A model generated the notes under the pieces. It had not been told where the DNA came from and ran no database searches. It worked only from the letters and a program-made list of their open reading frames with translations. Of a DNA stretch of 64,000 nt, positions 1 to 64,000 are shown one piece after another. Numbering within the stretch: the stretch's first letter is position 1; each line of letters opens with the position of its first letter. Both the position numbers and the translations under genes were made by a program. Source of the stretch: Rhizophagus irregularis (Eukaryota; Glomeromycota; Glomeromycetes; Glomerales; Glomeraceae); assembly GCF_026210795.1 (NCBI RefSeq), contig NC_089435.1, forward strand, positions 3,658,001 through 3,722,000, written 5' to 3'.

Positions 1-2382
1 GCCGAACAAGCGGACACAAACACCATTTTTTTTAATAGATAGATTAATTAAGGAAAAATTTTATACATTGATACAAAAATTTTTATAAATATATTTTAAT
101 ACGAATGATTCTAAACAAAGTCTTATCAAAAAATTTAGGTAAATAAAAGCAGAGATTGCAGTGTCAATGGAATTGTACTATTATGAATAACCTTTAAGAA
201 AATAAAACGTGCAAATACTTACTAGCATGTGTCTATAACTAATTAGAAGGTACTAGATACTGTCCGGAATTTTAAAATTTTGCTCCAGTAGTCTTTATAT
301 TTATTTTATAATTGATCTATAAAACTGAAAAAGAGAAAATTGTTAACCTATGTACACTCAGTTAAGCAAGCATCGAGCATTATCATCTAACGACCAGAAG
401 CCAACAATTAAGGATTAAAGGATAATATCCTCAGCATAGGGGTGTTCGGCGAAATTAATGATAAAAGGCATTCGAAAATAATGGTAAAAAACCCTATTTA
501 ATGCTGTAGGCCTCACCAGACATTATCATGTTTGTGTATTGACCTCAAAGTACTACCCGTGTATCCTATAATCAAAGACAACCAGGCATAAACACAACCA
601 GAAGCCAACAATTATTAGGATTAAAGCACGTGGAGATAATATCCTCAGCATAGGGGTGTTCGGCGAAATTAATGGTAAAAGGCGTTTCGAAAATAATGGT
701 AAACCCTATTTCTCCTCACTAAACGCTGTAGGCCTCACTGGATACTATCATGTTTGTGTATTGACCTCAGAGATACTATCCATGTATCCTATAATTGAAG
801 ACAACCAGACATGAACAGATAAAAATAACACGCTCACTTGTGAATTTAAGACCTCAGTTTCTTGTTCCACTTGATTTTCTATTCGGGTGAAAGATCTAAT
901 GAAATTTCATTACTTCTTTTTTTCACCAACTAATGACTACTAATGTTGGCTTGACCAGAAATGCTTAAGTACAAAGTGTACAAAAAGATTAGTGCACTCG
1001 TTAAGCAGGTAACCCTTACAGTCATCCAAAGTCTGACGATAAACATGAAATTACCTACCCTCTCTACCTGGAGATGATTTCGTAAGTTACTGTTACTGCG
1101 CCACACAAGAAAGCAAAGTAGTTGTTTATTCTTGACCGACTTTTGTTGTTCGTATGGGCCGTCCCGTCATCTTTTTTTTGTTAGAAGAGTTTAGAACTCG
1201 GAAACAACATTATTATTAGCTTTTTATTCATATTGGAGACATAGTGATAGGGTTTTAAGTTCATGTCTAAGTCTATAAACATATCATCATGTAAAAAACT
1301 TTGAAGCGTATTGTTAGGTATGTAACGCTTGAAAAATTTTTGATTTCGCAAAAATTTCTAATATATTTCTTTGTTGGTTTGTGTGTTTATTGGTAAGAAA
1401 ATTTTATTGGTAAGAAAAAAAATTTTTGTAAGAAAAAAAAAAAAGGAAATAAGGTCATTTTATATGTTTAATAGCAATAGTATATTTTGTTTACAATGAC
1501 TCATTACAGCACTACAGTTGATGTGATCAATCTATCTATATTTGTCAATAATTAATCATCGCGTCGACACGTCGCGTAACATTTTAAGAGTTTCATGTGC
1601 ACTCTCATATTAAATATATACAATTTATTTAAATTTAAATAGTTATCTTTTATACAGGACAATAGGACATGTAGACATAACTAAAAAAAAAAAATTTATA
1701 TTACGGTCACTTCTGTTGAACAAGTTAATTGTACTAATTACCGAAAATTTCTTCATTAAAAATCAATATCACGAAATGATCCAATTAGAATTCATCAAAT
1801 TGTCGATATCTTCAAAGGTATTATAACGATATTATACAAATCATCTGTTTTAAAACTGTAAATTTTATTTAGCTTTTCTAAGTCTGGTTCTATTTTCCAT
1901 CTGGTGACACAACTAGTGTCGGTAAGAAATTTCTCTGTCTGCCACTCTCTGCCCTGATGTCTCGCAGTATCTGAAGGACGTCTACTCCTAAAAAATACAG
2001 ATGAAAGGGAAAAGCAGTTCGAGGCCGATAATGTGGGCTAGCAACAAAAATATATACGTATCAAGCAAAAAAATTATTCAAAATCATTTCCTTGCCCTGG
2101 CTCTGATTTGAACTACATAATATACAATAAGGAAGGTCAAGATGACTACATTATGATCAAGCTGTTATGACCTGTATGACAGAAAAATTAGAAAAATTGT
2201 GCAAGTAGTAATTGGCTGATCACTTCCGTGTAAGTCACATGACATTTATAAAAAAATTTCACTTTATATTTTAGATAATGTATTTCTCTGTGAAATAAAA
2301 ACAAAATAAAAAATATAATTTATATTATGTACCTTGCATTATTATAGTAAGTAGATAAATATAATAAATATATGATTTTAAA
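1..2382. other. Intergenic, AT-rich, no gene recognised
   Basis: No convincing coding exon was found. A diverged tandem duplication (391-815) is listed separately. The stretch around 1900-2040 is less AT-rich than its surroundings and could be an old coding or transposon remnant, but I recognise nothing in it. Confidence 0.5.
391..815. repeat. Tandem duplication of about 210 bp, two diverged copies
   Basis: Copy 1 (about 391-597) and copy 2 (about 598-815) share the blocks CCAGAAGCCAACAATTA, ATAATATCCTCAGCATAGGG, GTGTTCGGCGAAATTAATG and CATGTTTGTGTATTGACCTC in the same order. Substitutions and small indels separate them. No coding potential was recognised. Confidence 0.8.
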
Positions 2383-5211
2383 TTACCAACTTAACCAATT
2401 TGTCCATACCAAAACTAAAATATAATTATTTGTATTTGGATTTTGAGATATTCCATATATATCATTATTTGCTCCATCCCATGATTTTGTTAAATATTTT
2501 TTAGCCTAAATATAAAGCAAAGTGAGAAATATATTAATATTATTAATAGTATTAAGGATATTTATAAAAATGTCATACCTCATTTATTAGAGAGTCAACA
2601 GAATTTTGTGAATTATGTAAATAATTTAAAGCGACTGTTTTAGTTGAATCTCTTGTATATTTATAATTATTTTTTCTTAAAATAAATGGACCATTCTCCC
2701 ATATTGCTGAATATACTGTTATAGAACCATTTTTTTTTATTTCATTAATTTCATAAAGTTGATTGTATGGTATCCATTCAAATACAATTTCATCAAAGTT
2801 ACTTATTTTTAATTGTATTTCTTGAATGAAATCATCAATTTTTTTATTTCCACTCATCGATGTAAAATTCCTTTGAACCAAAATATAGTCAGATGTATCA
2901 GGATTTTGAGATATTCCATATATTCTAAGAACTGATATGCCAAATATACTTGTCAAAAGCTTTCTAACCTGAATTATTAATGGAAAGATAGATAAATTGA
3001 GTTAGAAAAAAAAAAAATTAAAATATTTGTAGAAATGACTTACTTCATTTGTTAGAATTTCAATGTAATTTTGTGAGTTATGTAAATATTTTAAAAAAAC
3101 ATTTATATTTGCTCTACTTTTATACATGCCATAATAATCATCAACTACTATTGGACCATCCTTATATATTGCTGAATATATTGATATAGGGCCATCTTTG
3201 CTTATTTCTTTAATTTTATTAAACTGATTATATGGTATCCATTCAAATACTAAATCTTCTTCTTCAATGACTTTTAATTCCATTTCCTGGATGAAGTCAT
3301 CAATTTTTTCATTTCCGCTTGTCCATTCCATAACTAAGATATAATTATTTGTATATGGATTATGAGATATTCCGTATATATTACACATTGTTTTGTCAAG
3401 CATTTTTGTATAATATTTTTTAGCCTAAATATAAGACAAAGAGATAAATATACTATTAAAAGTATTAAGAATATTTAAAAATGTTATACCTCATTTATTA
3501 GAAAGTCAATAGAATTTTGTGAATTATGTAAATATTTCAAAGCAACTTTTTTATAGAAAGTATTTGTATATCCAGAATTATAATTATTGTAATAAATTGG
3601 ACCATCATTCCATCTCGCTGAATATACTGTTATAGGGCCATTTTTGCCTGTTCTTCTAGTTTCTCTAAACTGACAGTATGGTATCCATTCAAACACCACA
3701 TCATTTTTGTTATTGATTTTTAATTGCATTTCCTGAACAAAATCATCAATTTTTTCATTTCCACTTGCCCATGCCAGAACTAAAATATAATCATTTGTTT
3801 CTTGATTTTGAGATATTCCATATATATCACAAATTACTCTGTCAAGTATTTGTGTTGAATATTTTTTAGCCTAAATATAAGCAAAAGAGATAAATATATT
3901 ATATTAAAAGTATTAAGAAAATTTATAGATATGTCATACCTCATTTATTAGAAAGTCAATAGAATTTTGTGAGTTATGTAAATATTTTAAAGCGACTACT
4001 TTATTCGGATATCTCACATATTGTTTATTGTAAATATTGCAACATAATGGACCATCCTTCCATATTGCTGAATATATTGTTATAGAACCATTTTTGCCTA
4101 TTTCTTTAATTTTACCAAGTTGATTGAATGGTATCCATTCAAATGCAACATTACAATAATTATTCATTTTTAATTGCATTTTTTGAATGAAATCATCAAT
4201 TTTTTCATTTCCACTGTTCCAATTTGCTAAGTTTATGGAATTACTTTGAACTAAAATATAATCATTTGTATCTGGATTTTGAGATATTCCATACAGTGCA
4301 AGACATGTCTTATAATTTATTGAATACTTTTTGGTCTAGATATAAATAATAAAATAATAAGTATACTAAATTAAAAAAAAAGTATTTAAATATTTCAATG
4401 TTTTACCTCATTTATTAGAAAATCAATGGAATCTTGTGAGTTTTGGAAGCATTTTAAAGCAACATTTTTACTTGAATCTCTTTTATAATCATTCCAATAC
4501 TTCTTGTATAATGGACCATCCTTCCTTATTGCTGAATATATTATTATAGAACCATTTTTGTCTATCTCTTTAACTTCATCAAGTTGATTGTATGGTATCC
4601 ATTCAAATACAATATCATAAATATTATTTACTTTTAATTGCATTTCTTGAATGAAATCATCAATTTTTTCATTTCCACTGTTCCAATTTGCTAAGTTTAT
4701 GGAATTATCTTGAACTAAAATATAATCATTTGTATCTGGATTTTGAGATATTCCATATAATACAAGAAAATTATCATATTTTGTTGAATATTTTTTAGTC
4801 TAAATATAAACAAAGAAATAGTAAATATACTAAATTGAAAAAAAAGTATTTAAATACTTCAATATTTACCTCATTTACTAGAAAATTAATGGAATCCTGT
4901 GAGGTATGTAAGTATTTTAAGGCAACTTTTTTATTTGAACTCCTTACATATCTACGATACCAATATATTGGACCATCCTTCCATATTGCTGAATGAACTG
5001 TTGTAAGACCATTTTTGCTTGTTTCTTGAATTTTGTAAAACTGACTATATGGTATCCATTCAAATACTACATCATCTCTGTTAATGAATTTTAATTGCAT
5101 TTCTTGGATGAAGTTATCAATTTTTTCATTTTTACTGGCCCAACATATAAGATTTGTTTCTAAATATTCCAGAATGTTAGATATCTCTAAAGGATTTTCT
5201 TGGGGAAACAT
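2383..5211 (-). CDS. Exon-multiplied kinase N-lobe protein (six modules, no catalytic lobe)
   Basis: Seven exons: 5211-4870, 4799-4407, 4335-3940, 3870-3490, 3424-3044, 2968-2579 and 2505-2383. Introns are 65-75 bp with GT and AG ends. Every exon length is a multiple of three and every intron is phase 0, giving about 801 residues. Exons 1-6 each carry one module: a linker (IDDFIQEMQLK, then VFEWIPYNQ), a decayed glycine loop (GKNGSITVYSA type), a beta3 motif VALK, then NSQNSIDFLINE with the alpha-C glutamate. Exons 2-7 begin with a beta4-beta5 segment (IYGISQNPDTNDYILV type). This matches the N-lobe of the large tyrosine-kinase-like family of Rhizophagus. No HRD or DFG motif is present, and the lysine of module 6 is asparagine. 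The start is the ATG at 5211; upstream in-frame TTG codons are unlikely starts. A catalytically dead scaffold or binding protein is an inference; a decaying pseudogene is possible, though the frame is open throughout. Confidence 0.8.
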
Positions 5212-5300
5212 TATATAAAGGCTCAAAAAAATTTTATTAATAATAAACTATTTTATGTAACTAGAATTCCAAAAAGAAAGTTTATATAACACAACTTAAA

Positions 5301-5329
5301 TAAGCTTATGTAAGTATTACATAAGCTTA
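5301..5329. repeat. Perfect inverted repeat upstream of the kinase-like gene
   Basis: Two 13-bp arms, TAAGCTTATGTAA and its exact complement, are separated by GTA. They lie about 90 bp upstream of the ATG at 5211. This could be a regulator dimer site or a chance AT-rich palindrome. Confidence 0.5.
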
Positions 5330-6718
5330 GTAATATTTTCAAAATGGATGAAATTGATGTCAATCATGTGATGGAAGAAATACATTGCTTATGTAATAAT
5401 TATATATTTTGTTCATCATGTCTTGATCGCTAAAAATTAAGCACAATCATGCATAAAAACAGACATTTTGTGAAACCTTTTAATAGCCTTTCGTTACAAC
5501 CTGGAATAACAATATAACCTATGAAGTATTGTTTCCGACATATTTTTTTGTTTAATCAACCTCTTACGTTAGTGAAATAATAGATAAAATAACAATAATT
5601 TTCTTTAGTTACAAAAAATAATGAGAGTTATTAGCTTTAATTTTTTTTACTTTAAAAAAATTGAAGCATAAAGTAATTATTCATCTATTTTGTTTCAAGT
5701 ATTATAAAAATTTTTTAGAATTGCAATAAAATAATAATAATAGGCTGAAGGTATATGACTTTATGTAATCAAGTTACCTATACAAGCTTTACATTTATGT
5801 AACGATATATATAATAATATAATAATATAGTGATAATCTTCCTTTTTACGAAAATAAAGTCTGTGCAGTTGCACATTTTCTATCTTATGCTTTCTGATAT
5901 GCACTATCTTTATTATTGTATCTGCTTATTTAAATTTTCCTTTTGATTATAACTTGGATTGCAATACATATTCTTGTAAATAATGACTCTCTAGTGGGAA
6001 AATGGTGTCTATTACGATTTATCACAACATAGTATTCTTTTAATATTCAATGAAAATTTCATAAGAGCAACCTCTTGCTCTAAAGGCGCAAGTAACAAGA
6101 AGCAGAGTATAGTGTTTTTATAATCATCTAAGCACTTCGCAAGGCTATACCAAAAGACACCCCATTTATCAAAGTTTGATGCCAAACCCTTGCAAGCCCA
6201 TCAACTACAACTGGTGAAAATTTGTTATACGAAAAAATATTGTGACTTGCAAAATACATTTTTATAGTTTAATTTCATGATTTTTAGCATGCTACTCAAT
6301 TTTACTCGTGAATTTATCAATTTCTATCCTGGCATATTTTCACGTGATATTAGTAAAAAATATTTATCACGCATTGCCACACCCTCTACTTTAAGTATTC
6401 TGGGGATTATTATCGTGATGGAAGATACGAAAGAAAAGTTTCACCCATGAGCCCAAGGTATATGCTTAAGAAATACTCAAGGATCATGTGAACCGTCATC
6501 TGAAATGCGCAGTATGATAATTCCTGAGCCAATTTTTAGCCACTTTCTGGAAATGAGTATACAAGGCCAGCCGTCATCTGACGCACTTCAACTGTCAGCA
6601 GGCATAAATCGACAGTTGACGCACGACATATGTAACATCTAATGATTGCATCACATGATATAAATTTATACTGATCAACAAAAATTTTCGTTACACAATA
6701 ATGCAGATGCAGTATTCA
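5330..6718. other. Intergenic, no gene recognised
   Basis: AT-rich spacer with no supported gene. The block around 6060-6240 is less AT-rich and unexplained. The string GAAATGCGCAGTATGATAAT near 6502 recurs near 24298, so it is probably part of an old dispersed repeat. Confidence 0.5.
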
Positions 6719-6807
6719 TCCGAAAAACCCCGACTTTCATTACACAATAGGTCAGCAGATCAGTTGATTAAGTTCATAAATAGGCAAAAAAATTTTTTTT
6801 TTTTTTT
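6719..6807 (+). promoter_or_regulatory. F-box promoter box and poly-T tract
   Basis: The motif ATTACACAAT (6739-6748) lies 80 bp before the ATG of the F-box gene. A 15-nt T tract (6793-6807) follows, ending 12 bp before the ATG. The paralogue at 17796 has the same motif 79 bp upstream and a 20-nt T tract. A CCGAAAAA string also precedes the motif in both. Promoter function is inferred from conserved spacing. Confidence 0.5.
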
Positions 6808-6818
6808 GAAATAATAAA

Positions 6819-8291
6819 ATGGCGTGTCAACTTCCAGCTGATTGTTTAAATGATATTTTTGAATATTTAGAGGAAGATAAATTCGCTCTACATTCATGTC
6901 TATTAGTTAATCATCTTTGGTGTGAAATTTCTGTTAGAATTTTGTGGAGGAATATTTGGGATTTTAATCGTCAACAATGTTCATTAAAGGTGGCATCATC
7001 AATTCTTAGTACATTAATTGCTTGTCTTCCCAATGAGTCAAAAAGGCTCCTATATGATAATGATATTTTCATTTCAACTCCTACTTCAAAACCATTATTG
7101 TTTAATTATGCAGCATTTTGCAAAGTCATTTCAATTTATGAGTTTAATAGGATGATTGATAGTGTTTTCAAAGATGAACAATCTACTAATTTAAATGATA
7201 TAAATAATTTAGTTACAAATCAAATTATCAAAATGTTTGCAAACCAAATTTCTTCTTTGAAAAAATTGACCTATCACCATAATCATTATTATTACCTTAA
7301 TATTTCTTTTCCATATTTTCCTGGTGCGAGAGATCTTTCAGAATTATGTTGTAGTTCAAAACTTCCTTCTAATTTTTTTTACCAATTGTCTCAAATATGC
7401 CATAATTTACAATCAATTTCTATATCATTTGATGATGATGTTTCAAATGAATTAAAAGAATTAATTTCTTCACAGAATAATTTAAAAAAATTATCTTTAT
7501 CAGCTTTTGAGATAAGTTGGGCAAATATTATACCTGCTCTAACAAAACATTCTCATACAATAACAAAATTACAACTTTATGGTGGTAATGAAGAATTACC
7601 ACTTTCATTTCTCAGTTTATTCTTAAATTTACAAGAATTTATATTTTCATTCTTTCATGGAACAGAATTTGAAGATTTTAGAATGTTACAATATCCAAAA
7701 TTACAAGTTTTAAAAATTCCTTATCAATGTCCAAGACCTCAGTATATGATGAAATTTTTAGAAAATAATGGAAAAAACCTTAAAAAGTTTTATACAGATG
7801 AAAATAACAAAGATTTAAGTTTATCTATTGCTAAATTTTGTCCAAACCTTAAAAGTCTTTTCGTAATACTTAATAACGGTGAAATTGATATATTAAAAAC
7901 TATATTTATTAGTTGTCAATACTTAGAAAGTATTAAAATTTGGTGTGATAAAGGTAATTTTGGTGAATTTTTATCTGAAAAGGAGGTATTAGAAACTGTT
8001 GCAAAATATTCACCAAATAATTTTTGTGAATTAAAAATATACAATTGTTCAAATTCAGATGTATTTCCAGGTGATTTGGAATCATTTTTTATAAGCTGGG
8101 GAGAAAGAACACCAAAAAAATTGCTTTCATTAATAATTCTTGTGGATGATGCAGATTATTATTATGATTATATTAGTTCGGAAACTTTAGAAATAATAGG
8201 AAAATATGAAGATTTAGGTACTATTAAATTTTTGACTAAAAGTAATATTAATGAAGAAAAAGAGGAAGAAGATAACTATTATTATCATTAA
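6819..8291 (+). CDS. F-box/LRR-like protein, 490 aa
   Basis: Single-exon gene for a probable substrate-recognition subunit of an SCF ubiquitin ligase. An F-box spans residues 1-47: LPADCLNDIFEYLEED, then LHSCLLVNHLWCEISVRILW. The remainder has irregular leucine-rich segments such as LKKLSLSAFEI, ITKLQLYGG, LQEFIFSF and LKSLFVIL, ending in an acidic, tyrosine-rich tail. The Skp1-binding F-box and the LRR-like array are the usual layout of the very large Rhizophagus F-box family. The start is the ATG behind the poly-T tract, and the F-box begins directly there. A close full-length paralogue lies at 17796-19289. Substrates are unknown. Confidence 0.85.
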   Translation: MACQLPADCLNDIFEYLEEDKFALHSCLLVNHLWCEISVRILWRNIWDFNRQQCSLKVASSILSTLIACLPNESKRLLYDNDIFISTPTSKPLLFNYAAFCKVISIYEFNRMIDSVFKDEQSTNLNDINNLVTNQIIKMFANQISSLKKLTYHHNHYYYLNISFPYFPGARDLSELCCSSKLPSNFFYQLSQICHNLQSISISFDDDVSNELKELISSQNNLKKLSLSAFEISWANIIPALTKHSHTITKLQLYGGNEELPLSFLSLFLNLQEFIFSFFHGTEFEDFRMLQYPKLQVLKIPYQCPRPQYMMKFLENNGKNLKKFYTDENNKDLSLSIAKFCPNLKSLFVILNNGEIDILKTIFISCQYLESIKIWCDKGNFGEFLSEKEVLETVAKYSPNNFCELKIYNCSNSDVFPGDLESFFISWGERTPKKLLSLIILVDDADYYYDYISSETLEIIGKYEDLGTIKFLTKSNINEEKEEEDNYYYH

Positions 8292-8860
8292 TTAAGACTT
8301 TAATAATAATTATATTTATTATTATTTTAGATGATGGAGATTTGAATAAGAAAATCTTAAAATCTTGAAATTAATGTTTTTTTTTATTATAAAACTAGGC
8401 GTAACCGTCATGCTGCGCCGGGGATGAGAGTAATAAACACACTTATATTTTATTGTGAATAGGTCTAGTTTTTTACTATTATTATGATGGTATTAGTAGG
8501 AAATAAATATAATAAATTACACAATTTATATGATTATACAAATAATAATGGATTGTGTGCAAGTGTTATACAGTGTATGAAATATTATTATTAAATGCAA
8601 ATTTTTTTTAACACGAAACAAATGTTGCAGTACTGTGAAATTTATGATTTATTTACTATACATTTACAAAGATAATTTTGTATAAGTAGTTTATTGTTAT
8701 ATTGTTACAAAAAAATTTTTTTTTTTTTATCTTAAAAAAATTTCATTGTAGCATTAAAAAAATCACATCTGCTGCTGAAAAAAATACATATATATTGTTA
8801 TTATATCTCAAAGAAATTAAAATTATATTGATTATTCTATATACTAAAAAAATCTCAATT
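8292..8860. other. Intergenic, AT-rich
   Basis: 3' flank of the F-box gene. A short GC-rich island (about 8398-8425) stands out but forms no recognised RNA. The rest is homopolymer-rich, and the short open frames in it are low complexity. Confidence 0.5.
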
Positions 8861-9095
8861 CTACAACAGCCCCAGTTGTATTTCTTTTTTTATATTTGTT
8901 AATTCTAATGCCTGAAGTTTTACTTCCCTTTCTTTGATTGAAATTCACGTTCTTTGAATGTAAGAATTTTTTCTTTTTTTGCCAAATCATCTTCATATTC
9001 TTCACCCGTATCATTATGTTTTCATTTATTTTTTGGATAGATTCTAGAATTTCTGGACTTTCACATATTACATTGGGCAACTTTGGTATGTTCCT
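8861..9095 (-). pseudogene. Frame-shifted coiled-coil remnant, possibly NAM/Harbinger-associated
   Basis: Consecutive minus-strand frames give fragments that read like one decayed protein: PNVICESPEILESIQKINEN, then EEYEDDLAKKEKILTFKER, then VKLQALELTNIKKEIQLGL before a TAG at 8861-8863. At least two frameshifts separate them. The charged helical tail resembles the C-terminal region of NAM-like proteins linked to PIF/Harbinger elements in fungi. That assignment is from memory and weak; another coiled-coil protein is equally possible. Confidence 0.35.
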
Positions 9096-9135
9096 TATTA
9101 ATTTTTTAAAAAAAATGATGGTTAATATCAATTAA

Positions 9136-9704
9136 GTATAAGTAACTTAATGAAGGAAGTTAAAGTTCTGTTTGAAGTAAGGCAAGTAATCAGAATCAGA
9201 CATAGGTGTTATTGTATGTTAAATGATATAAACACTGATTATTTATTAACATGACGCATTTATGAAAAAATGGAATCCTCTTTTTATTTTATATAATTAC
9301 TATGTAGACTTTTTTTTTTCTTTTCCTTTTTTAAAATCTGAAAAGGCAGTATTTATATTATTTTTCTATGAATCTTTATAATCACTCATATCAAATTTCT
9401 TACATCAAATATTAGATAATCATGATGTTTTATACATGTGTAAAAAAAGAGATGATATCATTACAGACCAAACGCCAATTTAATTCTTTTATTGATGTAA
9501 TCACTCATATCAATGTTTCTCTATTTTCTATGATTGCATGATAATACAACTAAATAAGTAATTTATACCTGCGAATTTTTTTTTACTGATATTTTCAGTG
9601 AATTGTAATTGAAGTCAATAAAGTCAACTCAGACCAATGGCCAATAAATGATCAAATGATGGAGTTTCAAATAAATACGTTCCAAAGCTCAAGGTCATCA
9701 GCTT
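9136..9704. other. Intergenic, AT-rich
   Basis: No gene seen. The string AATCACTCATATCAA occurs twice (near 9380 and 9499), suggesting a small diverged duplication. Confidence 0.5.
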
Positions 9705-9881
9705 CTACAGTCTATACCATAGAAAGTTTATTTTCTTATCGCTTCTATAGTATCTTTGAGGCTCCCTACCAGCTCTTCCTGTCAATATGAATATCCCATC
9801 AGTTAATCCTTTGGCGTCCTTAGCCGCTTCTAGTTTAGCTTGAGCTTGATTTATAAGACGATCATATAATTCCAGCCAGAA
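9705..9881 (-). other. Short open frame, possible exon or gene remnant
   Basis: 58 codons are open between a TAA and a TAG, containing LINQAQAKLEAAKDAKGL and ILTGRAGREPQRYY. Composition is unlike the AT-driven junk frames nearby, which suggests former coding sequence. I do not recognise it. A plus-strand frame overlaps its upper end. Confidence 0.25.
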
Positions 9882-10468
9882 TTACAATCCTGGTGCGAAG
9901 CAACAGTGCAGTTATTAATTAGTAATTTAGCAACAAATACAGAGGTTACGTTAAGTTCGTTAACGCATATAGAAGATGAGAGCGATTTTACATTGTATGA
10001 TTACAGCTTTGATTTTAGTAAGGTAATAGTGTTATAGTAATATTGACGGAAAAATCTATCATAGAATTTTTTAACAAGTCTAGTAATAGAAAACGTATTG
10101 ATAATAAGTATTACACGAAATTATTATTTATTGAATATTGGTTAGAGAGAGTAATGAATATAATCAGGAAAACGTTAATTGAAATTGAAATTGACAAATA
10201 ACAAGATGATCTCTCAAATGAGATGAGAAGGATAAATGTGAGTTTTATGCAATTTTTACATGAAAATTCAAGAATTTTAAACGGGAAAACTAAAGTATGG
10301 GAATTAATTCGTGGGATTTTAATACGAATTTGTACAAATCACCTGTTAAATAGGATAGTTATTGAAATAGAAAAAGAGAATAATATAAAAAACAGAGATA
10401 AGAGGAAACAAAATGACAGTAGTGAAGGAAGTATAGATATAGACAACGATAAAATAGAAAAAGGATAA
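9869..10468 (+). CDS. Possible two-exon hypothetical protein
   Basis: An open stretch from about 9869 to a GTAATA donor near 10020 contains ELQSWCEATVQLLISN and HIEDESDFTLYDYSFDFSK. A second open stretch ends at 10468 and carries an 81-codon ORF from 10223 (FMQFLHENSRILNGKTKVWE, then a Lys/Asn/Asp-rich tail). Joining them needs an intron of about 200 bp whose acceptor I could not fix, and I found no start codon for the first part. The family is unknown. The ORF from 10223 could also be an isolated remnant. Confidence 0.25.
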
Positions 10469-11929
10469 AAATTATAATAATTACAAAAGAAAAATTAATA
10501 GTAAAATAATAAAAAAAATCAGTAATGCTCGATAAAATGATGAATATAATAGTATATGTATATGTATTTCTTTTATTTAATTATATAATATATATTGTAT
10601 ATACTGTATAAATTTTAATTAATTAAGAGATGCGCTACTAATAAAAAATATATATATATATGATATGAGAAAAGAATTATTTGTAACAATTACCAGACAT
10701 TTGCCATTTAGAACTTCTGTATAAATAGCTAAATTATAAGAAATTTCTATAACAAACAATTTGAAAATCGAGTACAACTACATAAAAGTTTCGATCCCAA
10801 ATTTTTCTCGCTAGTCATCTCGCTCTTCGTGCCAACATTCACGTGACTTTTTAATGATAATTATTCTACATATCAGATATAATTGAATAAAAATTTTAAT
10901 TTCTTTGTAAATAGCGGGCGAGATGACTCTCTGGTTCGCCGGGAGAGGTTAGGTGGTACCTTATATATTTAGTACAGTCTTTTTCTTTGGATAGAATTAG
11001 CATCTATTTTTTTTGTATACCCTTCAGTTCTACGTCCATATACGAAAACAGGACCAGGAAAAAAATACCAAAAAGAATTCCTGATTACGAAAATGATGAC
11101 TAATAACTCTGGAGCATAAATTTACTACGGAAAATCAGTGATCTATGTCTAAGTTCTAACCCTCGTATTTAATCATTTTAAGTATAAGATCATAAAAGGA
11201 ACTTTTTTTTTATTACAAAAAATATATTTTTGTTTAACCTACAAATAAGTGGTTATATGGTAAAATATAACTATAAATATATACATTAAAACATACAGTG
11301 GTATATAGATAATAGGTTAATAGGAATAAGATTTGTTATATGTTAAAGCTAATAACCAAAAATCTTACAACATACAAATCCTTACTGCAAAGTAAAAGCT
11401 AAATAATGGAAATGTAATCTAAAAATAAATAATAAAATAGGTTAGAAGACTCGAGTACTCTAAGTAAGCTTTGTAGAAAAGACAGATTCAAGCCCCCATG
11501 CCTACTATTAACTGACATTAACGATATATCGTGAGTGATCAAACTCGTGCAGAGGTACTGTCACATTAATAATAAGACATGAGACCCACCACCAAAGGGA
11601 AGGGCCCCACATACAGAAGTCTGCGACATAGCTTGAGAATATTATTTTCTCATTTAAGGTAACCAGACTACTAGAAGAGGAGGATAACCGAAGCACTCTA
11701 GGTGCACAAATCCCTTATACATCCCAGCTTAGTCATTTCCACTTACCAGAATAATAAATATTCAAGTTTGATGTTCATTTTGAACTTTTCTCTTCAAGAC
11801 TTTGACCTAAAGGTTGCTTAGGAGTAAGGCTCATATTTTTTTTGATAATATTTGTTTCTAAATAGGGAGTTAATATCTTGACTAGGAGCTGAAAGACTTA
11901 AAATGTTTTTATGTTTGTACGTTATAGTA
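10469..11929. other. Intergenic
   Basis: AT-rich, with less AT-rich islands at about 10790-10970 and 11460-11750. No gene or family was recognised. Confidence 0.5.
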
Positions 11930-12110
11930 AATATCTAAAGTTTAAGAAAAAGAAGGAATGTTTATAATAAAAAAAAAAATTTACGCGTTATAATAAATAT
12001 CTAAAGAAAAAGAAAAAATGGTTATAATAAAAAAAAATTTTAAGAAAAGAAGGAATGTTTATAATAAAAAAAAATTTTACGCGTTATAAATTTTTACGCG
12101 TTATACAAAT
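11930..12110. repeat. Degenerate tandem repeat (TTTACGCGTTATAATAAATA type)
   Basis: About three imperfect copies combine CTAAAG, AAGAAAAAGAAGGAATG, TTTATAATAAAAAA and TTTACGCGTTATA. The same module recurs once at 15948-16030, beyond the GTPase gene, in the same orientation. Confidence 0.65.
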
Positions 12111-14042
12111 TCCTGTGTAACGGTAACGTTTAGATTGACCTGTATAAATGAAAATGAATTGTGTAATGGGATGGGGGAACCTACTTTCATTTTCACTGCT
12201 AATACAAGTTCCGGTTAAAAATTTATTTTTTGCTAATTAACGGAAAATTTGTCTTATTAATCATATTTTATTTTCAATAAAATGAGTTTTTTTTCAGTTC
12301 ATATAAACCAGGAAATTTTTTATTTTTTTTTAAAAAAAAATATACGTTCGTACAGACAATTTTTTTCTAAAATTTAAAATTTCTTTTTCTTTGATTTTCA
12401 AACAAAAAATATCGACCTTGATTGGTTTCTTAAACCAAATATTTTTAATTTTTCCTTTTTTAATAAGCTGAAAATTTTTTTTTATTATTCTCTTTTTTAT
12501 TCACTTATTAATTATAACTTTTTCAAACTTTTATTCTCAAGATAATTAATAATACTTAAAAAGATGCACACAGTAAATTATATTTAATAAAACATCTAAT
12601 TTGTTAAGTACGAAAAAGTTCCCGAGCATGTAATAATTTTTTTTTTTTAGCAAGTGTAATGGAAGATAAGATATAAGTTTAGGAACTTCTTACATATTCA
12701 GTATATTATAGTACGAAAGGTTCAAATTTTGCAGTCTACTAAAATATTAATTTCATGTGAGGAAAAGAATTTTATTTAATTCGGCAATATTTTGCTCCTT
12801 AAAATTTATGAAAAAAATGATTGAACTTGTATAAAATCATTCAAGTCGTCATATGCTACTGCCAAAATCTGATGGTACCTTCATTATTGATGCAAATGAA
12901 ATTTGGAAGGAATATTTGCCATATCAAAACAACAATGATCATTGAATCGCATTGGTGACATGTATTGGGAATAATAAATTCTATAATTGAAATAAAAAAT
13001 ATTTAAAACATTTACATTCTTTTATATTTAAAATTGGTATCATAATTATAAATAATTTATTATAAATTAATTTTATTGTCTTTTTATTTGCGATTTTACA
13101 GCGTCCGTAGTCACGTGTGACCCTGCAAATCTTATTTATTTTATTTTATTTTATGTGAAGTTGGCAAAGAACATATTCGATTAAAAAAAGAACGTTCAAC
13201 TTAGAACCTGTCATCCATCAGGGCCGAAGCCCAGCCAGACCCTTACTTCTAATTATATAAATCCCAGACCTATCCCATATCACGACCATAGTTATATGGA
13301 CAAACCAAAAAGTGTGACCCTGCAAAATCAATCCGGCTACCATTTTTTCCGGCTTTAGACGTAATGTCACTCGTCGTTTACGATTATCATACCACCGAGC
13401 GAAGTACACGTGGTCATATGATTTAGGTAACTATATGTAATCCTTGAAGCAGTTTCCGACTGATGAATAAGCCAGGCATTTAATTATATCTAATAATCGT
13501 TGAAATAATTAACCTATATACCTGTTTCTAAAATAAACGTTATTTTGTAAAAAGAGATGTGCCGATTACATAAATTTTTGTACTACGTATATGTGCAGTT
13601 CTATATTGGGCAACCGTGACCCAACCCATGGGGCACAGTCGCAAAAGCAATCGGACTTGACCCTTCTCTTATTGTAACATATATAAGAGTTGGGTTAAGT
13701 CAGCACCGCGTGGGTGTTCGCAAAAGTGTTGATCTTGATATAGTCTTCTTGATAGACCTATATGGTGGGCACCATATAAACCGATATTTTTGCGTCACAG
13801 TCTCGAGGTTGAGAATTTGTATAACCATTTTGGTATAGTCTCGGATTGACGGATAAATAATTATTCCGACCTATTCACGTTATTTCCGCAGTACGATATA
13901 CACTATTATTTCTCCCACCGATAATTGCGACCATGGGAATATTTGATAAAAGAGTAACACAAGTTAAAGAAGTAGAACAAAAAGGGAAATGAGTACATAT
14001 GTGGGCTGGGATTTGTTTTGCAACAAGCAATAGATCATAATA
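12111..14042. other. Intergenic
   Basis: AT-rich to about 13090, then more complex. GTGTGACCCTGCAAA occurs twice (near 13116 and 13313). 13590-13940 is unexplained, moderately GC-rich sequence. A 31-codon open stretch at 12850-12945 is too short to call. Confidence 0.45.
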
Positions 14043-14546
14043 CACAGTGAAATTCGATAAACCGGATCTATCGGTTCCACTAAAAATATCCGGTTTATCG
14101 GGATATCCGGTTTAGCGAAAAAATTTCGATATATTGAAAATCTATTATATTGAATTTTTAAAAAATTTTCATGCTAATAAAACTAATATACACTATAATT
14201 TGATTTTTTCATCTAGTTTTAAGTCATAGAGGTCATGAAAATGAATATAAAATATTTTAAAAGTAATACATAACTTCAGCCGGAATTAAGATTTTTATAA
14301 TTCCGGCCAAATTTAGGATTTACCGCATCACGTCACTTAAATTTTATTGGTTCCCAGTCACGTTATCCGGTTTATCGAATCATTTTTACTATAGCTGGTT
14401 AGAAAATTGATCCGTTATAGCGAATATCGAGCTTTTACTAGTAAACTCCGGTATATCGAACCTATTTTAATATACGTGATTTGGTTCCAGCAAAAAAGTC
14501 CGGTTTAGGCGCAAATCCGGTTTATCGAAGATCGAATTTCACTGTG
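14043..14546. mobile_element. Mariner-type MITE, about 504 bp
   Basis: The ends are inverted: CACAGTGAAATTCGAT on the left matches the complement of ATCGAATTTCACTGTG on the right. TA dinucleotides flank both sides (14041-14042, 14547-14548), the target duplication of Tc1/mariner/pogo elements. Internal CCGGTTTATCG strings recur in both orientations. There is no transposase frame, so it is non-autonomous. Confidence 0.75.
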
Positions 14547-14639
14547 TACCCTGGGAGTTGCGCTCTGAATCCTTAAAAAGAACTCTAAATTTTTCAAACT
14601 GAATTTTTTCAACCTTCCAATTGTAATTTACCCGTAGTT

Positions 14640-15878
14640 ATGGAATTGAACACTAAATATCCAGTTGTTCTCTTAATGGGAAAAACAGGCAAGTTTTCGA
14701 TTTTTTCTTTGTATTTTTCTTACTCATAATTTTAAAAAAACATATCAGGTGCGGGAAAAAGCACTCTTGGAAATTTACTTCTTGGTGCACCACATAAAAA
14801 AGGACCTTTTGCTACCGGCTCACGAATGGTAAATGGTTATGTTCTATATATACTGCGACTATTTAAAATTAATTGTATTTAAGAATAAGGAAATGACGAA
14901 AATATAGGACTCTATCACACAAGAGTGTAAAGCAGAAACTATGTTAATTGACGACGTACCATATAACATTGTCGACACGCCTGGAATTCTTGACCCTAAC
15001 CGAGGTACTATTCCTATACTTAATGAAATTTCCAAGACTATCAATAAATGTGCTCATGGGGTTAAGGCTATCCTTATTGTTTCTGGTATGCAAAATCATG
15101 AAATAGCTTACTTTTTATTAACTCCGTGGGTTTGTATTTCTAGTTAATCAAAATTTTGGACTTCATAGAAGTCGGAAGGTTTACTGACGAGCAAAAAGAT
15201 GCTCTAAACCGAATAAGAAATTTCCTAGGAAAAGACGCAACAAATAATATTATATCAGTTCTTTCCCGCGCAGACAAAGATCAGACTGAAGATAGAAGTA
15301 TAATGCAAAGCGATTGGAATCAATCTTTTCGTTCTTTTATCCAAGGCATTGGAAACCGTTGGGGCATCTCTCCCAATCCTGAAATTTTTCCGGCTGGTGA
15401 AGAGACTCATAAAGTACGGTTAGGGGAAATCAAGAATTTAATCAGCAGTATACAAGGAGTTTACACCACTGAGCAACATGAGAAGTGCCAACGAGAACAA
15501 GCGGAAGCGAGGCGACGAAAAGAAGAGGATGAAAAAAGAGCAAAGCGGGAACACGATGAGAAATTAAAAGAAGATGCAAGAAGAGAAGCCGAAAGAGCCC
15601 ATCAACGTGAGTTTAACCAAATGCGACAAGAATATGAAAAACAGCATAGGCAAATATTGGAGAAAATGATTGAGTCGTTGCGTCGAGAAAAAGAAAACGA
15701 GCGTCAAGAAAGAGAAAAAGAGCGGCAAGAAGCAAGAGAACATCAAGAAAGAAGACGTCAAGAAGAAAGAGAACGTCAAGAAAGGGAACGTCAAGAAAGA
15801 AGACAACAAGAACTTAAAGACGGTATAATGTTTGCAGCGTCTGAAGCGCTTAAAATGGCTTTTTACGCCTTCATATAA
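14640..15878 (+). CDS. AIG1/IMAP-type GTPase with C-terminal coiled coil, 338 aa
   Basis: Exons 14640-14688, 14749-14828, 14908-15085 and 15169-15878 give 1017 nt in frame. The start ATG lies 13 codons before the P-loop GKTGAGKST (G1). DTPG (G3) is in exon 3. The AIG1 box LIVSEVGRFTDEQKDAL is formed across intron 3, and SRAD fits G4. The family consists of GTP-binding membrane-associated switches; a fungal role is not established. Beyond residue about 205 the protein is an Arg/Glu/Gln-rich coiled coil ending in a short hydrophobic segment (MFAASEALKMAFYAFI) that could contact a membrane. Intron 1 uses a GC donor (GCAAGT) and splits the P-loop codon. No lesion was found, so it is probably functional. 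Confidence 0.85.
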
Positions 15879-15947
15879 GAAAAAAAGTAAATCCATTTGA
15901 CACGAAATCAACTCGATAATTTCCAAATCATATATTTCTAGTGAAAA

Positions 15948-16030
15948 TCTAAAGTTTAAGAAAAAGAAGGAACGTTTATAATAAAAAAAGTTTACGCGTT
16001 ATAATAAATATTTAAAGTTTAAAAAATTAA
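15948..16030. repeat. Second copy of the TTTACGCGTTATAATAAATA repeat
   Basis: CTAAAGTTTAAGAAAAAGAA, GGAACGTTTATAATAAAAAA and TTTACGCGTTATAATAAATA match the array at 11930-12110 with few differences. It starts about 70 bp after the GTPase stop codon. Confidence 0.65.
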
Positions 16031-17696
16031 AAGTATTGAAGATTTTTTAATATAAATATTCCGTGGGAAAAGTTGTGAATCAGTTGAGTTTAATATCATA
16101 TATTATTAGTAAAACTAATGATTGCATGATTTGATCATTTCATATATATGACTATATGAATCTATGTTGACTTAAGCACGTTTCACTTTTTTCGAAATGG
16201 AATCCGAATTATAATATCGTCCATAGAAATTAATTATAATAAAGTTTAATGAAATACAGTATACGATTATATTATCATAAGTTATTGATTTTTTTAGAAA
16301 AAAAGGCAATATTTTTAAAATATTAAATCTCAATTATAAGTTATGTAAACATGAAAAGTAGAGTATAACCGTTTATTATTTATGTTATATGCATAATTAG
16401 ACGAATTCAAATTATTGTAGTTTGAAAATTATTCTTTTTTAAACTTTAAATAAAAAATTAATATTATTTATTAATTTATAAAAATAACATATATCATTTT
16501 GTTCATTGTCATTTACTGAATCTACCAAGATTAAAGTAAAATCAGGCCAAAATTAGCAAGTGGCTGGTGTAAACCTACTAGTGTTACACTTTCGGTTCAG
16601 CCAGAATAAAGTGTAGATTGAACTTAAACGTTAAGAAACAATATGTTGCTTTATTTATTAATGAAAGAACTTATACAATAGAGATAAATAACAATAAATT
16701 ATTATTGTGATTGTTCCGCCGGGAGATTGAGCTAAAACTTCAGCATCTTCTGGCGGTGGTTGCGGAGGAAGTGAACATCTTTAATCAATGAAATTAACGA
16801 TAAAATATATAACAAATAATAACAATAAAAACGAAAATATTGCTGCGATCGTATTAAAGCATTCGTCCTTCCTCTTTAACTATCTGAATTTTTTATTTTT
16901 AATTTATATCTTACCTATGATCACCACGTGATCGACGATCTTTGAACAGCGTTAAGATCACATGACTCAAATGGATGACATAATGACATTTGTACCCTTA
17001 TATCTCTTAATTTGTATTCTAATACATTTTGTTATTTTATATTAAATTGATTAAAAACGGCCCAGAGTCGGTTCAGGAACCGTTTCTGATTCTGGATTTG
17101 TATATATTTTAACAATTTTTTAAAAAATCAAAAACGAAACCAGTCCACAAATTATCAAAAAATTTCAATTTATTATCACATATTCTACCTACCTAACTAG
17201 TTTCCTAGTTTTGTTCCCTATCAATAACATTTTAAAATAAAGTGTGAATTATTATACTTGGTAAAATCGGGTATAAACATCTATAAACATTATCGTCTAA
17301 ATTATAATTAGAGTTAGGGATCAGTTAAAACACCTCAACTTCGAAATCGAAACTAAGATTTGTTTATTTTAATTATTACTAGAGTGAAATCTTAAAATAG
17401 TACAATTATATTGTATATTCCTTCAAAAAAACCAATGACCAGTGATATGCACTGGAAGCTTCCAATGACTTTGAAGGCAAGATTCACATCTTCCAATGCA
17501 CATGATAATGAAATTTTATTAACCATATTTGGATAATTTGTGAATTTAATAATAACACCCTTTTTTCCTTCATATAGTTAGCAGTAAAATCTTGGCGCGG
17601 GTGGATTGTTAGCCTGCAGATCTTTCAAATGAGCCACAGCCACAAATTCAAAGCAGTTTAACTCCGGAGGATCGACAGGTTCGATTCCGAAAATTC
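16031..17696. other. Intergenic
   Basis: No supported gene. A less AT-rich block at about 16540-16790 contains, on the minus strand, a proline-rich open stretch (CSLPPQPPPEDAEVLAQSPG). It could be a retrotransposon or gene tail, but it has no start and no partner exon. Confidence 0.4.
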
Positions 17697-17774
17697 CGAA
17701 AAATTAACACCGAGACATTACACAATGGCGTTATTAAATATTTAAGCACCGAAATTTTTTTTTTTTTTTTTTTT
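17697..17774 (+). promoter_or_regulatory. F-box promoter box and poly-T tract, second copy
   Basis: CCGAAAAA is followed by ATTACACAAT (17717-17726), 79 bp before the ATG at 17796. A 20-nt T tract (17755-17774) ends 21 bp before the ATG. Order and spacing match 6719-6807. Confidence 0.5.
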
Positions 17775-17795
17775 AAAAAAAATAACAAAACCATA

Positions 17796-19289
17796 ATGTC
17801 TTGCCAACTAACAACTGACTGCTTAGATGAAATTTTTGAACATTTAGAGAATGATAAATCAACTTTACATTCATGTTTGTTAGTTAATCGTCTTTGGTGT
17901 AAAACTTCTGTAAGAATTTTATGGAGGAATATTTGGCGGTTTAAATATATTGTTTATCGTGAAAAACATCCATTGAAAGTAGCATCATCTATTCTTAGTA
18001 CATTAGTTGCTTGTCTTCCCAATGAATCAAAAGAGCTCTTATATAAGAATAAAATTTTTATTCAAACACCTACTTCAAAACCACCACTTTTTAATTATGT
18101 AAACTTTTGCAAAGTACTTTCAATTTATGAGATTGTTAAATTAGTTGAAAATGTCCTTAGTAATGAACCATCATCATCCGTTAATTCACTAAGTTTAAAA
18201 GATAGAAATTGTTTAGTAACAAATGAAATTTTCAAAATGCTTACAAACCAAATTTCTTCCTTGAAAAAATTAACTTACGACTATAATCAATTTATCCCTA
18301 AGTTTTCTTTCACTTATTTTCCTGGAGCGAAAGAACTTTCAGAATTACGTTGCAGTTCAGATATTCCTTCTGATTTTTTTTATCAGTTATCACAAATATG
18401 TCATAATTTACAAACAATATTTATAGAATTTCGTAATGATAATGTTTCAGATGAGTTAAAAGAATTTATTTCTTTACAGAACAATTTAAAAAATTTAACT
18501 TTAATAGCCAATATAAGTAGTTGGGCAAATATTATACCTGCTTTAACAAAACATTCTAATACAATCACAAAATTACATCTTCATGGTAATAATTATAATT
18601 TACCATTATCATTTGTCAATTTATTCACAAATTTAGAAGAAATTATGTTTTCATTCGATTATGGAGCAGATTTTGGTGATTTTGAAAATTTACAATTTGC
18701 CAATTTTCCTAAATTACAAATTTTAAAATTTCCTAAAAGATATCCAAAACCCGAATATGTAATGAAATTTTTAGAAAATAATGGAAAAAATCTCAAAACA
18801 TTTTATATATATGGAAGTGATAATGCTTTAAGTTTATCTATTGCTGATTTTTGTCCAAATCTTAGAAGTCTTTTCGTAGGAATTAATTATGAAAAAACAA
18901 ATATATTAAAAACTATATTAAGTAGTTGTCAATACTTAGAAAGTATTAAAGTTTGGTGTGGAAAAAGTTATTCAGGTGAAGAAAGAAGTTATTTATCTGA
19001 AAAGGAAGTATTTGAAACTATTGTAAATTATTCACCAAATAATTTTTGTGAATTAAAAATATATTATAGTTCAAATTCAGACTTTGTATCTCCAGTAGAT
19101 TTAGAATCATTTTTTATAAGCTGGAAAAATAGAATACCAAAAAAATTACTTAGATTAATAATTAACAAGAATAATAATATTGATGTAAATGAAGTAAACA
19201 AAAAAATAGCTGAAAAATATGAAAATTTAGGTATTATTAAATTTAGTATTGAAGCACTTTATGATGATGATGTTTTTTACTTGTTATAA
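17796..19289 (+). CDS. F-box/LRR-like protein, 497 aa, paralogue of 6819-8291
   Basis: A single exon with an N-terminal F-box (LTTDCLDEIFEHLENDKS, then CLLVNRLWCKTSVRILWR) followed by LRR-like segments (LKNLTLIANI, ITKLHLHGN, LQILKFP, LRSLFVGI, LESIKVWCG). It aligns with the upstream paralogue along its whole length, including YLESIKVWC and YSPNNFCELKIYY near the C-terminus. A probable SCF adaptor with unknown substrate. Similarity extends into the promoter, so the pair arose by segmental or gene duplication; 9.5 kb of unrelated DNA now separates them. No lesion was seen. Confidence 0.85.
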   Translation: MSCQLTTDCLDEIFEHLENDKSTLHSCLLVNRLWCKTSVRILWRNIWRFKYIVYREKHPLKVASSILSTLVACLPNESKELLYKNKIFIQTPTSKPPLFNYVNFCKVLSIYEIVKLVENVLSNEPSSSVNSLSLKDRNCLVTNEIFKMLTNQISSLKKLTYDYNQFIPKFSFTYFPGAKELSELRCSSDIPSDFFYQLSQICHNLQTIFIEFRNDNVSDELKEFISLQNNLKNLTLIANISSWANIIPALTKHSNTITKLHLHGNNYNLPLSFVNLFTNLEEIMFSFDYGADFGDFENLQFANFPKLQILKFPKRYPKPEYVMKFLENNGKNLKTFYIYGSDNALSLSIADFCPNLRSLFVGINYEKTNILKTILSSCQYLESIKVWCGKSYSGEERSYLSEKEVFETIVNYSPNNFCELKIYYSSNSDFVSPVDLESFFISWKNRIPKKLLRLIINKNNNIDVNEVNKKIAEKYENLGIIKFSIEALYDDDVFYLL

Positions 19290-19499
19290 TTTCTTACTTA
19301 AGAGAATGAACTTTTATTTTACTTTATTTGTTTCTTTTGAGATTTGTTACTATTATAGAAGATATTTCTTTAATATTCATAATAAAGTATTTTCCTATAA
19401 ACATATACTTGCAAAAGATTAATGCTTATGTTAATTATGATTTATTTAATAATAGGTTATAATGTGTGCTAAAATCTAGAACGAACTTATCTTATATGT

Positions 19500-19870
19500 T
19501 CACTTTCCACTATTATAATTACCAAAATTTTGTTGAAATTTATTAAAATTACATTCTTTACACCAATAAGACCCTATTCTTGGTTGGTTACATTCAGAGT
19601 ATAGCCCAAAAAGTTGTGCGGGTATTAGGATTTCATTCGGAATATCAGCAATATTTTCAAATAATTTTGGATTTTGGAATATTAAAACTACTATATGAAA
19701 CCAAGTTTTTTGAGATAGTCCAAAAATCAATATTAGTTGCAATTCCATATTGATAACAATGAGCTAAATTATTTATTCCATATGCATTTCCTAAATCTCC
19801 CACCTTTTGATATAATTCAAATGCTTTTTTTCATCAATATCAGTTCCAAATTTTATTTGTTTCCGCATCA
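19500..19870 (-). pseudogene. Sel1-repeat / kinase N-terminus remnant
   Basis: In one minus-strand frame a Sel1-type repeat is readable (AFELYQKVGDLGNAYGINNL, then AHCYQYGIATNID). In another frame the sequence continues with the paired-cysteine motif of Rhizophagus kinases (ECNQPRIGSYWCKECN, then FQQNFGNYNSG) and stops at 19500. At least two frameshifts and the absence of any kinase domain mark it as a broken fragment. The family assignment relies on memory of the C-x2-C pairs next to FQQNF and a Ser-Gly pair. Confidence 0.5.
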
Positions 19871-22800
19871 AAGACGTTAGAAAACTTGGTTCCCTAATAT
19901 TATGTAATTATTTTCTTTCTACTTTTTATTAAAGATTGTCCAAATATATTGCTAAATTCCTTTCTTTTATTTTACAGTTATTACTATGCAGACGCTGATA
20001 AACTCATCAACGTTAATTCGTGAATATTAATATTATTAAATGTCAATCAATCCGATCATGTGTCATTTTTTCATGTGACAAATTTTTTCTTTTTTGTTGA
20101 ATATCCAGGAAAAAAAAATTCATATCATTTGGCAAAATATATAAAGCCAAAAATTTTACGCATTCAAGAAGGAATGGTTGAAAGTGCTAAATATTGAAAA
20201 TTACACTTCGCTTTGTTATTTGATAAAATTATAACTGATAAATGATAATATTGTGTATGTTGATTTTTTTTTAAAAAAAGAGAATATATATATTTTCTTA
20301 TTTTTCATTTATTGACTGTTGACATTACAAGTATTTGGCGCTTATATACTTATATATCACTAGGAAACGGAATTCCGGAGGATAAAATAAAATTTGCGAT
20401 TTCATTGGCCGAGGATCACGTGAGGCAGGCACGTGATAAATCATTTTTCATAGTCTTTCGCTAAAAGAGTATGTGTTTATGGCAACACGACTTCCGAGGC
20501 CTGTGACAAGCTAGTCATCCTTGAGATAACCAGGTATTATTTTGAGTTTCATTTAGACGAGTCGAATATTATTGGCATTTTCGCGAATATAATAACATTA
20601 TCAATTTATCATTTAAGTTACATTATAGATTTATATAAAAAATGTATAAAACATATTTTTATGAGTTTTGTACTTAATTCTGGAGTAAATCCGTACGCGG
20701 AGATAAAAATTTATAAGTTTGTACGAAGAGGCAATTTTTATGGTAAATCCGTACAAGGTAAATCTTTGTTCCGTACTCCAGACTTCGATCAATTTTTATC
20801 TACACAATAAAAACCGCGGAACTTCGACACTAAATTATTAAATCCGTACAACAAGTTTTCTATCAGTGTATTCAAGGGTCCTATTTTTACCTAATGAAAA
20901 TTTTTATATGAGCATATATTATTGAAATTTAATAGACGCATCTTACAAATTATTTTTTTTACAAATTAATATTTATTATTCAATTTTTTTTTTTGTTCAT
21001 TAAAATGATAACAAAGTTTTATAGGATTTTGTTTTTTTTTCGAATATATAACTGATTTAAAAAAAAAAGGTGTGACCAGACGCAGATATTTTGTCTTTTG
21101 TTTAATCGAACTCCGAAATAAATAAAAAATTCAGACTTATTATAATTATCCCTAAATTATTGTTTTAATTTAGACAAAGTTTAAAAAAACTCTGTAGTGA
21201 AACTCATTCCAATGTGAAAATAAAAACCCATAGAAGATTGGAAGATATCATCTTTTTAATTTTTTTTATTATAATTAAAATAAAAATAGAAATAACGAAT
21301 TTTTAAAAAAATAAATAAATGGTAATTATTATGCACTTTACTAAATTAATCGTTTGTAGTAATTTCATAGTAATTATGAATTATCAATTTACGTTTATTC
21401 ATTTTACATTTTACCATACTTTAATTGGAAATCACCTGATAGAAATCAGATGACCAAATAAGGGAGAATTTATAAAACGTGGCACCTCCGGAAAGAGGAA
21501 GATATTGATTATGAATCTGGAAACGATTCTCATAAAAAGATGGCGACGTATTAGTCGTATTACGTTAATCATTTTTTTACCTTACTATCCATGGAGAAGT
21601 TGGCTGCGGAATGCGGATCGTGCATAAAGCTTGAAGCTTAAAGCATTATTCTAAAAAATAGGCTTAAGCTTATGCTTAAACATATAAAATGCCTTAGTAT
21701 ATTATACTACAATTAAAGTTATACATATGACTTTTTGGCATTTTTTTTCCCAAGCTATTGTTACCGATATTGACGGTAATTAAGGGACGTGTTGAGGATA
21801 ACTTATATCGTATAGACACACGAATACCAACGGGATTCTTACTCAATACTACCTTTCCTGGTATTTCCGGTATTGTTCGTTAAGAATCGTCAAGGTAAAC
21901 AACTATATTATACGATTAGTAATAATACGCGATATATATATAAGACAAATCTTATATGAATATGTATAGAAACAACGTATAATAACCACAATGTAACGAT
22001 TTTATTAAATAGAAGGAGAACTTTCGGTTTACAACAAAGCGATAAGGGTGATAGGGATCTATCTCAATCTCAAAGATATCTATAAAGGTGACTATGTAAT
22101 ATGTATATCTACTCCTATCATGGAGTTGGCAGAGACATATTTATATCTAATTTTATCTTACTGCCATCTCTTTTTCTGACATCAAGGGCGGAATCTAATC
22201 TATTGATATCTAATTGTTAATGTTTCATCACAATATTACAATAGTGATAGCTTTTATTGTAAGCCACTTTATAATAGAATTAATAGAATACAAATGATAA
22301 ATTTTGGACAATTAATACTATTGAATTAATTTCCGCACAATAACTTCTAATAAAATTGTATACATATAAATAATACAAATAAAGAAAATAAATAAATATA
22401 TAAATATAAATAATAATAAATTGAATAAATATAATAATACTGTATATGTAAATTTATCATATAAAACCAATATCTTCAGCAGCTTATGTATCGGCGTAAA
22501 TCGGCACGTAATCGACATGTACACAAATGTTTATTTTATTTTATTTTAAGGCAAGCCAGGAGAATACATTGATAATATTTAAAACTAATTAAAAAATTAT
22601 AAAAAAACACAATGTAGAATCGTCGCTCAATAAATCGAGCCCTGACTAGAATTATATATAAAAAAAACTATCTTAAAACCCGGCCGAATAAAGATAGGAA
22701 GTGAATGATAATTTTCTTTGGTGTTCAACGACATGTACACAAATGTATTGAATCACCATACAATATCGGAAATCACGTGTACAAGAAATCGCGTAACACT

Positions 22801-23048
22801 ATTAATTATTTGCTCGCCTACTAAGGATAATCATTTCCTGTATAAAAACATTATACAATTATTCAATTATACAATAAACTTTTATGATGATCCCGGTTAA
22901 ATCCGGTAATAACCGACCATATTTCATCCTTTTTTAACTCACCCAGTAAATTTGTGACAAAATATTCGTATCACTATTAAAATTTTTATAAATATACATA
23001 AAAAATTTTCTTTTCGATACCAAAACTTTTGATTAATCGAAATTAAAA
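19871..23048. other. Intergenic, about 3.2 kb
   Basis: No gene is supported. 20380-20480 contains two CACGTG boxes. 20650-20870 has scattered AAATCCGTAC strings. 21780-22260 is more complex than its surroundings and could be a solo LTR or old element, but I found no paired ends. Other short frames here are low complexity. Confidence 0.45.
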
Positions 23049-23991
23049 ATGTCCGAAAAAAACGATTTAAATGAAAATATGTTAAGCGAAAAAGAAAAGG
23101 CCCTTGCCGGACTTCCATATTTAGCATATTCTGAAGAATTAATAAATGATCGGCTTAAAGCTAGAGAACTACTTTATAAATTTAATAATTCTAAACCAGT
23201 TTCTGTTAATACTGATGAATATCGTGAAAGAAATGACATTATTCGGCAATTATTTGGTAGTGTTGGTAAGAGTGCTGAAGTCGAACCACCATTCTATTGT
23301 GACTATGTAAGTTTTATCATATTCAATCAACTACAATATTTATGACAAATAAGATAGTTAATATTTATTCTTAATATATTAGGGATATAATATTCACGTT
23401 GGGGATAATTTTTATTGTAATTTTAACTGTGCTATATTGGATTGTAATAAAGTTGAAATTGGAGATCGTGTTATGTTTGGCCCAAATGTTTCACTTTACC
23501 CTGCAACTCATCCTATACAACCTGAAGAAAGAGCAAAAGGTGCTGAATTTGCATTACCCATAAAGGTATTGGCTTTTCCCATAAGAGTATTAACCATAAT
23601 AAAAATTACTATGATGATTTTTAAACAAATTTGATTTTTTATATTAGATTGGAAATGATGTATGGATTGGTGGTAGCGCTACTATTTGTCCTGGAATTAC
23701 CATCGGGGATGGGGTACGTGTTGATATTTTCCTTTAGATATTGACGTAATATTTTAATTACTTCATTTAATTTTTAATTCTTTATTTTGATTTATACGGA
23801 GATTAGGTAACTGTTGGTGCAGGATCCGTGGTATGTTTAAATATTGAAATGAATCAATTTTTTTATTAATGAAATTAATGAAATTTAATCCTTTTTTTAA
23901 GGTTACAAAAGATGTTCCGCCTTATGTAGTTGTCGCTGGTAACCCTGCTAAAATCATCAAGCATTTAGAAAGAAAAACGATAGCAAATTGA
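23049..23991 (+). CDS. Sugar O-acetyltransferase (maltose/galactoside acetyltransferase-like), 206 aa
   Basis: Five exons: 23049-23306, 23383-23565, 23648-23713, 23807-23830 and 23902-23991. All introns are phase 0 and 71-93 bp, with total length 621 nt. The N-terminal Mac-type domain reads LAGLPYLAYSEELINDRLKA. A left-handed beta-helix of hexapeptide repeats follows (IHVGDNFYCNFNCAILD, VEIGDRVMFGPNVSLYPATH, IGNDVWIGGSATICPGI, VTVGAGSV) and the family's terminal VTKDVPPYVVVAGNPAKII. The histidine of PATHPI is the expected catalytic base for transfer of acetyl from acetyl-CoA to a sugar hydroxyl. Length fits the family. No signal peptide was seen, so it is cytosolic. Exon 4 is a 24-nt microexon for one helix turn. 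Confidence 0.9.
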
Positions 23992-24849
23992 ATTTAAATC
24001 TTATTGATAAAAAAGAATTTTATTACATTAAAATTATTATTTATTCTCAAATTGGTTCATATTATTTATAATTAATAAAATATAATTATCAATACAGTAT
24101 ATAAAGTTTCTGTGTATTTGTGCACAAAATGAAATGAAAAATATTATTATCCATAAAATGTGTGAAACGTGACGATTTAATAAAGTATATTTTTCGAATG
24201 AGAAATGTTAAAAAAAATAAAAAAATATAAAGACAATAAAGTAAAATAAAATGTTTAATTTACTTTAGAGATTGAGCGAAAGAAACTTACATGTTTGAAA
24301 TGCGCAGTATGATAATTATAATTTTAGTCACGTGTCCTAGTATCTTGTTACAAAATTTGTGCAAATCTTATTCCTTACCCACATATATATAATCAATCAG
24401 AGACCTCAAGACTATTTCACTTTTTAAAAGATCGTTAACGGATTTATCCATGCAAAGTATTGACACATACCATAATCTCTGTTAGATTTGCATGAGGGAG
24501 ATATACACCTTAATTCCAAGAGACTCCATGAATCCTCACACGAATATCTAATAAATCAAGCGGAGTTAATTTAGTGATGAACAAAATAAAACTCGCAATA
24601 ATAAAACTCGCAGTAATGTAATTTTGGATTGATGTATTGTATTTGGCGGATGAATAACAATTTGTCCTGATCAATTTGATCAATTGATATCACCAGATTC
24701 AAATCATTAAAATTGATCAATAACCAAAGGCTTAATGATAATGAATCATTCTGATGTAATTTAATAAATGAAGTTTCTTTTGTATATATATATCTATTTT
24801 CGCATATTTCTTAACTATCCTTTACTTTCATATCCTTTACTTTCGTATC
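23992..24849. other. Intergenic
   Basis: No gene. The dispersed string GAAATGCGCAGTATGATAAT (near 24298) also occurs near 6502. Microsatellite-like TATA runs precede the next gene. Confidence 0.5.
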
Positions 24850-26004
24850 ATGTCTATTGCTTTGAATTTAGACTCTTTTTTTACAGGAACCACAGAAACC
24901 GTTACCAATAATTTCAACTTCGATACAGGATCCATTACTGAGGAGGATACAACAGGTAATTTCATTTTCAGCTGAAAAATTTAAAATTTCATGTGAATGA
25001 AACAGAAGTTTCCAACACAATAAATGCATCTAGAAAAGATTACTGAACAAGCGCAGAAGTTTGGGTTTAGTCATAAGAAGTTTCTCAACTGTATGTCATC
25101 CATCTCAAAGGAATTTTTATTAACTCAGACACTTGAATACTGGCTTCTCACTTACATGTCTGAAACAGCAACAGACTCAACAGACTCCTGGAATGAAGAC
25201 TACTCGCCAGATGCTTGGTTAATAGAATGCTTTTCTCTAAAAACTGCCAATTTCATTGTTACCAGAGTATCTGAAGAATATCTCAAAGCACAAACACCCA
25301 AATACTGGATTGATTGGGCCATTTATCAATTTACTAATCAAGCTTCAAAGGAGTTTATCTCTTTTATTGAAAATGCGAGTGAGAACAAAGTTCATGTTTT
25401 TAAAAACATACCAATAATTGTTAAATCCATTGGTGACACTAGTGATAAAGGTAATGAACTTAATCTCCTTCTTGAAACAGATCTTAATCAATTTAATAAT
25501 AATAAAAGCACCTGGTATTACCACACCACGGACTTGATTAGTGCTGAAAGTATTTTTACTGATGGCATCAGTTTGGTAGCAGGTCAGAAGAAACAAGATT
25601 TTGGTGGTCGAACTTCATCATTCTACCTCAATGATGAATTTAAATGGGCAATTGATTTCAGACTACAAAAGTTTATTAGTTCACCAAGTGCAATAATTAT
25701 TTATGATATTCCTGAAACTTTATTAAAAGAAAAAGAATATAAACACCTTGATCTTAATAATGGTAATAAAAGGTGGAAGGATGTAGTGCATAAATCTTGT
25801 AACTATTGTGCATGTGAAACTGATGAATATGGTTCTGTTTATGGCCCTCAAACCACAAATTATGTTAGAATGATTAAGAATAAATATGAGACACCTAAGG
25901 TTGCTTGTCTAAACCTCTTCAAAATCCTACGATTAGTTTCGTCAAAATTTTACTATAGATTTATTATAGTTTCGGCAGAGTTTCGGCAGTTTCGGCATTT
26001 ATAA
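24850..26004 (+). CDS. DUF3990-like protein, C-terminus derived from a MITE
   Basis: The main frame (from ATG 25024) has a helical N-terminal half (FGFSHKKFLNCMSSISKE, EYWLLTYMSE, DAWLIECFSL) and a C-terminal domain with YHTTDLISAESIFTDGIS, QDFGGRTSSFYLNDEFKWA and AIIIYDIPETLL. This pattern recalls the DUF3990 family, which has a predicted ADP-ribosyltransferase-like fold; activity is unproven. An upstream exon (24850-24955, MSIALNLDSFFTGTTET) with a 50-bp intron (24956-25005) looks like the original N-terminus, but joining it leaves the main frame shifted, so either a frameshift exists or ATG 25024 is used alone. A hAT MITE inserted at 25896 supplies the last 36 or so codons and the stop at 26004. 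Confidence 0.55.
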
Positions 26005-26139
26005 TAAGTTTCGGCAGTTTCGCCTTTCTCCAAAGTTTCGCCAGTTTTTTAATATAACTTTAATATAGTTTTGGCAGAATTTCGCTTTTCGGCAAAACGC
26101 CATCTTGCCTAAACCCCTAGGTTTCGGCAAGCAACCTTA
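25896..26139. mobile_element. hAT-type MITE, 244 bp, copy 1
   Basis: The ends TAAGGTTGC and GCAACCTTA are inverted. The 8-bp target duplication GAGACACC is perfect (25888-25895 and 26140-26147), diagnostic of the hAT superfamily. A second 244-bp copy lies at 30320. The element carries repeated GTTTCGGCAG motifs and no coding capacity. It sits inside the DUF3990-like coding frame. Confidence 0.9.
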
Positions 26140-26147
26140 GAGACACC

Positions 26148-29086
26148 CATATGTCCAATTACTTTTTTTAAGTCTATGGCTTAGGAATTTATCAAAAATT
26201 TTTTTTTACTTTAACTTCAGAACATATTATTAAACCAGTCATAAATATACAATGTCCAGATAAATTCACAAGTATTTTAATAGTTAATTCGCCAATTAGA
26301 GTATTCTTGGATTTCTGGAAGAATGTGATGAGAAGCCATTTCAAAAAAAAATTGATAAATATATTAAAGATCTCAAGATTATTGCTAACTACGAATAGGA
26401 AAAAGACAAGAATAGGCAAATCTTCTTCTTTCAAGATATAGGAAGGCAAGTAATACTTTTTTTATTAGAAATGTATATGGAAAATAATGGTATGTTTGGC
26501 AGAGATCTGCTCGATTACTTGTCATTCAAAACTGTTCACCGAGCCATAAAACCAGTGTTGAGCCACAAATAACCTGCTCGGTTGTCTGATATATAAAGGC
26601 TGTTCACCAATCCAGCATTAGACCTACTAGGTACAGATGACCTGCTCAGTTGTCTGATGTTCTGGTGGGTTGGAAATTGGAAACGTGTTAGTTGAAAATA
26701 TTACTAATTTCAAATCTTATTAGGATTCTCAACCTAATTTTAAATTAGCGAAAAAATGGGAAAAGGAGCACTTGCGCAAGCAGATTCACTATCACTGGCC
26801 AACAATTACAGATATCAATGGAAATATGACCAGAAATATAGGAACAATAACTGGAGGATCATTTATTGTTAGATCAAAGAGAAAACAGGAAGAGGTACAG
26901 AAATGCTTTTTGCTGAAAATTTTGAGAATCGATAAATCTGATGATAAAAGAAATCTTTTGTATTTAGTCAGATGATGATTTTAACCGCTAAAAACTCCTC
27001 AACAAAGAAATTATCTCTTCTGAAAAAGATTAGAATATTTATGTTGCCTTGGTTTAATTAGATTCAATAATTTTTAATTCATGAATCGAACTCAAATCTG
27101 AAATTTTAATTCAAACTCAAATCCAAATCGAGCTTGATTCGATTCAATCATATAACATTACACAAAATTCCAAAAAAAGAAAAATTTTATTTTCCACAAA
27201 AATGGAAAAAAGTATCACACAAGTTTTCAAAAAAGGAAATTTATTTTGCTGATCCTCAGAATTTACTTTTTGGACGATACCTATTTCACAAAAATAATTT
27301 TTTGTGAAATGTGCAGATATCCTTTTTAGATCTTGTATAATATTCAACCTAAAAATGAAAGATCAGTGATTCATTAAATTGAATCAAATTCCGAATCCCG
27401 AATCTAGCCTGATTTGATTTAATCAAATCCAAATCTAACCTGATTCAATTCAATTCAATTCATGAATAATACTACTTTGTGCAGTATCATACCAGCAATA
27501 ACACAGAAAAAATTAAGCAATAAAGATATGATTAAAATATCTTCGTTTATTGAATTTGTTATCAGATTTTCTTCTAATAAAGTTATTCTTAAATCAGATT
27601 TGAGTCAGTTATATTTTCTACTACTTCAAGATAAAGCATTTTAATTTATATTATAGAATTAATTTAAAATTTATCCTAGATTATTTTTTAATTTTAATCA
27701 CCCATGAAATTCACACCTCTTGATTTGTGTTACATTTCACAATTTTTTATTTATTTATTTATCACGTTATGATTATAAAAAAAAAAATTTTCTTTTTTAA
27801 AAAAATTTTAAAAGCTTTGTTATTAACACATATTAAACACTTTAACTCAGTTTTTTTACTTATATCTTGTGAAACTACAGGTATTTTATACAATTCATAG
27901 TATATTTGTTTCTAAATTTCTTTTGTATTATATTTTCTAATTTCAGAACATAATTTCGCCACTTTAGTCAAATGAAATCAACTTTCTTTATTAAGTGAAA
28001 AAGTTGTTCAACAATATTAAAACTACTTATATCTTAAATATCATAAGCATAGGTATAATACTTGTGAAGATATTCATGTTTACATAATGGCAATAATTTT
28101 TGAATTTTGAATTTTTTGTTTATTAAATTCAGAGTGTAATTTCACTACTTTACTCAAATGAAATCGATTTTCTTTATTAAGTGAAAATTGTTCAGAAAGG
28201 TGGAAAACATTTACATTTTAATTCATGAGTGTAGGTATAATGCTTGCAAAAATATCCATATTTTTCATAATAGTACTAATTTTTGAATTTTTCTTGCTAA
28301 AGAATATATTTCACCATTTTGGTCAACATTTTAGCTATCAAATTTTATAATGCTTTAATAAAGTAAAGAGGAAAATTTGCAATTTATTGACAATTTTATT
28401 TATTAAAAAATCAGTTTTACTTTATATGTATAAAATTTAAAAATCATATAACCAGGTGATTTTCACCTGAAGTAAGCATTAAAATCACCCCTATTTTATA
28501 ATATTTAAAAAAAAATTTTGAGCAAATTAATCCAAAAGTTATTTAAAGAATAATTATTTTGCAAAAATAATTTTTTGAAATATATTAGTAATTTTCATTA
28601 ATTCAAAAATAAATCATAAATTAATTTAATAAAATATGTTGATATTTTTTTTTTATTTTACAAAAAATAAACTTTTAAATTTTAGAAATAATTTTGTAAA
28701 TCCAGTATAAGAAAATTCTTTTTAATATTAATTTAAAAAAATATATTATTATTTTTTTATTTATAAAAAATAATAAATCTGTAAAAAATAAAAAACTTTT
28801 TCTACTACTGTTCATATTTATAATTTTAAAATATTTAAAATTTTATTTTTTATTTTTACTTAAAATAAACTTCTATTTTTTTTTAAATATATAAAACTTT
28901 AAGTTTTAGCTTAATAATGTTATTCATATCTGCCACCTGTTAATAAACAATATAAAATATTACAACTTTATTTATTATATTTAATTTAGATTTTAATATT
29001 CAACTTTATTAATTTATAATTTCAAATTGTGAGAGTTTTTTTACTCTCATAATATCAATAAACTATTAATTAATAATAATTAATAT
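26148..29086. other. Intergenic, AT-rich, repeat remnants
   Basis: 26500-26670 holds imperfect repeats of ACCTGCTCGGTTGTCTGAT. 26770-26975 has a 67-codon frame (ITDINGNMTRNIGTITGG) that I do not recognise. 27060-27150 and 27360-27465 are ATTCAA/AATC-rich and roughly inverted (ATTCATGAATCGAA against ATTCATGAATTGAA), possibly an old MITE. A tandem duplication is listed separately. 28400-29086 is extremely AT-rich. Confidence 0.4.
27945..28315. repeat. Tandem duplication of about 185 bp, two copies
   Basis: Copies at about 27945-28130 and 28131-28315 share TCAAATGAAATC, TTTCTTTATTAAGTGAAAA, AGGTATAAT, and AATTTTTGAATTTT in the same order with substitutions. Non-coding. Confidence 0.7.
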
Positions 29087-29650
29087 GGCATATTTAGTGA
29101 TGATATTAGACATTGTCCAATTCCCACAATTGGATTATTAGACATTGGACTAATTGGACATAGTCCACTCCATGTCTAAATGTCCAAAGTTCAAAAATGG
29201 GACAATCTATTTTGGCCCGCATTAAGTATTAATTTTGGCCAGAATTATACTAATACAATTTTCAAAATTGTAATAATATGACGTAATTTGCTGAGATTTT
29301 TGCAGATCTAAAAATCTAGATCAGATTTAAATACTAAACTACATTTGGATTGATAATCATTAATTACTGATCATTAACTTTATTTTTCAATATGGTTCGA
29401 AAAGGTCATTTTTTGACACCTTATGTAGTTGTTCTTCATTCTGTAAAAAAAGCAAATTCATGCAATAAATATGCTGTATGCCGAGCTTGTATTAGTGCTG
29501 TTGGAAAAGATGAAGCATACAAAAATAAATTTACCAATACTAAAAGAGAATGTACATGTCATTTTTGAAGTTATCCAAATTTTGCTAAAAAATATACAGT
29601 TCAAGAAATTAAAGATTTACTTGATAAAGCTGAAAGAGATGGAGCAAAAT

Positions 29651-29874
29651 AGGACCCCGAAATATATATAGAAAGGTCAGAGGCAGCCAAAAAATTTTTA
29701 CTAATAGCTGTACGCATTCTTTCAGGGCCGGAATTATGATAATTTTGGCGAGTGACCAAAAAAGGAAATATCTTTTCACCGGGAATTATCTAAAAAAGGA
29801 AAGATTTTCATGTTTTTTTTGGCTGGTTGTACGCAAACTCGGATCTGACCTTTTTATGTATATTTCGGGGTCCT
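29651..29874. mobile_element. hAT-type MITE, 224 bp, in the transposase pseudogene
   Basis: The ends AGGACCCCGAAATATA and the complement of TATATTTCGGGGTCCT are inverted. The 8-bp duplication AGCAAAAT is perfect (29643-29650, 29875-29882). The end sequence closely matches the element at 58704. Removing it rejoins the transposase frame. Confidence 0.9.
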
Positions 29875-30319
29875 AGCAAAATCTACATCTAAAAAAAAGA
29901 ATATTAAACCTCCAAAAAAGAGATCACATAGAACTAGTATTTCAAATGATTCTTCAAGTGAAAATGAATCTGATGCTTCTTATCATTCAATTGCTAATGA
30001 ATTTTCAGATAATGAAATTTCTCAAGATATTAATACTTTAGATAATTATATTTTTCGTCCTTTAACATCTGCACAAAAACATAAATTTGAACAACTTTTA
30101 TTAGAAGTTACAGTTTCATGTGGATTTGCATTTCAATAGGTAGAAAATGATGCGGTAAACCATTTATTTCACTGGCTTAATCCTATGATTACATTACTAT
30201 CAAAACTAGTATTAGGTGGGCAAATTCTTAAAGAAACAACAAGTAATGAATCAGAAATATTACTTAAAAATGCAAAAAGGGATCAATTTGATGTGACTCT
30301 TACTTTTGATGGTTGGAAA

Positions 30320-30563
30320 TAAGGTTGCTTGTCTAAACCTCTTCAAAATCCTACGATTAGTTTCGTTAAAATTTTACTATAGATTTATTATAGTTTCAAC
30401 AGAGTTTCGGCAGTTTCAGCATTTATAATAAGTTTCAGCAGTTTCGCCTTTCTTCAAAGTTTCACCAGTTTTTTAATATAACTTTAATATAGTTTTGGCA
30501 GAATTTCACTTTTCAGCGAAATGCCATCTTGCCTAAACCCCTAGGTTTCGGCAAGCAACCTTA
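30320..30563. mobile_element. hAT-type MITE, 244 bp, copy 2
   Basis: Same length and ends as the copy at 25896, with its own perfect duplication GTTGGAAA (30312-30319, 30564-30571). It is inserted directly after the FDGWK motif of the transposase pseudogene. It differs from copy 1 mainly by CG-to-CA or TG changes. Confidence 0.9.
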
Positions 30564-32575
30564 GTTGGAAAAATGTTGCGCATCAACATCTTTTAGGTAC
30601 TATTTTAATAACATCACTTGGTGATATTGTGATTTGGAAAGCAGCAGATTGTGAAGCAAAGTGGATTACTGGAAATGAGATTGTACATATTACAGAAAAA
30701 TTTTTACTGAACTTAAACAACAGAATATTAAAGTAAACAGCCTAATAACAGATTCAGCTTCTGAGAATACTGCAGCACAGTTAGTTAAATTTTTTTTATT
30801 TAATAATTTAAATATATATTTACATTTGTATTTTATTTTATTGTAGCAAGCGTCTACAACTTCTATATAGAAAAAAACTATTTTTACCATGTTATGCATA
30901 TCAGCTTAATCTTTGTGTAGGAGATATTTTTAAAGAATTGAGTTTTTTGTCTACTCTAGCTGGGCAAGCAGTTGGAATTACTTCATTTTTTAGTCAGGCA
31001 AAATTTTGGATTGGGAAATTACGTGAAGAACAGGCTGCTACTTATAAAAACAAATTTTATGCATTGATTGTTCCAAATGAAATGTGATAGAATTCGCATT
31101 ATTACTGTTTTTCAAGCTTGTTAAAATCAAAGGCCGCCCTTAAGGTATTATTAATTAATAATTATCCTACATAGTAATATTTTAAGCTTTAACTTTTTTT
31201 TTCATATTTTTTTTTAGAATTTAGCTACTAAAATTGAAGAGTAAGAATCTAATGATCTTTACGATTTTCCTGATGAATATCTTAATTGTATTTCAGATAA
31301 TGCATGGTGGAACAATATTAAGCAATTGGAAACTATTATGCTTCCTTACTGTGCTGCATTAAATCAATTACAACGATATAATTCTCAACTTCATGAAGTA
31401 CTCCATAGTTTTGGAAATATAGTAAATATTTTGCAATCACTTTCCAATTATACATTAAGCAAGCAACTTTTGCAAAAATTAGAAAAAAGATGGGCAGATT
31501 GGGAGCAGCCACTTTTACTTCTTTCATTTTTGCTTCATTCTGGATATCGTACAAAAAAATTTAATCCAGCAATTGAAAGTCTTGGATTTTTTCATCTTGG
31601 TTGGTGGATTACATATTACTACTGTGCTTGGTTTAATGAAGATCCAGAAGTTTTATTAGTTGAATTAGAAGCATATCGTCAAGAAAAATATCCTTATAAT
31701 AATGCAACTACACGTTAATTTCGTAATAATATTCTTGGATTTTGGAATTATGTTCGTGGTCATTCTAAAGAACTTTACCGAGTTGCAGCAAGAATTTTTT
31801 CTATTGCAGTAACTACAGCATCTTTAAAGCAGTTTTTTTCAACAATGGGATGGTTACACTCTAAAAGATGAAATCGTTTAAGTGTAAGAATCTTTATAAA
31901 ATTTTATTTTATTTTATTTTTATTTTTAATAATTATGTTGTTTAGTCCGAAAAAGTTCTAGGTATGGCACAAATTTGAGCATCTATGTTACGCAAGTTAA
32001 AACTTAAATGAATTGATGAAGAAGCTCAAAAATTTAAAAATATTAATATCGCTACATCTTTATCAACTACAGAAGATAACAATATATTGGAACAAGAAAC
32101 TGATAATATATCTGATAATGGATTTTCTGATACAGATTGCGATAATACTGCAAGTTTAAATATTAATAAAAATATACAAAATGTTGATGAATGGCATAGC
32201 ATGATATTTAAATGGCTTAGTATGTTGGATGATGAACAAGGTAATGAAGTGAAGATATTAGAAGAATTGAAAAATGATAGTAATAATAGCAATGATAACA
32301 AAATGGAATATGATATTAACATAATGAATATTTCAAATTTACCACATCCAGCAAGAGATAAAAATGCTAAATGGAGACTTCAGGATATTTTTACTGAAAA
32401 TTTGGGCGAACCTAGTTATTTGTCTGATTTTAAATAATCAATAGTTGACTTGTAGTTATTTTTCTGCTGATAAATTTGAATTCAATAAAAATACTTTAAT
32501 AAAAATATAATGTTTTAATAATTATTCTCTTTTTATAAGTCAAATTAAAAAATAAAATTTTGATATAATCTAAAT

Positions 32576-33088
32576 TAAAGCTGCCGCCCGAAATTATTTC
32601 CTAATTCCGAAATCCCGAAACCTTTCCGAAACTCCCGAAATTGTCCGAAACTTCTGATTGGCCTATTATAAAATCACATGACTTTATAAATTTGCTAAAA
32701 TTTTATCTGTATTCTAATTCCATAATTCTGGCTCCGTAGCGATCTTCCTGACACGTGTAGCTTCGTTTTAAGCCTATGTTCACTTTGTGTAACATTAGTG
32801 CATAAAGACGCATAATTTCCTTATATAGTATATAAGTTACACAAAGCGAACATAGGCTTAAATCAAAGCTACACGTGTCAGGAAGATCGCTACGGAGCCA
32901 GAATTATGGTATTAGAATACAGTTGTAATTTTGGTAAAAATTTTAATTTTGGTCACGTGATATTATAACAGCCAATCAGAATTTCGGAATAGTTTCGGCA
33001 TTTCGGAATTAAGTATTTTTCCTAAATTAATTTTACCATTTTGGTTTCGGCAAATGGTAAAATTCCCTAATTTCGGGCGGCAGCTTTA
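32576..33088. mobile_element. hAT-type MITE, 513 bp, with internal hairpin
   Basis: The terminal inverted repeats TAAAGCTGCCGCCCGAAATT and its complement are perfect over about 20 bp. The duplication ATCTAAAT is at 32568-32575 and 33089-33096. It lies between the transposase stop and the right end of the hAT element, and it contains an 83-bp-arm hairpin. No coding capacity. Confidence 0.9.
32711..32918. repeat. Long hairpin, 83-bp arms
   Basis: Arm 1 (32711-32793) and arm 2 (32836-32918) are near-perfect complements around a 42-bp loop. Shared strings include TGGCTCCGTAGCGATCTTCC and TGACACGTGTAGCTT. It may be a foldback element nested in the MITE or part of it. Transcription would give a long double-stranded RNA. 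Confidence 0.8.
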
Positions 33089-33197
33089 ATCTAAATGTCC
33101 AATTGATCATTTGGACTTAGATTGGACAATGTCCAATAGTCCAAATGTCCAAATGTCCAAATGTCCAATAGTCCAAATAATCATCACTGGGCATATT

Positions 33198-34050
33198 TAT
33201 CTATAAGAAATGGTAAAAGAATCAAAATAATTAGGAATATATATTAAAATTATATTTTATTAACCTTTATTTAATATTTTTACAAATTAATAATTTTGTG
33301 TTAATATTTGTTTTTTTATCTTAAAAGATGGTAGTGAATCTAAAATCTAAATCTAGAATCAAAGATATTTATATAAAATTATACTGTAGTTCTATTAAAC
33401 TATTTTATTTCAAGTTATTTATTGTAATTAATTTATCATAACTAATTATAATTTATAAATATTCTACATTTCTTACCATTTTTTTCTTATAATTTTTTTT
33501 TTATTACTTAAATTTTTATTAATTTTATTATTTCTTCCAAACTATAAATATCTAATTTAAATATAAATGACTATAAATAAATATAAATAAACTATAAATA
33601 AATAGCTAGAACTATAAATAAATTCTTATGTAATAATAAGTTATTATATTCTTCAATTATCTCAATTAAATATTCTTTTTTTAGTTAAATGCTTATCTAT
33701 ATTCCATTTGGTATATTATTTATTTTTTGATTAAATATTTATCCAATTATATGATTACTGAATATTTATAATTATAATAGAAAATCTTTTATTGGATATT
33801 TGGTTTATTTTTTACTTTTCTTATATTTATAAGTTATCATTTATTTTTGTAAGATTTCTGGATTTTCTTCAAGATAAAATGACTTAAAGAGGTATTTAAA
33901 ACAAGCAAAATAGTATTTATTTTAAAATGTAAAAATCTTACTTTTAACAAATACTGATAAGTAAAATAATAATACCTGATAAAATAAAAAAAATTTATAA
34001 TAAATTTTTTATTAATAAACAGTTTGTTTGCTTTTTGCATAATAATAATC
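33198..34050. other. AT-rich spacer
   Basis: No gene. 33540-33640 is a loose tandem of ACTATAAATAAAT. The remainder is simple AT-rich sequence. Confidence 0.6.
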
Positions 34051-34207
34051 TAGTAAATAGTTTTTGTATAAATTTGTATCAAATAGGCTCATCTATATAT
34101 AATTGGCTCTAGATTGGATTAAATTTGGATTATTTTTTGTATAAACTTGAGCTAATTTTGAGCTAATGAGTCTTTTTGATATAAATTTATACAAAAACTA
34201 TTTACTA
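34051..34207. mobile_element. Short MITE, about 157 bp
   Basis: The ends TAGTAAATAGTTTTTGTATA and its complement form inverted repeats of about 36 bp (33 or so matching) with a small loop. The outermost TA on each side may be the target duplication, suggesting a mariner-like origin. Confidence 0.7.
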
Positions 34208-34323
34208 CATCAGGAATTTAAACACGGCATAATGTTCCGTAAGTTTACAGATTTTCGTAAAATTACGTACATTTATGGCATAATGTTCCGTAGATTTACA
34301 GATTTCCGTAAATCTACGTAATT

Positions 34324-36109
34324 TTACGATCGAAATATTCCGAAATAATACAGGATCGTAAATATACCGAAGCATTACGATCGAAATATTCCGAAATAAT
34401 ACGTGATCATAAATGTTCCGAAGCATTACGGTCAAAATATTCCGTAATAATACGTGATCGCAAATGTTTCGAAACATTACGATCAAAATATTCTGTAATA
34501 ATACGTGATCGTAAATGTTCTGAAGCATTACGATCGAAATATTCCGTAATAATACGTGATCGAAAATGTTCCGAAGCATTACGATCGAAATATTCTGTAA
34601 TAATACGATATCGCAATTGTTCCGAAGCATTACGATCGAAATATTCTGTAATAATACGTGATCGCAATTGTTCCGAAGCATTACGATCGAAATATTCCGT
34701 AATAATACGTGATCGAAAATGTTCTGAAGCATTACGATCGAAATATTCCGTAATAATATGATATCGCAATTGTTCCGAAGCATTACGATCGAAATATTCC
34801 GTAATAATACGTGATCGTAAATGTTTCGAAACATTACGATCAAAATATTCCGTAATAATACGATATCGTAAATGTTTCGAAGCATTACGATCGAAATATT
34901 CCCGTAATAATACGTGATCGTAAATGTTTCGAAACATTACGATCGAAATATTCCGTAATAATACGTGATCGTAAATGTTTCGTAACATTACGGTCAAAAT
35001 ATTCCGTAATAATACGTGATCGCAATTGTTCCGAAGCATTACGATCGAAATATTCCATAATAATACGTGATCGTAAATGTTTCGAAACATTACGATCGAA
35101 ATATTCCGTAATAATACGATATCGTAAATGTTTTGAAGCATTACGATCGAAATATTCCGTAATAATACGTGATCGTAAATGTTTCGAAACATTACGATCG
35201 AAATATTCCGTAATAATACGTGATCGTAAATGTTTCGAAACATTACGGTCAAAATATTCCGTAATAATACGTGATCGCAATTGTTTCGAAGCATTACGAT
35301 CGAAATATTCCGTAATAATACGTGATCGAAAATGTTCCGAAGCATTACGATCGAAATATTCCGTAATAATATGATATCGCAATTATTCCGAAGCATTACG
35401 ATCGAAATATTCCGTAATAATACGTGATCGTAAATGTTTCGAAACATTACGATCGAAATATTCTGTAATAATACGATATCGTAAATGTTTCGAAGCATTA
35501 CGATCGAAATATTCTGTAATAATACGTGATCGTAAATGTTTCGAAACATTACGATCGAAATATTCCGGAATAATACATGATCGTAAATGTTTCGAAACAT
35601 TACGGTCAAAATATTTCGTAGAATTACGATATTGTAAATGTTCCGAAGCATTATGATCGAAATATTCCGTAATAATACGTGATCGTAAATGTTTCGAAAC
35701 ATTACGATCGAAATATTCTGTAATAATACGTGATCGTAAATGTTTCGAAACATTACGGTCAAAATATTCCGTAGAATTACGATATTGTAAATGTTCTGAA
35801 GCATTACGATCGAAATATTCCATAATAATACGTGATCGTAAATGTTTCAAAACATTACGATCGAAATATTCCGTAATAATATGATATCGCAATTGTTCCG
35901 AAGCATTACGATCGAAATATTCCGTAATAATACGATATCGTAAATATTCCGAAGCATTACGATCAAAATATTCCGTAAAATTATGATATCGCAATTGTTC
36001 CAAAGCATTACGATCGAAATATTCCGTAATAATACGTGATCGTAAATATTCCAAAGCATCGAAGCATTACGGTCAAAATATTCCGTAATAATACGTGATC
36101 GTAAATATT
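34324..36109. repeat. 51-bp minisatellite, about 35 copies
   Basis: Head-to-tail units of 51 bp, for example ACGATCGAAATATTCCGTAA, TAATACGTGATCGTAAATGT, TCCGAAGCATT. Because 51 is divisible by three, the minus strand stays open in two frames for hundreds of codons with a 17-residue period; these frames are by-products. Units vary at set positions (GTGATCGTAAATG, GATATCGCAATTG, GTGATCGAAAATG) and are palindrome-rich: ATGTTTCGAAACAT and CGATCG are perfect. The region 34214-34323 looks like degenerate flanking units. Confidence 0.9.
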
Positions 36110-36427
36110 AGCCCTGTTCATTTCCGATCGGGTACATTTTTCGGTCAGATTTTGTTGTACAAAAATTATCCAATAAAATTTTTTTATTTTTGATCGCAAA
36201 TTGAACTGCTTTAGATTGAAATTTAGTTCAAACTCCTTGTATTTCCTGTAACTGATTTTGTTAGGATTAAAAAGGAAATTATAACTTATGTCTTTTTCTT
36301 AAATATCACGTAAACAGAAATTATCTAATTTTGGTTGGTTGTTTTTGGTATTCAAAACGGGCTAAAAGTTCAGAAAATGGTTGCGTTGTACACCGAAAAA
36401 TGCGATCGACCGGAAATGAACAGGGCT
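36110..36427. mobile_element. MITE inserted in the minisatellite, 318 bp
   Basis: The ends AGCCCTGTTCATTTCC and the complement of GGAAATGAACAGGGCT continue as about 36 bp of imperfect inverted repeat. The flanking ATT on both sides may be a 3-bp target duplication, as in PIF/Harbinger. The minisatellite resumes at 36428, so insertion followed array formation. Confidence 0.8.
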
Positions 36428-36465
36428 ATTTTGAAGCGTTACGGTCGAAATATTCTGTAATAAAT
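36428..36465. repeat. Terminal partial unit of the 51-bp minisatellite
   Basis: GAAGCGTTACGGTCGAAATA and TTCTGTAATAA continue the unit interrupted at 36109. The array ends here. Confidence 0.8.
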
Positions 36466-36727
36466 TCAATAACTTATATTACGCTACGTAACTTATCTCA
36501 TCTGGTAATTCAAGTTTCTAAAATAATCATTCTTATTTATTACAATCGTAATATTTCACATTTACACAAAATAAAGTGGCCAACTACATAATGATCAAAT
36601 ATATTTTACCCGAACATGTATTTATTTATTGACTTGAAAATTATCTCCTTTATTAAAATAAATGGGATATTAAAATATATGGGGGGATATTAAAATATAA
36701 AAAATATATGCATAGTCAATTATTATT

Positions 36728-38112
36728 TTATTTTTTATATTGTTTTTTTAATCGCCTCATTCTTTCTTTTGTCTCTTCATCCGTACTACTTATATAAATT
36801 CTTCCGCCTTCCTCCTCGTCTTCTTCTCTTATCTCGTTTTCTTCCTCTTCTTGTAATACTTCTTCTGCTTCGTCAGCTACTTCTTCTGCTTCATCAACTT
36901 CTGCTGCTTCATCAACTCCTTTGTTTGTCTCTTCAGCTTCTTAGGAAGCTTCTATTTCGTCATTATCGGAATATGAATAATTATCCTTACTTGTAATTTT
37001 TTTCTAAGAAGTAAAACAAAATTAGTTTTTAAATATTACTATTTATTCAAATTTCTAATGCTTACCAAATTCTTCGTTAAAACGGGTTTTATGACAGATT
37101 CTGTAACCTGAATATGTAAATTTTTCGGATTTAAAATAATTTCACAAATACTTATTGCATATGCAATTTGCATATTAGATAATTGATTTTTGCCTTTAAG
37201 TATTTGAAGGATTCTCGACATATATGTCTCCGGATCCGGATTCTTGATTTTTTTGAATAAATTACCGTAACAATTTTTCACGGCTGGGCTCCCTTTCCAT
37301 TTTCTTATTTCGCTTTCCTTTAATGCCGTGTTTACGGCAGGGATTGTGGGAAGGTTAAATTCTTTAAAAACGACATACATTATGTCTTTCACTTTAGAAG
37401 CTAAAGAACCCCGGGCACTACGATGTTTAGCTAGAAGCTAAAGAAAAGATTTTAAATTTAAATTTCAATAAATTAATGTAAAATCGTAATTTCTCAAAAC
37501 TTACGGGAGAAGCAATATTTTTTTCATAAAATATAATCCATTTATCATATCTTTTAAACCGTTTAATAAAATCATCGTAGTTTTCATTCATATAATTATT
37601 AGTGAACTCTCAAAGTTCATCGGGGGTAGGATATATTGAAGCTTCAAGTAACTTTTTAGCAACTTCTTTGATTATTTTCTATAATCAAAAATATAATGAT
37701 TTAATGAGGAATTACTACTAAATGTTCAACCATGATTTACGTAAATATTTGTATTTTTGGGTCTTACCTTTATATATTCTTCATCCCCTTGATTACTATC
37801 ATTATTTTTATCGACCGATTCTTCTACTTTCGATACTCTGTTTTCTAAAGCCTTTTGGTTGGAAATAATTATATCCAGTTTGGATAAAATTTTTGTATTC
37901 TGGCGCAATATTTTCGTTAAAGCTTCTTTATAACAGTAGAATATAAATAATATAAATAATAATATATTAGTAATAATTATTTTTATTTTTCAAAAATATA
38001 TAATTTAACCAACCATTAATTAATTCATCGGAAGATTCGTCGGTTTTTCTCCGTTTGTCTACATGCTCGACTGTTTCAGTGTTTTTTTTTTATTATTATT
38101 ATTTTTGTCCAT
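36728..38112 (-). pseudogene. KWK-family gene, diverged minus-strand member with lesions
   Basis: Exons, reading leftwards: about 38112-38014, 37925-37768, 37678-37505, 37437-37066 and 37003-36941 or to 36728. Layout and junction phases mirror the four tandem copies at 44.8-54.9 kb: a charged N-terminus, a coiled-coil exon (LRQNTKILSKLDIIISNQKA), an exon with ASIYPTPDEL and DKWIIFYEKNI, then the longest exon with RSARGSLASKVKDIMYVVF, IRKWKGSPAVKNCYGNLF and AYAISICEIILNP. The last exon is acidic. Lesions: TGA within exon 3 after PTPDEL, TAA at 36941-36943 before a further 70-odd open acidic codons, and an A10 tract in exon 1 whose length breaks the frame. Function unknown. It is divergent from the Plavaka-type transposase. 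Confidence 0.6.
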
Positions 38113-38190
38113 GATTGAAAAAATGAAAAAAAAAGAGAAATTTAACGGATAGAAGAGAAGAAAGGAGTTTAACGGATGAATTGAGAGAGA
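38113..38190. promoter_or_regulatory. Presumed upstream region of the minus-strand KWK gene
   Basis: Short purine-rich spacer between the ATG at 38112 and the tandem array that follows. No defined box was recognised; the assignment rests on position only. Confidence 0.2.
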
Positions 38191-39168
38191 AAAGAAAGGG
38201 GTTGGTTAATGGATAAAGGAGAGTTTGAAGGATGCCTGTGAAACAATAGCATGAGTTTTTTTTCTGTTAGTGGACTTGCATTGCGTTGCAAAATTTTTTT
38301 TTTTTTTTGAAAGGATTTGTTAAGGGGTGTGAAAAAGAAATAGAAAAGACATGAACTTGCATATATTTCTAAAAAAAAAAAATCTGGGAACATTTGCAAA
38401 TCCAGTAGAAGAAAAAAGGTATAAAAAAAAAAAATCTGGGAACATTTGCAAATCCAGTAGAAGAAAAAAGGCATGAAATGAAAAATGAGCAAGACGCTCG
38501 AGAGACTAAATCTGCAGACAAAAAAGATGAGGACCAAGCCTAAACGGATAGATTGAAAGGGGTTGGTTAATGGATAAAGGAGAGTTTGAAGGATGCCTGT
38601 GAAACAATAGCATGAGTTTTTTTCTGTTAGTGGACTCGCATTGCGTTGCAAATTTTTTTTTTGAAAAGGATTTTGTTAAGGGGTGTGAAAAAGAAAATAG
38701 AAAAGACATGAACTTGCATATATTTCTAAAAAAAAAAAAAAAAAATCTGGGAACATTTGCAAATCCAGTAGAAGAAAAAAGGCATGAAATGAAAAATGAG
38801 CAAGACGCTCGAGAGACTAAATCTGCAGACAAAAAAGATGAGGACCAAGCCTAAACGGATAGATTGAAAGGGGTTGGTTAATGGATAAAGGAGAGTTTGA
38901 AGGATGCCTGTGAAACAATAGCATGAGTTTTTTTCTGTTAGTGGACTCGCATTGCGTTGCAAATTTTTTTTTGAAAAGGATTTTGTTAAGGGGTGTGAAA
39001 AAGAAAATAGAAAAGACATGAACTTGCATATATTTCTAAAAAAAAAAAAAAAAAAAAAATCTGGGAACATTTGCAAATCCAGTAGAAGAAAAAAGGCATG
39101 AAATGAAAAATGAGCAAGACGCTCGAGAGACTAAATCTGCAGACAAAAAAGATGAGGACCAAGCCTAC
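38191..39168. repeat. Tandem repeat of about 312-360 bp, three copies
   Basis: Units start near 38198, 38559 and 38870 with GGGGTTGGTTAATGGATAAA and end with GATGAGGACCAAGCC. Each carries two A or T homopolymers whose lengths differ between copies. Copy 1 has an extra 50-bp internal duplication around AATCTGGGAACATTTGCAAA. Open frames here are repeat by-products. Confidence 0.85.
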
Positions 39169-39289
39169 AGAAGATGAACAGAAACAATGCATATTTATAT
39201 ATTTTATTGTTTGTAAATCTTTCTATATACTGTTGTTTGTTAAAAAAAATTATTTGATCATTATGCGTAATGATCGACTACACAACAAG

Positions 39290-39775
39290 TTTAATTTCAT
39301 GCAAAGCCTATATATTTCTAGATCGCAATAAATATAAGGTTTTCGTTACATTTACAACAAAGTTAATAGATAAATGACAATCTTTCATGCAAAGCCCTAC
39401 AATATTTCTAGATCCGAATAAACATTCAAATTTTATAAGGTTTTCGTTTACATTAAAGTTAATAGATAAATGACAATCTTTCATGCAAAGCCTACAATAT
39501 TTCTAGATCCGAAATATTTCGCAATAAACATTCAAATTTTATAAGGTTTTCGTTTACATTAAAGTTAATAGATAAATGACAATCTTTCATGCAAAGCCTA
39601 CAATATTTCTAGATCCGAAATATTTCGCAATAAATATTCAAATTTTATAAGGTTTTCGTTTACATTTATAACAAAGTAATAGATAAATGATAATCTTTCA
39701 TGCAAAGCCCTACTATATTTCTAGATCCGAAATATCTCGCAATAAATATTCAGATTTTATAAAATAATAAGCTGT
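39290..39775. repeat. Tandem repeat of about 90-110 bp, five copies
   Basis: Copies begin with TTTCATGCAAAGCC near 39295, 39386, 39480, 39586 and 39698, followed by ATATTTCTAGATCCGAAATA, AAGGTTTTCGTTTACATT and AATAGATAAATGA. The copies are close in sequence, and later ones are longer by an extra TCGCAATAAA block. Confidence 0.8.
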
Positions 39776-39868
39776 GCATGATTATAACGAAATTTTTCTA
39801 AGCTTATTAATTGATAAATATATAGAAAAATGCTTGTGGTCTTTTGATGCACAACTATTGACCGAAAA

Positions 39869-39945
39869 AATGTATAACCAACCAGATCACAGTTACAATT
39901 GAGCACAATTTTTGATTGATCGGGTTGGTTATATATCCATAATAG
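39869..39945. repeat. Inverted repeat TATAACCAACC / GGTTGGTTATA
   Basis: Two 11-bp perfect arms are separated by about 50 bp. It may be the remnant of a small MITE. Confidence 0.4.
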
Positions 39946-40342
39946 CTTATGTTTATTATAAAATTAAAATCAGGGGAAAACCAATTTTTGTAGATCTGAT
40001 TAACCGGCTTATGTTTCCATTAACATGATCTGATCTATAGAGTTTCAAAAATAGGATTTTAGAGATTTTGGCTTATATTAGGCGAGGCTTGTTTCAAATT
40101 TGAAATATAGCTTCGCCCGAAACTCACTTTATGATTATCGAAATACGCCACTTTTCGTAGAAAAATTTAAAAAGAGGTAAACTTTTCACAATGATCTACG
40201 CCTGAGCCGGATCATGTTGTGGCTAATTATTTTTCGGCTAACTACACCATTATGCAAACGTTTATAAATTGACATAAATGAGCAAATAATTTTTTAATTA
40301 ATTTGTAAAGTTTAAATTCAAGTAAATAAAATACTCTTAAAA

Positions 40343-43300
40343 ATGTCATATAAATGCCCTTTTTGTCCAAGGTACTTCAGCACAAGGTCTGCATACACTC
40401 AACATAAGAATTTTTGTACTCCGCCTAATAACGATAGTAGCGATAGTGAAGAATTATAAGAATTTGAACATAAAACTAATAATCATGATATCGAGGTAAA
40501 GAAAATAGGAAATTATAAAATTTTTTGAATTTCTTTTTTAATATAATTAATTTTATAGATGGTCCGTGAAGATTCATGCGAAGATCTTTCTGATAATAAA
40601 AGTACAGACTCGGAAATAAATAATCAGAGTTTTCAAAGTATGATGTCAATTTCAGAGGTTGGTGAAATTGATCAAAATATAGAAGAAATAGACCACGATG
40701 AAAATGAAAATGTCTTTGAAAATATCTTGGAAGATTCTGATTCAGAATTGAATGAAGAAGAATCCAAACCAGAAATTAATGTTAATTACCCAAGTGAAGC
40801 ATATGGTGATTTAATGGCATTAGTTACGAAACATAAACTTAACAATGCGACAGGAAATGCTATAATTAAATTCTTTAATAAACATGCAAATTTAGATAAA
40901 TCACCTCTTCCAAGATCTATCGAACAAGGCCGCAAATATATGGATAATATGAAACTACCAAATTTAAATTATACTAAAACTAGTATAATGAATTATAATA
41001 ATAATGAGTATTTTCTTTATCATCAGTCTTTAATAAACTGTATAAAAAATATTTTGTCAATTTCGGACATATCACAAAATTTTGCGTTAACTTTTGAGAA
41101 AGTTGAGGTAATTATTTTATACTTTCGTATGAAATATACAACTTAATATTATAGGATATTTACTAATCTTCATATAAACTTAAAGCATAACGGTGAAAGG
41201 GAGTTTAGCGAACAAAATACTGGGATATGGTGGGAAAATGCGGAAAAATCCCTGCCACCTGGTGCCAGGCTTTTATCTTTAATATTATATTCTGACGCTA
41301 CAAATGTTGACACACTAGGAAAAAGTCAACTCCATCCCATTTACTTGTCTATTGGTAATATTAAAAATTGGAGGCGTAATAAGAAAGATGCAAAGCAATT
41401 ATTAGCGTATCTGCCGATCTTAAAATCTAATAATATTACTGAAAGGAAGTCTGAAACATTTAAGATTGCTGTTCGCCGAATGCTTCCATAAATCTTTGGA
41501 ATTGTTACTAGACCCTTTATTAAAATTAAATAAAAATGGCATTGATCTATTTTTAAATAACGAAATGATTTGGTTTTATCCTAGAGTTTCAGCTATAATA
41601 TCTGACTGGCCGGAAGCTGCAACGTATTGTCTTACATACAAATCACCAATGTCGAAACATCCTTGTCATTTTTGTCTAGTCACAAGAGACAATCTTGCTG
41701 ATCTTAATTTACAAATTGATGATATAACACCACGAACTCATGTTAATATGCAGCAGTATTTTAATCAAAACTCGGGAAATTCCGTTTGCATTGAAAATAT
41801 ATCTAATTTTTTTTGGAATCTGCCGTAAGTTTACATAATATTTGTTAGGCATCCAGCCATTTCGCCAAATCACGTAAGCATTACAAGCATTACACTAACA
41901 TGAGTTTATTTTTATTAATTTATATTAAGTAATATAAATATCTATCAAGCCACAGTGCCTGATAGAATGCATCATCTCGATTTAGGCCTCTTTCATTATC
42001 AAATCGATTATACGAAAAAACTTTTAGGGGCGCAATGTGGCAAAACTTTAGTTGATGAAGTAGATCATCGATTAGCCGCAATACCAAGATTTTCCGGTTT
42101 GAAGATCTTTACAAATGGCATACAATCAATAGCCAGATTAACAGCTAATGAGTATCGCAATCTGATGAAAGTAATGGTTTTTGTAGTGGACAATTTGTTT
42201 GTAAATAATGAGGATGATGAAAATTTTGTAAAGAATGAAGATCTGGCAAAACTTTACGAAGCTTGGAATGAAATGTATGCAATTAGTCGATATGAAAATT
42301 TCAAAGAAAGTGATTTGGCCAAATTTAGGGTATGTACTACATAATTATTATAAAACAACGCTGTCCACTAATACTTAAAATTATAATTTCAGGAATCTAT
42401 AAACAATTGGTCTCAAATGTTCATAAAAATTCTCCAATGTATGTCCCCCTCGGAGTTAAAATTACCAAAACTGCATTCGTGGGCATATCATATAATTGAT
42501 TCGATTCGATCATTTGGTGCAGTTAATGGATACACTACAGAGACTTACGAAAGCCTTCACAAAGAATACGTTAAGAATCCCTACCGATTAAGTAATAAAA
42601 AAAATATTGAAGTTCAAATAATGAAAATAGCAAGTATTATTTATATAAAATACACAATAATATGTTAAATTTCTAAAAAAAATTAATTTTTATAGATTCG
42701 GCGACAATCAATAACAAATATAACCCATCGATTACCAAATTCAGCTACTATCCCTCGTATATTTAAATTTACAGCAATACTTTTCGAATTTCTATTAAAA
42801 GATGCCCATGATTTTTTTGTAGAACAGGCTAATATAGACCACAAAATGAGATCTGGATTTGACAATTTTTTGGAATGTTTAAATCTGTATATGGATCACG
42901 AAAGTATTGCAAATGAAAGCCAAGTGACAATATACAGATCAGTTATAATAGAAAATGGTGCAATAATGCGTGCTACTAACAGTTATTATGGCAGACCTTG
43001 GTATAGTAATGTGTCTGTTCGTATGAATTCTGATGAATTATTTGATTATGCTTCTGATCAAGGCATTTGTTACGGGCAGGTAATTTTTTAATTGATTTGA
43101 TACTATATATTTATATAATATTGCTAATTTAAAAATGATTTTTTAAATTAAGATTTTATTAATAGCGAAAATAGAACTTAAGAATCAAAATATTCCATTA
43201 AATCTCGCATTAATTCAGTGGTATGACTTCAAATTTCAAAATCAACCACATCTTTATGGGTGTTCCTTACTAGAAATTACGGAAATCTATAACTTTATTG

Positions 43301-43386
43301 ATATAGAAGCAATACAAGATATCGTACATATAGTACCCCGGTTTAATAAAACAAATGAATATTTTGTAAATAAATACATATTTTAA
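40343..43386 (+). pseudogene. Plavaka-type (CACTA-like) transposase, inactivated
   Basis: Probable exons: 40343-40495 (C2H2 finger, CPFCPRYFSTRSAYTQHKNF), 40559-41107, 41155-41824, 41930-42329, 42393-42629, 42696-43079 and 43153-43386. Later exons carry landmarks recalled from Plavaka transposases: WWENAEKSLPPGARLLSLIL and YSDATNVDTLGKSQLHPIY, the zinc-binding KHPCHFCLV, VPDRMHHLDLGLFHYQ, IPRFSGLKIFTNGIQSIARL and INGYTTETYESLHKEYVKNP-like sequence. Lesions: TAA at 40457-40459, a frameshift just after 41155 and another near 41455. Intron 42630-42695 has a GC donor. I could not locate element ends or target duplications. Confidence 0.75.
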
Positions 43387-43739
43387 TAAAGTTTATTATA
43401 TTTAACGACAGCGATACTAATATCTTGTATAACGTTACTGATCTAAAATATGACTATTACTTTTCCTTTTTTGATAAGGTAAGTTTTATGGATTTCCGTA
43501 AAGTTACGGTTGAATGCGTAAATTGTTCCATTTTTATTGGTTAGACTGTTCATGTCTGATCGGTTACACCAACTAATAAATTCGTGATCAAAAAATGCTG
43601 ATCAAACAACCCTGACTAATATATAATGAGTTGGAATTTTATTTCACTCAGGAGTGGTATCATTAGATTTTTTATAATGTGTATGCATGCTTATGTTTTC
43701 GAAATTATATAAATTTTTTATCGTACAAAGAAAAACTTT

Positions 43740-44745
43740 AATGTTTATTGTTTCCATGTAAGATACGACTGACATAATTATTACTACTAAGTATGCGAAG
43801 GTTTCTGCAGTTCCTGCGAATTCTACTTTAATGACTTGTACGAAAAATTGCTTGGTTTAGTATAATGAGTAAATATCGAAATCATGCGAATTTCTATCCA
43901 TAATAATAAAACTCATGTTCACGTGTTTATGTTTTATTTCCATATATGATATAACAATGATATAATTATTAAATATTCGAAGGTTCAAGGTTTCTGCGGA
44001 TTCTACTTTAATGACTTGTCGAAAAATTGCTTGGTTTAGTATAATGAGTAAGTATCGAAATCATGCGGTTCTATCCATAATAATAACAAGGAAAAAACTC
44101 ATGTTCCATATAAAGTGATATAATTATCGAATATTCGAAGGTTTCTGCGGTTACTGCTTTAATGACTGGTACGCCTGGTTTTAGAATAATGAGTAAGTAA
44201 TCGAAATTATCCTTATGTTCACGTGCGTGTTTTTATTTCCTCAACTGACATAATTATTACTAAGAAAGTTTCTGCAGTTCTACTTTAATGACTGGTACGA
44301 AAAAATTACCTGGTTTAGAATAATGAGTAAGTAATCGAAATTATGTGAATTTATCCTTATGTTCACGTGCATTTGGTTTTATTTCCTCAACTGACATAAT
44401 TATTACTAAGAAAGTTTCTTTGCCTGGTTTAGAATAATGAGTAATTATGCCTATGTTCACGTGCATGTGTTTTTATTTCCTCGACTGACATAATTATTAC
44501 TAAGAAAGTTTCTTTTCCCGGTTTAGAATAATGAGTAATTATGCGAATTTATCCTTATGTTCATGTGTATATGTTTTTATTTCCTCAACTGACATAATTA
44601 TTACTAAGAGAGTTTCTGCGGTTCTGCTTAATGACTGGTACGAAAATTTGCATGATGTAATTATTGAGTATTCGAAAGTTTCTGTTAATGACTGGTACGA
44701 AAAATTGCTTGATTTGGGGTTAAAGAGTTTTTTTTTTTCATAAAT
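43740..44745 (+). repeat. Subrepeat array upstream of KWK copy A
   Basis: Imperfect units of about 100-140 bp contain GACATAATTATTACTAAG, GTTTCTGCGGTTCTACTTTA, ATGACTGGTACGAAAAATT, GGTTTAGAATAATGAGTAA and TATGTTCACGTG. CACGTG boxes lie at 43920, 44220, 44364 and 44458. Similar arrays precede copies B, C and D. A regulatory role (bHLH-type E-box) or a transposon subterminal-repeat role is inference. Confidence 0.75.
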
Positions 44746-44823
44746 AAGGACCAATTTTTTTTCTTCAGAAATATTTCTTTTTTTCTTAAATTGTAAGAAA
44801 TCCCATTATTCAAAAGTATCATT

Positions 44824-46140
44824 ATGGAATCAGGAAATAAATTGAGAGAATCCTCTCGTAAGAAAATTGAGGAATTGCTAATCGAAGGGAATCATAAGCG
44901 CAGTGATAGAGGCCGAAGCAGAAGCAGAAGCAACAGCAGTAAAACCAACATCAACACCAACGAAACCATCAATGACGAAATTTATGTTACTCAGACTAAG
45001 AGATGGCTTCCTGTAAATTCAAAAATTGAAGGTATTCGCAAATATTTAAGAAATTAATAAAATTATCTTGTAATTAATTAATATTTATTGTAATTATGGT
45101 AGATTGATTAATAAGAATTGAAAATAAAATCGATACTTTAAGTAAAGAAATACAAGAGTTTAAATCCGAGTTAAAAACTTTACTTTCTGATAAAATAAAT
45201 TTGACATCAAGCGTTAAAGAATCATTCATAGCGGTAAGAATATCTTTGAAATATTTAGTTTTATTATTTATTTACATTCTAATTATTTTGAATTTCGACT
45301 AATTTTAGGATGTTGTGAAAAATGTTTCGAAATTATTAATAAAAGTATCGATTTACCCAACAAAAGATGAATGTTGTGGAGCGGTTGAAGGATATTTATC
45401 ACTGAACCATGCGAGTTTTTTCTCTAATTTTACTGAAGACGATTGGATCTCGTTTTACAACGAGAATATACATAAACAAGTAAGTCCTTATTCGATAGTA
45501 ACAAAATGTTTAATAAAATAAAATAAAATATTAAGTATTAACTTTCTTCATAGTTAACAAAACAAGTACGGTCCGTAAGAGGAACATTGTCCTCGAAATC
45601 AAGGGAGGCTATTTTTTCTATATTCGGATCCCGTTTACCACCTATAAACACAAATGCCGGGCCGTCTGAAATTGCAAAATGGAAAAGAAACCCCGAGGTT
45701 AAAAGTTGTTATGAAAGCCTGTTTACAAAGATGAATCCCAAGGACAAAAATTCTTCGATTGTTTTAATGAGCGTTATTGACAGAGTCCTCCAAAATGACT
45801 ATTCTAATGCAGAAATCGCATATGTTCTTGCGATCTGCTCAACAATTTTGAACCCAAATCATGACGAAATAATGTTGAAAAAGAATATCATGAAACAAAA
45901 AGTTAAAAAATTTTTAGTAAGTTTGTAATTTTGTAGTAGTATTTAATAAAATATCATTTCATGGCTAATCAATCATATTATTCTTTAAAGAAAAAAATCA
46001 ATAATCAAACGGGCATAAATTATTCTGATTTTGAAGATAATAGCTATGAGGAAGAAGAAAGTGGAAATGAAACTGAAGATGATGAAGATGATGATGTGAT
46101 GATGTATAATAAGGTGAATTTTATTATATGCATAAGATAA
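44824..46140 (+). pseudogene. KWK family copy A, nonsense mutation
   Basis: Exons 44824-45031, 45103-45233, 45309-45479, 45554-45916 and 45991-46113 or to 46140. Layout is that of intact copy C: basic N-terminus with Arg/Ser repeats, coiled coil, a middle exon with IYPTKDECCGAVEGYLSLNH and FTEDDWISFYNENIH, an exon with EIAKWKRNPEVKSCYESLF and YVLAICSTILNPNHDEI, and an acidic tail. After splicing, codon 71 is TGA where copies B-D have CGA (a C-to-T change at CpG). The tail lacks the stop used by the other copies: it either runs into the last intron to a TAA at 46138 or splices to 46198 and stops at 46206. Function unknown. Confidence 0.65.
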
Positions 46141-46809
46141 TTATATATATGTTTATTTGTTTTAATAAATTTATTATTTTTTTTATTGGTTTGGCAGGAC
46201 TGGTGAATATATTAATAATATATATAATATTACGAATTAGTAATTGATATGTACAATTTCAAAAAAAAAAATACCCCCACTCCTCTAAATTTTATAAATT
46301 AAATTTATTTGATAATCATTTAAAAGAGCATCTTTCTTCAAAAAACAAAAACAAATCAATAAATTTTACGTTTTTGCGATTAATTTATATATATAATTTT
46401 ATTAATATGAGTTTGGCTGATAACTGTTAAACAATAAAAGAATTTTTATACATGAAACACAAAAAATTATTTTGAATTTGATCGCAATTTTGTTAAAATT
46501 CATAGTTACAATTGAATGTGTAAAATTGTTCTATTTTTTATTGGTTAGACTGGAGTTCATTGTCTGATCGGTCACACCAACTAATAAATTCGTGATCAAA
46601 AAATGCTGATCAAACAATTCTGACTTATATATAATGAGTTGGAATTTTATTTCACTCAGGAGTGTATCATTAGATTTTTTATAATGTGTATGCATGCTTA
46701 TGTTTTCGAAATTATATAAATTTTTTATCGTACAAAGAAAAACTTTAATGTTTATTGTTTCCATGTAAGATACGACTGACATAATTATTACTACTAAGTA
46801 TGCGAAGGT

Positions 46810-47830
46810 TTCTGCAGTTCCTGCGAATTCTACTTTAATGACTTGTACGAAAAATTGCTTGGTTTACTAGTATAATGAGTAAGTATCGAAATCATGCGAA
46901 TTTCTATCCATAATAATAAAACTCATGTTCACGTGTTTATGTTTTATTTCCATATATGATATAACAATGATATAATTATTAAATATTCGAAGGTTCAAGG
47001 TTCCTGCGGATTCTACTTTAATGACTTGTCGAAAAATTGCTTGGTTTAGTATAATGAGTAAGTATCGAAATCATGCGGTTCTATCCATAATAATAACAAG
47101 GAAAAACTCATGTTCACGCGTAATTATTTATTTCCATATAAAGTGATATAATTATTGAATATTCGAAGGTTTCTGCGGTTACTGCTTTAATGACTGGTAC
47201 GCCTGGTTTAGAATAATGAGTAAGTAATCGAAATTATCCTTATGTTCACGTGCGTGTTTTTATTTTCTCAACTGACATAATTATTACTAAGAAAGTTTCT
47301 GCGGTTCTACTTTAATGACTGGTACGAAAAAATTACCTGGTTTAGAATAATGAGTAAGTAATCGAAATTATGTGAATTTATCCTTATGTTCACGTGCATT
47401 TGTTTTTATTTCCTCAACTGACATAATTATTACTAAGAAAGTTTCTTTGCTTGGTTTAGAATAATGAGTAATTATGCGAATTGTACGAAAAAATTTCCTG
47501 GTTTAGAATAATGAGTAATTATGCGATTTATCCTTATGTTCACGTGCATTTGTTTTTATTTCCTCGTCTGACATAATTATTATTAAGAAAGTTTCTTTTC
47601 CTGGTTTAGAATAATGAGTAATTATGCGAATTTATCCTTATGTTCATGTGTATATGTTTTTATTTCCTCAACTGACATAATTATTACTAAGAGAGTTTCT
47701 GCAGTTCTGCTTAATGACTGGTACGAAAATTTGCATGATGTAATTATTGAGTATTCGAAAGTTTCTGTTAATGACTGGTACGAAAAATTACTTGATTTGG
47801 GTTTAAAGAGTTTTTTTTTTCATAAATAAT
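46810..47830 (+). repeat. Subrepeat array upstream of KWK copy B
   Basis: Same subrepeats as before copy A in the same order, with an additional partial unit near 47460-47520. It includes TTCACGTG boxes. Confidence 0.75.
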
Positions 47831-47904
47831 GGTCAATTTTTTTCCTTCAGAAATATTTTTTTTTCTTAAATTGTAAGAAATCCCACTTTTTCAAAAGTAT
47901 CATT

Positions 47905-49168
47905 ATGGAATCAGGAAATAAATTGAGAGAGTCCTCTCGTAAGAAAATTGAGGAATTGCTAATCGAAGGGAATCATAAGCGCAGTGATAGAAGCCAAAGC
48001 CGAAGCAGAAACAACAGCAGTAAAACCAACATCAACACCAACGAAACCATTAATGACGAAGTTAGCGTTCTTCAAACTAAGAGATGGCTTCCTGCAAATT
48101 CAAAAAATTGAAGGTATTCGCAAATATTTAAGAAATTAATAAAATTATCTTGTAATTAATATTTATTGTAATTATGGTAGATCGATTAACAAAGATTGAA
48201 AATAAAATCGATACTTTAAGTAAAGAAATACAAGAGTTTTAATCCGAGTTAAAAACTTTACTTTCTGATAAAATAAATTTGACATCAAGCATTAAAGAAT
48301 CATTCATAGCGGTAAAAATATCTTTGAAATATTTAATTTTATTATTTATTTACATTCTAATTATTTTGAATTTCGACTAATTTTAGGATGTTGTGAAAAA
48401 TGTTTCGAAATTATTAATAAAAGTATCGATTTACCCAACAAAAGATGAATGTTGTGGAGCGGTTGAAGGATATTTATCACTGAACCATGCGAGTTTTTTC
48501 TCTAATTTTACTGAAGACGATTGGATCGCGTTTTACAACGATAATATACATAAACAAGTAAGTCCTTATTCGATAACAAAATGTTTAATAAAATAAAATA
48601 AAATATTAAGTATTAACTTTCTTCGTAGTTAACAAAACAAGTACGGTCCGTAAGAGGAACATTGTCCTCGAAATCAAGGGAGGCTATTTTTTCTATATTC
48701 GGATCCCGTTTACCACCTATAAACACAAATGCCGGGCCGTCTGAAATTGCAAAATGGAAAAGAAAACCCGAGGTTAAAAGTTGTTTTGAAGGCTTGTTCA
48801 AAAAAATGAATCCCAAAGACAAAAATTCTTCGATTGTTTTAGCAAGCGTTATTGACAAAGTCCTCCAAAATGGCCATTCTAATGCAGAACTTGCATATGT
48901 TCTTGCGATCTGCTCAACAATTTTGAACCCAAATCATGACGAAATAATGTTGAAAAAGAATATCATGAAACAAAAAGTTAAAAAATTTTTAGTAAGTTTG
49001 TAATTTTATAGTAGTATTTAATAAAATAAGATTTCATGGCTAATCATATTATCTTTAAAGAAAAAAATCAATAGTCAAACGGTCATAATTTATTCCGATT
49101 TTGAAGATAATAGCTATGAGGAAGAAGAAAGTAGAAATGAAAAAGATGATGAAGAAGATGATGTATAA
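47905..49168 (+). pseudogene. KWK family copy B, frameshift and nonsense
   Basis: Exons 47905-48113, 48181-48311, 48387-48557, 48629-48991 and 49061-49168. Exon 1 is one nucleotide longer than in A, C and D because an A5 run became A6 before the splice donor. Exon 2 has TAA (GAGTTTTAATCC against GAGTTTAAATCC elsewhere). Exons 3-5 are open, with WKRKPEVKSCFEGLFKKM and an acidic tail. Exon lengths after exon 1 equal those of copy C. Probably not functional unless a start within the middle exons is used. Confidence 0.65.
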
Positions 49169-49799
49169 TAAGGTGAATTTTATTATATGCATAAGATAAT
49201 TATATATATGTTTATTTGTTTTAATAAATTTATTATTTTTTTTTTATTGGTTTGGCAGGACTGGTGAATTCATATTAATAATATAATATTACGAATTAGT
49301 AATTGATATGTCATTTAAAAGAGCATTTCCTTCAAAAAACAAATCAATAAATTTTACGTTTTTGCGATTAATTTGTATATAAAATTTTATTAATTTGAGT
49401 TTTTCTCATTTGACTGATAACTGTTAAACAATAAAGAATTTTTATACATGAAACACAAAAAATTATTTTGAATTTGATCGCAATTTTGTTAAAATTCATA
49501 GTTACAATTGAATGTGTAAAATTGTTCTATTTTTTTATTGGTTAGACTGGAGTTCATTGTCTGATCGGTCACACCAACTAATAAATTTGTGATCAAAAAA
49601 TGCTGATCAAACAACCCTGACTAATATATAATGAGTTGGAATTTTATTTCACTCAGGAGTGTATCATTAGATTTTTTATAATGTGTATGCATGCTTATGT
49701 TTTCGAAATTATATAAATTTTTTATCGTACAAAGAAAAACTTTAATTTTTATTGTTTCCATGTAAGATACGACTGACATAATTATTACTACTAAGTATG

Positions 49800-50825
49800 C
49801 GAAGGTTTCTGCAGTTCCTGCGAATTCTACTTTAATGACTTGTACGAAAAATTGCTTGGTTTAGTATAATGAGTAAGTATCGAAATCATGCGAATTTCTA
49901 TCTATAATAATAAAACTCATGTTCACGTGTTTATGTTTTATTTCCATATATGATATAACAATAATATAATTATTAAATATTCGAAGGTTCAAGGTTCCTG
50001 CGGATTCTACTTTAATGACTTGTACGAAAAATTGCTTGGTTTAGTATAATGAGTAAGTATCAAAATCATGCGGTTCTATCCATAATAATAACAAGGAAAA
50101 AACTCATGTTCACGCGTAATTATTTATTTCCATATAAAGTGATATAATTATTGAATATTCGAAGGTTTCTGCGGTTACTGCTTTAATGACTGGTACGCCT
50201 GGTTTAGAATAATGAGTAAGTAATCGAAATTATCCTTATGTTCACGTGCGTGTTTTTATTTCCTCAACTGATATAATTATTACTAAGAAAGTTTCTGCAG
50301 TTCTACTTTAATGACTGGTACGAAAAAATTACCTGGTTTAGAATAATGAGTAAGTAATCGAAATTATGTGAATTTATCCTTATGTTCACGTGCATTTGTT
50401 TTTATTTCCTCAACTGACATAATTATTACTAAGAAAGTTGTTTTGCTTGGTTTATAATAATGAGTAATTATGCGAATTGTACGAAAAAATTTCCTGGTTT
50501 AGAATAATGAGTAATTATGCGATTTATCCTTATGTTCACATGCATTTGTTTTATTTTCCTCGTCTGACATAATTATTACTAAGAAAGTTTCTTTTCCTGG
50601 TTTAGAATAATGAGTAATTATGCGAATTTATCCTTATGTTCATGTGTATATGTTTTTATTTCCTCAACTGACATAATTATTACTAAGAGAGTTTCTGCAG
50701 TTCTGCTTAATGACTGGTACGAAAATTTGCATGATGTAATTATTGAATATTCGAAAGTTTCTGTTAATGACTGGTACGAAAAATTGCTTGATTTGGGTTT
50801 AAAGAGTTTTTTTTTTTCATAAATA
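49800..50825 (+). repeat. Subrepeat array upstream of KWK copy C
   Basis: Same organisation as upstream of copies A and B. This array sits in front of the fully open copy, so it is the best candidate for a working promoter. Confidence 0.75.
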
Positions 50826-50901
50826 ATGGTCAATTTTTTTCCTTCAGAAATATTTTTTTTTCTTAAATTGTAAGAAATCCCACTTTTTCAAAAGTATCAT
50901 T

Positions 50902-52174
50902 ATGGAATCAGGAAATAAATTGAGAGAGTCCTCTCGTAAGAAAATTGAGGAATTGCTAATCGAAGGGAATCATAAGCGCAGTGATAGAAGCCAAAGCCGA
51001 AGCAGAAACAACAGCAGTAAAACCAACATCAACACCAACGAAACCATTAATGACGAAGTTAGCGTTCTTCAAACTAAGAGATGGCTTCCTGCAAATTCAA
51101 AAATTGAAGGTATTCACAAATATTTAAGAAATTAATAAAATTATCTTGTAATTAATATTTATTGTAATTATGGTAGATCGATTAACAAAGATTGAAAATA
51201 AAATCAATACTTTAAGTAAAGAAATACACGAGTTTAAATCCGAGTTAAAAACTTTACTTTCTGATAAAATAAATTTGTCATCAAGCGTTAAAGAATCATT
51301 CATAGCGGTAGGAATATCTTTGAAATATTTAGTTTTATTATTTATTTACATTCTAATTATTTTGAATTTCGACTAATTTTAGGATGTTGTGAAAAATGTT
51401 TTGAAATTATTAATAAAAGTATCAATTTACCTAACAAAAGATGAATGTTATGGAGCGGTTGAAGGATATTTAATACTGAACCATGCGAGTTTTTTCTCTA
51501 ATTTTACTGAAGACGATTGGATCGCGTATTATAACAAGAATATACATAAACAAGTAAGTCCTTATTCGATAACAAAATGTTTAATAAAATAAAATAAAAT
51601 ATTAAGTATTAACTTTCTTCGTAAAGTTAACAAAACAAGTACGGTCCATAAGAAGAACATTGTCCTCGAAATCAATGGAGGCTATTTTTTCTATATTCGG
51701 ATCCCGTTTACCACCTATAAACACAAATGCCGGGCCGTCTGAAGTAGCAAAATGGAAGAGAAAATCCGAAGTTAAAGATTGTTTTGAAGGCCTGTTCAAA
51801 AAAATGAATTCCAAAGACAAAAATTCTTCGATTGTTTTAGCAAGCGTTATTGACAGAGTCCTCCAAGGTGGCAATTCTAATGCAGAACTTGCATATGTTC
51901 TTGCGACCTGCTCAACAATTTTGAACCCACATCATGACGAAATAATGTTGAAAAAGAATATCATGAAACAAAAAGTTAAAAAATTTTTAGTAAGTTTGTA
52001 ATTTTGTAGTAGTATTTAATAAAATATCATTTCATGGCTAATCAATCATATTATTCTTTAAAGGAAAAAATCAATAATCAAACGGCCATAAAATATTCCG
52101 ATTTTGAAGATAATAACTATGAGGAAGAAGAAGGTGGAAATGAAACTGAAGATGATGAAGAAGATGATGTATAA
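50902..52174 (+). CDS. KWK family copy C, intact, 327 aa, unknown function
   Basis: Exons 50902-51109, 51177-51307, 51383-51553, 51627-51989 and 52064-52174 total 984 nt with all junctions in frame; GT-AG introns. N-terminal part: basic, with a Ser/Arg/Gln patch (RSDRSQSRSRNNSSK) that could act in nuclear targeting. Residues about 70-110 form a coiled coil (DRLTKIENKINTLSKEIHEF). Then a module with FSNFTEDDWIAYYNKNIH, and a module with GSRLPPINTNAGPSEVAKWK, CFEGLFKKM, and AELAYVLATCSTILNP. The C-terminus is acidic (YEEEEGGNETEDDEED). Intron 1 spans what would otherwise read as the C-terminus of a 77-codon ORF. I recognise no described domain. Basic, coiled and acidic segments suggest a nucleic-acid or chromatin protein, by inference only. 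Confidence 0.7.
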
Positions 52175-52854
52175 TAAGGTGAATTTTATATGCATAAGAT
52201 AATTATATATATGTTTATTTGTTTTAATAAATTTATTATTTTTTTTTATTGGTTTGGTAGGACTGGTGAATATATTAATAATATAACAAATATTACGAAT
52301 TAGTAATTGATATGTACAATTTCAAAAAAAAAAATGCCCCCACTCTTCTAAATTTTATAAATTACATTTATTTGATAATCATTTAAAAGAGCATCTCCTT
52401 CAAAAAACAAATCAATAAATTTTACGTTTTTGCGATTAATTTGTATATAAAATTTTATTAATTTGAGTTTTTCTCATTTGGCTGATAACTGTTAAACAAA
52501 TAAAAGAATTTTTATACATGAAACACAAAAAATTATTTTGAATTTAATCGTAATTTTGTTAAAATTCATAGTTACAATTGATTCGTAAATTGTTCTATTT
52601 TTTATTGGTTAGACTGGAGTTCATTGTCTGATCGGTCACACCAACTAATATCAAAAATGCTGATCAAACAACCCTGACTAATATATAATGAGTTTGAATT
52701 TTATTTCACTCAGGAGTGGTATCATTAGATTTTTTATTCTGTGTATGCATGCTTATGTTCGAAATTATACAAATTTTTTATCGTGCAAAGAAAAACTTTA
52801 ATGTTTATTTGTTTCCATGTAAGATACGACTGACATAATTATTACTACTAAGTA

Positions 52855-53620
52855 TGCGAAGGTTTCTGCAGTTTCTGCGAATTCTACTTTAATGACTTGT
52901 ACGAAAAATTGCTTGGTTTAGTATAATGAGTAAGTATCGAAATCATGCGAATTTCTATCCATAATAATAAAACTCATGTTCACGTGTTTATGTTTTATTT
53001 CCATATATGATATAACAATGATATAATTATTAAATATTCGAAGGTTCAAGGTTCCTGCGGATTCTACTTTAATGACTTGTACGAAAAATTGCTTGGTTTA
53101 GTATAATGAGTAAGTATCGAAATCATGCGGTTCTATCCATAATAATAACAAGGAAAAAACTCATGTTCACGCGTAATTATTTATTTTTATATAAAGTGAT
53201 ATAATTATTGAATATTCGAAGGTTTCTGCGGTTACTGCTTTAATGACTGGTACGCCTGGTTTAGAATAATGAGTAAGTAATCGAAATTATCCTTATGTTC
53301 ACGTACGTGTTTTTATTTCCTCAACTGACATAATTATTACTAAGAAAGTTTTTTTGCTTGGTTTAGAATAATGAGTAATTATGTGAATTGTACGAAAAAA
53401 TTTCCTGGTTTAGAATAATGAGTAATTATGCGATTTATCCTTATGTTCACGCGCATTTGTTTTTATTTCCTCAACTGACATAATTATTACTAAGAAAGTT
53501 TCTGCGGTTCTGCTTAATGACTGGTACGAAAATTTGCATGATGTAATTATTGAGTATTCGAAAGTTTCTGTTAATGACTGGTACGAAAAATTGTTAAAGA
53601 GTTTTTTTTTTTCATAAATA
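52855..53620 (+). repeat. Subrepeat array upstream of KWK copy D, shortened
   Basis: Fewer subrepeats than in the other units; one or more middle units are missing. Otherwise the order and motifs are the same. Confidence 0.7.
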
Positions 53621-53696
53621 ATGGTCAATTTTTTTTCTTCAGAAATATTTTTTTTTTCTTAAATTGTAAGAAATCCCATTTTTCAAAAGTATCATT

Positions 53697-54869
53697 ATGG
53701 AATCAGGAAATAAATTGAGAGAATCCTCTCGTAAGAAAATTGAGGAATTGCTAATCGAAGGGAATCACAAGCGTAGTGATAGAAGCCGAAGCCGAAGCAG
53801 AAACAACAACAGTAAAACCAACATCAACACCAGCGAAACCATCAATGACGAAGTTAACGTTCTTCAGACTAAGAGATGGCTTCCTGTAAATTCAAAAATT
53901 GAAGGTATTCGCAAATATTTAAGAAATTAATAAAATTATCTTGTAATTAATATTTATTGTAATTATGGTAGATCGATTAACAAAGATTGAAAATAAAATC
54001 GATACTTTAAGTAAAGAAATACACGAGTTTAAATCCGAATTAAAAAATTTACTTTCTGATAAAATAAATTTGTCATCAAGCGTTAAAGAATCATTCATAG
54101 TGGTAGGAATATCTTTGAAATATTTAATTTTATTATTTATTTACGTTCTAATTATTTTGATTGAAGGATATTTAGTACTGAACCATGCGAGTTTTTTCTC
54201 TAATTTTACTGAAGACGATTGGATCACGTATTACAACGAGAATATACATAAACAAGTAAGTCCTTATTCGATAACAAAATGTTTAATAAAATAAAATAAA
54301 ATATTAAGTATTAACTTTCTTTGTAAAGTTAACAAAACAAGTACGGTCCGTAAGAGGAACATTGTCCTCGAAATCAAGGAAGGCTATTTTTTCTATATTC
54401 GGATCCCGTTTACCACCTATAAACACAAATGCCGGGCCGTCTGAAGTAGTAAAGTGGGAGAGAAAACCCGAAGTTAAAGATTGTTTTGAAGGCCTGTTCA
54501 AAAAAATGAATCCCAAGGACAAAAATTCTTCGATTGTTTTAATGAGCGTTATTGACAGAGTCCTCCAAAATGACCATTCTAATGCAGAACTTGCATATGT
54601 TCTTGCGATCTGCTCAACAATTTTAAACCCAAATCATGACGAAATAAGGTGTAAAAAGAATATCATGAAACAAAAAGTTAAAAAATTTTTAGTAAGTTTG
54701 TAATTTTGTAGTAGCATTTAATAAAATATCATTTCATGGCTAATCATATTATTCTTTAAAGAAAAAAATCAACAGTCAAACGGGCATAAGATATTCCGAT
54801 TTTGAAGATAATAGCTATGAGGAAGAAGAAAGCGGAAATGAAACTGAAGATGAAGATGATGATGTATAA
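53697..54869 (+). CDS. KWK family copy D, in-frame deletion and retained intron, 320 aa
   Basis: Exons 53697-53904, 53972-54255, 54329-54691 and 54762-54869, total 963 nt in frame. Relative to copy C, roughly 110 bp are lost, removing the acceptor of intron 2 and the first third of exon 3. The junction has a short shared TTGA. The former intron now reads through in frame and adds a hydrophobic stretch (GISLKYLILLFIYVLIIL) between the coiled coil and EGYLVLNHASFF. The KWK motif reads VKWERKPEVKDCFEGLF. This would turn a soluble protein into one with a possible membrane segment. Whether it is expressed is unknown. Confidence 0.6.
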
Positions 54870-55085
54870 TAAGGTGAATTTTATTGTATGCATAAGATAT
54901 TTTTTTTATTGGTGTGGCAGGACTGGTGAATTTTATGTTTTTGCGATTAATTTGTATATAAAATTTATTAATTTGAGTTTTTCTCATTTGGCTGATAACT
55001 GTTAAACAAATAAAAGAATTTTTATCCATGAAACACAAAATTATTTTGAATTTGATCGCACAAAATTTATCAATTTTGTTAAAAT

Positions 55086-55539
55086 TCATTTTTTTGTTCC
55101 TCTTTCGCAATATTTGGAAAGTTAAATTTATTTCTATCAAGTCTGATGCCGAGTGCCGACCATAAGAAATTATAAATTTGTGAAAAGTGTTACAAATTAA
55201 CCTCTAGTTATTTGTTATATTATTTATATAGTATATATTATCAACACGTCATGCATATTTCTCTTAATTTTATATTTATCATGCAAGAATTTTTTTTTAA
55301 TAGTCGAGGTCAGAATTCTTTAGGACTCTACCAAAATCATATAATTTGACTCACAGATTACGAATTAATTTTATAAATCTAGTAAATTTGATAAATTAAC
55401 CTATTATGGCATATACATGTGTTCATATGATCATCTAAAAATAGCTAAACACGAATTAAATAAACAAACTTAATATTCTCTATACGCTCTATTTTGCAAG
55501 GATCGCTCATTGTACATTTGCGTAGCAGAAGACTAGCAG
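55086..55539. other. Spacer
   Basis: AT-rich, no gene, lies between the 3-kb array and the next tandem repeat. Confidence 0.6.
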
Positions 55540-57000
55540 AAGTATCATGGAAAGTATTTATATATATTCATAGGCTTTATGAATATTTATAATATTAATA
55601 AATTATACATGAAAAAGCTTTGCAACAGCTGCTGGAAAAATGAACGCGTACTTTCAATATAGTAGAAGTATGGAAGTTATTTATATTTCATAATTTCATT
55701 AATATTCGTAGGTTTACGACTATTTCATAATATTAATAATTGTTCATGGAAAGTTTTGCGTACAATATAATTGTAAAGGTATGGAAAGTATTTATACTCC
55801 ATAATTTAACTATTTTATACAATATTAATAATTATAACTGTTGGTCTAACTTTTGAACTTATAAAGTAAAAATAAAATTAACGCGTGCTCTCAATGTAGT
55901 AGTGTAGAAGGAATAGAAGGTATTTGTACTTTGTAATTTCGTTAATGTGTTTACGTCTTTTTTATAAAAAATATTAATAATCACGCATAATGAACTGTTG
56001 GTTTAACTTTTTGAACTTGTAGAAATAAAGTTAACGCATGCTTTCAATGTAGTAGTGTAGAAGGAATGGAAGGTATTTGTACTTTATAATTTCGTTAATG
56101 TTCGTATATTTACGTCTTTTTTATAAAATATTAATAATCACATAAAATGACAACTGTTGGCCCAACTTATTGAACTTGAATATTCGTTGATGCAGAAATG
56201 AATTTAACGCTCTCAACGTAGTAGTGTAGAAGGAATGGAAGGTATGTACTTCACGATTTCGTTAATGTTCGTATGTTTACGTCTTTTTTTATAAAAAATA
56301 TTAATAATCACGCATATTGAAACTGTTGGTTTAACTTTTTGAACTTGTAGAAATAAAGTTAACGCGTGCTCTTAACGTAATAGTGTAGAAGAGATGGAAG
56401 GTATGATCACAACTGTTGGTCCAACTTTTTGAACTTGTAATTGTTTGTTTGACGTAGTAGTGTAGAAGGAATGGAAGGTATGTACTTCACGATTTCGTTA
56501 ATGTTCGTATGTTTACGTCTTTTTTATAAAAAATATTAATAATCACGCATATTGAAACTGTTAGTTTAACTTTTTGAACTTATAGAAATAAAGTTAACGC
56601 GTGCTCCCAACGTAATAGTGTAGAAGGGATGGAAGGTATGTATTCCTTAATTTCGTTAATGTTCGTATGTTTACGACTTTTTAATAATAATCACAACTGT
56701 TTGGTCCAACTTTTTGAACTTGTAATGTTTGTTTGATGTAGAGATGAATTTAACGCATGTTCTCAACGTAATAGTGTAGAAGGAGTGGAAGGTATGTACC
56801 TCACAATTTCGTTAATGTTCGTAAGTTTACTTTTTTTTTATAAAAAATATTAATAATCACGCATAATGATAACTGTTGGTCTAACTTTTGATCTTGTAAT
56901 ATTCGTTGATGCAGAAATGAATTTAACGCATGCTATCGAACGTAGCAGTGTAAAAGGACTGAAGGTATGTACTTCATAATTTCGTTAATGTTCGTACGAC
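55540..57000. repeat. Tandem repeat of about 80-170 bp, about nine units
   Basis: Units contain TAGTGTAGAAGGAATGGAAG, AATTTCGTTAATGTTCGTAT, GTTTACGTCTTTTTTATAAA, ATATTAATAATCACGCATA, CTGTTGGTTTAACTTTTTGA and AAATAAAGTTAACGCGTGCT. GTGTAGAAGG-type starts fall near 55901, 56053, 56223, 56381, 56459, 56617, 56772 and 56948, with more diverged units before. One unit (56381-56459) is truncated. Non-coding. Confidence 0.85.
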
Positions 57001-57409
57001 TTTATTACAATTATGTTTATAGGTTAAGTTTTAATAACAATTTGTCTTTACAACACATCCTTTTGATATTAACAAATAATGTTATCCAAATGACTTTTAT
57101 TTTATAATATCAGATATAGCAAAATATTAATCGCAGATGAAATAGAAGTGAAGTTGAAAAATAAAAAGTCAAAGAACGAAAGTCAAATAAATGAAGATAA
57201 GCGACAAATAAGATTAAAAAAAATTCTATTGACGAGATTGAACGCAATATTATGATAGTTTTAAATACAAATTATTTATTGTAGCTATATTTCGAATAAA
57301 AATACAAAAATTACATAAATTTATAAAATATTACGTGTAAGTTACAGTGAAAAATGTTATTTTGTAATTACATATATTAATCACTTGAATTTGTGAAAAA
57401 AGTTCGCGA
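57001..57409. other. Spacer
   Basis: AT-rich sequence between two arrays; nothing recognised. Confidence 0.6.
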
Positions 57410-57850
57410 AATAATAATATTTTGGAAAAGTTTCGAAATATTGTACCGTAATCCTGCGAAATTCTGCGATGTAAAATTACGAAATGTTATACTTTCGGAA
57501 AAGTTTCGAAATATTATACCGTAAACCTACGAAATTCTGCGATGTAAAATTACGAAATATTACATTTTCGAAAAGTTTCGAAATATTGCACCCGTAAACC
57601 TACGAAAATCCTACGACGTAAAATTACGAAATATTACACTTTCAAAAAGTTTCGAAATATTGCACCCGTAAACCTACGAAAATCCCACGACGTAAAATTA
57701 CGAAATATTACACTTTCAAAAAGTTTCGAAATATTGCACCCGTAAACCTACGAAAATCCCACGACGTAAAATTACGAAATATTACACTTTCGAAAAGTTT
57801 TGAAATATTGCACCATAAATCTAAGAAATTCTACGATGTAAAATTTACAT
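57410..57850. repeat. 73-74-bp tandem repeat, about six copies
   Basis: AAGTTTCGAAATATT recurs near 57428, 57501, 57573, 57647, 57721 and (changed) 57795. Between occurrences lie CCGTAAACCTACGAAA, CCACGACGTAAAATTACGAA and ATATTACACTTT. Degenerate related sequence continues to about 58020. It shares a TTTCGAAA / CGAAATATT vocabulary with the 51-bp array at 34.3 kb. Confidence 0.85.
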
Positions 57851-58020
57851 ACATGGCAATATTACACTGTAATTCTACGAAATATTACGCGTAAACTTAC
57901 GAAATATTGCGTTGAAATTACGAAATATTACTGTTGCGTAATTTTTCGAAGGTCATGTAAATTTACGGAGTATTTCGCAGGCGTAAATTTTCGTAATATT
58001 ACGCCGTATTCAATTTGCAG

Positions 58021-58703
58021 ATGTAGGTAAGCTATATATATTCTAATGAGTTTACTCTATTTATAATTCTGGATAATACTATTAAGAACATAGATATTAT
58101 ACTAATATAAAAACTATTCTATAAAATATATATGAAAAAATATTCAAAAACCTTTTAAATATTTTTGATGTAATCCTTTTTCAGTTTTTTTTTCAATATT
58201 ATTTACTAATTTCACTAGCATTTTTATTAATATACTGTATATATGTAATTGTATTTTAATTAAGCAACCTTCTAACCATTTTAGAAATTATCATATTCTA
58301 AATTAATATATTTTTAAATATTTTTTGCAAACTGCTGGTAATATTATAATTTACAATATATAATGGATTAGAAAAATGACTTTCTATTTAGATTAAACTC
58401 TAAAACAGATAATTAATTTTAAAAATTCAATATATTAATAATTCACTTAGCCATTTATTTATTTGAACTTGTGAATAAATCAATTTGGATTTATCTTTAA
58501 TTCATAATTTTTTTTATATATAGAGAAAAAAAAAACTGAAATAAAAACTGTTTGTTTTTTATGAAATAAAGTGATAGATTTCTTTTTGATAGATATTAAA
58601 GTTATATATGGATTTTATTTTTTTACTTTTTTATTAAATTTTACTTTTCTATTATTTATTTTTTATTTATCTTTACTTTTATATTTTACTTAATAGATCG
58701 AGT
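58021..58703. other. AT-rich spacer
   Basis: Very AT-rich, low complexity, no gene seen. Confidence 0.6.
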
Positions 58704-59244
58704 AGGACCCAGAAATATATATACAGGGGTAGGGTATACAGATGCGTCACCATCATAGTAAAATTAGAAAGAATAAAGTTTTGATTTGCGTACAATCTAA
58801 GAATTTTCCATCCATAGCTAGATCATCAAAATTGCGTATTTTTTATCAAAATTTTTATATGTAAAAAATTAGTTTGCGTATTTTTAGCCTAAATTTAGCT
58901 AATCTTATATATTTACTGTACATTAACCGCATTGTAATATTTAGTATTAATTGAAGAAATTCTAAGGGTTTAAAAAGTTAAATTTTAGAAAAATATTATT
59001 AAAAAAATGGTAAATTAGAATAAATTCTATTTTTTCACATTAGTATTTGGTTTTATAAATAATATAGAAGTCATGATAAAATAATTAATAACTTAATGTC
59101 TGAAATTTTATTTGCGTATTTTTTGCAGGATTTTCAATATCAGGTGTCAATTATGCGTACTACTCATATAAAAAGTCTCTGCATACAGCTCATAGTAAAA
59201 AAAAATTTTGCTACCTGACCCTTATATATATATTTCTGGATCCT
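58704..59244. mobile_element. hAT-type MITE, 541 bp
   Basis: The ends AGGACCCAGAAATATATATA and the complement of TATATATATTTCTGGATCCT are inverted. The 8-bp flanks GATCGAGT (58696-58703) and GATCAAGT (59245-59252) match at 7 of 8 positions. The ends match the 224-bp element at 29651 but the interior differs. No coding frame. Confidence 0.8.
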
Positions 59245-59607
59245 GATCAAGTTTATGGCAGAATTATAGCATATAACTTTGTTAATAAAGTCTTTAATAA
59301 ATTTTTACAGAATTTTTTTGAATATTTTTATGAAATTCATATAATAATAAATACATTTAGCGAATTTTATATATTTATAATTCAATTATATATGGAACTA
59401 TTTATTCAATAATATACTTGTAAAATAAAAAAAGTAAATATAATTATTTGTACAGCTGGTCAATCTATATTATTTTTATATTATATATAAATTCTATAAT
59501 CTAGATAAAAATCTAATTTAATTAAAATATGCTAGTTTTAAGGTATAGAAGTTTTTGGAACTATTAAGATGCTTTATTTTAGAAAATTAAAAAAAAATTG
59601 TAGTATA

Positions 59608-59779
59608 CAGTCAACTCTTGTTATAACAAACCCTAAGTTCCAGACCTTAACTTTGCTATAGGGCTATAGTGAAGATTTTAAGAGATTTAATTGGTTAATT
59701 CGTTATAATAAGGAGAAATTTATTATAGTTGTCTAAAAAATTCACTATATCAAGGGTTCACTATATCAAGGTTTGACTG
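59608..59779. mobile_element. Mariner/pogo-type MITE, 172 bp
   Basis: TA duplications (59606-59607, 59780-59781) flank imperfect inverted ends CAGTCAACTCTTGTTATAAC and CAGTCAAACCTTGATATAGT (right end complemented), the form seen in pogo/Fot1-like elements. No coding capacity. Confidence 0.75.
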
Positions 59780-59781
59780 TA

Positions 59782-61622
59782 AGCATATCTGTCAATTTGT
59801 GGAATTAGCCAAAATTAAGATTTTTATAAAGATTTGCATATTTTAACAAGAATTATATTTCACAAGCTTAAATTATATGTGTTACATAATCAGATGATCT
59901 AAATCTATTAAAAAATAAAAAAAAAATTTTTAACGTTTATTTAAAAATAACAATGGCAACTACTTTCTTTTTCAATCACTTTTCAATCACTTTTCAATCA
60001 GATTTTTGTTAGATGACTTAGAAAAGTTTATAGACATATATAGCAGGTTTTTTTTAATCAGTAAATAAGAAAACAAATATTAATAATTTATATTAATAAG
60101 AAAAATCTTTTTTCATTTATTTTTAACCTTAGTTCCTTTTTTTTTTTTAGTAAAAATATATACAAAATAAAAATGTGAGTTATAATTTAAAGTTTTTGAA
60201 ATGTTTTTTTTATTTTTACTATACTGTTTTAATTCTACTTGTTAATAATTACTTTTTAAAATTGATTTTATTAATTTATTCAATTTAAAACAGAAATAGC
60301 AAATAAAACCTTATTAGGTAAAGTAAAAAGAGCTCAATAATACCTGTAAAGATTATCTTTTAGTAAGAATTATAATTTTAAAAATTTTTGTGTCAGAGTT
60401 TTATTCAATTAACAAAATCGTTAATATGTACATGTATGCTAAATACATATATTTATATTCATATGAAAGCCTAGAACCTACTCTACCTGAACAAAAAAAG
60501 ATCATTCAAATTGAATTACTAGATGTGAAGATATTAATGATCAAAGTCAAAAGTTAAAAATAAATATATTGAACGTAATTATTCAGCAACTTGTGATTCA
60601 ATTCGTGCGATATTTGGTTTATGGATAGCTCTTGATTACCTCTTTCTAATGAATATAAATTCATTTGTCTAGCACACATACACGTTAAGTTATTCAATAT
60701 TTTGTCATGATAATTATATTTAAATTTTTTAATTTTAATGATATTATTAAAAAAAATCAAAAAATAATATAATTAAATCAATTTATTTATGTCAGCTGGT
60801 GTGAATCTATCATTTTCATGTAACTTGTATTTGCATTTGCTTAATAAAGTTAGTTTTTTGAATATAAAAACTTAATTTTATAAATCAGCTCATATAGATA
60901 ACCATTTCATATAAATCCTACTTTTTGATCAAAAATTTTCATCCAATAGTACATATATAAAATATTTTTTAACATGATAAGTAATTTGATAATTAATAAT
61001 ATTAGAATTATATTAGAATTATATATAATATTATTTTTACTTTCTGTAATTAGATTAGCATCTATTTTTTTTTCCAATAAATAAATTATCAATATGCTAT
61101 GTACAATTAATAAAATAAATCATCTGTAAAAAATAAATAATATGAAACTAAAAAATGCAATTTATTTATTACTTTACATAAAAAAATAAATAATATGTAC
61201 TATTTATAATCAATCAGATTATATTTAATACATTATGTAAAATTTAATTATATTACTTCAGATAAAATATATATTTATTTTAAAATATATAAAATTTTAA
61301 ATATTTTAAATTTATTATAAATTTTATAATAAAATGCTATGTAGGAATTATAAAAATATGTTATAAAAATATAGATACTTATCAATTTCTAAATAATATA
61401 ACTGTGATTTAATTTTTTATTTAAAAAGAAAATAGATTAATAGTTTAATTATTTAAATTTTATATATAATAATTGATTTAAATTGGATATTTAGATTTTT
61501 ATTTAATTTTTAAAGTAAAATTATTTTTTATTTAATTTCAAAAATTATATATTGCTACCTATTTTTTTTATACATTTGATATTAAGGAATTTTTTTTTAA
61601 AAGAAAAATATAAAAAATTCAC
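59782..61622. other. AT-rich spacer, 1.8 kb
   Basis: Extremely AT-rich. A triplicated TTTTCAATCAC lies near 59970. Short minus-strand frames around 60554 and 60907 are not convincing. Nothing else was recognised. Confidence 0.5.
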
Positions 61623-61915
61623 ACTGGTCAAAAACCAATATATCGGGTAGCAGATATGTATCAGATATGTATCCGATATGTGTAGTATTAATGCAGAAAA
61701 TCGGGTACCCGATATGTGTAAGATATATGTAAATATATATATCATATACATATTGGGTACCGATATGTATATGATATGTAAATGATATGTAGATGATATA
61801 TATATTTACACATATCTTACACATATCGGGTACCCGATTTTCTGCATTAATACTACACATATCGGGGACATATCTGATACATATCTGCTACCCGATATAT
61901 TAGTTTTTGACTAGT
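61623..61915. repeat. Foldback element, about 119-bp arms
   Basis: Left arm 61623-61741 and right arm about 61797-61915 are near-perfect complements around a loop of about 55 bp. Shared strings include AATATATCGGGTAGCAGATA, TGTGTAGTATTAATGCAGAA and AATCGGGTACCCGATATGTG. The outer ends read ACTGGTCAAAAACC and, complemented, ACTAGTCAAAAACT. No clear target duplication was found, so the superfamily is unassigned. Confidence 0.85.
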
Positions 61916-62051
61916 AGTAGTAGTAACTCTCTCCTGAATTTTTCAAAAACGAAAATTTCCGACGAAAAATATTTTTTATTATTTTTAAAAATAATACAAG
62001 CTACTAATAAAATTTTATATTTTATATATTCCCAACTCAAAGCCCTCTACT

Positions 62052-64000
62052 ATGTCTGGTAACTATGCCAAGAGAGGCCGTGGAAGTCATAACCCTAACA
62101 GTAGGAAAGCTTCCCGTCAAGAACGAAAAAATAATAACAACTCCGATAATTCAAGCTCCGATGGTGAAAACACTATCCAGCAGAAACGTAATCGTACGAT
62201 TACCGAAAATTCTATGGAAGAAGACTACGTTGCCGATGACCAGACGGCTGACGTTGGATTAGATGGACCTTCCTCTTCTCCTCAACAAAATATCTCTGGC
62301 GAAAATACTTTGGCCTCCTCCCCGAAAAATCTGCTGCGCCAACTGCGCCCAGTCACGTCGCGTCTTCTGGAAATGTGGACGCGTCCATGCATGCACCTTC
62401 AAACAAAGACTTGCAACAACCCCCTAACGCGTCGCCCAATTTGGATACTAATGGTGCTCCTGATGGCGATCAAACCCCAGATCCAGTGGTGACCTTTGCC
62501 ATAACCAGAGATGATTTTCAGGCTGCGGCTGCGCCGAATGCTGCCCCTGAATCACTCAAGAAATTCCCTACCAATAAAGCCCTTATTGAGGCTGTGAATA
62601 ACCTTTTCTTAGAAACGTACGAGTCATTCACTGGAAAAGCTCGTATGACAGGTTCTGGTGAGGCTAAACGCCTCGTTATCCACTTCCATACCGCTGAAGC
62701 ACGCGATCTGTGCGTTAGTTCCTCTCATCCTGAGTTCCCTGACTTGATTTTTCATGCCCATGACCCTCGCCAACTCCGATCCAATGAAGATCTCCAGGCT
62801 ATCCAAGTTACCGATATCCCTTTCTTTATCAAAAAGGACAACCTCATGGCCTATTTCAAAAAATTTGGTAATATTACCTCTTGTCGCCTCTTCTCCAGGC
62901 CTAATGCTAAAGTCCAGCAAGCCCGTATTGTGTATGATCACGCCGATTCAATTGCTCGTTTTACCGACCAATGGGCTGTTTACTGTTTCTCCACCTGTCT
63001 CCGAATTACTCCATGTTTCTATACTGTGGATCAAAAGGCTGCGCGCCATCAATACGTTGCCACCCTCACTCAACTTCCTCCCAATGTTAAGGATATCAAC
63101 TTGGCTCCTCTTACACGCGATCTTGGTGCAAAAGCTGTCAATGTTCCTCTTTCTTTAAATTCCTACAAACCCAAAAGATGGGCCTATGTCACCTTCAACT
63201 CCCAAGAAACCATGGATGCCGCTATGGAACAGACTGTTAGCTTCCAAGGCAAAGTGCTTTTCTGGTCCTCCCCCGATAATACTAATAAACTTTGTCACAG
63301 ATGTGGCAAACTCGGTTGTGCTCCTAATTTTTGCCCACTCAAACAAACCAGAGGTAGAAGCCGCACTCGCGACCCTGTTGCAAAACTCAAAGAACGATTC
63401 AATGTTAATCAACCTCGCTCCAATTCTAATATTGCCAATGCACGTTCTCGCTCTCGATCTCGCTCCAAATCTAAAGATCGATCTGCTTCCAATTCTGGAC
63501 GAGCCAATAACGCTTCCCATGACCGCACTAATAATGATAATAGTAATCATAACAAACCCCCTCCCAATACTTCTCAACGTGCCCGCCATAATAGTAAAGA
63601 ACGATCTGTCTCCTTTTCTTCCTCCTCTCGTTTTACAGCACGTCCCTTACCCTGACAAACTCCTAACTCTGCATTATCTCCTGATGATGCTAACAACATT
63701 CTAAACCTTTTACGAGAATTACAATGTGAAGTTGCTAACTTTCACAAACGCATCTCCGCTCTTGAACTTGCTGACCAACGGATGACTCGTATTGAATCAC
63801 ACCTTGGCCTTGATCCACTCCCTATACCCAATGAACCTGAACCGGACCTCATGCAAGAAGATGCCCCTGTAACTCATGTTCCTTTTAATATTCTGTCTTC
63901 CGCTAAATCTTCGCTGCCTCCCAAAAGTATTTTAACGCGACCTTCGCCTACATTCACTATTGTTCCTGACACATCACCTCCTTCTTCTCACCTTTCTCCA
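62052..64000 (+). pseudogene. LINE (non-LTR retrotransposon) ORF1, lesioned, runs off the window
   Basis: From ATG 62052 the basic/Ser-rich start (MSGNYAKRGRGSHNPNSRKA) leads to a frame change near the C run at 62320-62323, where one C appears to be missing. The main frame then continues from about 62325 to 63655. It contains an RRM-like region (LQAIQVTDIPFFIKKDNLMA, YFKKFGNITSCRLFSR), a second RRM-like segment (RWAYVTFNSQETMDAAME), a zinc-knuckle-like CHRCGKLGCAPNFCP, and an Arg/Ser-rich tail. After the TGA at 63653 the same frame stays open to the window end (SPDDANNILNLLRELQCE, then a proline-rich stretch). ORF1 proteins bind the element RNA. Reverse transcriptase would lie beyond the window. 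The region is clearly richer in G and C than its surroundings. Confidence 0.65.

Follow-up and report, generated by a model that had tools for sequence, protein, structure and literature searches.

A tandem chain of kinase N-lobe exons in Rhizophagus irregularis, read as a truncated member of a genome-wide kinase family

What is a gene that repeats one half of a kinase domain six times and has no other half? The question is raised by a gene on the minus strand (5211..2383) of a 64,000-nucleotide stretch of the Rhizophagus irregularis genome (C7:3658001-3722000, here called the window), which was compared with 146,748,485 bases in 32 contigs. We consider it, with a probability of about 0.68, to belong to a family of TKL-type kinase genes spread over the genome and to have been truncated at its 3' end; in this family, a chain of degenerate N-lobes would form a non-catalytic arm of the kinase at the end of the protein.

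The gene consists of seven exons and six introns, and its exons (114+131+132+127+127+130+40 aa) join to 801 codons followed by a stop. Strands and helix (beta1-beta5, alphaC) are named here after the general kinase fold. Exon 1 (4870..5211, minus strand like all features of the gene; 114 aa) contains the start Met, the N-terminus common to most other arrays with its NI..YL..N stretch (MFPQENPLEISNILEYLETN), a linker and beta1-alphaC of N-lobe 1. Exon 2 (4407..4799, 131 aa) continues with beta4-beta5 of N-lobe 1, a linker and beta1-alphaC of N-lobe 2. Exons 3 (3940..4335, 132 aa; nearest to exon 2 within the window), 4 (3490..3870, 127 aa; the query that retrieves the family), 5 (3044..3424, 127 aa) and 6 (2579..2968, 130 aa) are likewise full units, and exon 7 (2383..2505, 40 aa) encodes beta4-beta5 of N-lobe 6, breaks off within the linker and ends with the stop. 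The six introns (4800..4869, 4336..4406, 3871..3939, 3425..3489, 2969..3043 and 2506..2578) are all GT-AG, in phase 0 and 65-75 nt long by exon coordinates; introns 2, 3 and 4 contain in-frame stops and intron 5 contains one. Exons 2, 4, 5 and 6 are 58-73% identical to exon 3, and a direct-repeat search found a 300-nt repeat in six copies at a spacing of 446-465. The sequence-only reading of this gene had described lengths divisible by three, six phase-0 introns of similar size and a frame kept open over seven exons, all of which we confirmed. Its six homologous exons hold for beta1-alphaC, which is present in exons 1 to 6, but the complete units number five, exon 1 being without beta4-beta5 and exon 7 being cut off. 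A chance repeat as the source of the array was ruled out by splice, frame and family evidence: it is not a serious candidate because six stretches of 114-132 codons are open in very AT-rich DNA and the exon recurs throughout the genome.

The kinase nature of the unit is not apparent from Pfam, as no kinase match (PF07714 or PF00069) rose above the cut-off for the seven single exons or the 801-aa product. The only family above the cut-off for the product was the phage family PF10653 (29.9 vs 27 bits), which covered 28 linker residues and was taken as a chance match in a repetitive protein. We therefore rely on an internal N-lobe profile made from 194 spliced N-lobes of 20 loci, in which the end of one unit was joined to the start of the next. 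Three ordinary kinases of the genome aligned with this profile in colinear order through the splice junction (E 1e-24, 4e-24 and 1e-15, with the search space set to 100 and three of the 13 fetched kinases used). Since the alignment runs through the junction, the domain spans the intron, and each exon combines the closing part of one N-lobe with the opening part of its successor. In ordinary kinases of this genome, an intron lies directly after the alphaC Glu, their first exon ending past alphaC and their second starting before beta4, which accounts for a unit that is out of register with the domain, as had been proposed from the sequence. In a genome search with PF07714 (145 of 4,199 candidates scored; at least 147 matches), most of the 147 matches listed began at model position ~50-73. 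The predicted structure of one exon (A2) reached a pLDDT of 65.6 in the best model and 34-40 in the other four, and Foldseek found no PDB match at E <= 0.001 for it (best 0.29); structure thus carries no weight here and lends no support to the idea of contacts discussed below.

The window product is accordingly six kinase N-lobes in tandem without a C-lobe. Read from the letters, all six have K-[ND]-G-[SPL] at the glycine loop, which is degenerate, while the beta3 Lys is present in five of the six (exon 6 has Asn, VALN) and the alphaC Glu in all. Inspection by eye of the 801 aa found no HRD or DFG motif, in agreement with the sequence-only reading. No C-lobe hidden beside the array scored above 40 bits on either strand of C7:3651800-3667000, and a relaxed search gave one stray match of 3.7 bits on the opposite strand. 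The product is not a pseudokinase, which is defined by a bilobal fold, as it has N-lobes only and no C-lobe was found, nor a tandem kinase protein, which is defined by at least two whole domains, as no whole kinase was found in the window.

Several other features lie in the window. Two long open frames (6819-8288 and 17799-19286) resemble each other on inspection; an F-box-like match below the threshold (E 7e-05) was obtained for the first and none for the second. At 15144-15875, an AIG1-family match that stays below the threshold (E 7e-06) precedes a charged tail, and a 51-nt tandem repeat at 34324-36106 comprises 34.8 copies with several frames open on both strands. Judged by eye, four open frames on the plus strand (45554, 48629, 51606 and 54308; 124-131 aa), ~3 kb apart, are very much alike, and a more distant look-alike lies at 37037-37437 on the minus strand; the one of them that was tested had no Pfam match. 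The open frame at 62252-63652 contains two RRM stretches (E 1.8e-09) and, on inspection, a CCHC-like knuckle; it is perhaps the first frame of a retroelement.

The exon recurs across the genome, and the exon-array origin proposed for this gene is supported. Exon 4 retrieved at least 150 matches, 149 of the 150 listed being free of stops, in at least 49 clusters on at least 15 contigs (37 clusters with two or more matches listed), and a unit of the C20 array used as a query again gave at least 150 matches (148 of the 150 listed without a stop). Contig C16 holds 31 of the 49 clusters between 2.39 and 4.70 Mb, a strong regional concentration. We examined 27 array loci including the window, 20 at first and seven further ones, and called their ends with small profiles of three segments (linker to alphaC, beta4-beta5 and C-lobe). 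Among the first 20, 17 run into a kinase C-lobe and three do not; six of the seven added ones reach a C-lobe and the seventh runs off its sequence piece. Hence 23 of the 26 arrays with a readable 3' end lead into one kinase C-lobe, and three, the window included, do not. The shared first exon (NI..YL..N) was recognized by eye in 15 of the first 20 loci and is absent in C10, C20, C24, C16:4691200 and C7:1447600. Most examined genes of the family thus consist of a common first exon, 6 to 36 N-lobes and one kinase C-lobe at the end. The longest chain, at C20:1702900-1724500 (L009+L010+L042+L046), has 36 N-lobes followed by one kinase and contains many near-identical units. At C10:1168500-1176500 (L008), an extra kinase C-lobe (167 bits) directly precedes the array on its strand and is connected to the array's first exon by a continuous open frame.

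The spliced terminal kinase matches PF07714 (E 3.4e-42), and in a comparison with the PDB its matches, named here from the best 60 of 110, were mostly of the TKL group, Roco4 coming first and being followed by, e.g., EGFR, TAK1, MAP3K9, CSK, B-Raf, KSR and RIPK1. The HxD Asp, read from the letters, is kept in 22 of the 23 terminal kinases. Three of the 23 look damaged: one is without the HRD stretch (C2:765000), and two (C16:2394300 and C16:2611200) are split by frame changes, with overlapping frames and no intron in between, which could be assembly errors. The three arrays without a kinase (window, C9 and C11) end in three different ways. A second class of units, with a CxxC motif in a cysteine-rich stretch between beta5 and the linker, gave at least 150 matches in at least 69 clusters, 41 of them with two or more. 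All four genes of this class that were inspected (L026, L035, L057 at C5:3922800-3929000 and L058 at C14:4774800-4781000) end in a complete kinase. They retain more of the ordinary kinase N-terminus and look like an intermediate step.

The units next to the kinase differ from the rest of the chain. A tree of 276 unit exons placed all 22 terminal units in a single clade (support 0.939). Its sole extra member is unit 11 of C11, an array that has no C-lobe and ends with this unit. As this last unit is of the terminal type, we conclude that the C11 array has lost its kinase. The GxG position is Gly in 22/22 terminal units and Asn in 228 of the 254 internal ones (unit 11 of C11 is included in these 254), the glycine being replaced in at least 246 of the latter. 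Other residues of the core persist in both groups: the beta3 Lys in 22/22 terminal and 241/254 internal units, and the alphaC Glu in 21/22 and 223/254, respectively. A Trp before beta1 is found in 253/254 internal units, and some W, G and A positions are nearly invariant among them. At the level of sequence, the internal units are shown to be a separate lineage in which the GxG glycine was lost and core residues were kept. Nucleotide binding by the chain, suggested for the window product before its relatives were known, is thought unlikely, given the replaced glycine and the missing C-lobe.

The arrays suggest a route by which such genes could have arisen. The exon boundaries imply that a phase-0 intron already followed the alphaC Glu in the ancestral kinase gene. 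The fused exon (beta4-beta5, linker, beta1-alphaC) would then have come from a tandem duplication in which beta5 was joined, at its end, to the linker that precedes beta1, and unequal exchange probably multiplied this exon, in many cases by several units in one event. In 12 of the 27 arrays, the window array not being one of them, units 96-100% identical to one another occur at lags of 1 to 11, as would be expected if blocks of units were exchanged unequally; only five pairs between arrays are that alike. The pairing of RAF with KSR takes place through the N-lobes. The chain may act in cis as a multivalent, non-catalytic arm of the end kinase, making contacts via the N-lobe or alphaC with kinases of the same type or with different partners, and the variable beta2-beta3 loop might give each unit a contact of its own.

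Constraint was estimated with neutral rates from introns in 107 nearest pairs of the first 20 loci. The ratio w was 0.63 overall and 0.49-0.58 in five core regions, 0.40 in the terminal C-lobe exon (seven pairs) and 1.63 [1.22-2.20] in the beta2-beta3 loop (the 70 of the 107 pairs with an equal gap pattern). In 400 sampled, more distant pairs between arrays, w was 2.01 for the loop, 0.91 [0.83-1.00] for alphaC and 0.74 for beta4-beta5; at this distance, constraint is almost absent from alphaC and weak in beta4-beta5. The codon model applied to the loop of single arrays was unusable (omega from 0.14 to 50, several values exactly 1.0 and one missing), so that our statement on the loop depends on pair counts and is worded with care: the loop appears to evolve at or above the neutral rate, positive selection not being proven. 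NG86 ratios (0.69-1.47 for pairs within the window array and 0.61 for 90 pairs taken together) serve as background only, as they are taken to be biased by AT-rich third positions. Without selection, substitutions alone would leave ~12.7 of the 107 pairs open; as only open units had supplied these pairs, broken units are the proper standard of comparison, and there are ~8 of them among some 250 in the 20 loci, in addition to four fragments in the seven added loci, one of them cut by the end of a sequence piece.

Arrays that lack a kinase tend towards weaker constraint on the core. In the codon model for core columns, the window array has the highest omega (0.54) of the 26 arrays with a known end, and the other kinase-less arrays have 0.52 (C9) and 0.43 (C11). 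The 20 arrays with an intact kinase lie at 0.20-0.50, so that the ranges overlap (intact C4 0.496, C16:3157200 0.441). The one-sided Mann-Whitney test of the three kinase-less against the intact arrays gave p = 0.006 (0.0098 in the first 20 loci alone), a value to be read with the facts that the contrast was noticed before it was tested and that each of the six later additions had an intact kinase, which enlarged one side only. Because split kinases may be assembly errors, the test was run with and without the damaged kinases; when these three arrays (omega 0.53, 0.362 and 0.215, the last two within the intact range) were added, p was 0.024 (0.045 in the first 20 loci alone), and the arrays share a history, so that tests across them are not fully independent. 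The omega of old modules also mixes the time before and after the loss of the kinase. An omega of 1 was rejected for all three kinase-less arrays (2dlnL 9.4 for the window, 16.0 for C9 and 10.0 for C11). Counting within arrays ranked these three and one damaged locus at the top of 20 (window array 0.88, C11 0.81, C9 0.76, and C2:765000 with its HRD deleted 0.76), and the core count of the window units against their nearest outside units was in mid-field (0.62). The sequence-only reading had taken a dN/dS near 1 among the modules as a sign against a retained protein; the counts come close to this within the window (w 0.96; 0.71 against the nearest outside units), whereas the codon model rejects it, so that the sign is seen in part.

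These data bear on what the window gene and its relatives may be doing. A functional protein without a kinase, acting as a multivalent decoy that binds kinase partners without binding nucleotide, would fit seven open exons with good splice sites, an omega that is still below 1 and the existence of two other kinase-less arrays. However, a chain selected to stand alone and titrate kinases, as proposed earlier for the window gene, is at odds with the C-lobe at the end of 23 of 26 arrays. The three kinase-less arrays also end differently, the window's in mid-linker, omega is raised in them, and C11 with its terminal-type last unit points to the loss of a kinase, which together make the decoy quite improbable. 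Doubt is stronger still about the arrays as a splicing device yielding chains of varied length or kinases with different N-lobes. Each full exon is symmetric, starting with beta4-beta5 and ending with beta1-alphaC, so any of them could be skipped and the chain would still be made of whole N-lobes; the boundaries are uniformly in phase 0, with an in-frame GA[AG]/GT donor at 221 of 248 junctions and an in-frame AG (permissive range) at 248 of 248, and 186 of 188 short introns contain an in-frame stop. The GxG residues, Gly in all terminal and mostly Asn in internal units, nevertheless make a swap of catalytic N-lobes unlikely, and we regard the device as very improbable.

The arrays might also be functionless by-products of tandem duplication of DNA, their frame being kept only for the sake of the terminal kinase. 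Almost identical units that return after 1 to 11 positions, an overall w of about 0.6, the broken units and the damaged-looking kinases in 3 of 23 genes would be expected in this case, but the strong difference between core (0.49-0.58) and loop (1.63), the almost invariant W, G and A positions of internal units and the separation of terminal and internal units in the tree speak against it, and we find it unlikely. The same consideration touches the kinase-arm reading, since open internal frames could persist only because a stop would remove the kinase; the pattern among sites argues against this as the whole story. We prefer the window gene as a member of the kinase family with a degenerate N-lobe chain, and read it as truncated because it ends in mid-linker. 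With no kinase and weaker constraint, this copy is most likely on the way out, and a residual decoy role is possible for it.

The kinase expansion of R. irregularis has been reported (PMC6123716, PMC8647823, PMC4219462, PMC10234402), with 2,533 kinase genes in an assembly of 32 chromosomes and 146,773,001 bp (PMC10234402). The expanded TKL/PF07714 kinases are of the same class as the terminal kinase of the arrays; the window product differs from them in having neither a C-lobe nor a Pfam kinase match. As far as their accessible portions go, these papers give gene counts, motifs and methylation, not N-lobe chains (PMC6123716, PMC10234402, PMC8647823, PMC4219462), MLKL-like families are mentioned in PMC8778642, and the word kinase is absent from PMC7550596 and PMC8786786; chains of N-lobes appear in none of these portions. 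At title and abstract level, mostly outside subscription journals and supplements, no account of N-lobe arrays was found; this is not proof of absence, and the family is apparently undescribed.

Plant tandem kinase proteins join whole bilobal domains. JAK is a pseudokinase-kinase pair in which the degenerate part acts in cis. The accessible parts of the reports on plant Yr15 and Pm24 (PMC6170490, PMC6997164) likewise describe kinase and pseudokinase domains in one chain, whereas here only N-lobes repeat, 6 to 36 times, from one fused exon. The model of a degenerate part acting in cis on an active kinase is borrowed from GCN2, as described in the available text of PMC4014428; GCN2 and JAK have a single pseudokinase domain, in contrast to an array of half domains, for which action in cis would hold by analogy. 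The WNG kinases of Toxoplasma, according to the accessible part of PMC6442604, are also without the glycine loop in the N-lobe, but they are active, and the internal array units have no C-lobe.

If many of the expanded kinases of R. irregularis are N-lobe chains capped by a single kinase, kinome counts and Pfam searches see only the ends of these proteins. The family presents half a domain turned into a repeat, with a pre-existing phase-0 intron as a plausible route, and its arrays with and without a kinase are a natural test of what the chain is for. Beyond this, we tentatively suggest, as a possibility that is still doubtful, that the N-lobe may have become a free, chain-forming repeat domain with hundreds of units in this genome, and that its arrays, which vary in length and precede a kinase, may serve as a set of recognition arms that unequal exchange keeps rebuilding and that feed kinase signalling in this arbuscular mycorrhizal fungus, e.g. 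in the sensing of partners or self.
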